Source: an uncultured Holophagaceae bacterium (GTDB lineage: Bacteria > Acidobacteriota > Holophagae > Holophagales > Holophagaceae). Taken from it: a stretch of DNA of 43,754 nt. Below are positions 1-43,754 of this stretch, one piece after another. The number at the start of each line of letters is the position of its first letter. The stretch's first letter is position 1. The position numbers were made by a program, and so were the translations under genes. The stretch covers positions 1-43,754 of the forward strand of contig CAIPAY010000243.1 of the NCBI GenBank assembly GCA_903863195.1, read 5' to 3'. Under the pieces are notes generated by a model that searched no databases, had not been told where the DNA came from, and saw only the letters and a program-made list of their open reading frames with translations.

Positions 1-2
1 CC

Positions 3-3000
3 TTGTTCAGCGATGCAAAGACGCCTAGCCCCGGCGCCCAGATCCAGGAGCGGGGAGGCAAGCTGGTCCCGATGCCGGATCTCACCCGCTGGCATTGCCT
101 TGAGGTGGACGCTGCCGAGAACATCCTCGCCAGGGTCGAAGAGCTGAAGAAGGTGCCGGGCGTCGCCCTGGCGGAACCGGACTACCTGCGGCGCCCTGCG
201 GGCCTGCCCGGGGCTGCGACGGACCCCTACTTCGCCCAGCAGTGGCACCTGGGAGCGGCCAAGGTGCCCGAAGCCTGGGCCTACCTCCAGGGCCAGAACC
301 TGGCGCCGGGCGGACGTCGGGACGTGATCGTGGCGGTCATCGACACGGGCATCGATCTCACGCACCCCGACCTCTCAGCAAATCTGTGGACGAACACTGC
401 GGACAATTCGCATGGCTACAACGCCATCACCGGCAGCAATGACCCCACTGACGACAACGGCCACGGCACCCACGTGGCCGGCATCATCGCCGCCCAGGGC
501 GGCAACCAGGCCGGTGGCGTGGGCGTCGCCTACAACGTGCAGCTCATGGCCATCAAGGCGGCCCAGTACTCCGGCGTCCTGTCCGTCTCGGACATCGCCA
601 AGGGCATCACCTTCGCCGTGGCCCACGGGGCCGATGTCATCAACATGTCCTTCGGCGGCTACGGCAAGTCCACGGTGGAAGAGGATGCCCTGGCCGTGGC
701 CTTCGGACAGGCGGTCCTGGTGGCGGCGGCCGGCAACGACGGCCTCCCCAATGAGCCCTCCATGGCCTACCCGCTCGGGAAGCCGATGTATCCAGCCTCC
801 TACAACTGGGTGCTGGGCGTCATGGCCTCCGGGCCGAATGTCACCGGCGACCGCATGGCCAGCTTCTCGAACTGGGACCTGGTCCCGAACAACTTGATCG
901 AGTATGAGCTCATGGCCCCCGGCGTCGGGGTCTGGAGCACGCTCCCCAGCGGGCAGTATGCCGCCTGGTCCGGCACGTCCATGGCGGCGCCGGTGGTCTC
1001 CGGCATCGCAGCGCTGGTCCGCACCAAGTTCGCGGACAAGCTGGTCTACTCGTCCCGCTTCGTCATGGGCCAGGTCGCGGCCACGGGTGCCCTCCAGCAG
1101 GCCTTCACGCCAGACAAGGGGGACCCCTACTTCTTCCACGGCGTGGACGCCCTGGCGGCCCTCACCAACACCCCCAAGCCCCAGCTCTCCTACCTCCAGC
1201 ACTGGCTCTTCGACACGGTCACCATCAGCGACAAGAACAACGGCAATGGCCGCGTGGACGCGGGCGAGACCATCGACCTGGCCATCGCCATCCGCAACCA
1301 GTGGGGCAAGGCCGACAGCGTATCGGTCAAGCTGGAGACGAGCGCAGGCGTGGTCGGCCCGGATCCCTACGTCACGATGATCACCGACACCGTCGACTAC
1401 GGCGCGGTCGGCTCCTTCAATGCCGACGACAACGGCCTCACCACGGACAGCGCCGGCGCCGTCACCGGCGTGACTCATCCCTTCAGGTTCTCCGTGCTCC
1501 CCACCACCCCGAACGGGCACATCATCCCCTTCAAGCTGACCATCACTGCCCGCAACGGCTTCGATGCCACGGACACCACCGTCTACACAGCCAGCTCATC
1601 GTTCAATCTGACCGTGACGAATGGCCGGGAGCTCCCGAGGATCATCTCGGCGGACACCGTGCTGTCGAAGGAAACCTTGTGGATCATTCCCGATGCCACC
1701 CTGATCGATGCCGGAGTCACGGTCACGGTCACCGAAGGGACCAAAATTCAGTTCTATTCCTCGGAGGCCCTGGGACCCTACGCCACCCAGCCCTTGGCGT
1801 CCCTGATCGTCAGGGGAACGCTGAACGTGATTGGGACCCAAGACAACCCGGTGCAGATGGTCTTGGCCGATGCGTACAGTGGGCGGGTCATTGAGCTCAG
1901 TAAAAATAATAGCGGCATCATCAATTTCTCTTATGTATCGGTAGAGAATCCATGTATTGTTGCAAATATTATTGATCATGCGAATTTTATCAGTACTGGT
2001 ATTTTTGTTAATTCAGATAAAGTTAATGGAGCATGGATTCAATTTTCGGCAAAGCATTTTGTCGATGCACAATCTATCACAAAATCTAAATTCAGTGCTC
2101 TTGGTAGTCCCGATTCTTCCCTTGGCTCACAGTATTTATCTCAAGATGGTTTCCGTCTACGCGCAAACAGCTGGAATGATATTACTGGGACAGTCCAGGA
2201 ATCATTGTTCGCGAACTGTATATTAAATTTATACTGGACTGGCTACAATAGTGCCGTCTTTGAGAACAATACTTTATTGAATAATGTAAAATTGAGCCAG
2301 TGGAGCACCTCATATGTAAAATCTAATCTGTATTTTTATACATATACAAACAATATTCAAACACTAAAATTCAATCATAATTCAGTTTTGAATCGCTACC
2401 TAGATACAAATCCAAATAACTGGAGTCAATTCATTTATTTTACAAATTATGGAACTTATGACGTTCTTGGTCAAATAGCAATTAGTGGTAACTACTGGGG
2501 AACCCAATCTGATACAATTATTAATGCTAGTATTTACGACGGTAATGATGATTTTTCAAGGCAAGTCATAGCTTATAAACCCATCCTCTCGATAGCACCA
2601 GAATCCACTTATCCATTTGTAGTGGATGTCTCCACGGCCAACGCCTCGGGGCAGAAAGTTTCTGTGGTCGGTGCCGAACCCGTCACCTTCACGGTGACCT
2701 TCAACCGCGACATGAACCAGACGGTTCAACCTCAGGTCTCCTTTGGCCCGGCTGAGCCCTATACCGACTACATGATGAACCCGACACCGAGCACCGCGGC
2801 CCTCTACACCAAGTTCGGCGTCACCGGCGCTTGGAAGGACGCCCGCACCTGGGTCGGCACCTACACCATGAATCCCGTCACGGGGGACGGCTACCAGTAC
2901 CTCCGCGTGGCCGGGGCCCAGGCCCTCAGCGATCCCTGGCTCGTCACGGGGATCGACTCGGCCCGGTTCCGCTTCGAGATCATCACCTCGGGCACCGAGT

Positions 3001-5252
3001 CCATGAGCCTCCAGGCCAATGGGGGCGAGGGGCATGTGGACCTGTCCTGGACGCAGAACGACTTCGACCTGCTGGCGGGCTACTACCTGTACCGTTCCGC
3101 CACAGCAGACGGCACCTACACCCGCATCAATCCCACCATCATTGCCCCCCAGACCATCTCCTTCCGCGATACCACGGTGAATCCCGGGGCCGCCTACTTC
3201 TACAAGTTCACTGTCGTGAAGACGGACCTGTCCGAGTCCCAGTATTCCAACGTGGCCACGGCGACCCCGCTCGACACCGTCAAGCCGGTCATCCTCCACA
3301 CGCCGGTGACCTCGGCCCAGCCCGGGCTGCCACTCTCCCTCACGGCGGTGGTGACCGACAACGTGGCCGTGAAGAGCGCCACGCTCTACTACCGCACCAT
3401 CGGGATCTCCGCCTATGCCAGCCGGGATATGGTGAAGACCACCGGTGACACCTACGCGGTCACCATTGACGGCTCCTCCGTGGTGGCTCCGGGCGTCGAG
3501 TATTACCTCTCGGCCACCGACGGCATCAGCGTCACCCAGAACGGCCGCCCGGAATCTCCCAATCAGGTCGTGGTCCTGGATAAGCCGGTCATCACCTCCA
3601 TCAGCCCGGTCAAGGGGCCGGCCTCTGGCGGGACCACCGTCACGCTGGCCGGGAGCAACTTCAAGACAGGCGCCAAGATCACGTTCGGCGGGGCCGCCGC
3701 CTCGGCGGTCACCTTCGTGAGCAGCAGCCAGCTCACCTGCGTGGCCCCTGCCCACTTCGCGGCCACCGTCGATGTGCTCGTCACCAACCCTGACAACCAG
3801 TCGGGAAGCCTGCTGCGGGGCTTCGCCTTTGAGAGCGACACCGCCTCTCTCAGCCTACCGACCCAGTCTGCCGCCCAGAACAACATCATCCAGATCCCCC
3901 TCAATGCGGCCGTGATCAACGGACTCGCCGCGGCGGACCTGACCATCACCTTTGACCCGGCCATCCTCAAGCCGAGGACCGCCGTGGCGGGCGCGCTCAC
4001 CACCGGGTGGACCGTGGTCGTCAACACCGGCACCTCGGGGCAGCTGAAGATCTCCATGGCCAGTCCCGGCGGAACCGTGACGGGTTCGGGTGTCCTGGCC
4101 CTGCTCGAGTTCGAGGTCATCGGCGCCCCCGGAACTTCCTCAGCCCTGGGCCTCACGGCTGTGAAGCTCAATGGCGGGGCCATCCTGGCCAACACGGCCG
4201 CCGGCACCCTCAATGTGGCAGTGGCCTACAGTGTTTCTGGCAGCGCCCGGCACTGGAAGAACAATGCCGCCGTATCGGGCGTCCTGCTCCAGGCCACTGG
4301 GGATCGGATCTACTCCGACACCACCTCGGCCAGCGGCACCTACAGCATCACCGCCCTGCCTCCAGCGACCTACACGGTCCGCCCCTCCAAGTCCACGGAG
4401 GTGGTGGGCATCACGGCCTACGACGCTTCCCTGGTGCTGCAGCACTCGGCCGGTCTGATCACGCTGACCGGCTCTGCGGCCACAGCTGCGGATGTGGACA
4501 AGTCCGGGGCGATCAACGCCATGGATGCCTACTACATCCTGCAGAAGGCCGCGGACCTGCTCACCCTGCCCTTCCCCGGGGCCGGCGTGATCTGGGATTT
4601 CTCGCCCTCGACGCGAACCTACACGAGCCTGGGCGCCAATCAGGTCGGCCAGGACTACACAGGCATCCTGCTGGGGGACGTCAGCGGCAACTGGAGCGGC
4701 CAGGAAGCCCAGACCGGCGCTCCCGTCTACTTCCGGATGCAGGAAGCCGCCCCCGCCGCGGACGGCACCCTCACCGCCCTGGTGGCCATGAACCCGCGCA
4801 ACCAGATCATCAACAGCCTGGATGCGGTCCTCAGCTACGACCCGGCCCGGGGCACACCGGTTTCCGCCACCCTCACCACTGCCGCCAGCAGCTGGGCCCT
4901 CGGTGCCAACCTGACCAAGCCGGGGGAGATCCGGATCTCCATGGCCTCGGCGGTTCCCGTCGGCAGCGACAGCGGCGTCCTGGCCCTGAAGTTCAACCTC
5001 CTGGGCACAAGCCAGGACGTGACCCTGCGCGCGAAGGGCGTGCTGGTCAATGAGCGGGCCACGGCGAACTTCACCCTGGATGATGTGGCCATCGTGTCCC
5101 GGTTCCTTTCCGGGGCCGCCACACCGACAGCCGCCGATCTGGCGAAATACGACCTCGCCCCCTTCACCGAGGGCACCTCTGCCGGGGACGGCAAGCTGGA
5201 CATCGAAGACTTCGTCCTCATCCTGCGCGCCGCCCTGGGCCTGGGCCTCTAG
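3..5252 (+). CDS. Modular secreted subtilisin-like (S8) serine protease, 5' end probably outside window
   Basis: A very large extracellular protease of at least 1749 residues. The S8 triad is visible as Asp114 (IDTG), His154 (HGTHVAG) and Ser326 (GTSMAAP). Residues before about 100 look like the end of an inhibitor-type propeptide. After the catalytic domain come a region with parallel beta-helix character (about 560-880, ending near the motif GNYWGT), a fibronectin III-like domain (about 1000-1090), an IPT/TIG-like domain (about 1195-1276), a cohesin-like domain (about 1284-1400), a carboxypeptidase-regulatory-like fold (about 1408-1467), a dockerin-like pair (VDKSGAINAMDAYYIL), a second cohesin-like domain and a final dockerin-like motif (GDGKLDIEDFVLIL). 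The first in-frame start is a TTG at base 3 with no signal peptide after it, so the true start is most likely upstream. Nucleotides 1897-2640 are strikingly AT-rich compared with the rest. The protease call is firm; the accessory domain names are by eye. Confidence 0.93.
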   Translation: MFSDAKTPSPGAQIQERGGKLVPMPDLTRWHCLEVDAAENILARVEELKKVPGVALAEPDYLRRPAGLPGAATDPYFAQQWHLGAAKVPEAWAYLQGQNLAPGGRRDVIVAVIDTGIDLTHPDLSANLWTNTADNSHGYNAITGSNDPTDDNGHGTHVAGIIAAQGGNQAGGVGVAYNVQLMAIKAAQYSGVLSVSDIAKGITFAVAHGADVINMSFGGYGKSTVEEDALAVAFGQAVLVAAAGNDGLPNEPSMAYPLGKPMYPASYNWVLGVMASGPNVTGDRMASFSNWDLVPNNLIEYELMAPGVGVWSTLPSGQYAAWSGTSMAAPVVSGIAALVRTKFADKLVYSSRFVMGQVAATGALQQAFTPDKGDPYFFHGVDALAALTNTPKPQLSYLQHWLFDTVTISDKNNGNGRVDAGETIDLAIAIRNQWGKADSVSVKLETSAGVVGPDPYVTMITDTVDYGAVGSFNADDNGLTTDSAGAVTGVTHPFRFSVLPTTPNGHIIPFKLTITARNGFDATDTTVYTASSSFNLTVTNGRELPRIISADTVLSKETLWIIPDATLIDAGVTVTVTEGTKIQFYSSEALGPYATQPLASLIVRGTLNVIGTQDNPVQMVLADAYSGRVIELSKNNSGIINFSYVSVENPCIVANIIDHANFISTGIFVNSDKVNGAWIQFSAKHFVDAQSITKSKFSALGSPDSSLGSQYLSQDGFRLRANSWNDITGTVQESLFANCILNLYWTGYNSAVFENNTLLNNVKLSQWSTSYVKSNLYFYTYTNNIQTLKFNHNSVLNRYLDTNPNNWSQFIYFTNYGTYDVLGQIAISGNYWGTQSDTIINASIYDGNDDFSRQVIAYKPILSIAPESTYPFVVDVSTANASGQKVSVVGAEPVTFTVTFNRDMNQTVQPQVSFGPAEPYTDYMMNPTPSTAALYTKFGVTGAWKDARTWVGTYTMNPVTGDGYQYLRVAGAQALSDPWLVTGIDSARFRFEIITSGTESMSLQANGGEGHVDLSWTQNDFDLLAGYYLYRSATADGTYTRINPTIIAPQTISFRDTTVNPGAAYFYKFTVVKTDLSESQYSNVATATPLDTVKPVILHTPVTSAQPGLPLSLTAVVTDNVAVKSATLYYRTIGISAYASRDMVKTTGDTYAVTIDGSSVVAPGVEYYLSATDGISVTQNGRPESPNQVVVLDKPVITSISPVKGPASGGTTVTLAGSNFKTGAKITFGGAAASAVTFVSSSQLTCVAPAHFAATVDVLVTNPDNQSGSLLRGFAFESDTASLSLPTQSAAQNNIIQIPLNAAVINGLAAADLTITFDPAILKPRTAVAGALTTGWTVVVNTGTSGQLKISMASPGGTVTGSGVLALLEFEVIGAPGTSSALGLTAVKLNGGAILANTAAGTLNVAVAYSVSGSARHWKNNAAVSGVLLQATGDRIYSDTTSASGTYSITALPPATYTVRPSKSTEVVGITAYDASLVLQHSAGLITLTGSAATAADVDKSGAINAMDAYYILQKAADLLTLPFPGAGVIWDFSPSTRTYTSLGANQVGQDYTGILLGDVSGNWSGQEAQTGAPVYFRMQEAAPAADGTLTALVAMNPRNQIINSLDAVLSYDPARGTPVSATLTTAASSWALGANLTKPGEIRISMASAVPVGSDSGVLALKFNLLGTSQDVTLRAKGVLVNERATANFTLDDVAIVSRFLSGAATPTAADLAKYDLAPFTEGTSAGDGKLDIEDFVLILRAALGLGL

Positions 5253-5296
5253 TCCTGCCAAATCCCAGCTCCTGCATTTCCGATTCGAGGCACCCC

Positions 5297-5857
5297 ATGA
5301 AGCGACTTCCCGCCCTCCTCCTGCTGCCCCCCCTGCTCCTGCTGCTGGCCTGTGGCGGAGGCGGCGGGGGCAGCGCCGCAACCGGCGGTACCGGAACGCC
5401 CAGCGGCCCCACCCCCCTGAGCGCCGGGGCCCACACCCTCGGAGTCTCCATCACCATGGCTGCCGCGGCCAAAGTCCCCGCCAGCGGCCTGTCGGTCATC
5501 CTGCAGCTGCCGCCAGGGGTGACGGTGGCCACCGCCGCCGGAGATCCCAGCCCCCTGGCGGCAGGGGCCTTGAGTGCGGGCAGCGCCCTCACCGGCACCA
5601 TCCTGCTCAATGGCACCTACGCCGCTGCCACCCGCCAGGCGAAGCTGTTCCTGGCCCACACACCGACCACCGCCTGGAGCGGCCAGGCCATGAAGCTGGT
5701 CTTCACGGTCCCGTCTGGAAGTTCCGTCCTGGAGACTGACCTCCAGTCCCTCAATGCCACACCCAGCGGATTCAAGGTGGTCGGCGTCGACACCACCACC
5801 CACAGCACCGTGGTGCTGACGCCCCAGGCCACCCTGACCCTCAAGGTGCTCGACTAG
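5297..5857 (+). CDS. Small lipoprotein, possibly cohesin-like
   Basis: A 186-residue protein with a lipoprotein signal peptide: a Leu-rich core ends in LLLLACGGG, with the lipidated Cys near residue 20. A glycine-rich spacer follows. The mature part is a Ser/Thr/Ala-rich beta-strand protein with a pattern reminiscent of cohesin folds (LSVILQLPPGVTV, then AGALSAGSALTG, then QAMKLVFTVPSGS). It lies 44 nt behind the modular protease on the same strand, and GAGG precedes the ATG. The two products may act together at the cell surface, since the protease carries dockerin-like motifs. That link is inference; the lipoprotein call is direct, and the cohesin likeness is only by eye. Confidence 0.75.
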   Translation: MKRLPALLLLPPLLLLLACGGGGGGSAATGGTGTPSGPTPLSAGAHTLGVSITMAAAAKVPASGLSVILQLPPGVTVATAAGDPSPLAAGALSAGSALTGTILLNGTYAAATRQAKLFLAHTPTTAWSGQAMKLVFTVPSGSSVLETDLQSLNATPSGFKVVGVDTTTHSTVVLTPQATLTLKVLD

Positions 5858-5897
5858 TTCTGAAGCACTCGGACTCAGCTTTCGGCGGGGCCGCGAC

Positions 5898-6968
5898 TCA
5901 GTCCTTCACCTTCAGCAGCTCCACGAGGTAGGGCTTCCAGACGGCGGCCTGGGTAAGGGTCTGGTGGCCGATGGTCTTGGGGCCGGCGGGCACCAGGACG
6001 CTGCGGCCCTTGGGGATCCGGGCCACGAGCTTGTCCATGACAGCCAGCTCGGCGGGGTTGATCAGGTCGTCGGCGAAGTTGACCGCCACCAGACGGGCCT
6101 GGATGTGGCCCAGGTCCGGCTCGGGGTTGTAGTCCCAGGAGGACTCGAACCAGTAGAGGGTGTCGTTGGCGTCGAGGGTCTTGAGGGCGGTGGCCGCCAG
6201 CCGGTCGTAGAGGGCGCTGGCCTCCTCGCGGGTGGGCGCCTGGCTCTGCAGCCGCACCGGGCTGTCCGTCATGAGGGTGAAGATCGGGTAGGACCGGGTC
6301 CAGAGGCTGGGCGGCTTCGGGTAGTCCCCGCCCTTCCAGTCCGGATCCTGGCGGATGGACTCCGTGAGCAGACGTCGCCACAGGAGGTTGCGCCCGGCGA
6401 TCGCGGTAGGCTGGCTGGCGATGGGCAGGAGGGCGTCCATGAGGTCGGGATAGCGCTCGCCCCAGAGCCAGGTCTGCATGCCGCCCATGGAGGTGCCCAG
6501 CACCAGTCGCAGGTGGTTCACCCCCAGGCCCTCGGTGACCAGCAGGTGCTGGGCCGCGACCACGTCCTGGTAGCCATAGCGGGGGAAGCGGGCGCGCAGG
6601 CCGTCGCTGGGCTTGCTGGACCCGCCCCGGCCGATGCCGTCCGGCAGGATGACGTAGTGGTGGCTGGCGTCCAGGGGCTGGCCGGGACCGAAGAGCTCCC
6701 CGGCTAGGCTGGGCGACAGGAAGCTCTTCCCGGTGCCCGTGGTGCCGTGCAGCAGCAGGACCGCGTTGGTGACCCGTCCGGACGCGTCCCGCTCGGGGCG
6801 ACCCAGGGTGGTGTAGTGCAGGCGCAGCTCCGGCAGTACCTCACCGGTCTGGAAGCGGAAGTTCCGCGCGACGAAGTCGCCCTCCCGCTGCTCCAGCGCA
6901 GGGGGCGCCGACTGGAGCGGCAGGGCCACCAGGGCCGCCAGGAAGCTGGTGAGCAGGGGCGTCTTCAT
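5898..6968 (-). CDS. Exported alpha/beta hydrolase of the homoserine acetyltransferase-like (MetX-type) fold
   Basis: About 356 residues from the chosen ATG at 6968. This start is preceded by GAGG and begins a clear signal peptide (MKTPLLTSFLAALVALPLQS). The alpha/beta hydrolase core shows an oxyanion-type HGTTGTGKS segment and the nucleophile elbow GTSMGGMQ, with Ser in the GxSxGG context typical of MetX-like proteins. A late His (TIGHQT) would complete the triad. Cytosolic MetX makes O-acetylhomoserine. The signal peptide here argues against that role and for a periplasmic or secreted esterase/acyltransferase of the same superfamily. The substrate cannot be read from sequence. The downstream gap to the convergent lipoprotein gene is 40 nt and shows no clear terminator. 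Confidence 0.85.
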   Translation of the reverse strand: MKTPLLTSFLAALVALPLQSAPPALEQREGDFVARNFRFQTGEVLPELRLHYTTLGRPERDASGRVTNAVLLLHGTTGTGKSFLSPSLAGELFGPGQPLDASHHYVILPDGIGRGGSSKPSDGLRARFPRYGYQDVVAAQHLLVTEGLGVNHLRLVLGTSMGGMQTWLWGERYPDLMDALLPIASQPTAIAGRNLLWRRLLTESIRQDPDWKGGDYPKPPSLWTRSYPIFTLMTDSPVRLQSQAPTREEASALYDRLAATALKTLDANDTLYWFESSWDYNPEPDLGHIQARLVAVNFADDLINPAELAVMDKLVARIPKGRSVLVPAGPKTIGHQTLTQAAVWKPYLVELLKVKD

Positions 6969-7040
6969 GGGGGCCTCGAGGCTTGAAAACACGAAGGCGG
7001 GCAGGATCACCCTGCCCGCACCTGGGATCAGAAGCTCAGC

Positions 7041-7649
7041 TTAGCGCCGCCAGCCTGGACTCAGGCTGCGGCCGCCGCCGCGGGGGCCGACATGGCCGCC
7101 GCCGTAGTGCACAACGCCGTTCCAGCGCCCGCCGCCCCAGTAGCCGCGGCCCATCCAGCCCGCGTGCCCATGCGGACCGTAGAACCCATACCAGCGGCCC
7201 AGGCCGATGCCCCACCAGGCGTAGTAGCGCGGACCGAAGACCCCGAAGTAGGGCCTGGGTCCCCAGCCCCAGAGCCAGGGCGCGACAACCCAGCACCAGC
7301 CGGCCTCAGGGTAGTAGACATACATGCTGGGCGTGCCCCCTTCGGGCGGGACATGGGTGAAGCCGTCACCGTAGGGCATCCAGACCCAGCCGTACTGGTC
7401 GGTGTAGACCCACTGGCCGCCGTCCTGGCGCTTCTCAGCGGGGAGCGGAGTCGGCTGCGCGGGCGGCGCCGGACGCACGGCCGGCGGCGGGGGCGGCGGA
7501 TCTTTGGGGGCGGGTGCGGGAGGCTGGGCCGCGGCGGGATCCTGGCGCTCGGCCGGCGGGGGGACGCGCTCGGGCTGCTGGGCGGCCAGAGCCAGACCAC
7601 CGCCGACCAGAATCGCCAGCACCGCGAGTGCCTGTTTCAGGGGTTTCAT
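7041..7649 (-). CDS. Secreted proline-rich, Trp/Tyr/Gly-rich protein of unknown function
   Basis: A 202-residue protein with a signal peptide (KQALAVLAILVGGGLALAAQ), then a Pro/Ala/Gln-rich linker (about 25-70). The C-terminal half is extremely rich in aromatics and glycine (WVYTDQYGWVWMPYGDGF, then WLWGWGPRPYFGVFGPRYY, then Gly/His/Arg repeats). Similar low-complexity aromatic proteins exist in several diderm bacteria without assigned function. The gene has a strong Shine-Dalgarno (GGAGGTG) before the ATG at 7649 and lies upstream of the hydrolase and downstream of the Ser/Thr kinase on the same strand. I do not recognise a catalytic motif. Confidence 0.75.
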   Translation of the reverse strand: MKPLKQALAVLAILVGGGLALAAQQPERVPPPAERQDPAAAQPPAPAPKDPPPPPPAVRPAPPAQPTPLPAEKRQDGGQWVYTDQYGWVWMPYGDGFTHVPPEGGTPSMYVYYPEAGWCWVVAPWLWGWGPRPYFGVFGPRYYAWWGIGLGRWYGFYGPHGHAGWMGRGYWGGGRWNGVVHYGGGHVGPRGGGRSLSPGWRR

Positions 7650-7735
7650 GGGGGCACCTCCATCAACCTAGACCCCAGCCGGGGGGAAAGGTTGCGTCTG
7701 GTCCTGATTCTACTCCGACCCCCAAGGCGGGTGCT

Positions 7736-9643
7736 TCAGAGCGGGATCCGCAGGCTTTTGTCGCCGGTCAGGTCCAAGGTCTCGGATTTGCTGCCCTTGG
7801 GGCCGCGAACAGTGAGGGTGTGCCGCCCCAGGGCAACCTGGATGCTGCTGCCATCGCTCTCGATACCAGCGTCCTGGCCGTCCACCGACACCTTGCCGGT
7901 ACCCGGGAAGGTCTCCACGGTGACCGTGGCCAGCTCCGGTACCGTAAGGTTGGCGGTCTGCCCGGCGACGATGGAGACGGTCCGGCTGTCCTTGTAGAAG
8001 TGGCGGGCGCTGGCCAGCTCCAGCTTGTGGTGGCCCGGCGGGAGCGGCACCTTGGCGCCGGGGCTGAGCTCGCCCAGGTCCTTGCCATCGGCCTTCACCC
8101 GCACGGCGAACCCGCCAGCCAGCTTGAGCGAGCCCGGGGCCGTGGGATCCAGGGACGGCTCCTGCCGGGTCTCGGCGGTGGTGGCGTCCTTCAGGTCGAA
8201 GACCCGGCCTCCCGGCACCTCGCCCGGCTTGAAATCCGAGGCGAAGCCCTGTTTGGCCTTGGTCAGCGTCAGGCGGTGCGGCGTGCCCTGGTTCCAGGTC
8301 ACCTTCAGGGGAGTGGTGCCCTCCAGCAGCTTCTCGTCCAGCACCACGGTGGCGCCCTGGGGCAGCGAGTCCACCATCTCCTCCGAGATGATGGGCTGGA
8401 GCTTGAAGGCGGGCGGGACCTCGCCCGGCTTGAACTCGTAGCTGAGGGGCTGGTGCCCCTGGAGCTCGATCCGCAGCCGGTCGCCCGGACTCAGGGGCTG
8501 GCTCAGGGGCGTGGTGCCCACCTCCGCCTTCAGGTCGTTCATGAAGACCTTGGCACCGGTGGGGATGGACTCGAGCTGGAGGCGGGTGCCCTTCTTTCCC
8601 GAGAGGATGAACCAGCCGCCGCCGACCGCCACCACCAGGGCCAGGGCCGCGATCCAGGGCCAGCTCGACTTCCGGCGCGGGGCCGTGGGCACCACCATGG
8701 TCTCGTCAAAGGAGGTGGAGACGATCTCCGGAATCGGCACCTCGCCGTTCAGGTGCAGGAGGCTCATGACCTCCCGCCGATCCTCCTTGCCCAGCTCCAC
8801 CACGGCATTCAGCATGTCCCGCATGAAGGCCGTGCAGGTGGGGTGGCGGTCCTCGGGCTTCTTCGCCAACACCTTCTCGAACACGCGGCGCCAGCCCTCG
8901 GGCAGGATGCCCATGACCGGCGGCTGGATGTCCACGGGCGGGTCGTTGACGATGCGGTAGAGGATGGTGTTGATGGAGGTGCCCGGGAAGGGCGACTGTC
9001 CGCTCATGAGTTCGAAGACCAGCACGCCGAAGCTGAAGATGTCCGAGCGGCTGTCCACGGTGCCCTCACGGATCTGCTCGGGGCTGGCGTAGCTGGGCGT
9101 GCCCAGGAAGGTGCCGGTCTGGGTCAGGCTGGCATCCTCGCGCTTGGCGATGCCGAAGTCCATGAGCTTGGGCCGCCCGTCCTCTCCCACCATGACGTTG
9201 CCCGGCTTGACATCCCGGTGGACGATGCCCTTGGCGTGGGCGTGGTCCAGGGCGTCTGCCAGGCCCCCGGCGATCCGGAGCTTCTCTTTGAGGCTGAGCT
9301 CCGGTCCGCCCCGGATGATCCCGTCCAGGGGCTTCCCGGGCACGAACTCCATGGCCAGGAAGGGACCGTAGCCCTCCTCCTCGCCCACGTCGTAGATGGC
9401 CACGATCCCGGGGTGGTTCAGCAGGCCCGAGACCTCCGCCTCCCGCTGGAACCGCATCAGGTACTCGTGCTGATCCGCCTGGGTCCGCACCGCATCCAGC
9501 TTCATGAGCTTGATGGCCACCTTCCGCTTGATCCGGGGATCCTCGGCCAGGACCACGCTGCCCATGGCGCCAGACCCCAGCAGACGCTGGACCTGATAGC
9601 GCCCGATCATTTTGGGGTAGTTGGGGATGTCTGGGTCGGCCAT
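7736..9643 (-). CDS. Membrane Ser/Thr protein kinase with C-terminal PEGA-like repeats
   Basis: A 635-residue eukaryotic-type (Hanks) kinase. The glycine loop GSGAMGSV spans residues 23-30, with Lys45 in VAIK, the catalytic Asp144 in HRDVKPGN, the metal-binding Asp162 in DFG and the activation segment TPSYASPEQ. One membrane helix (WIAALALVVAVGGGWFIL, about residues 335-352) separates the cytoplasmic kinase from an external part. The latter carries several PEGA-like units (for example LESIPTGAKVFMNDL and VETFPGTGKVSVDGQ), which in this family usually face the envelope. The start at 9643 has AGGA upstream. The gene is transcribed divergently from the glycosyltransferase at 9770. Substrate and signal are unknown. 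Confidence 0.95.
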   Translation of the reverse strand: MADPDIPNYPKMIGRYQVQRLLGSGAMGSVVLAEDPRIKRKVAIKLMKLDAVRTQADQHEYLMRFQREAEVSGLLNHPGIVAIYDVGEEEGYGPFLAMEFVPGKPLDGIIRGGPELSLKEKLRIAGGLADALDHAHAKGIVHRDVKPGNVMVGEDGRPKLMDFGIAKREDASLTQTGTFLGTPSYASPEQIREGTVDSRSDIFSFGVLVFELMSGQSPFPGTSINTILYRIVNDPPVDIQPPVMGILPEGWRRVFEKVLAKKPEDRHPTCTAFMRDMLNAVVELGKEDRREVMSLLHLNGEVPIPEIVSTSFDETMVVPTAPRRKSSWPWIAALALVVAVGGGWFILSGKKGTRLQLESIPTGAKVFMNDLKAEVGTTPLSQPLSPGDRLRIELQGHQPLSYEFKPGEVPPAFKLQPIISEEMVDSLPQGATVVLDEKLLEGTTPLKVTWNQGTPHRLTLTKAKQGFASDFKPGEVPGGRVFDLKDATTAETRQEPSLDPTAPGSLKLAGGFAVRVKADGKDLGELSPGAKVPLPPGHHKLELASARHFYKDSRTVSIVAGQTANLTVPELATVTVETFPGTGKVSVDGQDAGIESDGSSIQVALGRHTLTVRGPKGSKSETLDLTGDKSLRIPL

Positions 9644-9769
9644 GGTGCAATCCTACCGGATGGCATCGGACATGATGCGCCTGAATGTTAGGAATTTCCT
9701 GGATTTTCCTATGACCCGTGGCACAATAAAGCTGTCCCCGAGGCGGGGACCTTGGGGGTTAATTCAGTG

Positions 9770-11293
9770 ATGGAACTCGTCCGAACCGGCGTGCTCACCA
9801 CCTACTTCGTGCTGCTCAGCATCCTGAGCATCTATGGGGCCCACCGCCTCTGGATCCTGGTGCTCTACTACCGCCACAAGAAGGACGTTCCGCAGCCCCA
9901 GGGTGACGCGAACTACCTTCCCGTGGTCACGGTGCAGCTCGCGGTGTTCAACGAGATGAACGTCATCGAGCGGCTCATGGACTACGTCGTGAAGATGGAC
10001 TGGCCCAAGGAGAAGCTCGAGATCCAGGTGCTGGACGACTCCACGGACGAGACGGTGAAGGTCGCCAGCGCCGTCGTGGACCGCTACAAGGCCCTGGGCT
10101 TCGACATCCACTACCTGCACCGGACGGACCGCACGGGCTTCAAGGCCGGTGCCCTCTCCGAAGGCCTCAAGGTCGCCAAGGGCGAGCTGGTGGCCATGTT
10201 CGACGCCGACTTCCTGCCCACGGAGGACTTCCTCCGCAAGGCCGTGCCCCACTTCGCCGACAAGAAGGTGGCCTTCGTGCAGGGCTGCTGGGCCCACCTC
10301 AACCGCGAGTTCTCCCTTCTGACCCAGGTGCAGGCCATCTTGCTCGACGGACACTTCGTCTTCGAGCACACCGCCCGCAACCGCTCCAAGGCCTTCTTCA
10401 ACTTCAGCGGCACCGCCGGCATGTGGCGCGTGGCTGCCATCGCCGACGCCGGGGGCTGGGAGCACGACACCATCACTGAGGATGCGGACCTGTCCTACCG
10501 TGCCCAGCTCAAGGGCTGGACCGGCATCTACCTGAAGGACCTCGTCGTCCCCGCCGAGCTGCCCGTGGAGGTCAACGCCTTCAAGAGCCAGCAGCACCGC
10601 TGGGCCAAGGGCAATGCCCAGGTCATCCGCAAGCTGATGACCACCATCTGGAAGTCCGACGAGAGCCTGCACACCAAGCTGGAGTGCTGGTTCCACCTCA
10701 CGGCCAACTGCAACTACATGCTGATGGTGGTTCTCTCCATCATCATGGTGCCCGCCATGATCTTCCGCGCCGGCACGCCCGTGCCCGTGCTGCTGATGAC
10801 GGACGGCCCCTTCTTCCTGCTCAACGCGGTCAGCGTGGGCCTCTACTTTGGCCTGTCCCAGAAGGAGCTCACGGACAACACTGGCTGGACCAAGCGCCTG
10901 AAGTACATCCCCGGCCTCATGGGCCTCGGCATCGGGCTGGCCCTCAACCAGGCCAAGGCCGTGCTGGAAGGCTTCTTCACCGACGACAAGGAGTTCAAGC
11001 GCACCCCGAAGTACGGCGTGGACGCCAATGGCAACTCCGCCTCCAAGCGGGCCTACAAGGTGCCCAAGAGCCTCCTGACCTTCCTGGAGCTCGGCTTCGC
11101 CCTCTACTACTTCGGCGCCCTCCTGGTGGCGGTCTACATCCGCAAGTGGGCCTCGGTGCCCTTCCTCTGGCTGTTCTTCAGCGGCTTCTCCTACATGAGC
11201 GTCCTGTCCCTCGCCGATGTGAAGCTGTTCCGGCGCCTGGCCATGGAAGAGCCCAACGACGACGCCCAGAGCGCCGCGAACTTCGTCCAGTAG
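9770..11293 (+). CDS. Membrane-bound family 2 glycosyltransferase, cellulose-synthase-like
   Basis: About 508 residues. A processive-type GT2 signature is complete: Asp89-Asp90 (DDST), DAD at 145-147, TEDAD at 236-240 (catalytic base Asp) and QQHRW at 274-278. One N-terminal membrane helix and about four C-terminal ones flank the cytoplasmic GT domain, as in cellulose/hyaluronan synthase-like enzymes. ATG 9770 was chosen because GGGGG lies about 11 nt upstream; GTG 9767 and TTG 9752 are in-frame alternatives. No PilZ domain and no accessory bcs genes are visible, so the polysaccharide or lipid product is unknown. Relatives in Acidobacteriota are often annotated simply as cellulose synthase family. 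Confidence 0.92.
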   Translation: MELVRTGVLTTYFVLLSILSIYGAHRLWILVLYYRHKKDVPQPQGDANYLPVVTVQLAVFNEMNVIERLMDYVVKMDWPKEKLEIQVLDDSTDETVKVASAVVDRYKALGFDIHYLHRTDRTGFKAGALSEGLKVAKGELVAMFDADFLPTEDFLRKAVPHFADKKVAFVQGCWAHLNREFSLLTQVQAILLDGHFVFEHTARNRSKAFFNFSGTAGMWRVAAIADAGGWEHDTITEDADLSYRAQLKGWTGIYLKDLVVPAELPVEVNAFKSQQHRWAKGNAQVIRKLMTTIWKSDESLHTKLECWFHLTANCNYMLMVVLSIIMVPAMIFRAGTPVPVLLMTDGPFFLLNAVSVGLYFGLSQKELTDNTGWTKRLKYIPGLMGLGIGLALNQAKAVLEGFFTDDKEFKRTPKYGVDANGNSASKRAYKVPKSLLTFLELGFALYYFGALLVAVYIRKWASVPFLWLFFSGFSYMSVLSLADVKLFRRLAMEEPNDDAQSAANFVQ

Positions 11294-11315
11294 GAACTCC
11301 GGCCGATAAGGGCCC

Positions 11316-11615
11316 ATGGCCCGCCCCTCCGGAACGTCCCGTCCCCGCGCTGCCGCCTTGCGGTACCGGCCGGAGGCGCCCTTCCAGGACGCCGCCCCCC
11401 GGCTGGTGGCCAAGGGCCAGGGCCTCCTCGCGGAGCGCATCCTGGACCTGGCCAGGCAGCATGGCGTAACGGTCACCAAGGATCCGGACCTGCTCGCCGC
11501 CCTGGACCCACTGGATGTGGATCGCCTGATCCCCCCAGAGCTCTTCCAGGCCGTGGCGACCCTGCTGGCCGCACTCTACCGCGTGAACAAGAGCCTGCTC
11601 CCGCCTCCCGTCTGA
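11316..11615 (+). CDS. Orphan FlhB/EscU C-terminal-domain-like protein
   Basis: A 99-residue protein that aligns by eye with the cytoplasmic C-terminal domain of the flagellar/type III export switch protein FlhB. It has AALRYRPE, then APRLVAKGQGLLAERILDLA, then HGVTVTKDPDLLAAL, then IPPELFQAVATLLAALYR. The autocleavage motif NPTH and the membrane part of FlhB are both absent. Stand-alone homologues of this type (FlhX/YlqH-like) are known. No other flagellar or secretion gene is in the window. It sits 22 nt after the glycosyltransferase and 7 nt before the PHP gene, so it is probably co-transcribed with them. Confidence 0.85.
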   Translation: MARPSGTSRPRAAALRYRPEAPFQDAAPRLVAKGQGLLAERILDLARQHGVTVTKDPDLLAALDPLDVDRLIPPELFQAVATLLAALYRVNKSLLPPPV

Positions 11616-11622
11616 GCGCCCC

Positions 11623-12474
11623 GTGATTGACCTGCACTGCCACACCCTCCACTCCGACGGCACTGACACGTCCGAGGGGCTGGCCCTGCTCGCGGAGGAG
11701 GCTCGGCTGACGGCCCTGTGCCTCACGGACCACGACACGCTGGGGGGCATCCCCGAGCTCCTGGCCACGCAGAGCCAGGTCAAGGTGCGGCTGCTGGTGG
11801 GCACTGAGCTGAGCTGCATGTTCCTGGGCCAGTCCCTGCATGTGCTGGGCCTGCTGGTGAATCCCGAGGATGCCGCTTTCCAGGCCCGCCTGGTGGAGCT
11901 GCGCGGGCGCCGGGAGGACCGGAACGATCGCATGCTGATCCGCCTCGCCGAGCTTGGCTACCCCATCACCAGGGAGGAGGTCCAGGCCCAGGCCGACTCC
12001 CCCCTGCTCTCCCGGGTCCACTTCGCCAAGGCCCTGGCCCGGCGCGGCTACGTGCGCCGCCCGCCCGAGGCCTTCGAGCGCCTCATCGGCGACGACTGCC
12101 CGGGCTTCGTGCCCCGCCAGGAGCTCACGCCCTACGAGGCGGCCCGCTGGATCCGCGAGGCCGGCGGCGTGCCCGTGGTCGCCCATCCCGGGCGCTTCGA
12201 CGGTGGCGGCTTCCGGTGGGATGACGCCATGGCCGATCTGCAGCGGGAGGGGCTCGAGGGCCTCGAGGCCTACTACGGCGAGTACCGCGCCTCGGAGCAG
12301 AAGTATTTCCTGCGGCTGGCAGACCGCCTGGGCATGGTTGCCACCGGCGGCAGCGACTACCACGGCGGCAACAAGCCCGGCCTGCGCCTGGGCCGGGGCC
12401 GCGGCGGCCTGCAGGTGCCCGACGACCTCCTAGAGAAGCTGGAGACCCGGCAGCGGCTGGGCAGCTACCACTAG
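11623..12474 (+). CDS. PHP-domain metal-dependent phosphoesterase (RNase AM/YciV-like)
   Basis: A 283-residue PHP-family protein. Motif I (MIDLHCHTLHSDG) and motif II (CLTDHDTLGG) give the metal-binding His/Asp set at the N-terminus. VVAHPG (about residue 185) and GGSDYHGG (about residue 245) supply the later metal ligands. The size and motif order match the TrpH/YciV group, whose E. coli member is a 5'-3' exoribonuclease acting on short RNAs and 3',5'-bisphosphates. That assignment is by family. The start is GTG 11623, 7 nt after the stop of the FlhB-like gene; no upstream in-frame ATG fits motif I, which begins at residue 2. Confidence 0.9.
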   Translation: MIDLHCHTLHSDGTDTSEGLALLAEEARLTALCLTDHDTLGGIPELLATQSQVKVRLLVGTELSCMFLGQSLHVLGLLVNPEDAAFQARLVELRGRREDRNDRMLIRLAELGYPITREEVQAQADSPLLSRVHFAKALARRGYVRRPPEAFERLIGDDCPGFVPRQELTPYEAARWIREAGGVPVVAHPGRFDGGGFRWDDAMADLQREGLEGLEAYYGEYRASEQKYFLRLADRLGMVATGGSDYHGGNKPGLRLGRGRGGLQVPDDLLEKLETRQRLGSYH

Positions 12475-12561
12475 CGTCCTGACCGCAGCCGCTTTGGAAA
12501 ACAGCGCATGGTGCTTGGAGTGCACGGGGAGTGCCGCTAGGCTGAGACTCCAGAGGCCCCA

Positions 12562-12960
12562 ATGTCCAACCGGATCCTCCTCGTGGAGGACGACCCCATC
12601 AACGTGAAGTTCATCAAGACCGTGCTCGTCAAGAAGGGCGGGTATGACGTCGTCGTGTCCGAGGAAGTCGATGAGATCCTGCGTCTGGCCCGGGAGGGCG
12701 ACCTTGCGGCGATCATCATGGACGTGAGCCTCTCCCGCTCCAGCTACGAGGGGAAGAAGGTGGACGGCATCTTCATCACCCAGATGCTCAAGCGGGATCC
12801 CGTAACCCAGGGGATCCCTGTGCTGCTGGCCACGGCGCACGCCATGTTCGGCGACCGCGAGAAGTACCTGGAAGTCACCGGCGCCGAGGGCTACCTGGCC
12901 AAGCCCATCCATGATCCGACCCACCTGATCGAGGCCGTCCAGGCCGTGGTCAAGGGCTGA
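12562..12960 (+). CDS. Stand-alone response regulator receiver domain protein
   Basis: A 132-residue single-domain receiver. The acidic pair is Asp10-Asp11 (VEDDPIN), the phospho-acceptor is Asp54 (IIMDVS), the conserved Thr lies in LLATAH and the conserved Lys in LAKP. There is no output domain, as in CheY/Spo0F/DivK-like proteins. The loop after Asp54 (SLSRSSYEGKKVDG) is longer than usual and resembles receivers found in cyanobacterial and acidobacterial hybrid systems. GAGG precedes the ATG. No histidine kinase gene is nearby, so the partner is unknown. Its stop is 2 nt before truA, suggesting co-transcription. Confidence 0.92.
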   Translation: MSNRILLVEDDPINVKFIKTVLVKKGGYDVVVSEEVDEILRLAREGDLAAIIMDVSLSRSSYEGKKVDGIFITQMLKRDPVTQGIPVLLATAHAMFGDREKYLEVTGAEGYLAKPIHDPTHLIEAVQAVVKG

Positions 12961-12962
12961 GC

Positions 12963-13793
12963 ATGGCTGTGAAAACCGCACCACTGGCCGCCTACCGGCT
13001 GCTGATCGAGTATGACGGCGGCAAGTTCCAGGGCTGGCAGAAGCAGGGCGCCCGCCAGACCCGGGAGGGCGTCCGCACCGTGGCGGGCAGCCTCGAGCAC
13101 GTCCTCCAGCAGGCCGGCCTGCAGCTGCTGCACCTGGGCGGCGCCGGGCGCACCGACGCCGGCGTGCACGCCCTGGGCCAGGTCGCCCACCTGCACCTGG
13201 ACCCCCGGGGCGCGCCCCGCCCCACGGAGCTCCGCCGCCTGCTCGACAGCGCCCTGCCCCAGGACATCGCCATCCGCGACATCCAGACCTGCTCCCCCCG
13301 CTTCCACGCCCGCCACGACGCCGCAGACCGGACCTACCTCTACCAGATCTGCCGCCGCCGCAGCGCCTTCGGCAAGCCCTGGATCTGGTGGGTGAAGCGC
13401 AACCTGGACCTGAGCCGCCTCCGGGCCGCCTGGACCAGCTTCCAGGGCGACCAGGACATCGCCGCCTTCGCGGACCTGGATCCCGAGGAGGACGGCCGCG
13501 CCCGCATCCTCACCTGCGAGGTGGCCGAGGCCGGGTCCCTCATCCTGCTGCGCGTCCGCGCCTCCCACTTCTTTCGGCGCCAGGTGCGGCGCATGGTCGG
13601 GGCCTCCGTAGCCTGTGCCCTGGGCGAGGAGGAGCCGCGGCGGATCCAGGAGGATCTGCGGAACCCCACGGATGCCGCCAACCTCTACTGGGGGGCCAAG
13701 GCCGCGCCCGCCTCGGGCCTGTTCCTGGAGGCCGTGCGCTATCAGGGCGACCCTGAGCCCGGCCCGCCTCGCGCCACCCTCGTCATCCCTTGA
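12963..13793 (+). CDS. truA: tRNA pseudouridine(38-40) synthase TruA
   Basis: A 276-residue enzyme that converts uridine to pseudouridine at positions 38-40 of the tRNA anticodon arm. The N-terminal YDGGKFQGWQ segment and the catalytic motif GAGRTDAGVHA with Asp65 are diagnostic. HFFRRQVRRMVG near residue 205 is the conserved C-terminal motif. The protein is of normal length. The ATG at 12963 follows the receiver gene stop by 2 nt. The HD-domain gene begins 11 nt after its stop. Confidence 0.96.
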   Translation: MAVKTAPLAAYRLLIEYDGGKFQGWQKQGARQTREGVRTVAGSLEHVLQQAGLQLLHLGGAGRTDAGVHALGQVAHLHLDPRGAPRPTELRRLLDSALPQDIAIRDIQTCSPRFHARHDAADRTYLYQICRRRSAFGKPWIWWVKRNLDLSRLRAAWTSFQGDQDIAAFADLDPEEDGRARILTCEVAEAGSLILLRVRASHFFRRQVRRMVGASVACALGEEEPRRIQEDLRNPTDAANLYWGAKAAPASGLFLEAVRYQGDPEPGPPRATLVIP

Positions 13794-13804
13794 CCGGAGC
13801 CCCC

Positions 13805-14359
13805 ATGCCCACCCGCGACGAAGCCTGGCAGCTGCTCTGCGCCTGGACGCCCTCTGAGAAGCTGCGGACCCACGCCCGCTCCGTGGAGCTGGTCATGCGC
13901 GACTTCGCCGTGCAGCACGGCCAGGATGCCGAGCTCTTCGGCCTCGCGGGCCTGCTCCACGACGCGGACTACGACACCTGGCCCGAGGAGCACCCTCGGC
14001 GCATCGTCGCCTGGCTGCGGGAGCGCGAGGAAGAGGCCCTGGCCCACGCCATCAGCGCCCACTACACCCACTGGGGCGTCTCCTACGACAACCTGCTGGA
14101 CATGGCCCTGCTGGCCTCGGACGAGATCACCGGCTTCGTCATGGCCTGCGCCCTGGTGCGCCCCACCCGCACCGAGGGGCTGGAGCCGAAGAGCGTCAAG
14201 AAGAAGCTGAAGGACAAGGCCTTCGCCGCGGGTGTGGACCGCGCCGAAGTGGCCGAGGGCCTGCGCATGCTCATCGCCGAAGTCGGCGGCACCGAAGACG
14301 ACCACCTCGCCCGCGTCATCGCCGTCCTGCACGAGCATCGCGGCGAGCTGGGGCTGTAA
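13805..14359 (+). CDS. HD-domain protein (predicted phosphohydrolase)
   Basis: About 184 residues from ATG 13805. The longer reading from TTG 13790 overlaps the truA stop and is less likely. The HD-domain signature is visible as HARSVEL with a conserved His, then LLHDADYD (His-Asp pair), and a later His/Asp set (HAISAHYTHWG, then ASDEITGF). This matches small bacterial HD hydrolases acting on nucleotides, and the Pfam HD family as a whole; the substrate is unknown. It is the last gene of the plus-strand run from truA and is convergent with the CapA-like gene. The palindromic element at 14366-14456 lies between them. Confidence 0.85.
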   Translation: MPTRDEAWQLLCAWTPSEKLRTHARSVELVMRDFAVQHGQDAELFGLAGLLHDADYDTWPEEHPRRIVAWLREREEEALAHAISAHYTHWGVSYDNLLDMALLASDEITGFVMACALVRPTRTEGLEPKSVKKKLKDKAFAAGVDRAEVAEGLRMLIAEVGGTEDDHLARVIAVLHEHRGELGL

Positions 14360-14365
14360 AGAAAA

Positions 14366-14456
14366 AGGCCCACCACGAAGGGCCCAAAGAAAAGCCGGGA
14401 CGGAATCAAGAAGTCCCTTTTTGTGTTCTTTGTGTTCTTTGTGTTCTTTGTGGTTA
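14366..14456. repeat. Imperfect palindromic intergenic element with 9-bp tandem repeats
   Basis: The right arm holds three perfect copies of TTTGTGTTC (14420-14428, 14429-14437, 14438-14446) and a degenerate fourth, TTTGTGGTT (14447-14455). The left arm (about 14369-14389) is an imperfect reverse complement of the right arm's CTTTGTGTTCTTTGTGGTTA portion: about 15 of 21 bases match, and three mismatches would be G-U pairs in RNA. The base composition differs sharply from the flanking genes. It lies between convergent genes, so it could act as a bidirectional terminator, or it may be a dispersed MITE-like element. Confidence 0.7.
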
Positions 14457-14466
14457 GAGCTCTTTT

Positions 14467-15684
14467 CTATTTCCCGCTGACGAAGCTCTCGCCGATGGTC
14501 TCGGCGATGCGGCGGCGGCGGAGGATGAGGGTACGGAGGCGCTCCTGGGCGACGAGGATGGCCCGGGTGCGGACCGCGGGCTCGGGGTGGGTCTTGGGGC
14601 CTTCCACGGGGTCCGTGAGGCGGTCCAGCTCCGCGCGGGTGTGGGCCTCGGCGGCGACCACGCGGATGACGCGGAGCTCCCGGCGCGACGCGCCGGAGCC
14701 CCAGTTGTTCTCGGTCCAGAGGGGCTCCACCCGGGCCTCTGCCAGGGCCACGCCCTCGGGCCGCCGCTCGAAGCGGACCTTCAGGGCCGCGCCGTCACGG
14801 TTGTCGCCCTCGGCCACGGGAAAGTGGTCCGCCCGGTACATGCGGTCCTGGTTGCTGATGAAGTTGCCCAGGGAGTAGGCCACCACCGCCTTCCGGCCCT
14901 CGGCCTCGACCAACTCCACGGGCTGGAGGACATGGGGATGGTGGCCCAGCAGCAGGTCGCAGCCCGCGCCCACCAGCGCCCGAGCGATGTCCCGCTGCCG
15001 CTTCGTGGGCAGGTGCTGGTACTCGTTGCCCCAGTGGACGCTGACCACCACCACCTCGGCCCGGCCCCGGGCCTCGCGCACGGCCTGGATTGCGGGCTCG
15101 AACTCGAGGGGGCGCACCCAGGGCTCCGTGGCCCGCTGGTTCAGGTCCAGGTTGAAGAGGTCCGTGAAGCCCAGGAAGGCCACGCGAATGCCCTGGCGCT
15201 CGAGGACCTGCGTTGCCTCCGCTTGGGCCCGGTCCTCCCCGCTGCCCAGGGCCACCAGCCGCTCCGCCCGCAGGCGCTGCAGGGTCTCCCGCACGCCCTT
15301 CGCGCCCTGGTCGTAGGCGTGGTTGTTGGCCGTGGACAGCACCGTGAAGCCGCTGGCGCGGAGAGCCGCCGGCAGGGTGGCCGGAGCGTTGAACTGGAAG
15401 GGCACGCCTGGCCGTCCCGTGGTGGGGGCGATGGGTGTCTCCAGGTTCCCGAAGGCCAGGTCCGCCCCCTGGAAGAGCGGCACCAGGTCCGCCCAGAGCG
15501 CGGGAAAGCCGCCCGGATCCTGGCTGGCAGCGGTCTTCACGTCCTCGTGCATGAGGATGTCGCCCACGGCCACGAGGCTCACGCTCACAGGCGCCGGGGG
15601 CACTGGCCCAGGCACCTGGCGGGAGCGGCAGGCGGGGCCGCCGAACAGCAGCAGCGCCAGGGCGCCCGGCAGCAGGCTGCGCAT
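14467..15684 (-). CDS. CapA-family lipoprotein (poly-gamma-glutamate biosynthesis-type metallophosphoesterase)
   Basis: A 405-residue protein with a lipoprotein signal ending in GGPAC (Cys19). The CapA/PGA_cap signature follows: VSLVAVGDILMH near the start, then FGNLETPI, then TANNHAYDQG, then SVHWGNEY and LLGHHPHVLQP, then YSLGNFISNQ. The family has a calcineurin-like fold and is linked to polyglutamate capsule export or envelope turnover. No capB/capC genes are nearby, so the role is open. Its ATG shares one base with the stop of the radical SAM gene (TGATG), so the two are translationally coupled. Confidence 0.9.
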   Translation of the reverse strand: MRSLLPGALALLLFGGPACRSRQVPGPVPPAPVSVSLVAVGDILMHEDVKTAASQDPGGFPALWADLVPLFQGADLAFGNLETPIAPTTGRPGVPFQFNAPATLPAALRASGFTVLSTANNHAYDQGAKGVRETLQRLRAERLVALGSGEDRAQAEATQVLERQGIRVAFLGFTDLFNLDLNQRATEPWVRPLEFEPAIQAVREARGRAEVVVVSVHWGNEYQHLPTKRQRDIARALVGAGCDLLLGHHPHVLQPVELVEAEGRKAVVAYSLGNFISNQDRMYRADHFPVAEGDNRDGAALKVRFERRPEGVALAEARVEPLWTENNWGSGASRRELRVIRVVAAEAHTRAELDRLTDPVEGPKTHPEPAVRTRAILVAQERLRTLILRRRRIAETIGESFVSGK

Positions 15685-16562
15685 CAGGCCTGGCCCTCTG
15701 GCCCGTAGTAGACCTCCATGGGCAGGGTCGGGAAGCGGTCCTTGAGGCGTGCGGCGATGGCGTCCAGTTCTCGGTGGCCCAGAGGGCGCGCCTTGGGCTC
15801 GGGGGTGGGGCGCGCCACGGTGTAGAGCTGCAGGCCCTGGAGCTGGCCGCCCTGGTCCAGGAGGTGCTGGAGGCGCTGGCCGTAGGCGTCCAGCTCGGCC
15901 TCGGCGGGGCCCTGGCCCTGCCAGCTCAGGAACAGCGTCTGGATGAGGATCGGCCAGCGGCGGGCGGTAACCAGGAGGTTGTCGAGGATGCGCTGGAAGG
16001 GCACCTGGCTGCGGCAGATCTCGCGGTAGAAGGCCTCGGTGCCCGCGTCCAGCTTGGCCCAGATCTCACCCTGGTGCGCCATGAGCAGCTCCAGCCCTCG
16101 CACCACCGCGGGCGCCTGGAGGCGGCTGGAGTCCGTGATCAGCACCAGCTTCACGTCCTCGAGGCCCCGCTGGGCCTTCAGCCGGGCGATGCGGCTGATC
16201 ACCTCGGCGAACTCCCGCGCCGTGGTGGGCTCCCCATCCCCGCTGAAGGCGATGTCATTGAGGCGCCGCTGCGCCGGAGCGGCGGTGTCGAAGGGGGGCA
16301 CCTGGTAGATCTCCCCGCTGGCCGCGAGGTCCAGCAGCAGGCCCAGCTCCCGCTCCAGCTGGGTCAGGTCCAGGTCCCGGCGCCGGGCCGGGGTCTGGTG
16401 GTCCACCTCGCAGTAGACGCAGTCGAAGTTGCACACCTTGTCGGGGTTCAGGTTCACCCCGAGGCTCAGGCCGTGGCTGCGCCGCGAGATCACCGGGTAG
16501 CAGTAGTCAAAGTCCCGCCAGATGCGCCGGTGATCCAGGTGGGCTTTGATGAGTTCCGTCAT
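15684..16562 (-). CDS. Radical SAM protein (4Fe-4S)
   Basis: A 292-residue radical SAM enzyme. The CxxxCxxC cluster-binding motif is CNFDCVYC, near residue 43. DIAFSGDGEPTT around residue 105 is the glycine-rich SAM-binding strand typical of the COG0731-like (Fe-S oxidoreductase) group. KLVLITDSS and AKLDAGTE follow. No C-terminal Cys cluster stands out. The family includes enzymes of unknown substrate found beside varied genes, so function is open. It overlaps the CapA-like gene by 1 nt and lies 27 nt downstream of the PepSY-TM gene. Confidence 0.9.
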   Translation of the reverse strand: MTELIKAHLDHRRIWRDFDYCYPVISRRSHGLSLGVNLNPDKVCNFDCVYCEVDHQTPARRRDLDLTQLERELGLLLDLAASGEIYQVPPFDTAAPAQRRLNDIAFSGDGEPTTAREFAEVISRIARLKAQRGLEDVKLVLITDSSRLQAPAVVRGLELLMAHQGEIWAKLDAGTEAFYREICRSQVPFQRILDNLLVTARRWPILIQTLFLSWQGQGPAEAELDAYGQRLQHLLDQGGQLQGLQLYTVARPTPEPKARPLGHRELDAIAARLKDRFPTLPMEVYYGPEGQA

Positions 16563-16589
16563 GCCCCCAGGATAGCCGGGCCGGGGGGC

Positions 16590-17231
16590 CTACCAGGCGC
16601 GGGAGGCGATCAGCGTCAGCACCAGGGCCCCGCCCAGGGCCAGGCCCGCGCTGAGCACGCGCGGCCCGGAGAGCCGGGTCCAGAGCAGGGTGCCGCTCAG
16701 GATCAGGAAGAGCAGGCTGCCCGCGAAGGCATCCGCCAGCAGGATCCAGCCCACCTGCCCCACCTCGGCCCGGTGCAGGCGCTGCAGGGCCGCCAGGGGG
16801 CTCGCGTCGCTCTGCTCCAGGTCCAGGGTGCGGTTGCCCGGCAGATAGGTGGCCCGGGCGAAGTGGGCGTGGCCCAGCACCTGCACAGACCACGCGGGGG
16901 CCGCCGTCACCGCCTGGCCCCCGAAGCGCGCAGGCCGGGGCGGCTGCACCCGCCAGCGCAGGCGCGACAGAGGCAGGCCGAAGCGGCTGGCGAGGCTGGC
17001 AGCCAGTTCCTCGATGGTGGCCGGCGCCTGCGCCAGCTCGATCTGGACCTTGAGTTCTTCTGTGTGCCCCGCCTGGATCTTCAGCGTGGACCGGTGGCTC
17101 ATCAGAAAGCCCGTCAGGCCGAACAGCAGGCCCAGGCTGGCACCCGAGAGCCCCACCCAGGCGTGGGCCTTGCGGAGGAGGCGCAGGAAGCTGCCGCGGG
17201 ATCCGGAGGGGATTTCTGTCGGGACAGCCAT
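16590..17231 (-). CDS. PepSY-associated transmembrane protein
   Basis: About 213 residues from ATG 17231; an in-frame start at 17270 would add 13 residues without helping the fold. The first membrane helix (HAWVGLSGASLGLLFGLTGF) is followed by the HRSTLKI motif, typical of PepSY_TM proteins. A PepSY-like external domain follows (about 60-140), then LHRAEVG with two more membrane helices at the C-terminus. Relatives are often linked with iron uptake or reductases. No such partner is adjacent here. The gene lies downstream of the sucCD terminator. Confidence 0.8.
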   Translation of the reverse strand: MAVPTEIPSGSRGSFLRLLRKAHAWVGLSGASLGLLFGLTGFLMSHRSTLKIQAGHTEELKVQIELAQAPATIEELAASLASRFGLPLSRLRWRVQPPRPARFGGQAVTAAPAWSVQVLGHAHFARATYLPGNRTLDLEQSDASPLAALQRLHRAEVGQVGWILLADAFAGSLLFLILSGTLLWTRLSGPRVLSAGLALGGALVLTLIASRAW

Positions 17232-17280
17232 GAGGCAGTATGGCCGGAGCGGGACTGGCCGGGAAGGCACCGCGGAGGTA

Positions 17281-17315
17281 CAAGACAGGCGGCCCGGTTC
17301 GGGCCGCCTGTCTTG
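17281..17315 (-). terminator. Perfect 16-bp stem-loop after sucD
   Basis: The arm CAAGACAGGCGGCCCG (17281-17296) is exactly complementary to CGGGCCGCCTGTCTTG (17300-17315), with a 3-nt loop. It sits 15 nt past the sucD stop codon and before the PepSY gene on the same strand. There is no U-tract on the minus strand, so it may act as a strong hairpin with Rho, as an mRNA 3' stabiliser, or as a terminator without a tract. Confidence 0.75.
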
Positions 17316-17330
17316 TGTCTTTCGAAAAGC

Positions 17331-18206
<876 letters not shown>

Positions 18207-18249
18207 GTCATACCTCGCAAAATGAATTCAGTCGGATTCCGTGGAGGAG

Positions 18250-19407
18250 CTACTTGATGGAGGCGACGACCTTCTCGGCGGCGTCCTTCAGGTCGGCTGC
18301 AACGATCAGGTTCAGGCCGCTGGCGGCCAGGATGGCCTTGCCTTCCTCGACGTTGGTGCCCTCAAGGCGCACCACCACCGGCACCTTGATGCCGATCTCC
18401 TTCGCGGCCTTCACGATGCCGCCGGCGACGATGTCGCAGCGCATGATGCCGCCGAAGATGTTCACCAGCACGGCCTTCACGGCGGAGTCGTTGAGGATGA
18501 TGCGGAAGGCGTTCTTCACCGCGTCCTCGGTGGCGCTGCCGCCCACATCGAGGAAGTTGGCGGGGGAGCCCCCGTGGTACTTGATGATGTCCATGGTGCC
18601 CATGGCCAGACCCGCGCCATTCACCATGCAGCCGATCTCACCATCCAGCTTGATGAAGTTCAGGTTGTACTTGCTGGCGTCGATCTCCTCCTCGGCCTCT
18701 TCGTTGAGGTCGCGGAAGGCGAGGACATCGGGGTGCCGGAAGAGGCCGTTGTCATCGAAGCCGATCTTGGCGTCCAGGGCCGTGACATCCCCCGTCTTGG
18801 TGACCACCAGCGGGTTGATCTCCACCATGGAGCAGTCCTTGTCCACGAAGAGCTTGTAGAGGTTCTGCAGGAAGACCACGCCCTGCTTGAAGGCGTCGCC
18901 TTCGAGGCCCAGCGCGAAGGCGACCTGGCGGGCCTGGAAGCCGCAGAGGCCCAGGGCCGGATCCACGGCGACCTTGACGATCTTCTCGGGGGTCTTCTCG
19001 GCGACTTCCTCGATCTCCACGCCACCCTCGGTGGAGGCCAGGATGGTGATGCGGCTGGAGGAGCGGTCCACCAGGAAGCTCAGGTAGAGCTCCCGGGCGA
19101 TGTCCACGGGCTTGGAGAGGAACACGGTGCGGACCTTGCGGCCCTCAGGGCCGGTCTGCTTGGTGACCAGCTGCATGCCGGCCATGGCCTTGAACAGCTC
19201 CGCGGCCTTGTCGGGGTCCGTGGCGAACTTGACGCCGCCGCCCTTTCCGCGGCCACCGGCGTGGATCTGGGCCTTCACGACGCTGGCGCCGCCGAAGCCC
19301 TTCGTGATCATGCGTGCCTCTTCGGCATCCTGGGCCACCTGCCCATCGGGCGTGGCCACCTTGTACTGCCGGAGCAGTTCTTTGGCTTGGTATTCATGGA
19401 TGTTCAT
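18250..19407 (-). CDS. sucC: Succinyl-CoA ligase (ADP-forming) subunit beta
   Basis: A 385-residue beta subunit with the ATP-grasp domain and CoA-ligase domain of Suc[16 protein letters not shown] is the conserved N-terminus; [27 protein letters not shown] and [11 protein letters not shown] are further signatures. It partners with SucD in the TCA cycle. GGAG lies upstream of the ATG at 19407. It is divergent from the PilT-like gene, with about 100 nt between the starts. A weak -10-like TAGACT lies on the minus strand at about 19432-19437, without a convincing -35. Confidence 0.98.
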
Positions 19408-19509
19408 GCGGGCTCCGTTGAGTTAGCTCCAGTCTAGCGGCCGAACGCCCCGCGCCGAACCACGAAGGCTGTGACCCATGGCATCCTTTGAGTGTCCCGG
19501 AGTCCTCTC

Positions 19510-21048
19510 ATGGCCCAGCTGGATCGACTGCTCTCCCACGTCATCGCGAAAGCAGGCCTCCGGCTGGAGGTAAAAGCCGACCGGAAACCCCGGCTGGAGC
19601 TGAAATCGGGCGAGACCGTTGACCTGCTGCCCAACCCGCTGCCCGGCGTGATGGTGGAGGTGCTGGCAGGGGATGTCGTCCCCCCGGCCCTGAAGGCCGC
19701 CTGGCAGAACGAGGGCCAGGCCGAGTTCGACTATGAGCAGGGCGGTCAGACTTTCCGGATCCGCCTGAGCCGCTTCCAGGACACCCCTCAGATCCTGGCG
19801 GTCCACCTGGGCCCCTCCCAGCGGCTCCTTCCCGGGGAAGCCCCCGAAGCCACGCCGCCGCCCAAGGCCGGTGCGGTCCAGCCCGCAGGCCAGGAGGCCC
19901 CCCGACCCCCGGCCGCCCCCCGGCCCAGCCGCAAGGCCCAGGGCCATCCCCTGGCGGAGCGCCTCCTGTCCATGCTGCTGGAGAAGAAGGGCTCCGACCT
20001 GCACTGCACCGCCCATGAGCCACCCCTGGCCCGCGTCAACGGCGACATGCTGGAGCTCGAGGGCTTCGGCCCGCTCGATCCTGCCACCCTGCTGGAGCTG
20101 ATGGAGGCCCTGGCCACCGCCCCGGCCTGGCAGCGCTTCCAGGAGCACCACGACGCGGACTTCGCCTATCCCTACGAGGCCGGCGGCTGCCGTCTGCGTG
20201 TGAACTACTTCCAGGACCGGGTGGGACCCGGGTTCGTGTGCCGAGTCATCCCCAACCAGCTGCCGGATCCCGACAAGCTGGGCCTACCGGACCCAGTGCG
20301 CCGGCTGGCGGGCCTGTCCAAGGGGCTCGTGCTGGTGACCGGCCCCACGGGCAGCGGCAAGTCCACCACCCTGGCAGCCATCGTGGACCTGGCCAACCAG
20401 AAGCGGCGGGACCACATCCTCACCATCGAGGATCCCATCGAGTTCGTGCACCCCCGCAAGGGCTGCCTGGTGAACCAGCGCGAGGTGGGCACCCACACGG
20501 ACAGCTTCAAGAGCGGCCTCCGGGCGGCCCTCCGCGAGGATCCGGACATCGTGATGGTGGGCGAGATGCGGGACCTGGAGACCATCGCCATCGCCCTGGA
20601 GACCGCCGTGACCGGCCACCTGGTGTTCGGCACCCTGCACACCAGCAGCGCCATCGGCACCGTGGACCGCATCGTGGACCAGTTCCCGGCAGACCGGCAG
20701 CAGCAGATCCGGGTCATGCTCGCGGACGCCCTCAAGTGCGTGGTCAGCCAGACCCTGCTGAAGCGCGTGGGGGGCGGCCGCATCGCGGCCCTGGAGACCC
20801 TCTTCATCACCCCGGCCATCGCCAACCTGATCCGCGAGGGCAAGAACTTCCAGATCGCCAGCGCCATGCAGACCGGACGGAGCTACGGCCAACGCCTGAT
20901 GAACGACGCCCTGGTGGAACTCATCAAGGACAAGCGGGTCGAGGCCATGGAAGCCTACATCAAGTGCCCGGACAAGGAGTCCTTCATCGCCGCCTGCAAG
21001 CGGTCCGGCGTCCCCTTCGACCTCCGGCTGGGCGAGCCCGAAGCCTAA
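19510..21048 (+). CDS. PilT-type type IV pilus ATPase paralogue with duplicated N-terminal domain
   Basis: About 512 residues; PilT is usually near 350. The ATP-driven motor core shows Walker A GPTGSGKST, the Asp box (HILTIEDPIEFVH), Walker B (DIVMVGEMRD) and the His box (GHLVFGTLHTSS), matching PilT/PilU pilus retraction ATPases. Residues about 1-100 resemble residues about 145-255, the normal PilT N-terminal domain, for example EFDYEQGGQTFRIRLSRFQD against DFAYPYEAGGCRLRVNYFQD. The copies are joined by a Pro/Ala-rich linker. ATG 19510 is preceded by GGAG with 7-nt spacing; GTG 19492 is an upstream alternative. No other pilus gene is in the window. Confidence 0.93.
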   Translation: MAQLDRLLSHVIAKAGLRLEVKADRKPRLELKSGETVDLLPNPLPGVMVEVLAGDVVPPALKAAWQNEGQAEFDYEQGGQTFRIRLSRFQDTPQILAVHLGPSQRLLPGEAPEATPPPKAGAVQPAGQEAPRPPAAPRPSRKAQGHPLAERLLSMLLEKKGSDLHCTAHEPPLARVNGDMLELEGFGPLDPATLLELMEALATAPAWQRFQEHHDADFAYPYEAGGCRLRVNYFQDRVGPGFVCRVIPNQLPDPDKLGLPDPVRRLAGLSKGLVLVTGPTGSGKSTTLAAIVDLANQKRRDHILTIEDPIEFVHPRKGCLVNQREVGTHTDSFKSGLRAALREDPDIVMVGEMRDLETIAIALETAVTGHLVFGTLHTSSAIGTVDRIVDQFPADRQQQIRVMLADALKCVVSQTLLKRVGGGRIAALETLFITPAIANLIREGKNFQIASAMQTGRSYGQRLMNDALVELIKDKRVEAMEAYIKCPDKESFIAACKRSGVPFDLRLGEPEA

Positions 21049-21139
21049 ACCCACCAGGGTTTTCTCCGAATCCCGACCAGGAGGCCACCCTTGCGCCGCC
21101 GGGGGGTCTTCCCATGCTGTACCTTGCGGGAGGTGGGAA

Positions 21140-22489
21140 ATGTCCGTTCCATCAGGCAAGTCCTCTCAGACCCAGCAGATCCCCGCCCGGGCGAGGAAAC
21201 CCCTGCCCCCCCGGTCCCGGCGGGGCCTCCCGGTGGTGGCCGTGCTGCCTTTCCTGGACCTGCGGCCCGAGGGCGGCGAGGAGCCGCTCACGGAGGGGCT
21301 CGCCGAGGAGATCCTTCAGGCCCTGAACCAGCTGGACGGACTCCAGGTGATCTCGCGGACCACCTCGTTCCTGTATGGAGGGTCAGGCCTCGCCCTGGCC
21401 GAAGTGGGCCGCCGGCTCCAGGCGGACGCCATCCTGGGAGGTTCCCTCCTGCCCCAGGGTGAGCTGTTGAGCGTCAAGGCGGAGCTGGTCGCCGTGGCCA
21501 CGGACCAGGTGCTGTGGACCCGGACCTTCGTCTTCGACCGGAAGGATCTCTTCCCGACCCTGGAGGAGCTCATCCAGGACGTCGCCAGGGCCCTCAAGAA
21601 CAGCGCCTCGCCCCGGCCCCGGCGGGCCGTGGACCTCCGGGCCTACGAGTACTATCTGCGGGGCCGCAGCTACTACTACCGCTTCAACCGCCACGGGATG
21701 GCCTTCGCCGCCCAGATGTTCCAGCAGGCCCTGGACCTCGACCCGGACTACGCCTCGGCCTGGGCAGGGCTCGCCAACTGCGCGGCCTACGCCCACATCT
21801 ACATCGAGCGCACCGAGACCCAGCGGGAGCTCGCCGAGGCCTGCAGCCGGAAGGCCCTGGAGCTGGATCCCACCCTCGCCGAGGCCCATGCCTCCCGGGG
21901 CTCGGCCCTGTCTGCGGCAGGCCAGGCCGAGGAGGCCGAGGCCGCCTTCGAGGCCGCGCTGCGGCTGGATCCCAACCTCTACGAGGCCGCCTACTTCTAC
22001 GCCCGGCACTGCTTTGCCGCCGGGAAGCTCGAGCGCGCCATCGAGTATTTCGAGTGGGCCGCGGCCCTGCGCCCCGAGGACTTCCAGGCCATCCTGCTCG
22101 TGGCCCAGGCCTATCACAGCCTGGGGGTCGAGGACGAGGCAGAGCGGGCCCGGCGGCAGGGGCTGGCCCTGGTGGAGCAGCGGCTGGAGCGCGCCCCGGA
22201 CGATGTGCGGGCCCGCTACCTCGGCGCCAACGCCCTGGTGGCCCTGGGCGAGCGGGAGAAGGGCCTCGCCTGGGCCCGGCTGGCCCGCAGCATGGACCCG
22301 GTCGACCCCATGCTGCTCTACAACCTGGGCTGCATCAACGCCCTGGCGGGCGAGCCTGTGGAGGCCCTGGCGTGCCTGGGACAGGCCGTAACCGCAGGGC
22401 TCACCCAGAAGGACTGGCTGATCCACGACGGGGACCTGGACGCTCTCCGGGAGCTCCCGGACTTCCAGCGCCTGCTCGAGAGCCTCTAG
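21140..22489 (+). CDS. TPR protein with FlgO/TolB-like N-terminal domain
   Basis: A 449-residue protein. After a basic, Pro-rich start, residues about 30-155 match the FlgO/TolB-N-like domain often found before TPRs in adenylate cyclase-like regulators: VVAVLPFLDLRP, then LTEGLAEEILQALNQLDGLQVISR, then DAILGGSLL. Residues about 165-445 form several TPR units (AAQMFQQALDLDPDYASAWAGLANC, AFEAALRLDPNLYEAAYFYA). There is no cyclase or DNA-binding domain and no signal peptide. It likely serves as a scaffold. A strong GGGAGGT precedes the ATG. Its stop lies 4 nt from the stop of the convergent prenyl synthase gene. Confidence 0.85.
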   Translation: MSVPSGKSSQTQQIPARARKPLPPRSRRGLPVVAVLPFLDLRPEGGEEPLTEGLAEEILQALNQLDGLQVISRTTSFLYGGSGLALAEVGRRLQADAILGGSLLPQGELLSVKAELVAVATDQVLWTRTFVFDRKDLFPTLEELIQDVARALKNSASPRPRRAVDLRAYEYYLRGRSYYYRFNRHGMAFAAQMFQQALDLDPDYASAWAGLANCAAYAHIYIERTETQRELAEACSRKALELDPTLAEAHASRGSALSAAGQAEEAEAAFEAALRLDPNLYEAAYFYARHCFAAGKLERAIEYFEWAAALRPEDFQAILLVAQAYHSLGVEDEAERARRQGLALVEQRLERAPDDVRARYLGANALVALGEREKGLAWARLARSMDPVDPMLLYNLGCINALAGEPVEALACLGQAVTAGLTQKDWLIHDGDLDALRELPDFQRLLESL

Positions 22490-22493
22490 GCCG

Positions 22494-23489
22494 CTACTTG
22501 CTGCGCGACAGCAGGGCCTCGGGGATCTCGCGCAGCAGCTCGCCGGTGGCCGGGTCGCCGGCCACGGAGGCCAGGTGCGCCACGGCGTTGCGGGAGGCGC
22601 TCAGGGCCAGGATCCGGGTCTCGGCCAGGGCATCGTGCCGGGCGATGAGCTCCCGCAGGCGGGCCTCCTCGTCGGCGGGAATGGGCACCTCCTCGCCCCG
22701 GTCCCAGATGGTGCGGACCAGATCGCGGACCTCGTCCGGCGCCAGCTCCAGCAGCGTCAGCATGGGCAGCGTGAGCTTGCCCTCGCGCAGGTCGCTGAAG
22801 GCGGGCTTGCCCAGCTCGGCGCTGGTGGCGGTATAGTCCAGCAGGTCATCCACCAGCTGGAAGGCGCGGCCCACTTCCAGGCCGTACTGGCGCATGGCCA
22901 AGCACTCCTCCGCGCTCCGAGCCGTGAGGACCGCCCCGCTCTCGGTGCAGCCGCTGAACAGCAGCGCGGTCTTGCGCTCCTGGATGTCGAAGTAGTCCTT
23001 GCGGCTGGTGTCCAGCTTGAAGAGCACATCGTTCTGGATGAGCTCACCCTCGATCATGCGGGTGGTCACTTCCGCAAAGATCTCCATCATCCGCCAGCTG
23101 CGCCCGGCAATGGCCTCGCCCATGGCCACCAGGTAGAGCAGGTCTCCGAACAGCACCGTCAGGGTATTGCCCCAGAGCCGGTTCAGCGTGGGCATGCCCC
23201 GCCGGAGCTGGGCGTGGTCGATGACATCGTCGTGGACCAGGGTCGCCGTGTGGATGAGCTCGAAGACTGCCCCGAAGCGCACATCCTCCTCGCTCTGCAC
23301 GCCGCAGAACCGCGACGAGAGCATGACCAGCGCGGGCCGGAGCCGCTTGCCCTGCCCGCCCCGGACGTGGGCGGCCAGCTTCTGGACCACCTCCACATCG
23401 CTCTGCAGGATGCGCTGCAGCTCAGCCTCCACCCCGGCCAGCTTGGGGGCGATGGGGAGGAAGTAGTGCGAGAGGTCGAGGCGCGCCAC
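22494..23489 (-). CDS. Polyprenyl diphosphate synthase (octaprenyl/heptaprenyl type)
   Basis: A 331-residue trans-prenyltransferase that chains isopentenyl diphosphate onto allylic diphosphates, most likely for the side chain of the respiratory quinone. The first Asp-rich motif is LVHDDVIDHAQLRRG and the second is LVDDLLDYT; KGKRLRPALV-type residues (GQGKRLRPALVMLSS) are also present. Length and motifs fit IspB/HepS. The start is GTG 23489, 1 nt after the yajQ stop, so the two genes are likely co-transcribed. Chain length cannot be read with certainty. Confidence 0.94.
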   Translation of the reverse strand: MARLDLSHYFLPIAPKLAGVEAELQRILQSDVEVVQKLAAHVRGGQGKRLRPALVMLSSRFCGVQSEEDVRFGAVFELIHTATLVHDDVIDHAQLRRGMPTLNRLWGNTLTVLFGDLLYLVAMGEAIAGRSWRMMEIFAEVTTRMIEGELIQNDVLFKLDTSRKDYFDIQERKTALLFSGCTESGAVLTARSAEECLAMRQYGLEVGRAFQLVDDLLDYTATSAELGKPAFSDLREGKLTLPMLTLLELAPDEVRDLVRTIWDRGEEVPIPADEEARLRELIARHDALAETRILALSASRNAVAHLASVAGDPATGELLREIPEALLSRSK

Positions 23490-23490
23490 C

Positions 23491-23988
23491 TTAGCCCCGG
23501 TAGTTGGTGAACTGCAGGTCGAGGCCCTGGTCGTCCCGCTTGAACAGGGCGATGACCTCCTGCAGGTCGTCGCGGCTCTTGCCGCTGACCCGCAGCTGAT
23601 CGCCCTGAATGCTGGCCTGGACCTTGATCTTGGCGTCCTTGACGGCCTTGATCAGGCCCTTCGCCTTCTCGATGGGGATGCCCTGCTGGATGGTGACTTC
23701 CTGGCGCACGCTGCCCTTGGACGCCGGCTCGACCTTGCCGTAGACCATGCTGCGGATGCTGACGCCGCGCTTGTGCAGCTTGGTCTGCAGCACGTCGATC
23801 ACCGCCTTCAGCTTCACCTCGTCGTCACTGTTCAGCACCAGCACCTTGTCGTCCTTCAGCTCAATCTTGGAGACCGAGCCCTTGAAGTCATAGCGCTGGC
23901 CGATCTCCTTCATGGCCTGGGAGACCGCATTCTTGACCTCGTCCAGATCGACTTTGCAGACGACGTCGAAAGAGCACTCGCTGGCCAT
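23491..23988 (-). CDS. yajQ: YajQ-family nucleotide-binding protein
   Basis: A 165-residue protein with the full YajQ pattern: [17 protein letters not shown], then RYDFKGS, then [20 protein letters not shown], then [22 protein letters not shown] and [10 protein letters not shown] at the C-terminus. Family members bind nucleotides, and in Xanthomonas one binds cyclic di-GMP. Whether this one does is not shown by sequence. GAGG lies upstream of the ATG. It is the first gene of a pair with the prenyl synthase. Confidence 0.95.
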
Positions 23989-24036
23989 GGGAACTCCTCG
24001 GGGTGATCAGGCTTCCAGACTAACGCCCACAGCGGC

Positions 24037-24075
24037 CTTGGAAAAGATGAAGACCGAGGGATCGACTTTTCCAAG
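24037..24075 (-). terminator. 10-bp perfect inverted repeat after the exported barrel-like gene
   Basis: CTTGGAAAAG (24037-24046) is the exact reverse complement of CTTTTCCAAG (24066-24075), with a 19-nt loop. It starts 7 nt beyond the stop codon at 24083 and lies before yajQ on the same strand. A clear U-tract is missing; it may end the uridine kinase operon or protect its 3' end. Confidence 0.5.
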
Positions 24076-24082
24076 CCCCGCC

Positions 24083-25147
24083 TCAGGGCTTCGCAGGCCC
24101 GCCCAGGCTCCGGAAGAAGGCCAGGGTGCTGAGCCGGAAGCCAACCAGGACCACGGCCTCGTCCTTCCCGTGGCGGCCCTTGTTCACGGAGCCCTCCATG
24201 TAGAAGTCGCCGCTCGCGCCCTGGGAGCCAAACTGAGTCAGGACCACCCGGCCTCGCATGTAGAGGCGGTCCTGGTAGCGGAAAAGGGGGTCGCGCAGGT
24301 AGGACCACTCGGCGAAGGAGCCCTTGAACGAGCCCTCCTCCTGCCGCGTGGTGAGGCCGAGCTTGAAGCGGTTGCGGAACTCGTCCCGGGCCGTGCCGGT
24401 CAGGTCCTCCTGGACCACAGGCTGGCTGAAGCCCACCACCCCGGCGGTGCCGACCACGCCCCAGCTGACGCGCTCGGTGAGGGTCTGCATCCACCAGAGG
24501 CCCACCTCGCCCCGAAAGTGGCCGCTGCTGGTGATCACGTTCAGGGTCTCCGAGGTCTCGAAGCTGGAGGACTGGAAGGCGAGGGTGCTGAAGACCTCCC
24601 ACCAGGTGTCCTGGGCGGGCCGGCGGAAGGTCTGCCGGATGTCCAGGGCCACGAAGGGACGCGACTTGGAGAAGAAGGAGCCCCGGTCGGCCTGCCCCTC
24701 GCTGAACAGGCTGGAGAACTGGAAGCCGCCGTAGAGGTCCACCTTCAGCTCGTCTGCGTCCAGCTTGAGCGGATCCTCGACCCAGCGCTTGCGGGCGATG
24801 ACCCGGTCCAGTTCCCGGAATGCCACCAGCATCCGGGACTGGCCGTCGACCAGGGCCTGGGCCTGGGGCAGGTTCGGCGAGCCCTCGCGCTCGAGGGTGT
24901 TCCGGAGCGACTGGGCCTGCTGCAGACCGCGCTCGACCTCGAGGATCCGGTAGAGCAGCTCGCGCTGCTTGGTCCGCAGCTCCTTGAAGAAGGCTCGCCG
25001 GTCCGCCGGCGCGAGGGCCTGGATGGCCGCGTCCAGCTCCGCCTCGAAGCGGGGGTTCGGGGCTCCGGCCACCTGGCAGAAGGGCACCGCGGGCTGGGCC
25101 GCCAGGACCGCGCAGCAGACGGGGACGAGGAGGGCGGGTCGGAGCAT
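24083..25147 (-). CDS. Exported protein, coiled-coil N-terminus and probable outer-membrane beta-barrel; unknown function
   Basis: A 354-residue protein with a signal peptide (LLVPVCCAVLAAQPAV). Residues about 30-120 are charged and helical (FFKELRTKQRELLYRILEVERGLQQAQ). From about 130 on, the sequence alternates polar and aromatic residues like beta-barrel strands (KVDLYGGFQFSSLF, RGEVGLWWMQTL, MRGRVVLTQFGSQ) and ends near VVLVGFRLSTLAFF. I do not recognise a named family. It starts 1 nt after the Nudix stop in the uridine kinase operon, and its ATG is at 25147. Confidence 0.7.
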   Translation of the reverse strand: MLRPALLVPVCCAVLAAQPAVPFCQVAGAPNPRFEAELDAAIQALAPADRRAFFKELRTKQRELLYRILEVERGLQQAQSLRNTLEREGSPNLPQAQALVDGQSRMLVAFRELDRVIARKRWVEDPLKLDADELKVDLYGGFQFSSLFSEGQADRGSFFSKSRPFVALDIRQTFRRPAQDTWWEVFSTLAFQSSSFETSETLNVITSSGHFRGEVGLWWMQTLTERVSWGVVGTAGVVGFSQPVVQEDLTGTARDEFRNRFKLGLTTRQEEGSFKGSFAEWSYLRDPLFRYQDRLYMRGRVVLTQFGSQGASGDFYMEGSVNKGRHGKDEAVVLVGFRLSTLAFFRSLGGPAKP

Positions 25148-25148
25148 C

Positions 25149-25754
25149 TCAGGCCTCCAGCTTCTGCCGCAGCCCCGGCCAGCCTTCCCAGAGGCTCAGC
25201 AGCTGGAAGGCTGTCAGGACCAGCGCGTGGTGGATCTCGCCCCGCCGCATGCGGGTTTCCCACTCGGCCCAGGCGCAGGCCCAGACCTGGAGCTCCTCGG
25301 CGGGATCCAGCTCCAGCCCGCCCTCGGGCTCGCAGTCCAGGGCCAGGAAGGTGTGGCAGCGGTTGGTCTGGGTGGCGGGGTTGGGGGTGCAGGAGCCCAG
25401 GGACACCCAGTTCCGGGAGACGAAGCCTGTCTCTTCCCGCAGCTCCCGGCGGGCCGCTCCTTCTGGGTCCTCGCCCAGGTCGCAGCCGCCCCCGGGGATC
25501 TCCAGGGTCGAGGCGTCGATGCCGTGGCGGAACTGCTCGACCACCAGCAGTTCCCTGGTGCGCGTGAAGGCCACCACGTTCACCCAGTCCGGCCCCTCGA
25601 GGCGGTAGAACGCGTGCTGGCGGCCCGTGTGCGGGCTGCGGCGCTGGGCCACGATCTGCCGAAAGATGCGCGAGTCCTGCCGGACGCTTTCGGACTCCTG
25701 CGTCCAGGGGACGGCGGGATCGAAGCCTTCGGGCTGCTGGTGCAGGAGGCGCAT
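25149..25754 (-). CDS. Nudix hydrolase
   Basis: About 201 residues from ATG 25754, which overlaps the rhodanese stop by 1 nt (TGATG). A longer reading frame up to 25883 is only an out-of-frame extension over the rhodanese gene. The Nudix box is complete: GGCDLGEDPEGAARRELREE, then TGFV. It resembles ADP-ribose pyrophosphatase-type members (VVEQFRHGIDASTLEIPGG, with the conserved EIPGG before the box). The likely reaction is hydrolysis of a nucleoside diphosphate linked to X. The exact substrate is not readable. Confidence 0.93.
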   Translation of the reverse strand: MRLLHQQPEGFDPAVPWTQESESVRQDSRIFRQIVAQRRSPHTGRQHAFYRLEGPDWVNVVAFTRTRELLVVEQFRHGIDASTLEIPGGGCDLGEDPEGAARRELREETGFVSRNWVSLGSCTPNPATQTNRCHTFLALDCEPEGGLELDPAEELQVWACAWAEWETRMRRGEIHHALVLTAFQLLSLWEGWPGLRQKLEA

Positions 25755-26071
25755 CAGTACCTCGGCACGGTGGGATCCAGCCGGCTGTAGGCGTTGATGC
25801 CGCCGGCCAGGTGGGCGATGTCCCGGAAGCCTGCCGAGAGGAGGATCCGCAGCGCCTGCATGCTCCGTCCGCCGTGGTGGCAATAGGCGGCCACGGGCCG
25901 GGCCGGATCCAGCTCGTCCAGCCTGGCGGACAGCTCGCCCAGGGGGATCAGGAGGGCCCCGGGGAGGTGCGCCAGGTCGTGTTCCCAGGGCTCCCGCACG
26001 TCAATGCGCTGGACGCTCTCCGGCAGGTCCCGATAGGCCTCGGCGGTGAGGTTGTGGCCGCTCTCAAACAT
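25754..26071 (-). CDS. Single-domain rhodanese-like protein
   Basis: About 105 residues from ATG 26071, which overlaps the udk end by 8 nt; an in-frame start at 26125 lies inside udk and is less likely. The rhodanese signature is RIDVREPWEHDLAHLPGA, then AAYCHHGGRSMQA, with the catalytic Cys in the CHHGGRS loop. GINAYSRLDPTVPRY is the typical C-terminal segment (usually GGINAW). Single-domain rhodaneses transfer sulfane sulfur. It sits between uridine kinase and Nudix, and its physiological partner is not evident. Confidence 0.93.
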   Translation of the reverse strand: MFESGHNLTAEAYRDLPESVQRIDVREPWEHDLAHLPGALLIPLGELSARLDELDPARPVAAYCHHGGRSMQALRILLSAGFRDIAHLAGGINAYSRLDPTVPRY

Positions 26072-26720
26072 GCTGGGGCTCTCCCTGGCCGAGCACCCGG
26101 CTGCAGATGTGGTGGGTGATGACATCCAGGGCCGTGCGGTTCTCCACGCCCGTGGGGACGATCAGGTCCGCCCAGCGCTTGCTGGGTTCCACGAACTCCA
26201 GATGCATGGGGCGCACGCTCTTCTCGTACTGGTCCATGACGCTCTCGAGGCTGCGGCCGCGCTCCTGGGTGTCGCGCCGGATGCGCCGGAGGATCCGGAT
26301 GTCCGCGTCCGTGTCCACGAAGATCTTGATGTCCAGCTGCTCGCGCAGCTCCGGCAGGGCGAAGAGCAGCAGGCCTTCGAGGATGACCACCTTGCCCGGA
26401 GGCACGGGCTCTTCCCAGCCGGTGCGGTCAGAGAGCGTGAAGTCGTAGCGGGGCTTGCGGATGCTCTCGCCCCGATGGAGCGCCATCAGGTGGGCCGCCA
26501 TCAGTTCCAGGTCAAAGGCGTGGGGGTGGTCCCAGTTCACGGTCCGGCCACCGAACCGTCCTTTCACCACCTCGAGGGGGGCATAGTAGGCGTCCATGTC
26601 CAGCAGCATGGTGGCCACAGCCTTCTTCCGCAGCCGCTTCACCAGCTCGGCGGCCACCGAGGTCTTGCCGCTCCCGGAGCCTCCCACGATGCCCACCAGC
26701 ATCGGCCTGTCCGTCATCAC
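26064..26720 (-). CDS. udk: Uridine kinase
   Basis: A 218-residue P-loop kinase that phosphorylates uridine (and cytidine) with ATP or GTP in pyrimidine salvage. Walker A is GGSGSGKTS. DMDAYYAPL and NWDHPHAFD match the uridine-binding DxDxFY/NFDHPDAFD signature of the family. ILEGLLLF and IFVDTDADIRILRRIRRD follow as usual. It is the first gene of a tight minus-strand operon with the rhodanese, Nudix and barrel-like genes. No promoter was clear in the 61 nt before the divergent lipoprotein. Confidence 0.95.
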   Translation of the reverse strand: MMTDRPMLVGIVGGSGSGKTSVAAELVKRLRKKAVATMLLDMDAYYAPLEVVKGRFGGRTVNWDHPHAFDLELMAAHLMALHRGESIRKPRYDFTLSDRTGWEEPVPPGKVVILEGLLLFALPELREQLDIKIFVDTDADIRILRRIRRDTQERGRSLESVMDQYEKSVRPMHLEFVEPSKRWADLIVPTGVENRTALDVITHHICSRVLGQGEPQHV

Positions 26721-26781
26721 GCCCCCTTTGCTGCCTCCATCCTACTTCAAGGCGGCCTCCGGTCCTGCTATGGTTCGGTCC

Positions 26782-27405
26782 ATGCTCCGCCCGCGTGTCC
26801 TTCCCTTCCTGCTGCCCCTCCTGCTGCTGGTGGGCTGCGCCTCCGAGGATCCCCGCCTGCCCGGCAACCTCTACGAGGAGGCCCGGAAGCTGAACCTGGA
26901 GGGCCGCAGCGCCGAGGCGCGGACCATGATGAAGCAGCTGGCCGAGCGGTATCCGGACTCCGAGGCCGCCCGCCAGGCCAAGCGGGACCTCTTCCTCATC
27001 GAAGCCTTCCTGAGCCGGGATGTCGCCGACCGCCAGAAGCAGGTCCGGGCTGCCGTCAAGCGGGTCACCGACGCCCTCATCCGATACAAGGGCAAGCGCG
27101 GGGAATACCCCTCGGCCCTGGCCGACCTGGTGCCGGAGTATGTGGACCGCCTGCCCGAGACCCCCTGGGGACATCCCTTCTTCTACCGCCCCTACGTGAC
27201 CCGGCCCATCGAGGACCTGCCCACCAAGCGCGGCCCGGCCCGGCAGCGCTTCAACACCAAATTCGACGGCTACTACCTGGCCTGCCTGGGCACCGACCTC
27301 GCGCCCGGTGGCACGGGCCTGGCCGCGGACACCCTCATCAAGGACGGGGCCCCCCTGGGCGAGAGCAGCTTCCCCCCCCTGCCCCAGCCCCAGCCGTTGC
27401 GCTGA
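26782..27405 (+). CDS. Lipoprotein with TPR-like part and GspG-like C-terminal motif
   Basis: About 207 residues. A lipoprotein signal ends in LLLVGCASED. Residues about 25-75 look like a TPR pair (ARKLNLEGRSAEARTMMKQL, YPDSEAARQAKRDL). The next part contains RYKGKRGEYPSALADL, then EYVDRLPETPWGHPFFYRP, which closely recalls the conserved C-terminal part of type II secretion major pseudopilins (GspG: YPT..QGL.AL....LP.DPWGNPY). There is no pilin leader or prepilin cleavage site, so it is not a pilin itself. ATG 26782 was chosen; ATG 26770 is an equally possible start 12 nt upstream. Neither has a clear ribosome site. Confidence 0.8.
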   Translation: MLRPRVLPFLLPLLLLVGCASEDPRLPGNLYEEARKLNLEGRSAEARTMMKQLAERYPDSEAARQAKRDLFLIEAFLSRDVADRQKQVRAAVKRVTDALIRYKGKRGEYPSALADLVPEYVDRLPETPWGHPFFYRPYVTRPIEDLPTKRGPARQRFNTKFDGYYLACLGTDLAPGGTGLAADTLIKDGAPLGESSFPPLPQPQPLR

Positions 27406-27428
27406 GGTTCCAACCAGCCTTGAGACCT

Positions 27429-27449
27429 GCTGCGCACCCTGTGCGCAGC
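27429..27449. terminator. First hairpin of a tandem pair between convergent genes
   Basis: GCTGCGCAC (27429-27437), a CCT loop and GTGCGCAGC (27441-27449) form a perfect 9-bp stem. It lies 24 nt after the lipoprotein stop. Neither strand shows a full U-tract. Confidence 0.6.
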
Positions 27450-27452
27450 TAT

Positions 27453-27480
27453 CAGAATGCGGCCGAACGGCCGCATTCTG
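27453..27480. terminator. Second hairpin: 13-bp perfect palindrome, probable bidirectional terminator
   Basis: CAGAATGCGGCCG and CGGCCGCATTCTG form a perfect 13-bp inverted repeat with an AA loop. It lies 3 nt after the first hairpin and 22 nt before the tdh stop (minus strand). It is well placed to end both the lipoprotein and tdh transcripts. Confidence 0.7.
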
Positions 27481-27502
27481 CAAAGGACGGAAGGCGAACC
27501 GG

Positions 27503-28534
27503 CTACTTCACGCCCCAGTCGAGGATCACCTTGCCGCTCTGGCCGCTGCGCATGGCGTCGAAGCCCTGCTGGAAGTCGTCGATGCCGAAGCGGTGGGTAA
27601 TCACGGGGCTGATGTCCAGGCCGCTCTGGATCATGGCGGCCATCTTGTACCAGGTCTCGAACATCTCCCGGCCGTAGATCCCCTTCAGGATCAGCCCCTT
27701 GAAGATCACCTGGCTCCAGTCCACGGCGCAGTCCCCGGGCAGGATGCCCAGCAGGGCGACGCGGCCGCCGTGGTGCATGGCCTCCAGCATCGACTCGAAG
27801 GCGTTGCGGTTGCCGCTCATCTCCAGGCCCACGTCGAAGCCCTCGGTCATGCCCAGCTGCACCATGACTTCTGGCAGGGTGGTCTTGGCGGCGTTCACGG
27901 CCAAAGTCGCGCCCATCTTGCGGGCCAGGTCCAGGCGGTACTCGTTCACATCCGTGATGACCACGTGCCGAGCGCCCACGTGCTTGGCGATGGCGACGGC
28001 CATGATGCCGATGGGTCCGGCGCCGGTGATGAGCACGTCCTCGCCCACCATGTCGAAGCTGAGGGCCGTGTGCGCGGCGTTGCCATAGGGATCGAAGATG
28101 GCGGCGGCCTCGTCCGAGACGTTGTCCGGCACCTTGAACACGTTGAAGGCCGGGATGCTCAGATATTCCGCGAAGGAGCCTGTGCGGTTCACGCCCACAC
28201 CCACGGTGTTGCGGCAGAGGTGCCGCTTGCCGGCCCGGCAGTTGCGGCAGTGCCCGCAGGTGATGTGCCCCTCGCCGCTGACCCGGTCGCCGGGCTTGTA
28301 GCCCTCGACCTCGCCGCCCACCCGCTCGATGATGCCGTAGTACTCGTGGCCCACCACCATGGGCACGGGAATGGTCTTCTGGGCCCACTCGTCCCAGTTG
28401 TAGATGTGGACGTCGGTGCCGCAGATGGCGCTCTTGTGGACGCGGATCAGCACGTCGTTGTGGCCCACTTCGGGCAGGGGAACCTCCCCCATCCAGATGC
28501 CTTCCTCGCGCTTGGACTTGAGCAGTGCCTTCAT
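27503..28534 (-). CDS. tdh: L-threonine 3-dehydrogenase
   Basis: 343 residues from ATG 28534, preceded by GGAGG at 5-nt spacing. The open frame extends upstream to 28714, but that part is not protein-like. It oxidises L-threonine to 2-amino-3-ketobutyrate with NAD+. The sequence tracks the E. coli enzyme closely by eye: [15 protein letters not shown], then [15 protein letters not shown] (catalytic Zn Cys), [14 protein letters not shown] (structural Zn), [17 protein letters not shown] (NAD fold) and [16 protein letters not shown]. The product is the substrate of Kbl, encoded at 31839-33035 on the same strand but not in the same operon. Confidence 0.98.
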
Positions 28535-28588
28535 GGAGTCCTCCACTGCCTCCATTTCACCACCACCGCCAAGGAACCGGGTCCGGAC

Positions 28589-28616
28589 TTGACGATCTGT
28601 GAACCCAGCCGATAAA
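28589..28616 (+). promoter_or_regulatory. Predicted sigma70 promoter of the asnB leader
   Basis: The -35 element TTGACG (28589-28594, 5 of 6 consensus) is followed by a 16-bp spacer and the -10 element GATAAA (28611-28616, 4 of 6). Transcription would begin near 28623, about 12 nt before the leader-peptide ATG. The -10 lies inside an 18-bp imperfect direct repeat. Confidence 0.65.
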
Positions 28617-28634
28617 GTGAACCCAGGCGATTCA
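28599..28634. repeat. 18-bp imperfect tandem repeat over the asnB -10 region
   Basis: GTGAACCCAGCCGATAAA (28599-28616) is followed at once by GTGAACCCAGGCGATTCA (28617-28634). Fourteen of 18 bases agree. It covers the spacer end, the -10 and the start site. It could be an operator for a regulator shared with divergent tdh, or a chance duplication. Confidence 0.55.
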
Positions 28635-28721
28635 ATGACTACTCCCCTCCCGCGGCCCAACCGCAACAATAATCGGCTCCCTCGCGCGGATCGTGCGTGG
28701 GCCGGTGAGGGCATCTCCTAG
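28635..28721 (+). CDS. Asn-rich leader peptide of the asnB attenuator
   Basis: A 28-codon ORF from ATG 28635 to TAG 28719-28721, with AGGCG 5 nt upstream of the start. Codons 9, 11, 12 and 13 are AAC, AAC, AAT, AAT (peptide segment PNRNNNRL). Four Asn in five codons is far above expectation in this GC-rich genome, where AAT is also a rare codon. The ORF lies between a good promoter and an intrinsic terminator directly upstream of asparagine synthetase. The arrangement matches leader peptides of amino-acid operons under ribosome-mediated attenuation, such as those of trp, his and thr. The peptide itself probably has no function beyond sensing charged tRNA-Asn. Translation is inferred, not shown. 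Confidence 0.75.
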
Positions 28722-28752
28722 ATTCCTGCTTCCCCGGACCACCCCGATTCGC
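28686..28752 (+). promoter_or_regulatory. Candidate antiterminator pairing in the asnB leader
   Basis: GCGGATCG at 28686-28693, 13 nt after the last Asn codon, repeats exactly the GCGGATCG of the terminator 3' arm (28757-28764). It can therefore pair instead with the terminator 5' arm CGATTCGC (28745-28752). A rival upstream hairpin is GGCCCA (28654-28659) with TGGGCC (28698-28703), extended by CGCA (28662-28665) with TGCG (28694-28697); it encloses three of the four Asn codons. A ribosome stalled on the Asn codons would block the rival hairpin and favour antitermination. Confidence 0.6.
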
Positions 28753-28778
28753 GCAAGCGGATCGGGGCTTTTTCTTTT
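28742..28778 (+). terminator. Intrinsic terminator (attenuator) upstream of asnB
   Basis: CCCCGATTCGC (28742-28752), a GCAA tetraloop and GCGGATCGGGG (28757-28767) form an 11-bp stem with one U-G pair, followed by CTTTTTCTTTT (28768-28778). The asnB ribosome site GGAG (28779-28782) abuts the U-tract. No full-length gene on this strand ends upstream, so its natural role is premature termination of the asnB leader transcript. Confidence 0.85.
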
Positions 28779-28787
28779 GGAGTTTCC

Positions 28788-30497
28788 ATGTGCGGCATCC
28801 TCACCATCCTCGGCATCGACCCGGCCCGTTCGAACCCCGCGGAGCTTCGGCGCCAGGCCCTGGCCATGGCCCGGAAGATCCGGCACCGGGGACCGGACTG
28901 GAGCGGCATCTACAGCGATGAGCGGGCCATCCTCGTCCACGAGCGGCTCTCCATCGTGGACGTGGAGCACGGCGCCCAGCCTCTGCTGGACACCCTCAAG
29001 GGCACGGTGCTGGCGGTCAACGGGGAGATCTACAACCACAAGGAGCTCCGCGAGGGGCTGACCGGGGTCCACGACTTCCAGACCAAGTCGGACTGCGAGG
29101 TCATCCTCTACCTCTACGACGAGCTGGAGCCCCGGGACTTCCTGAACCGCATGAACGGCATCTTCGCCTTCGTGCTCTACGACCCCAAGCGCGAGACCTA
29201 CCTCATCGCCCGGGATCCCATCGGCGTCATCCCCCTCTATGTGGGCTGGGACAAGCACGAGAACCTCATCGTCGCCTCGGAGATGAAGGCCCTGGTGGGC
29301 CACTGCGAGCGCATCCGCGAGGTGCCGCCCGGCACCTACTTCCTGGGCCACGAGGCGGACCAGGGCTTCCAGCGCTACTACCAGCCGGACTGGGCGGAGC
29401 CGGGCTACGTCCCCACGGAGCCCTACGATCCCGTCGCCCTGCGCGAGTCCCTGGAGGCCGCCGTCCACCGCCAGCTCATGTGTGACGTCCCCTATGGCGT
29501 GCTCATCTCCGGCGGTGTGGACTCCTCCATCATCTCGTCCGTCGCAGCCAAGTTCCGGGACAACCGCGTGGAAGAGGGCGATTCGGGCCCCGCCTGGTGG
29601 CCCCGCATCCACAGCTTTGCCGTGGGCCTGGTGGGCGCCCCGGACCTGGCCCCGGCCCGCAAGGTGGCCGACTACATCGGCGCCATCCACCATGAGATCC
29701 ACTTCACGGTGCAGGAGGGCCTGGATGCCCTGTCCGACGTGATCCACCACATCGAGACCTTCGACGTCACCACCATCCGGGCCTCGACCCCCATGTATCT
29801 CCTCATGCGGAAGATCCGGGCCATGGGCATCAAGATGGTGCTGTCCGGCGAGGGCGCGGATGAGATCTTCGGCGGCTACCTCTACTTCCACAAGGCCCCC
29901 AACGGCCAGGAGCTGCACGAGGAGCTGGTCCGCAAGCTCCAGAAGCTGCACCTCTATGACTGCGCCCGGGCCAACAAGTCCAGCGCCGCCTGGGGTGTGG
30001 AGGCCCGCGTGCCCTTCCTGGACCGGGAGTTCCTGGACGTGGCCATGCGCATGAACCCGGACGTCAAGCTGCCCCGCAACGCCCCCCGGCCCAGGCCCAT
30101 GGAGAAGTGGCCGCTGCGCCAGGCCTTCGTGGGGGCCATCCCCGATGAGGTGCTGTGGCGCCAGAAGGAGCAGTTCTCGGACGGCGTCGGCTACTCCTGG
30201 ATCGACTCCCTGAAGGCCCACGCGGAGAAAGAGGTCAGCGACCGCATGCTGGCCGGCGCCGCGGAGCGCTTCCCGGTGAAGACCCCCGAGACCAAGGAGG
30301 CCTACCTCTACCGCCAGCTCTTCGAGCACCACTTCCCCAGCGCCACCGCCATCAACTGCGTCCCCTTCGAGCGCAGCGTCGCCTGCAGCACCGAGACCGC
30401 CCTGCGCTGGGATGCCGCGTTCGCGAACATGGCTGACCCCTCCGGCCGCGCCGTCATGGACATCCATGATGAGGGCTACAAGGCCGACAATGCCTGA
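28788..30497 (+). CDS. asnB: Asparagine synthetase B (glutamine-hydrolysing)
   Basis: A 569-residue class II glutamine amidotransferase that makes Asn from Asp, Gln and ATP. Cys2 (MCGIL) is the glutaminase nucleophile. RHRGPDWSGIY, HERLSIVDV and VNGEIYNHKEL are the Gln-binding motifs. The PP-loop SGGVDSS at 241-247 starts the synthetase domain. GEGADEIFGGYLYFHKAP and WRQKEQFSDGVGYSW follow, ending in DPSGRAV as in E. coli AsnB, which it matches by eye over its whole length. GGAG with 5-nt spacing precedes ATG 28788. Expression is probably set by the attenuator at 28635-28778. The next small ORF overlaps its 3' end by 8 nt. Confidence 0.98.
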   Translation: MCGILTILGIDPARSNPAELRRQALAMARKIRHRGPDWSGIYSDERAILVHERLSIVDVEHGAQPLLDTLKGTVLAVNGEIYNHKELREGLTGVHDFQTKSDCEVILYLYDELEPRDFLNRMNGIFAFVLYDPKRETYLIARDPIGVIPLYVGWDKHENLIVASEMKALVGHCERIREVPPGTYFLGHEADQGFQRYYQPDWAEPGYVPTEPYDPVALRESLEAAVHRQLMCDVPYGVLISGGVDSSIISSVAAKFRDNRVEEGDSGPAWWPRIHSFAVGLVGAPDLAPARKVADYIGAIHHEIHFTVQEGLDALSDVIHHIETFDVTTIRASTPMYLLMRKIRAMGIKMVLSGEGADEIFGGYLYFHKAPNGQELHEELVRKLQKLHLYDCARANKSSAAWGVEARVPFLDREFLDVAMRMNPDVKLPRNAPRPRPMEKWPLRQAFVGAIPDEVLWRQKEQFSDGVGYSWIDSLKAHAEKEVSDRMLAGAAERFPVKTPETKEAYLYRQLFEHHFPSATAINCVPFERSVACSTETALRWDAAFANMADPSGRAVMDIHDEGYKADNA

Positions 30498-30735
30498 TCC
30501 CGAAGCCGGACTCGCGCTGCTGATGGACCGGATCAAGCCCGGCTCGGGGCGGCAGGTGCGGGTGCCGGAGCCCTGGGAGCCACCGGTCTTCGCGTGCTAC
30601 GAGGACATCCGGCCCTGGCTGAAGGAGTCGGTCCTCACGGCGGAGATGTATGAGCGCTTTCCGGACGGGCGGTGGACCCTCCAGCTCCTGTTGAAGGAAC
30701 AGAACCCGGGCACGTATCGCTACATCGTCCTCTGA
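30490..30735 (+). CDS. Small protein of unknown function coupled to asnB
   Basis: An 81-residue ORF from ATG 30490, overlapping the asnB 3' end by 8 nt. It ends 13 nt before the rhodanese gene. The protein is acidic/aromatic and soluble (VPEPWEPPVFACYEDIRPWL, YERFPDGRWTLQLLL, TYRYIVL). I do not recognise a family. GC-rich third positions and the tight spacing support it being real. It may simply be a co-transcribed passenger. Confidence 0.6.
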   Translation: MPDPEAGLALLMDRIKPGSGRQVRVPEPWEPPVFACYEDIRPWLKESVLTAEMYERFPDGRWTLQLLLKEQNPGTYRYIVL

Positions 30736-30748
30736 GCAAAGCCGGACC

Positions 30749-31396
30749 ATGCGACCGCCCTGGCACTCGACCACCTTCCGCGTCCTGACCCTGGGGGCGA
30801 TCTCCCTGCTGGTGGCCGTCCTCGCCCACCGGGTTGCGGCTCCGTCCCGCCGCCTGGCTTGGCGGAGCACCCTGGCGCCGAGTCCCGCTCCCGCGAACCC
30901 GCCCGGCCTGCCGGAGCGCCGAGACCAGCCCCTGCCCAGCCCTTCCAGCCCGGAAGCCCCTCCCCAGGGCACCAAGCCCGCAGCCCCGGCGCCCAGGGCC
31001 AAGCCCACACCGACCCCCGCGCCGGCGCAGCCCGCCCCGACCCCGGCGCCCATCACCGAGATCAGCAGCCAGGAGGCCTGGCAGGCCTTCCTGGCCGGGC
31101 GGCCCTTCCTGGACGCCCGCCGCAGCGGGGAGTTCACCGAAGGTCACCTCCCGGGCGCCTGGAACACCCCGGTCTGGGAGGCCGATCTGGACGACCGGCT
31201 GCTGGACTTCAAGGCCCAGCGCCGCCCCGGCGCCGGCGATGCCATCGTCATCTACTGCAGCGGCGGCGACTGCCGGGACTCCCACCTGCTTGCCGAGAAG
31301 CTCCTGGCCCAGGGCTACTTCCACCTTCTCGTCTACCGCGCTGGCTACCCGGACTGGGTGGCCCAGGGGCACCCGGTCGAGAAGGGCGGACGATGA
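30749..31396 (+). CDS. Membrane-anchored rhodanese-domain protein
   Basis: A 215-residue protein. An N-terminal hydrophobic helix (VLTLGAISLLVAVLAHRVAA) is followed by a long Pro/Ala-rich linker (about 40-100), and then a rhodanese domain: FLDARRSGEFTEGHLPGAWN, then IVIYCSGGDCRDSHLLAEKL with the catalytic Cys in CSGGDC, then GYPDWVAQGHPVE. The domain would sit in the periplasm. Its stop overlaps the start of the MauE/DoxX-like gene (ATGA), a pairing seen in other bacteria. Joint work in thiol or sulfur redox is inferred. Confidence 0.88.
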   Translation: MRPPWHSTTFRVLTLGAISLLVAVLAHRVAAPSRRLAWRSTLAPSPAPANPPGLPERRDQPLPSPSSPEAPPQGTKPAAPAPRAKPTPTPAPAQPAPTPAPITEISSQEAWQAFLAGRPFLDARRSGEFTEGHLPGAWNTPVWEADLDDRLLDFKAQRRPGAGDAIVIYCSGGDCRDSHLLAEKLLAQGYFHLLVYRAGYPDWVAQGHPVEKGGR

Positions 31397-31842
31397 GCCG
31401 CTGGCTGCTGCATCCCCGCCTGACGCTGCTGTTCCGGCTCATCCTCGGCGTGACCTTCGTGCTGGCGGCCCTGCCCAAGCTGGCGGATCCGCCGAGTCTG
31501 GCCAAGGCCATCTGGGCCTACCAGCTGGTGCCGGCCCTGGTCCTGAACCCCATGGCCCTGGTGCTGCCCTGGCTGGAGCTGGTCTGCGGGCTGGCGTTGC
31601 TGGCGGGCATCTGGGTCCGGGCCGCGGCCCTGTGGGTGGGGGCCCTGCTCCTCGCCTTCAGCCTGGCCCTGGCGGTCAACCTCGCCCAGCACCGCCCCAT
31701 CGACTGCGGCTGCTTCGGGGCCGCCGGCCCCCGCACCGAAGTCGAGCGCCTGACCGACATGCGCCGGGATCTCCTCCGGGACCTGGGCCTGCTGCTCCTG
31801 GTCGCCCAGGTGCTGGCGGCCACGGCACCGAGAAAGCCCTAG
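31393..31842 (+). CDS. MauE/DoxX-like integral membrane protein
   Basis: A 149-residue protein with four membrane helices. [20 protein letters not shown] is a typical DoxX/MauE first helix, [20 protein letters not shown] the second. The motif PIDCGCFG between the third and fourth helices is the MauE-type Cys pair. MauE-like proteins support disulfide or cofactor chemistry in the periplasm. The ATG at 31393 overlaps the rhodanese stop by 4 nt. Its TAG stop lies within CCTAGG and shares bases with the kbl stop on the other strand. Confidence 0.87.
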
Positions 31843-33035
31843 GACGGAAGGACACCCAGCTCGCGACCTACTTTGGTAAAGGCGGCGATGGCGTGGTCGA
31901 TGTCCTCGGGGGTGTGGGCCGCTGACAGCTGGGTGCGGATGCGGGCCAGGCCCTTGGGCACTACCGGGAAGAAGAAGCCGATGACATAGACACCCTCGTC
32001 CAGCAGGCGGCGGGCGAACTCCTGGGCCAGGGGCGCCTCGTAGAGCATGACGGGCACGATGGGATGCTCGCCCGGCAGCAGGTTGAAGCCCGCGGCTTCC
32101 ATGCCGGCGCGGAACCGGCGGGCGTTGGCATGGACCTTCTGGATGAGGTCCCCGCTGTCCGCCAGCAGGTCCAGCACCTGCAGGGTCGCCGCCACGATGG
32201 AGGGCGCCACGGAATTGGAGAACAGGTAGGGCCGGGCTTTCTGGCGCAGCCACTCGATGGCCTCGCGCTTGCCGGCGATGTAGCCGCCAGAGGCGCCACC
32301 CAGGGCCTTGCCGAAGGTGCCCGTCATGAAGTCCACGCGGCCCATGACCCCGCAGTGCTCGTGGGTGCCGCGCCCGTGCTCACCCATGAAGCCCACCGCA
32401 TGGCTGTCGTCCACCATCACCATGGCGCCGTACTGCTCGGCCAGGTCGCAGATCGCGCCCAGCTTGGCGATGTACCCATCCATGCTGAAGACCCCATCCG
32501 TGACCACCAGCTTGAATCGGGCGCCGGCGGCGTCCGCGGCCTGGAGCTGGGCCTCCAGGTCCGCCATGTCCGAGTTGGCATAGCGGAACCGCTGGGCCTT
32601 GCAGAGCCGGATGCCGTCGATGATCGACGCGTGGTTCAGGGCGTCACTGATGACCGCGTCCTCCTCGCCCAGGAGGCCCTCGAAGATGGCGCCATTCGCG
32701 TCAAAGCAGGATGAGTAGAGCTGGGTGTCCTCGAAGCCCAGGAAGGCCGCGAGCTTCAACTCCAGCTCCCGGTGGATGTCCTGGGTGCCGCAGATGAAGC
32801 GGACCGAGGCCATGCCGAAGCCGTGGCCGTCCATGACCCCCTTGGCTGCCGCGATCACCGCCGGGTGGTTGGCCAGGCCCAGGTAGTTGTTGGCGCAGAG
32901 GCAGACCACCTGCCGGCCGTTGGCCGTCAGCCGGGGCTGCTGGGGGGTCGTGATGACCCGCTCGGTCTTGTAGAGCCCCGCCTCCTTCAGCAGCTCGAGC
33001 TCGCGGTTCAGGTGGGCCAGATAGCCAGGATTCAT
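31839..33035 (-). CDS. kbl: Glycine C-acetyltransferase (2-amino-3-ketobutyrate CoA ligase)
   Basis: 398 residues from ATG 33035, preceded by GGAG at 7-nt spacing. The frame is open further upstream, but the segment is not protein-like. It is a PLP enzyme that splits 2-amino-3-ketobutyrate, the Tdh product, with CoA into glycine and acetyl-CoA. Signatures: [15 protein letters not shown], then [34 protein letters not shown] (PLP-binding Asp) and [18 protein letters not shown] with the Schiff-base Lys in GKALGG. Length and sequence match E. coli Kbl closely. It is convergent with the MauE-like gene and divergent from the lipoprotein at 33136. Confidence 0.98.
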
Positions 33036-33135
33036 GGGAAAACTCCAGCAGGGTCGGGCCATAGGATACTCCGGGGTTTCCAGGCAGACCCCCAGTTGTG
33101 TCACCATCCTTTTCGAACCGACAAGGAATCTGCCG

Positions 33136-33693
33136 ATGCGACCACTCTTCCTCCTCCCCGTCCTCCTCGCCACCCTGGCCTGCAGCTCGAAGCTCGACAA
33201 AGGAAAAGCCGAAGACGCGATCCGCAAGAGCTATCCGGTGGTCATCCCCATCACCATTCCAGAACAGGTCACCGCCGAGCGGGGTACGCCCGACCACCTG
33301 CGCCAGAAGACCCTCCGGGAGAATCTTGAGCAGAGCGGTGGGTTCGAGACGGCCGTGCTGCTGGACGGCAACCGCGAGACCTGTGTCTTCCGCCTGAAGC
33401 CCGGCGCCTCCAAGGGCATCAAGCCCACCGCCAGGGGGCTCAAGGCCGGCTTTCTGCTCCCGGTGGCCGAGGGGGGATTCGTCCGGGTGCTCAAGGTTGA
33501 CGCTAGCACGGAGACCGCCAAGGTGACCTACGAGATCCGCCTCCAGAACCCCACCAGCCACTTCCCGCTCTTCCTGTCCATGCACCCGGAGAGCAAGGTG
33601 GGGGATCTCAAGGAGCGCCACGCGACGTTCCGGAAGCGGGGCGGCAGCTGGGAGCTGTCTGGTACGGACGAAGCCTTCCACAAGGCCGAGTAG
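33136..33693 (+). CDS. Lipoprotein of unknown function
   Basis: 185 residues from ATG 33136, with a lipoprotein signal ending [10 protein letters not shown]. The longer frame from 33034 overlaps the kbl start and is not used. The mature part ([20 protein letters not shown], then [20 protein letters not shown], then [16 protein letters not shown]) resembles small secreted alpha/beta proteins of unknown role. I recognise no named family. It is divergent from kbl, with about 100 nt between the starts. Confidence 0.75.
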
Positions 33694-33756
33694 CCGGATT
33701 CCCTCCGGCGGCAGGACTCCGAAGGGCCCTTCCCTCCAGAAGACACTGAGGACCGA

Positions 33757-35118
33757 GTGAACCACACCCCTGCCTTCCGCCTGCGCCGCTTCCTGAACTG
33801 GTTCCCCCTAGGCCTGACCTACGCGGCCATGTACATGGGCCGCTACAACTTCAACATCGTGAAGAACGACATCGGCGCCTGGTACCACCTGGACAAGGGT
33901 CAGATGGGCATCATCGCCACCGCGGGCTTCTGGACCTACGGCCTGTCCGTGGCCCTCAACGGCCCCCTGGCGGACTACTTCGGGGGCCGCAAGGCCATCC
34001 TGGTGGGCGCCCTGGGCGCCGCCGCGGTGAACGTGGGCATCGGGTTCATGTTCCTGGACAACCACGTCAGCCAGATCCTGCTCAGCATGAGCCTGCTCTG
34101 GAGCCTGAACATGTACTTCCAGAGCTTCGGGGCCCTCTCCGTGGTGAAGGTCAACAGCACCTGGTTCCACGTCAAGGAACGGGGCGTCTTCGGCGGCATC
34201 TTCGGCACCATGATCAGCTCCGGGTATTTCCTGGCCACCACCATCGGCGCCTGGCTGCTGGCCAGCTTCCACAGCTGGACGGTCATCTGGTTCGTGCCCG
34301 CCGCTGCCATGGCCTTCATGTTCGGGGTGGACTGGCTGCTGGTGCGCAACCGCCCCAGCCACGCGGGCCTGGCGGACTTCGACACCGGGGACGGCTCCAA
34401 CGCCCACCTCGCCGAGGACGCCCCCCTGCCCCTGCGCGACCTGATCCGCCGGGTGTTCCGGAACCCGATCATCGTGGCCCTGATCTTCGCGGAGTTCTGC
34501 ACGGGCTTCGTGCGCCAGGGCGTGATGCTCTACTTCACGGAGTACCTGCAGGAGATCTACCACCTGGGCAAGAAGGAGCACCTGTTCTGGTGGACGGGCA
34601 TCGCCTTCATGGGCGGCGGCATCCTGGGCGGCCTGCTCTGCGGCTGGATGAGCGACCGGCTGTTCCAGTCCCGGCGCCCCCCCGTGGCCTTCGTGTTCTA
34701 CCTGATCCAGGTGGTCATGCTGGTCCTGCTGGGCCTCACCCTGGGCCAGGGCACGCGCGGCGGCCAGATCTGGGCCGTGGTCCTGCTGGGCCTCACGGCC
34801 ATGTTCATCTTCGGCGTGCACGGCATGCTCAGCGGCACGGCCAGCATGGACTTCGGCGGGCGCAAGGCCGCCGCCACGGTCACCGGCGCCCTGGACGGCA
34901 TCCAGTACATCGGCTCGGGCCTGACGGGCTTCGGCCTGGGCTGGATCCTCAAGACCTACGGCTGGGACGGCACGCCCCTCGTGGCGGGGGCGGGCCTCCA
35001 CAGCCACCAGCCCACCCACGCCTGGGTCTGGGTCGGCGCCATCATCCCCTTCAGCCTCATCGGCGCCTTCATCATGACCCGCATCTGGGGCGCCAAGGCG
35101 GGGTCAGGCGCGCACTGA
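33757..35118 (+). CDS. MFS transporter, organophosphate:phosphate antiporter (GlpT/UhpT) type
   Basis: A 453-residue membrane protein with 12 predicted helices. The N-terminal YMGRYNFNIVKNDIGAWY is the OPA-family signature with the conserved Arg in the first helix. ATAGFWTYGLSVALNGPLAD and YFGGRKAI follow as in GlpT/UhpT, which exchange sugar phosphates or glycerol-3-phosphate for phosphate. The substrate is not fixed by the sequence. The start is GTG 33757 with GAGG at 5-nt spacing. It lies 63 nt after the lipoprotein. The palindromic heptad element follows it. Confidence 0.9.
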   Translation: MNHTPAFRLRRFLNWFPLGLTYAAMYMGRYNFNIVKNDIGAWYHLDKGQMGIIATAGFWTYGLSVALNGPLADYFGGRKAILVGALGAAAVNVGIGFMFLDNHVSQILLSMSLLWSLNMYFQSFGALSVVKVNSTWFHVKERGVFGGIFGTMISSGYFLATTIGAWLLASFHSWTVIWFVPAAAMAFMFGVDWLLVRNRPSHAGLADFDTGDGSNAHLAEDAPLPLRDLIRRVFRNPIIVALIFAEFCTGFVRQGVMLYFTEYLQEIYHLGKKEHLFWWTGIAFMGGGILGGLLCGWMSDRLFQSRRPPVAFVFYLIQVVMLVLLGLTLGQGTRGGQIWAVVLLGLTAMFIFGVHGMLSGTASMDFGGRKAAATVTGALDGIQYIGSGLTGFGLGWILKTYGWDGTPLVAGAGLHSHQPTHAWVWVGAIIPFSLIGAFIMTRIWGAKAGSGAH

Positions 35119-35124
35119 CTCGGG

Positions 35125-35311
35125 CTCTCAGCTATCAGCTGTCGGCTATCTGGCTGGTATCGACCCACACTGGCGCTTCCGTCTAAACCATTGGCCCTTT
35201 GCTGCCAGCACGCAATCAAGTCAGTTCATGCCGATCGGACCTGCCAGGCCCTTCTTTCACCGAGAGCTGACAGCTGACAGCTGACAGCCGACAGCCGACA
35301 GCTACAGCTGA
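35125..35311. repeat. Palindromic element with CAGCYGA heptad repeats
   Basis: The right arm (35264-35311) is a run of near-identical 7-mers: GAGCTGA, CAGCTGA twice, CAGCCGA twice, a 6-nt CAGCTA and CAGCTGA. The left arm (35125-35150) carries their reverse complement in degenerate form (TCAGCTATCAGCTGTCGGCT). About 113 bp of non-repetitive sequence with lower GC lies between the arms. The right arm runs into the last codons of the P-loop gene on the minus strand. It may fold as a giant hairpin between convergent genes. It is not CRISPR-like. Confidence 0.65.
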
Positions 35312-36282
35312 TCGAACGCCGCTTTCAGCCCGCCATGGATGGCAGCCACGTCGGCAGGCTGCCACAGCTTTCGGTCCTCGCGGACGAAGGTGGTGAGGTC
35401 CTGCCGGTTGTCGAAGCGGGCCACGGGCAGGTAGTAGGTGCGGGCCTCGTAGCGGTCGGCGGTGGGGATGATCCGGTCCACGCGGATGGTGCCGGGACGG
35501 TCACTCTGCTCCAGGAGCCAGGCCATGTCATCGCAGCCGTACTGACCGAGCATGACCTCCATGGGCACGCTGTGGTGGAGGATGCTGCCCTGGCCGTCGG
35601 GCCGGCCGCGCTCGATGTTCTTGCGGCGGCTCTCGGCGGGGTCCACCCAGACATAGAGCACCGACGCCTGCTCCAGGATGGCGGGGGCCAGGGTCTGGAA
35701 GGCGGTCTCGTAGCCGTGGGGCGGCTTCAGCGGGAAGGCCGAGCCATTGGGGCCGCCGCGGGCCGCCTCGATCACCAGGGTCCGGCCCGTCTTGTCCTGG
35801 GCGTTCTGGCGGTTGAGGACGTCCAGCTCGGCCCGGCACTCGGCCTCCAGGGCGGCGGCCAGGCGCTTGCGGAGCCGGTGCGGCAGCTCGCCCAGGGGCT
35901 CGCTCAGGCCCACCCGGGCGTGGGCCGCGTCCAGGCGGTCGAAGAGGTGCTCCGCGGCGCTGGCGACTTCCACCTGGCGGCTGGCCATGAGGTCCGCGTA
36001 GTCGTCGTTCAGCAGCTCGATGAGGACGGCCCAGGTCCACTCGTCCCGGAAGGGCCGGTTGGGCCCGTGGTAGTAGGCATAGCCGAGTCCTGCCGCCTGC
36101 AGCTCATCGTCGATGCGGTGCATGAGGTGGACGTAGGGGTAGTCGTCCAGCTGGAGCGTGGGGCCGATGTGGAAGTCCTCACGACACTGCACATCTGTGA
36201 GACTCGCCAGGTACCGGCGCACCTCCGACTTGCCCGAGGCGGGCAGCGAAAAGAGGAGAAGGGTAGGAATAAACTTGTCCAT
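35302..36282 (-). CDS. P-loop protein, possible kinase; unknown function
   Basis: A 326-residue cytosolic protein. The N-terminal LLLFSLPASGKSEVRRYL holds a Walker A-like loop at residues 12-19 (SLPASGKS), in which the first Gly is replaced by Ser. LQLDDYPYVHLMHRIDDEL and VLYVWVDPAESRRKN (a lid-like or Walker B-adjacent region) also recall nucleotide kinases. LVIEAARGGPNGSAFPL is conserved-looking but I cannot assign it. The stop codon lies within the heptad-repeat element. It is divergent from the LtaS-like gene, with 40 nt between the starts. Confidence 0.75.
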   Translation of the reverse strand: MDKFIPTLLLFSLPASGKSEVRRYLASLTDVQCREDFHIGPTLQLDDYPYVHLMHRIDDELQAAGLGYAYYHGPNRPFRDEWTWAVLIELLNDDYADLMASRQVEVASAAEHLFDRLDAAHARVGLSEPLGELPHRLRKRLAAALEAECRAELDVLNRQNAQDKTGRTLVIEAARGGPNGSAFPLKPPHGYETAFQTLAPAILEQASVLYVWVDPAESRRKNIERGRPDGQGSILHHSVPMEVMLGQYGCDDMAWLLEQSDRPGTIRVDRIIPTADRYEARTYYLPVARFDNRQDLTTFVREDRKLWQPADVAAIHGGLKAAFDQL

Positions 36283-36322
36283 GGGAAACCGAACTTACCA
36301 CATAACCCGATAGACTGATCGG

Positions 36323-38485
36323 ATGACCCGAAAGACCGCCGCCAAAAGCACGGCCCTCCTGGCTCTCGGGCTGGCGCTCCTGGTCCTGCTGACCCTGTTC
36401 CGGCTGGCCTTCCTGCAGCACTTCCACAGCCCCGGCGAGGGCCTCACGGCCGAGGTCCGCCACGCGCTCTACCTGGGCCTGAAGTTCGACGCCCGCTGGG
36501 TGGCCATCCTGCTGGTGCCCGGCTGGCTGCTGCTGAAGAACGGCACCGGCGGGAACGTCTCCGGTTGGCGGGACCGCCTCGCCACCCCCTGGCTGGCCCT
36601 CACCCTGGCGGTCTACGCGGTCATGGTCGTCATCGCCATGGTGGACGACCTCAAGGCGCGGCCCTGGCTGCTGGTCTTCCTGACGCTCACCGGGTGCTAC
36701 CGGGGCCTGTTCAAGGCCCATGGCCTGCAGACCAGCCGCGGCGCGCTGCGGACCTGGCTGACCTTCGCCCTGCTGGCCTTCGCCGCCACGGTGCTGGTCT
36801 ACTTCTTCGACTTCGGCACCTTCGCCTACATCCACACGCGCCTGAACGGCACCATGCTGATGTTCCTGCAGAACGCGAGCCTCAGCCTGCAGATGATCTG
36901 GCAGAGCTACCCGGTGGTCTGGCTGACGGTGCTGCTGCTGGCGCTGCTGGCCCTGGCCCTTGGCGGTCTGGCGGCGCTGTTCCGGGGCGGGCTGGCCGCG
37001 GTCCCCGAGCACCGGTCCCGCCGCGTGCTGGCGCGGGTCCTGGTCAGCGTCTTCCTGCTCGCCTGCATGTGGGGCAAGTGGAGCCGCTACCCCCTGCGCT
37101 GGGGCGAGGCCTTCGAGGCCCGGAACGGCTTCCACGCCCAGCTCGCCCTGAATCCCGTGCTCTTTTTCCTGGAGAACCTGGAGGAGATGGACGAGGGCTT
37201 CGACCTCGCCGCGGTGAAGGCCAGCCACGCCGTGCTGGCCGAGCACTTCGGCATCGCCCCCGCCTTCGACGCCCAGGGCAATCCCACCCTGAAGCGGCAC
37301 ATCCAGGCCCGGCCGCAGGTGAGCGGACGCCCGAACCTGGTGTTCATCCAGCTCGAGAGCCTCGCGGCCTTCAAGACCTCGCCCGGCGGGAACGCCCTGG
37401 ACCCCACGCCCTTCCTGGGCAGCCTGGCCAAGGGCGGCGTTTACTTCGAGAACTTCAACGTGGTGATGGAGAACACCAGCCGCTCCATGTTCGCGACCCT
37501 GTTCGGCACCCCCGATGTCAGCAGCACGCAGAACGCCACCCGCAACCCGCTCATGGTCAACCAGCACACGCCGCTGTCGGCGCTGGCCGACTACGAGAAG
37601 GACTACTTCCTGGGCGGCAGCGCCAACTGGGCCCAGATCCGGGCCGCCCTCAAGAACAACCTGAAGGACCTCCACCTGCACGAGGAGGGCGAGTTCAAGA
37701 GCCCCGTCGTGGACGTGTGGGGCATCTCGGATGTGGACCTGCTGCAGGAGGCCCACGACGTCCTGGCCACCCGGAAGGCGCCCTTCCTGGCCTACGTGCA
37801 GACCAGCGGCAACCACCCGCCCTTCACCATTCCGAAGCACCACACGGACTTCCACCTCGCCACCGTGGACTCGGCGACCCTCAAGGCCAACGGCTTCGAG
37901 GGCCTGGAAGAGTTCAACGCGGTGCGCCTCATGGACCACGCCCTGGAGCGCTACTTCGAGCAGGCCCGGAAGTCCCCCTACTTCGCCAACACGATCTTCG
38001 TGCTGTGGGCCGACCACGGCATCCCCCGCGGGAGCACCGACCCCCGGTTCGGCGACCTGACCCTGGCGATCCACCACATCCCCTTCATCCTCTTCGCCCC
38101 GACCCTGCTGCCGCCCCGACGGGTCAGCACCGTGGGCTCCCAGACGGACATCCTGCCGACGGTGCTGAGCCTCATGGGCCAGTCCTTCTGGACCCAGACC
38201 CTGGGCCATGACCTGCTCGATCCCCGCTTCGCCGCCGACAGCGCCGCCTTCACCTTCACGACCTTCCGGCGACCGCCCCGCACGGGTCTCCTCCAGGGCG
38301 ACCGCTACCTGAACGTCGAGACCGATGGCCGCGCCAGGCTCTTCGACGTCCAGGCGAAGACCCCCGTGGACCTGTCCGCCCAGGAGCAGGCACGCGCCCG
38401 GCACATGACGGCCCTGACTCGGGCCTACCTGGTCTGGAGCCACTACCTGCTGTCCCACAACCCCCCCCTCCGGGAGCAGCCTTGA
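36323..38485 (+). CDS. LtaS-like membrane phosphoglycerol transferase (sulfatase family)
   Basis: A 720-residue protein. Five N-terminal membrane helices (up to about residue 240) precede a large external sulfatase-fold domain. The metal-site motifs are VFIQLESLAA (Glu), VMENTSRSMFATLFG with Thr/Ser as nucleophile, and VLWADHGIPR (Asp-His). This matches LtaS/OpgB-type enzymes, which move glycerol phosphate from phosphatidylglycerol. In a diderm cell the likely acceptor is a periplasmic glucan or other envelope glycan rather than lipoteichoic acid; that is inference. Its stop overlaps the metallophosphoesterase start (TTGA). Confidence 0.92.
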   Translation: MTRKTAAKSTALLALGLALLVLLTLFRLAFLQHFHSPGEGLTAEVRHALYLGLKFDARWVAILLVPGWLLLKNGTGGNVSGWRDRLATPWLALTLAVYAVMVVIAMVDDLKARPWLLVFLTLTGCYRGLFKAHGLQTSRGALRTWLTFALLAFAATVLVYFFDFGTFAYIHTRLNGTMLMFLQNASLSLQMIWQSYPVVWLTVLLLALLALALGGLAALFRGGLAAVPEHRSRRVLARVLVSVFLLACMWGKWSRYPLRWGEAFEARNGFHAQLALNPVLFFLENLEEMDEGFDLAAVKASHAVLAEHFGIAPAFDAQGNPTLKRHIQARPQVSGRPNLVFIQLESLAAFKTSPGGNALDPTPFLGSLAKGGVYFENFNVVMENTSRSMFATLFGTPDVSSTQNATRNPLMVNQHTPLSALADYEKDYFLGGSANWAQIRAALKNNLKDLHLHEEGEFKSPVVDVWGISDVDLLQEAHDVLATRKAPFLAYVQTSGNHPPFTIPKHHTDFHLATVDSATLKANGFEGLEEFNAVRLMDHALERYFEQARKSPYFANTIFVLWADHGIPRGSTDPRFGDLTLAIHHIPFILFAPTLLPPRRVSTVGSQTDILPTVLSLMGQSFWTQTLGHDLLDPRFAADSAAFTFTTFRRPPRTGLLQGDRYLNVETDGRARLFDVQAKTPVDLSAQEQARARHMTALTRAYLVWSHYLLSHNPPLREQP

Positions 38486-39573
38486 TCCCCTGGCTCCGGG
38501 CCTACCTGCTGGCCTTCCTCGCCCTGCTGGCGGTGGGCCTGCCCCTCCGCGTGCGAGAGGACCGGCCCCGCACCGGGCACCCCATGTCCACGGCACCGGG
38601 CTCCAGCCCCACGCGGGAAGTGACCTCGAGCCTGCCCTGGCTGCTGCCCAGCGCCACCCGGCAGGCCTGGCTGGCCACCCCCGGCGCGACCATCACCTGG
38701 CAGCTGAACCGGGCGACCCTGCACCTCCCGGCCCTGCTCCCGCTGCCCCTGGCCCCGGCCTTCCGCGTGGTGTTCGTGGCGGACCTGGCGCCCCCGGACT
38801 ACGCCGAAATCCTCGAGCAGTTCATCGGCGAGATGGAGGCGCTCCACCCGGACCTGGTGCTGGTGGGCGGCGACCTGGCCTACGCCGAGACCGAGCTGTG
38901 GTACGCCGCCGTCGCGGCGCAGTTCCTGCGGCTCGAGCGCCAGGGCATCCCGGTCATCGTGGCCGCCGGCAACCACGAGCGGAAGGGTTGGCCGCTGTTC
39001 CTGCGCCACTTCGGCCACAACCCCACCTTCCGGGTGGACATCGGCCCCCTGGCCGTCCTCACCCTGGACTCCGCCCACGGCCGCGACCAGCTCACGCCTT
39101 CGCAGTTCGCCTGGCTGGAGGACAACCTCAACCACCTGGAGGGGCGGACGCCTCTGATCCAGATCCACCACCCCATCTTTCCCCCGGGAGCTGCCCTGAA
39201 GGGCGAAGGGGATGGCAGCGGCGGCTCGCTCTTAGGCTTCCAGCAGGCCTTCCTGCGCCTCTGCCGGGACCATGCCATCCCGGCGGTGCTGAGCGGCCAC
39301 TGGCACTCGGATGCGGTCTTCGATGGCGCGGGGCAGCTGCGGGATGACGTCGCGGAGTTCCCCGGCACCAAGTTCATCGTCACGACGGCGCTGGGCAACG
39401 AGCTCCGCCAGGTGACCCGCTGGCCCCACACCTACCACGGCTACCGGGTCCTCGACTTCGACCGGGGGCGTCTGGTCCGCTACACCTACGACGAGGCCGG
39501 GAACGGGAACCCGGGCCCCATCGCCAGCACCCCGCTGGGCCTGCCCAACGCCCTGGTGAGGACCGCCCGATGA
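38482..39573 (+). CDS. Exported metallophosphoesterase
   Basis: A 363-residue calcineurin-like phosphoesterase. An N-terminal hydrophobic stretch (AYLLAFLALLAVGLPL) serves as signal or anchor. The metal motifs are complete: VFVADLAPPD (variant of the DxH motif, with Leu-Ala in place of the usual xH), LVGGDLAY, AAGNHERKG, IHHPIF and LSGHWHSD. The missing His in the first motif is odd and may alter the metal site. The start is TTG 38482, overlapping the LtaS-like stop by 3 nt. It probably acts on envelope phosphates with the upstream transferase. Confidence 0.88.
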   Translation: MIPWLRAYLLAFLALLAVGLPLRVREDRPRTGHPMSTAPGSSPTREVTSSLPWLLPSATRQAWLATPGATITWQLNRATLHLPALLPLPLAPAFRVVFVADLAPPDYAEILEQFIGEMEALHPDLVLVGGDLAYAETELWYAAVAAQFLRLERQGIPVIVAAGNHERKGWPLFLRHFGHNPTFRVDIGPLAVLTLDSAHGRDQLTPSQFAWLEDNLNHLEGRTPLIQIHHPIFPPGAALKGEGDGSGGSLLGFQQAFLRLCRDHAIPAVLSGHWHSDAVFDGAGQLRDDVAEFPGTKFIVTTALGNELRQVTRWPHTYHGYRVLDFDRGRLVRYTYDEAGNGNPGPIASTPLGLPNALVRTAR

Positions 39574-40454
39574 TCGCCATCTGGATCTTCCTCTACCTCG
39601 AGGGCCTCTGCCGCCTGCTGGCCATGAACGGCTTCACCATCCGCCGGGCCGTGACGTGCATCATCCTGCTCCCGATCCTGGCCCTCCTCGTCGGAGGCCC
39701 GGTCCGGCGCCGGCTTCCGGCGCTGTTCGGTGCCAACGTAGTCCGCATCGCCGGTACCCTGGGCTTCGCAGCGCTGCTGCTTCTCGCCCGCCACCTACAC
39801 CTGGCGGGCTGGGACGTCCGGGACGCCTGGCCCAACTTCCTCGTCGCCACGGGGGGGCTTGGCTCCTTCTGGGTGCTGCTGGGCTCGGCCGAGGAGGCTT
39901 CTCCCACCGTGGGCCACTGGCTCTGGATCGCCTTCTGGCTGCTGACGGGGTTCCTGGATCCCGCGCTCCCCTTGGTGGGCGCGGGCCTCGCGGGTTTCCT
40001 CACGGCCTGGGGCCTGCTGCCGCGCCAGCCCGTGACTGGCGCGCGCCCGGCCATGCGCCAGATCGCCCTGACGTTTTTCCTCTTGGGGCTGACCTTCTCC
40101 AAGGCCGGCTGGGACTTCGGTCCCCGCCCCGACTGGGCCTTCGCGGGCGCCGCCCTGGGCCTCGGCGCGGCCCTGGCTCAGCTGAGTCCCCTCCAGAGCC
40201 GCCTGGCACGGCTTCCGGATGGGGTCCTGCCCCTCGGCATCGGCCTCCTGGCCATCGCCTACGCACCGGGTCTGCTGCTGCCCTGGGGTGCGCTGCTCGG
40301 GATCCTGGTCTCCCTGGCCTGGGCTCGCGCCCCCCGGCCCTTCGCCATCGCCCGCCTCGGCGGCGCGCTGCTGCTGGGCATGGTCTGCTCCTTCGCGCTG
40401 CACTCGAACCTGTGGCTACCGGGGCTGCGCCACCTGCTCTGGCTGGGGAATTAA
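39570..40454 (+). CDS. Polytopic membrane protein of unknown function
   Basis: A 294-residue protein with about eight predicted membrane helices (IILLPILALLVGG, AALLLLARHLHLAGW, LVGAGLAGFLTAWGLL, IALTFFLLGLTFSKAGW, LGIGLLAIAYAPGLLL). No catalytic motif is visible and I do not recognise the family. The ATG overlaps the phosphoesterase stop (ATGA), and the stop is directly followed by the dnaG start codon. It belongs to the same operon as the LtaS-like transferase and dnaG. Confidence 0.8.
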   Translation: MIAIWIFLYLEGLCRLLAMNGFTIRRAVTCIILLPILALLVGGPVRRRLPALFGANVVRIAGTLGFAALLLLARHLHLAGWDVRDAWPNFLVATGGLGSFWVLLGSAEEASPTVGHWLWIAFWLLTGFLDPALPLVGAGLAGFLTAWGLLPRQPVTGARPAMRQIALTFFLLGLTFSKAGWDFGPRPDWAFAGAALGLGAALAQLSPLQSRLARLPDGVLPLGIGLLAIAYAPGLLLPWGALLGILVSLAWARAPRPFAIARLGGALLLGMVCSFALHSNLWLPGLRHLLWLGN

Positions 40455-42182
40455 GTGAGCTCGGACCGGGAGATCGTCGAGCGCGTGCGGGAGGCCACGG
40501 ACCTGCTGGCCCTGGTGGGGCAGGCCGTGAAGCTGCGGAAGGCGGGCTCAGCTCACGTGGGGCTCTGCCCCTTCCACGCCGAGCGCAGCCCCAGCTTCCA
40601 GGTGATCCCGGCCCGGAACTTCTACCACTGCTTCGGCTGCGGCAAGAACGGCGACGCCTTCACCTGGCTCATGGAGCGCGAAGGCATGACCTTCCCCGAG
40701 GCCCTGGAGCAGCTGGCCCGGGCCGCGGGCATTGACCTGCCGCAGCGCCGCGAGCGGCCCTCGGCCGAAGTGGACCTGGAGACCCGCATGCGCTCGGCTC
40801 TGGAGGCGGCCCAGGCCTTCTTCGAGGCGCAGCTCCAGCGCCACGAGGGGGCCCGCGCCTACCTGCGGGACCGGGGCTACACCGGACCCTTCCTGGCCGA
40901 AGCCGGCTTCGGCATGGCGCCGGACGGCTGGGACGCCCTGGTGAACCACCTGCGCGGCCTGAACTTCTCCGCGGAGCTGCTGGAGCAGGCGGGGCTGGTC
41001 AGCCGCAGCGACCGCGGCACCCTCATCGACTTCCTCCGCAACCGCCTGACCATCCCCATCCATGACGCCCGGGGCCGGGTGGTGGCCTTTGGAGGCCGTG
41101 TGATGGGTGATGGACAACCCAAATACCTGAACACCCGCGACACGCCCCTCTTCCACAAGGGCGGCACCCTGTTCGGCTTCCACCGGGCCAAGGGGGCCAT
41201 GCGCGACGGCGCCCTGGTGGTGGAGGGCTACTTCGACGTGCTGCAGCTGCACCAGAACGGCATCCACCAGGCCGTGGCCCCCCTGGGCACGGCTCTCACG
41301 GACGAGCACCTCAAGGCCCTGCTGCGCTTCACCCGCCGGGTCATCCTCTGCTTCGACGGTGACGCCGCAGGCCGCCGGGCCATGGAGAAGAGCCTCCGGC
41401 TGGCCCTGCCCCTGGGCTTCGAGGTGCGGCTGCTGGAGCTGCCCCAGGGCGAGGATCCGGACACCTGGTGTCTCAAGCTGGGCGGCGAAGCCTTCCGCGA
41501 GCTGCTCCACACCGCGCCGGACTGGACCGCGTTCATGGTGGACCGGTCCATGGAGGGCAAGGACCTGCGCCGCATCACCGACCGCATGGGGGCCTTCAAG
41601 GACCTGCTGGACTTCCTGCCCTACCTGCCGCGCACGCCCGAGAGCCGCGAGCTGTTCACCAGCCTGGCCCACCAGCTCCAGGTGCCCCTGCAGGAGCTGG
41701 ACCGCGCCGTAAAGAGCCGCCAGGCCGCCCGTCCCACGGAGGAGCCGGAGCTCGCGCCCCAGGGGACCCTCGACCTGGACGACCTCATCCGGGGCCTCCT
41801 GCTGCTGAGCACCGCCGGCCACTGGCGCCGGGTCCAGGAGCTGCCGGCGGCCTGGTGGGAGAGCCTCACCGGGGCGCCCCTGCTCCAGGCCCTGCTGGAC
41901 GCCGAGGGGGATCCCACCCAGCTGCCCGAGGGCGCCACCGCGGCCCTGCGCCGCCTGGAGGCCAAGGCCAGCAGCACCGACGAGGCCGGCCGGGACGCCG
42001 AGGGCCTCATCGCCCGGCTCGAGGGCGGCTACATCGACCGCGAGCTCCAGGCCAATAGCCGCCTCCTGCAGGATCCCCGCACCCTGGTGGATGGTCCGCT
42101 CACCACCCGGCTCATGGCCCGGCAGAACGACCTGATCACGCGCCAGAAGCAGCTCTCCAAGCGGCGCCGAGGCCCCCGCTGA
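40455..42182 (+). CDS. dnaG: DNA primase
   Basis: A 575-residue primase that makes RNA primers for replication with DnaB. The zinc domain has Cys38-His41 (CPFH) and Cys59/Cys62 (YHCFGCG). The core follows with the Toprim acidic residues Glu257 (VVEGYFDV), Asp301 and Asp303 (FDGDAAG). The C-terminal 150 residues would bind helicase. The start is GTG 40455 immediately after the TAA of the membrane-protein gene. It is followed by rpoD, as in the macromolecular-synthesis operon, but rpsU is not upstream. Confidence 0.98.
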   Translation: MSSDREIVERVREATDLLALVGQAVKLRKAGSAHVGLCPFHAERSPSFQVIPARNFYHCFGCGKNGDAFTWLMEREGMTFPEALEQLARAAGIDLPQRRERPSAEVDLETRMRSALEAAQAFFEAQLQRHEGARAYLRDRGYTGPFLAEAGFGMAPDGWDALVNHLRGLNFSAELLEQAGLVSRSDRGTLIDFLRNRLTIPIHDARGRVVAFGGRVMGDGQPKYLNTRDTPLFHKGGTLFGFHRAKGAMRDGALVVEGYFDVLQLHQNGIHQAVAPLGTALTDEHLKALLRFTRRVILCFDGDAAGRRAMEKSLRLALPLGFEVRLLELPQGEDPDTWCLKLGGEAFRELLHTAPDWTAFMVDRSMEGKDLRRITDRMGAFKDLLDFLPYLPRTPESRELFTSLAHQLQVPLQELDRAVKSRQAARPTEEPELAPQGTLDLDDLIRGLLLLSTAGHWRRVQELPAAWWESLTGAPLLQALLDAEGDPTQLPEGATAALRRLEAKASSTDEAGRDAEGLIARLEGGYIDRELQANSRLLQDPRTLVDGPLTTRLMARQNDLITRQKQLSKRRRGPR

Positions 42183-42201
42183 GCCCTTCTCAGCAGAACC
42201 C

Positions 42202-42229
42202 TTGCCGGATCCGGAAGATCTCTTATACT
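42202..42229 (+). promoter_or_regulatory. Predicted sigma70 promoter of rpoD
   Basis: TTGCCG (42202-42207), a 16-bp spacer and TATACT (42224-42229) lie in the gap between dnaG and rpoD. Start of transcription would be near 42236, leaving a leader of about 100 nt. It is one of the best promoter matches in the window. Confidence 0.75.
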
Positions 42230-42328
42230 GAAAGGTCCGCTTTCGGCCAGTAACAGCGGTCGGATTCTGCATTTCCCTCCACCGCCGAGTCCTATTTTCT
42301 TGCTGGATCGATGCCCGAAACGCTCTTT

Positions 42329-42333
42329 GAGGT
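42329..42333 (+). promoter_or_regulatory. rpoD: Ribosome binding site that decides the rpoD start
   Basis: GAGGT lies 4 nt before ATG 42338. The in-frame ATG at 42311 lacks any such site. The shorter start is therefore favoured. Confidence 0.6.
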
Positions 42334-42337
42334 ACGA

Positions 42338-43754
42338 ATGGTTCCGACGCCGCCCCGCGACACCTACTACCCCCTCACCAAAGCTCTGATTTCCATCGGA
42401 AGGAAAAACGGTTTCCTGCTGGTTGACCAGCTCAATGACTTTCTTCCGAGCACCGCCTCCAGCCCCGCGGATCTCGAGCTGCTCCTGAGCCTGTTCTCGC
42501 GGCTGGGTGTGGGGATTGGCGCCACGGAGGAGGAGGCCCAGGCCGCCCGTGAAGCCATCGAGCCCGAGTTTGTTCTGACCGAGGGGATTCCCAAGGGCGA
42601 CAAGGACTCTGAAGTCGAGATCGACAGCCCGGACAGCGACAAGTTCAACGATCCGGTCCGCATGTATCTCAAGGAGATGGGCACGGTCCCCCTCCTCAAG
42701 CGCGAGGACGAAGTCGAGATCGCCAAGCGCATCGAGGTCGGCGTGCGCAGCGTCATGCGCGCCATCTCGCGCTCCCGCCTCGCCGCCAGCCTGCTCATCG
42801 ACATCGGCAAGATGCTGAAGGAGAATCCCGGCAAGATCCGCGAGGTCGTGGGCCTGTCCGACGAGGTGGATGACGACGAGGATGCCGAGAGCACCTCCGC
42901 CACCCAGCACGTGCACCACCAGTTCGAGAAGCTGCTGGTCTTCGACCAGGCGCTGCAGGACCTGCTGGAGCTGAAGGTCCAGGTGGACGCCGGCACCAAG
43001 ACCCTGCCCAAGCGCCGCAAGCTGGACCGGGAGATCCTCCAGGCCCGGGGCCGCCTCTCCCGCCAGATCCGCAAGCTGGGCCTCAACAGCCTCGCCGTGA
43101 CCCGGCTCATCGACCGCATCACCCACCAGCACAGCCAGGTGCTGACCGGTGAGCGCAAGTGCCGCGAGCTGCGGGACCGCATCAAGAATCCCGCCTTCTC
43201 CAAGATGAAGGACAAATACAAGGACGAGCTGGCCCACATCGAAAAGACCCTGGCCGAGTTCTTCATCAAGTACGAGACCACCAGCGAAGTCTTCCACAAG
43301 GACTTCAACGGGCTGAAGGCCGCCGAGAGCGTCAGCCGCGGCGCCAAGGCCGAGCTCATCGAGGCCAACCTTCGCCTCGTGGTCAGCATCGCCAAGCGCT
43401 ACACCAACCGTGGCCTGCAGTTCCTGGACCTCATCCAGGAAGGCAACATCGGGCTCATGAAGGCCGTGGACAAGTTCGAATACAGCCGCGGCTTCAAGTT
43501 CTCGACCTACGCCACCTGGTGGATCCGGCAGGCCATCACCCGCGCCATCGCGGACCAGGCCCGCACCATCCGCATCCCCGTGCACATGATCGAGACCATC
43601 AACAAGCTCATCCGCACCCAGCGCGAGCTGGTCCAGAAGCTGGGCCGGGAACCCTCCAGCGAAGAGATCGCGCATGCCATGGACATGCCCGTGGGCAAGG
43701 TCCGCAAGGTGATGAAGATCGCCCAGGAGCCCATCTCCCTGGAGACGCCCATCG
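42338..43754 (+). CDS. rpoD: RNA polymerase primary sigma factor RpoD (3' end outside window)
   Basis: About 472 codons are present, open to the window edge. The N-terminal region 1.1-like part precedes region 1.2 ([25 protein letters not shown]). A long acidic non-conserved insert follows, then region 2: [20 protein letters not shown], then [20 protein letters not shown] and [20 protein letters not shown]. Region 3 begins with [11 protein letters not shown] and the sequence stops at EPISLETPI, just before region 4. ATG 42338 is preferred over ATG 42311 because of the GAGG site. It has its own promoter. Confidence 0.97.

Follow-up and report, generated by a model that had tools for sequence, protein, structure and literature searches.

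A putative asparagine-sensing leader-peptide attenuator upstream of asnB in Holophagaceae and related leaders at other amino acid biosynthesis genes

The region 28620-28787 upstream of asnB in an uncultured, Geothrix-like member of the Holophagaceae very likely is a ribosome-mediated transcription attenuator, which would adjust the expression of asnB to the supply of charged tRNA-Asn. Its switch half (approximately 28675-28776) appears, from sequence comparison, to belong to a Holophagaceae family that is found at several amino acid genes with matching sensor codons. We consider it probable that one attenuator module was duplicated within the Holophagaceae onto different amino acid genes and re-aimed by new sensor codons, with its RNA switch retained; versions for Phe, Pro, His and possibly Gln would be included, with up to five copies per genome. 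Ribosome-mediated attenuation is of the classical kind, and the family of re-aimed copies would be the part that is new to a specialist.

Results

The asnB locus and its leader ORF

The window, i.e. the whole analyzed stretch of 43,754 nt, is part of a draft assembly (G000) of 3.6 Mb in 267 contigs. The asnB gene (28788-30497, plus strand, as all features below unless stated otherwise) encodes a glutamine-hydrolysing asparagine synthase B (NF006949/PRK09431, 829 bits versus a cut-off of 499). The protein shares 96-98% identity with those of assemblies from Holophagaceae (Acidobacteriota) and 81-87% with those of named Geothrix species. The tdh gene for L-threonine 3-dehydrogenase (27503-28594, minus strand, as translated; the family match starts at about residue 21) is oriented divergently, and a promoter, a 28-codon ORF and a terminator are situated between the two genes. 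One sigma-70-like promoter was found (28589-28618: TTGACG, an 18-nt spacer, TAAAGT), while 0.0 were expected in shuffles, and TTGACG and GATAAAGT/GATAAGGT-like boxes were seen in most relatives. Probable Shine-Dalgarno motifs precede the leader ORF (AGG, 28625-28627; CAGG is retained in most relatives) and asnB (GGAG, 28779-28782).

For comparison, 35 distinct asnB upstream regions, all from Holophagaceae, were collected by protein searches. The leader ORF (28635-28721, stop codon at 28719) has an ATG in 33 and a stop codon in 34 of the 35 aligned rows. It contains four Asn codons, which start at 28659, 28665, 28668 and 28671. Codon 9 (AAC, 28659-28661) encodes Asn in 34 of the 35 rows; of codons 11-13 (28665-28673), codon 11 does so in 31, codon 12 varies (Asn in 10), and codon 13 (28671-28673) is an Asn codon in all 35. 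The Asn codons switch synonymously between AAT and AAC. The sole indel among the sensor codons comprises 3 nt, adds one AAT and keeps the frame; the gaps that follow the stop codon comprise 1 and 4 nt. The leader peptides of all relatives share the pattern NRNxNR.PRA[DN]RAWxG. Codon 13 lies outside every conserved pairing and yet is invariant, which speaks for its being read by a ribosome, and it is the probable stall codon. As in known leader-peptide attenuators, a short upstream ORF is thus rich in codons for the end product of the pathway, and we infer that it is translated. Upstream of more distant asnB genes from Gammaproteobacteria, Bacteroidota and others (L018-L081), no convincing Asn-rich leaders were found.

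Terminator and antiterminator

An intrinsic terminator is situated between the leader ORF and asnB. Its hairpin of 11 pairs, CCCCGATTCGC-GCAA-GCGGATCGGGG, spans 28742-28767 and is followed by the T-run CTTTTTCTTTT (28742-28779 including the T-run). The region contains no other terminator-like site (expectation from shuffles, 0.2), and 99% of the terminator's pair cells are kept in the asnB leaders. The initial annotation had noted that the 8-mer GCGGATCG of the terminator 3' arm (28757-28764) also occurs at 28686-28693, and that CGATTCGC at 28745-28752 can pair with either copy. The coordinates and both pairings were confirmed. Of 20,000 dinucleotide-shuffled leaders, 463 (2.3%) contained an 8-mer of the terminator 3' arm a second time, so that the duplication in one sequence is only suggestive; conservation in homologues settles whether it is real. 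There, the expectation that the duplicate would be kept held for the pairing and failed for the exact repeat: the duplicate is retained in only 19 of the 35 distinct homologous leaders, whereas the 8-bp antiterminator core 28686-28693/28745-28752 is complete in all 35. Most leaders that lack the exact duplicate have GCGAATCG as the upstream copy, with A-U in place of G-U and no loss of pairing; in three (L091, L109 and L020), the terminator copy is altered instead. The substituted base is nearly always one that can still pair. Pairing rather than identity is therefore what matters.

The antiterminator turned out to be one long hairpin, and thus larger than had been annotated. The nascent RNA to 28756 folds such that segment 2 (28684-28705), which includes the first GCGGATCG, pairs with segment 3 (28734-28754) with a pair probability of 1.0 and an energy of -38.6 kcal/mol. 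GCGCGGATCG (28684-28693) pairs with CGATTCGCGC (28745-28754), followed by GTGG/CCAC and CCGG/CCGG up to 28705/28734. Both arms are supported by folding, conservation and covariation. Segment 3 overlaps the terminator 5' arm, so that antiterminator (2:3) and terminator (3:4) share 28742-28754 and are mutually exclusive, as had been proposed. The 28686/28745 pairing also proved competitive. It wins in the nascent RNA to 28756; once the second GCGGATCG is included, the terminator fold has an advantage of 1.6 to 4.5 kcal/mol, which varies with where the ribosome is placed. Such a small difference in energy between the two folds would be expected for a switch.

The terminator is strong on its own, and a single 8-mer duplication has the chance in shuffles given above. 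Both points would fit a plain intrinsic terminator or a constitutive attenuator next to a chance ORF, with asnB controlled solely at the promoter. However, this reading is very improbable given the invariant Asn codon, the frame-preserving indel in the sensor region, the synonymous changes, the antiterminator that is complete in 35 of 35 leaders, and the codons of related leaders, which fit the downstream pathway (see below).

The protector hairpin

The initial annotation had also proposed a third hairpin, GGCCCA (28654) with TGGGCC (28698) plus CGCA (28662) with TGCG (28694), as the 1:2 element that completes the logic with the 2:3 and 3:4 pairings. These motifs are present, and the latter two pairings were borne out. 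In contrast, the third hairpin is not a conserved anti-antiterminator: GGCCCA/TGGGCC is complete in 24 and CGCA/TGCG in 4 of the 35 leaders, and covariation is lacking. The conserved 1:2 equivalent is predicted to be a local hairpin nearest to the stall codon (28679-28701, CCC/GGG plus CGCGCG/CGTGCG, -13.4 kcal/mol), which competes with the antiterminator. All 9 pairs of this protector (28679-28681/28699-28701 and 28683-28688/28692-28697) are present in all 35 rows, with a double change from C-G to U-A in L017, and it covaries in the wider family. When a ribosome is stalled at codon 13 over its 5' edge, a remnant of -4.3 kcal/mol is left. In terms of energy, attenuation would favor the long hairpin 28654-28703 as its main anti-antiterminator, because the segment in isolation adopts this fold at minimum energy (-18.9 versus -13.4 kcal/mol for the local hairpin); the conservation pattern renders this variant unlikely. 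The long hairpin may nevertheless form as an additional state in this species.

Proposed mechanism

When Asn-tRNA is plentiful, the ribosome would pass N-R-N-N-N and reach the stop codon at 28719. There it would cover about 28701-28731, which is immediately downstream of the protector and within the antiterminator loop. Segment 2 would then fold on itself (28679-28701) and leave segment 3 free, and the terminator (28742-28767) would halt transcription before asnB. When Asn-tRNA is scarce, the ribosome would wait with its A site on codon 13 (28671) and cover the protector at its 5' edge. The emerging segment 3 would then pair with segment 2, whose start at 28684-28686 is just past the stalled ribosome; the terminator would be blocked, and asnB would be transcribed. 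Segment 2 starts 13-15 nt past the first base of codon 13, the last Asn codon, which is about the distance to the leading edge of a ribosome. Similar offsets were found in one proC leader and two class-II 3-deoxy-arabino-heptulosonate phosphate (DAHP) synthase leaders.

Equilibrium folding with masked ribosome footprints predicted the antiterminator in the nascent RNA and the terminator in the full-length RNA at any ribosome position. Such folding therefore does not distinguish between a stalled and an unstalled ribosome, and the model has to rely on a kinetic switch, as the classical attenuators do. The elements, their conservation, their mutual exclusion and their energies are what the sequence analysis shows; that the leader is translated, that the ribosome stalls, that the order of folding in time decides the outcome, and that asnB responds to asparagine are inferences of the model.

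The trp, his, leu, ilv, thr and phe attenuators of Proteobacteria and Actinobacteria likewise have a short ORF with end-product codons, an antiterminator and a terminator that share a strand, and a terminator just before the biosynthetic gene. The asnB leader differs in that asparagine would be sensed, asnB is the target and the host is an acidobacterium. Furthermore, the compact protector is entirely downstream of the sensor codons, and the stop codon is situated past the protector, within the antiterminator loop.

In Firmicutes, Asn genes are commonly under the control of T-boxes. A T-box, compared here via Rfam, would likewise sense the charging of tRNA-Asn and act on transcription termination. 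The strongly conserved RNA core of the asnB leader would be compatible with direct recognition of tRNA-Asn or asparagine by a T-box or a riboswitch, or with a trans-acting RNA, instead of leader translation. However, the Rfam search of the whole window yielded no family at the gathering score, including T-box and the Trp, His, Leu and Thr leader families; the ORF is conserved with an invariant Asn codon, and the RNA core is constant while the sensor codons differ by gene. These alternatives are therefore hardly credible, and the sequence features point to sensing by a translated leader.

Outside the classical phyla, leader-peptide attenuators have been described for hisZ/hisS in bacilli (Naville and Gautheret 2010, PMC2965389); the asnB leader is a likewise non-classical case with a different amino acid, gene and phylum. 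Almost none of the attenuators of Acidobacteriota had an assigned function (PMC2965389). In the literature searched, no paper on a leader-peptide attenuator for asnB or asparagine was found, which is weak evidence of absence because subscription journals were poorly covered. With the asnB leader, asparagine would join the list of amino acids that are sensed through leader-peptide attenuation, and this leader and its relatives would assign functions to attenuators of Acidobacteriota.

Related leaders upstream of other amino acid genes

A covariance model (R1) built from the asnB leaders revealed second and third loci in relatives, and the own genome (G000) was searched by model, pattern and protein. 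The additional loci contain leader ORFs with the same tail and other sensor codons, upstream of genes of the matching pathways. Tyr/Trp leaders with the asnB-type switch (MTPRFHRYYWFPRADRAWHGEGPA; another example is RFHRYYWFPRADRAW) precede class-I DAHP synthase in Geothrix relatives (L152-L160, L162, L175-L178, L180, L181); upstream of the DAHP synthase of G000 itself (L204), the Tyr/Trp leader is absent. Class-II DAHP synthase is preceded by a Tyr/Phe leader (MTPPCTFFYYFGFRTPVRVGGVLR). Phe leaders precede pheA, the gene for chorismate mutase-prephenate dehydratase; one of them (MSTSRRFFFFSFRTSGARLSGV), with a terminator, is encoded in the same genome as the asnB leader (G000:C109:40232-40327; L247, L269, L273; model R2, E 6.7e-13). 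Pro-rich leaders (PRPS..P) with terminators precede proC (MSALRLQTPRPSQPPCGAPAGEGLS) and, in the close relatives G003 and G023, proB/proA (MTVSVSLYPRPSHPIPMVGSKGV); they were found at L163, L165, L166, L169, L170, L188, L190, L212-L222, L274-L287, L289, L290 and L293. Asn leaders (RQNNRNNANPSTDRAW) also precede an archaeal-type, AsnRS-like asparagine synthetase (L161, L173, L186), which was identified by its match to PDB entries 1nnh (E 3e-14) and 3p8t (E 2e-10) and is not homologous to AsnB. The leader type thus tracks the product and not the gene family.

A second model, built for the switch half, detected at most five members in any of the 93 genomes of the class, and nothing outside the family in these genomes. 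A phylum-wide search yielded only weak matches outside the family, and the best of these (L168) has no leader-like codon run. One candidate before a carA-like gene (L184) was set aside because it has no leader ORF.

A sequence-only profile of the Asn leaders matched the aro leaders with E-values of about 1e-9 to 1e-18 and those of class-II DAHP synthase with 1e-8 to 1e-9; its matches to the pheA and proC leaders were weaker and covered the downstream half. In the joint alignment described below, the invariant AAT (Asn) of asnB is opposite TAT (Tyr) of the DAHP synthase leaders, and the next codon CGG is opposite TGG (Trp); both are one-base differences. For the asnB, aro and archaeal-type asparagine synthetase leaders, common descent with codon change is the simplest reading, and no direction of change is claimed. 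An automatic antiterminator duplex test was clear for class-II DAHP synthase (0 of 500 shuffles), whereas several pheA, proC and proBA leaders were no better than shuffles; the test picked the wrong last sensor codon in some rows, e.g. RAN in L017 and L013. For the pheA, proC and proBA leaders, convergence on a common layout is possible.

The asnB leaders alone were too alike to give a covariation signal. When 24 of them were aligned jointly with 20 related leaders (16 aro and 4 others), most of which precede genes other than asnB, covariation of the protector, the antiterminator and the terminator was in each case above 500 of 500 shuffles, a control that ignores relatedness. The numbers of cells changed on both sides, observed versus shuffles, were 8 versus 1.7 for the protector, 17 versus 2.2 for the antiterminator and 13 versus 4.6 for the terminator. 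Slid controls had fewer paired cells in all cases and fewer both-side changes, with the exception of the antiterminator slid by -1 (19 versus 17). The pair 28689-28749 is G-C in 19, G-U in 14 and A-U in 11 leaders and is broken in none.

The tail RADRAW/RANRAW is conserved in Asn and aro leaders, as would be expected if a nascent peptide stalled the ribosome by its own sequence and not by codon supply. However, the third base is constant in the conserved Ala 21 codon (GCG) and variable in the unpaired Gly 24 codon, so that RNA pairing explains the conservation of the tail; moreover, the RADRAW peptide is absent from pheA, proC and proBA leaders of the same layout. Peptide arrest is thus extremely improbable compared with stalling by codon supply. 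The wider family is a natural series in which sensor codons differ and the switch is constant, and codon swaps would make the origin and the specificity change of attenuators testable.

Four further leaders were observed. An Asn-type leader (MSLVHPQIKRNTNLPRVDRAWAG; L172:1867-1981, minus strand) precedes the gene for a 579-aa protein without an NCBIfam or Pfam match. A leader with three Trp codons and a terminator (MTFYFGSFASAAYFGWWWRAGSDGDATN; L291:114-236, minus strand) is followed by a gene that is cut by the contig end. Two single cases are leads: a leader with four Gln codons (RQQQQ; MRSSSRQQQQNPRPPANREGTREGRG, L182:1012-1143) ahead of an ammonium transporter gene, which may possibly sense glutamine, and a His leader with a GTG start and a terminator (VILASRHHASHHVAHRVTGAAF, L292:905-1001) ahead of hisG.
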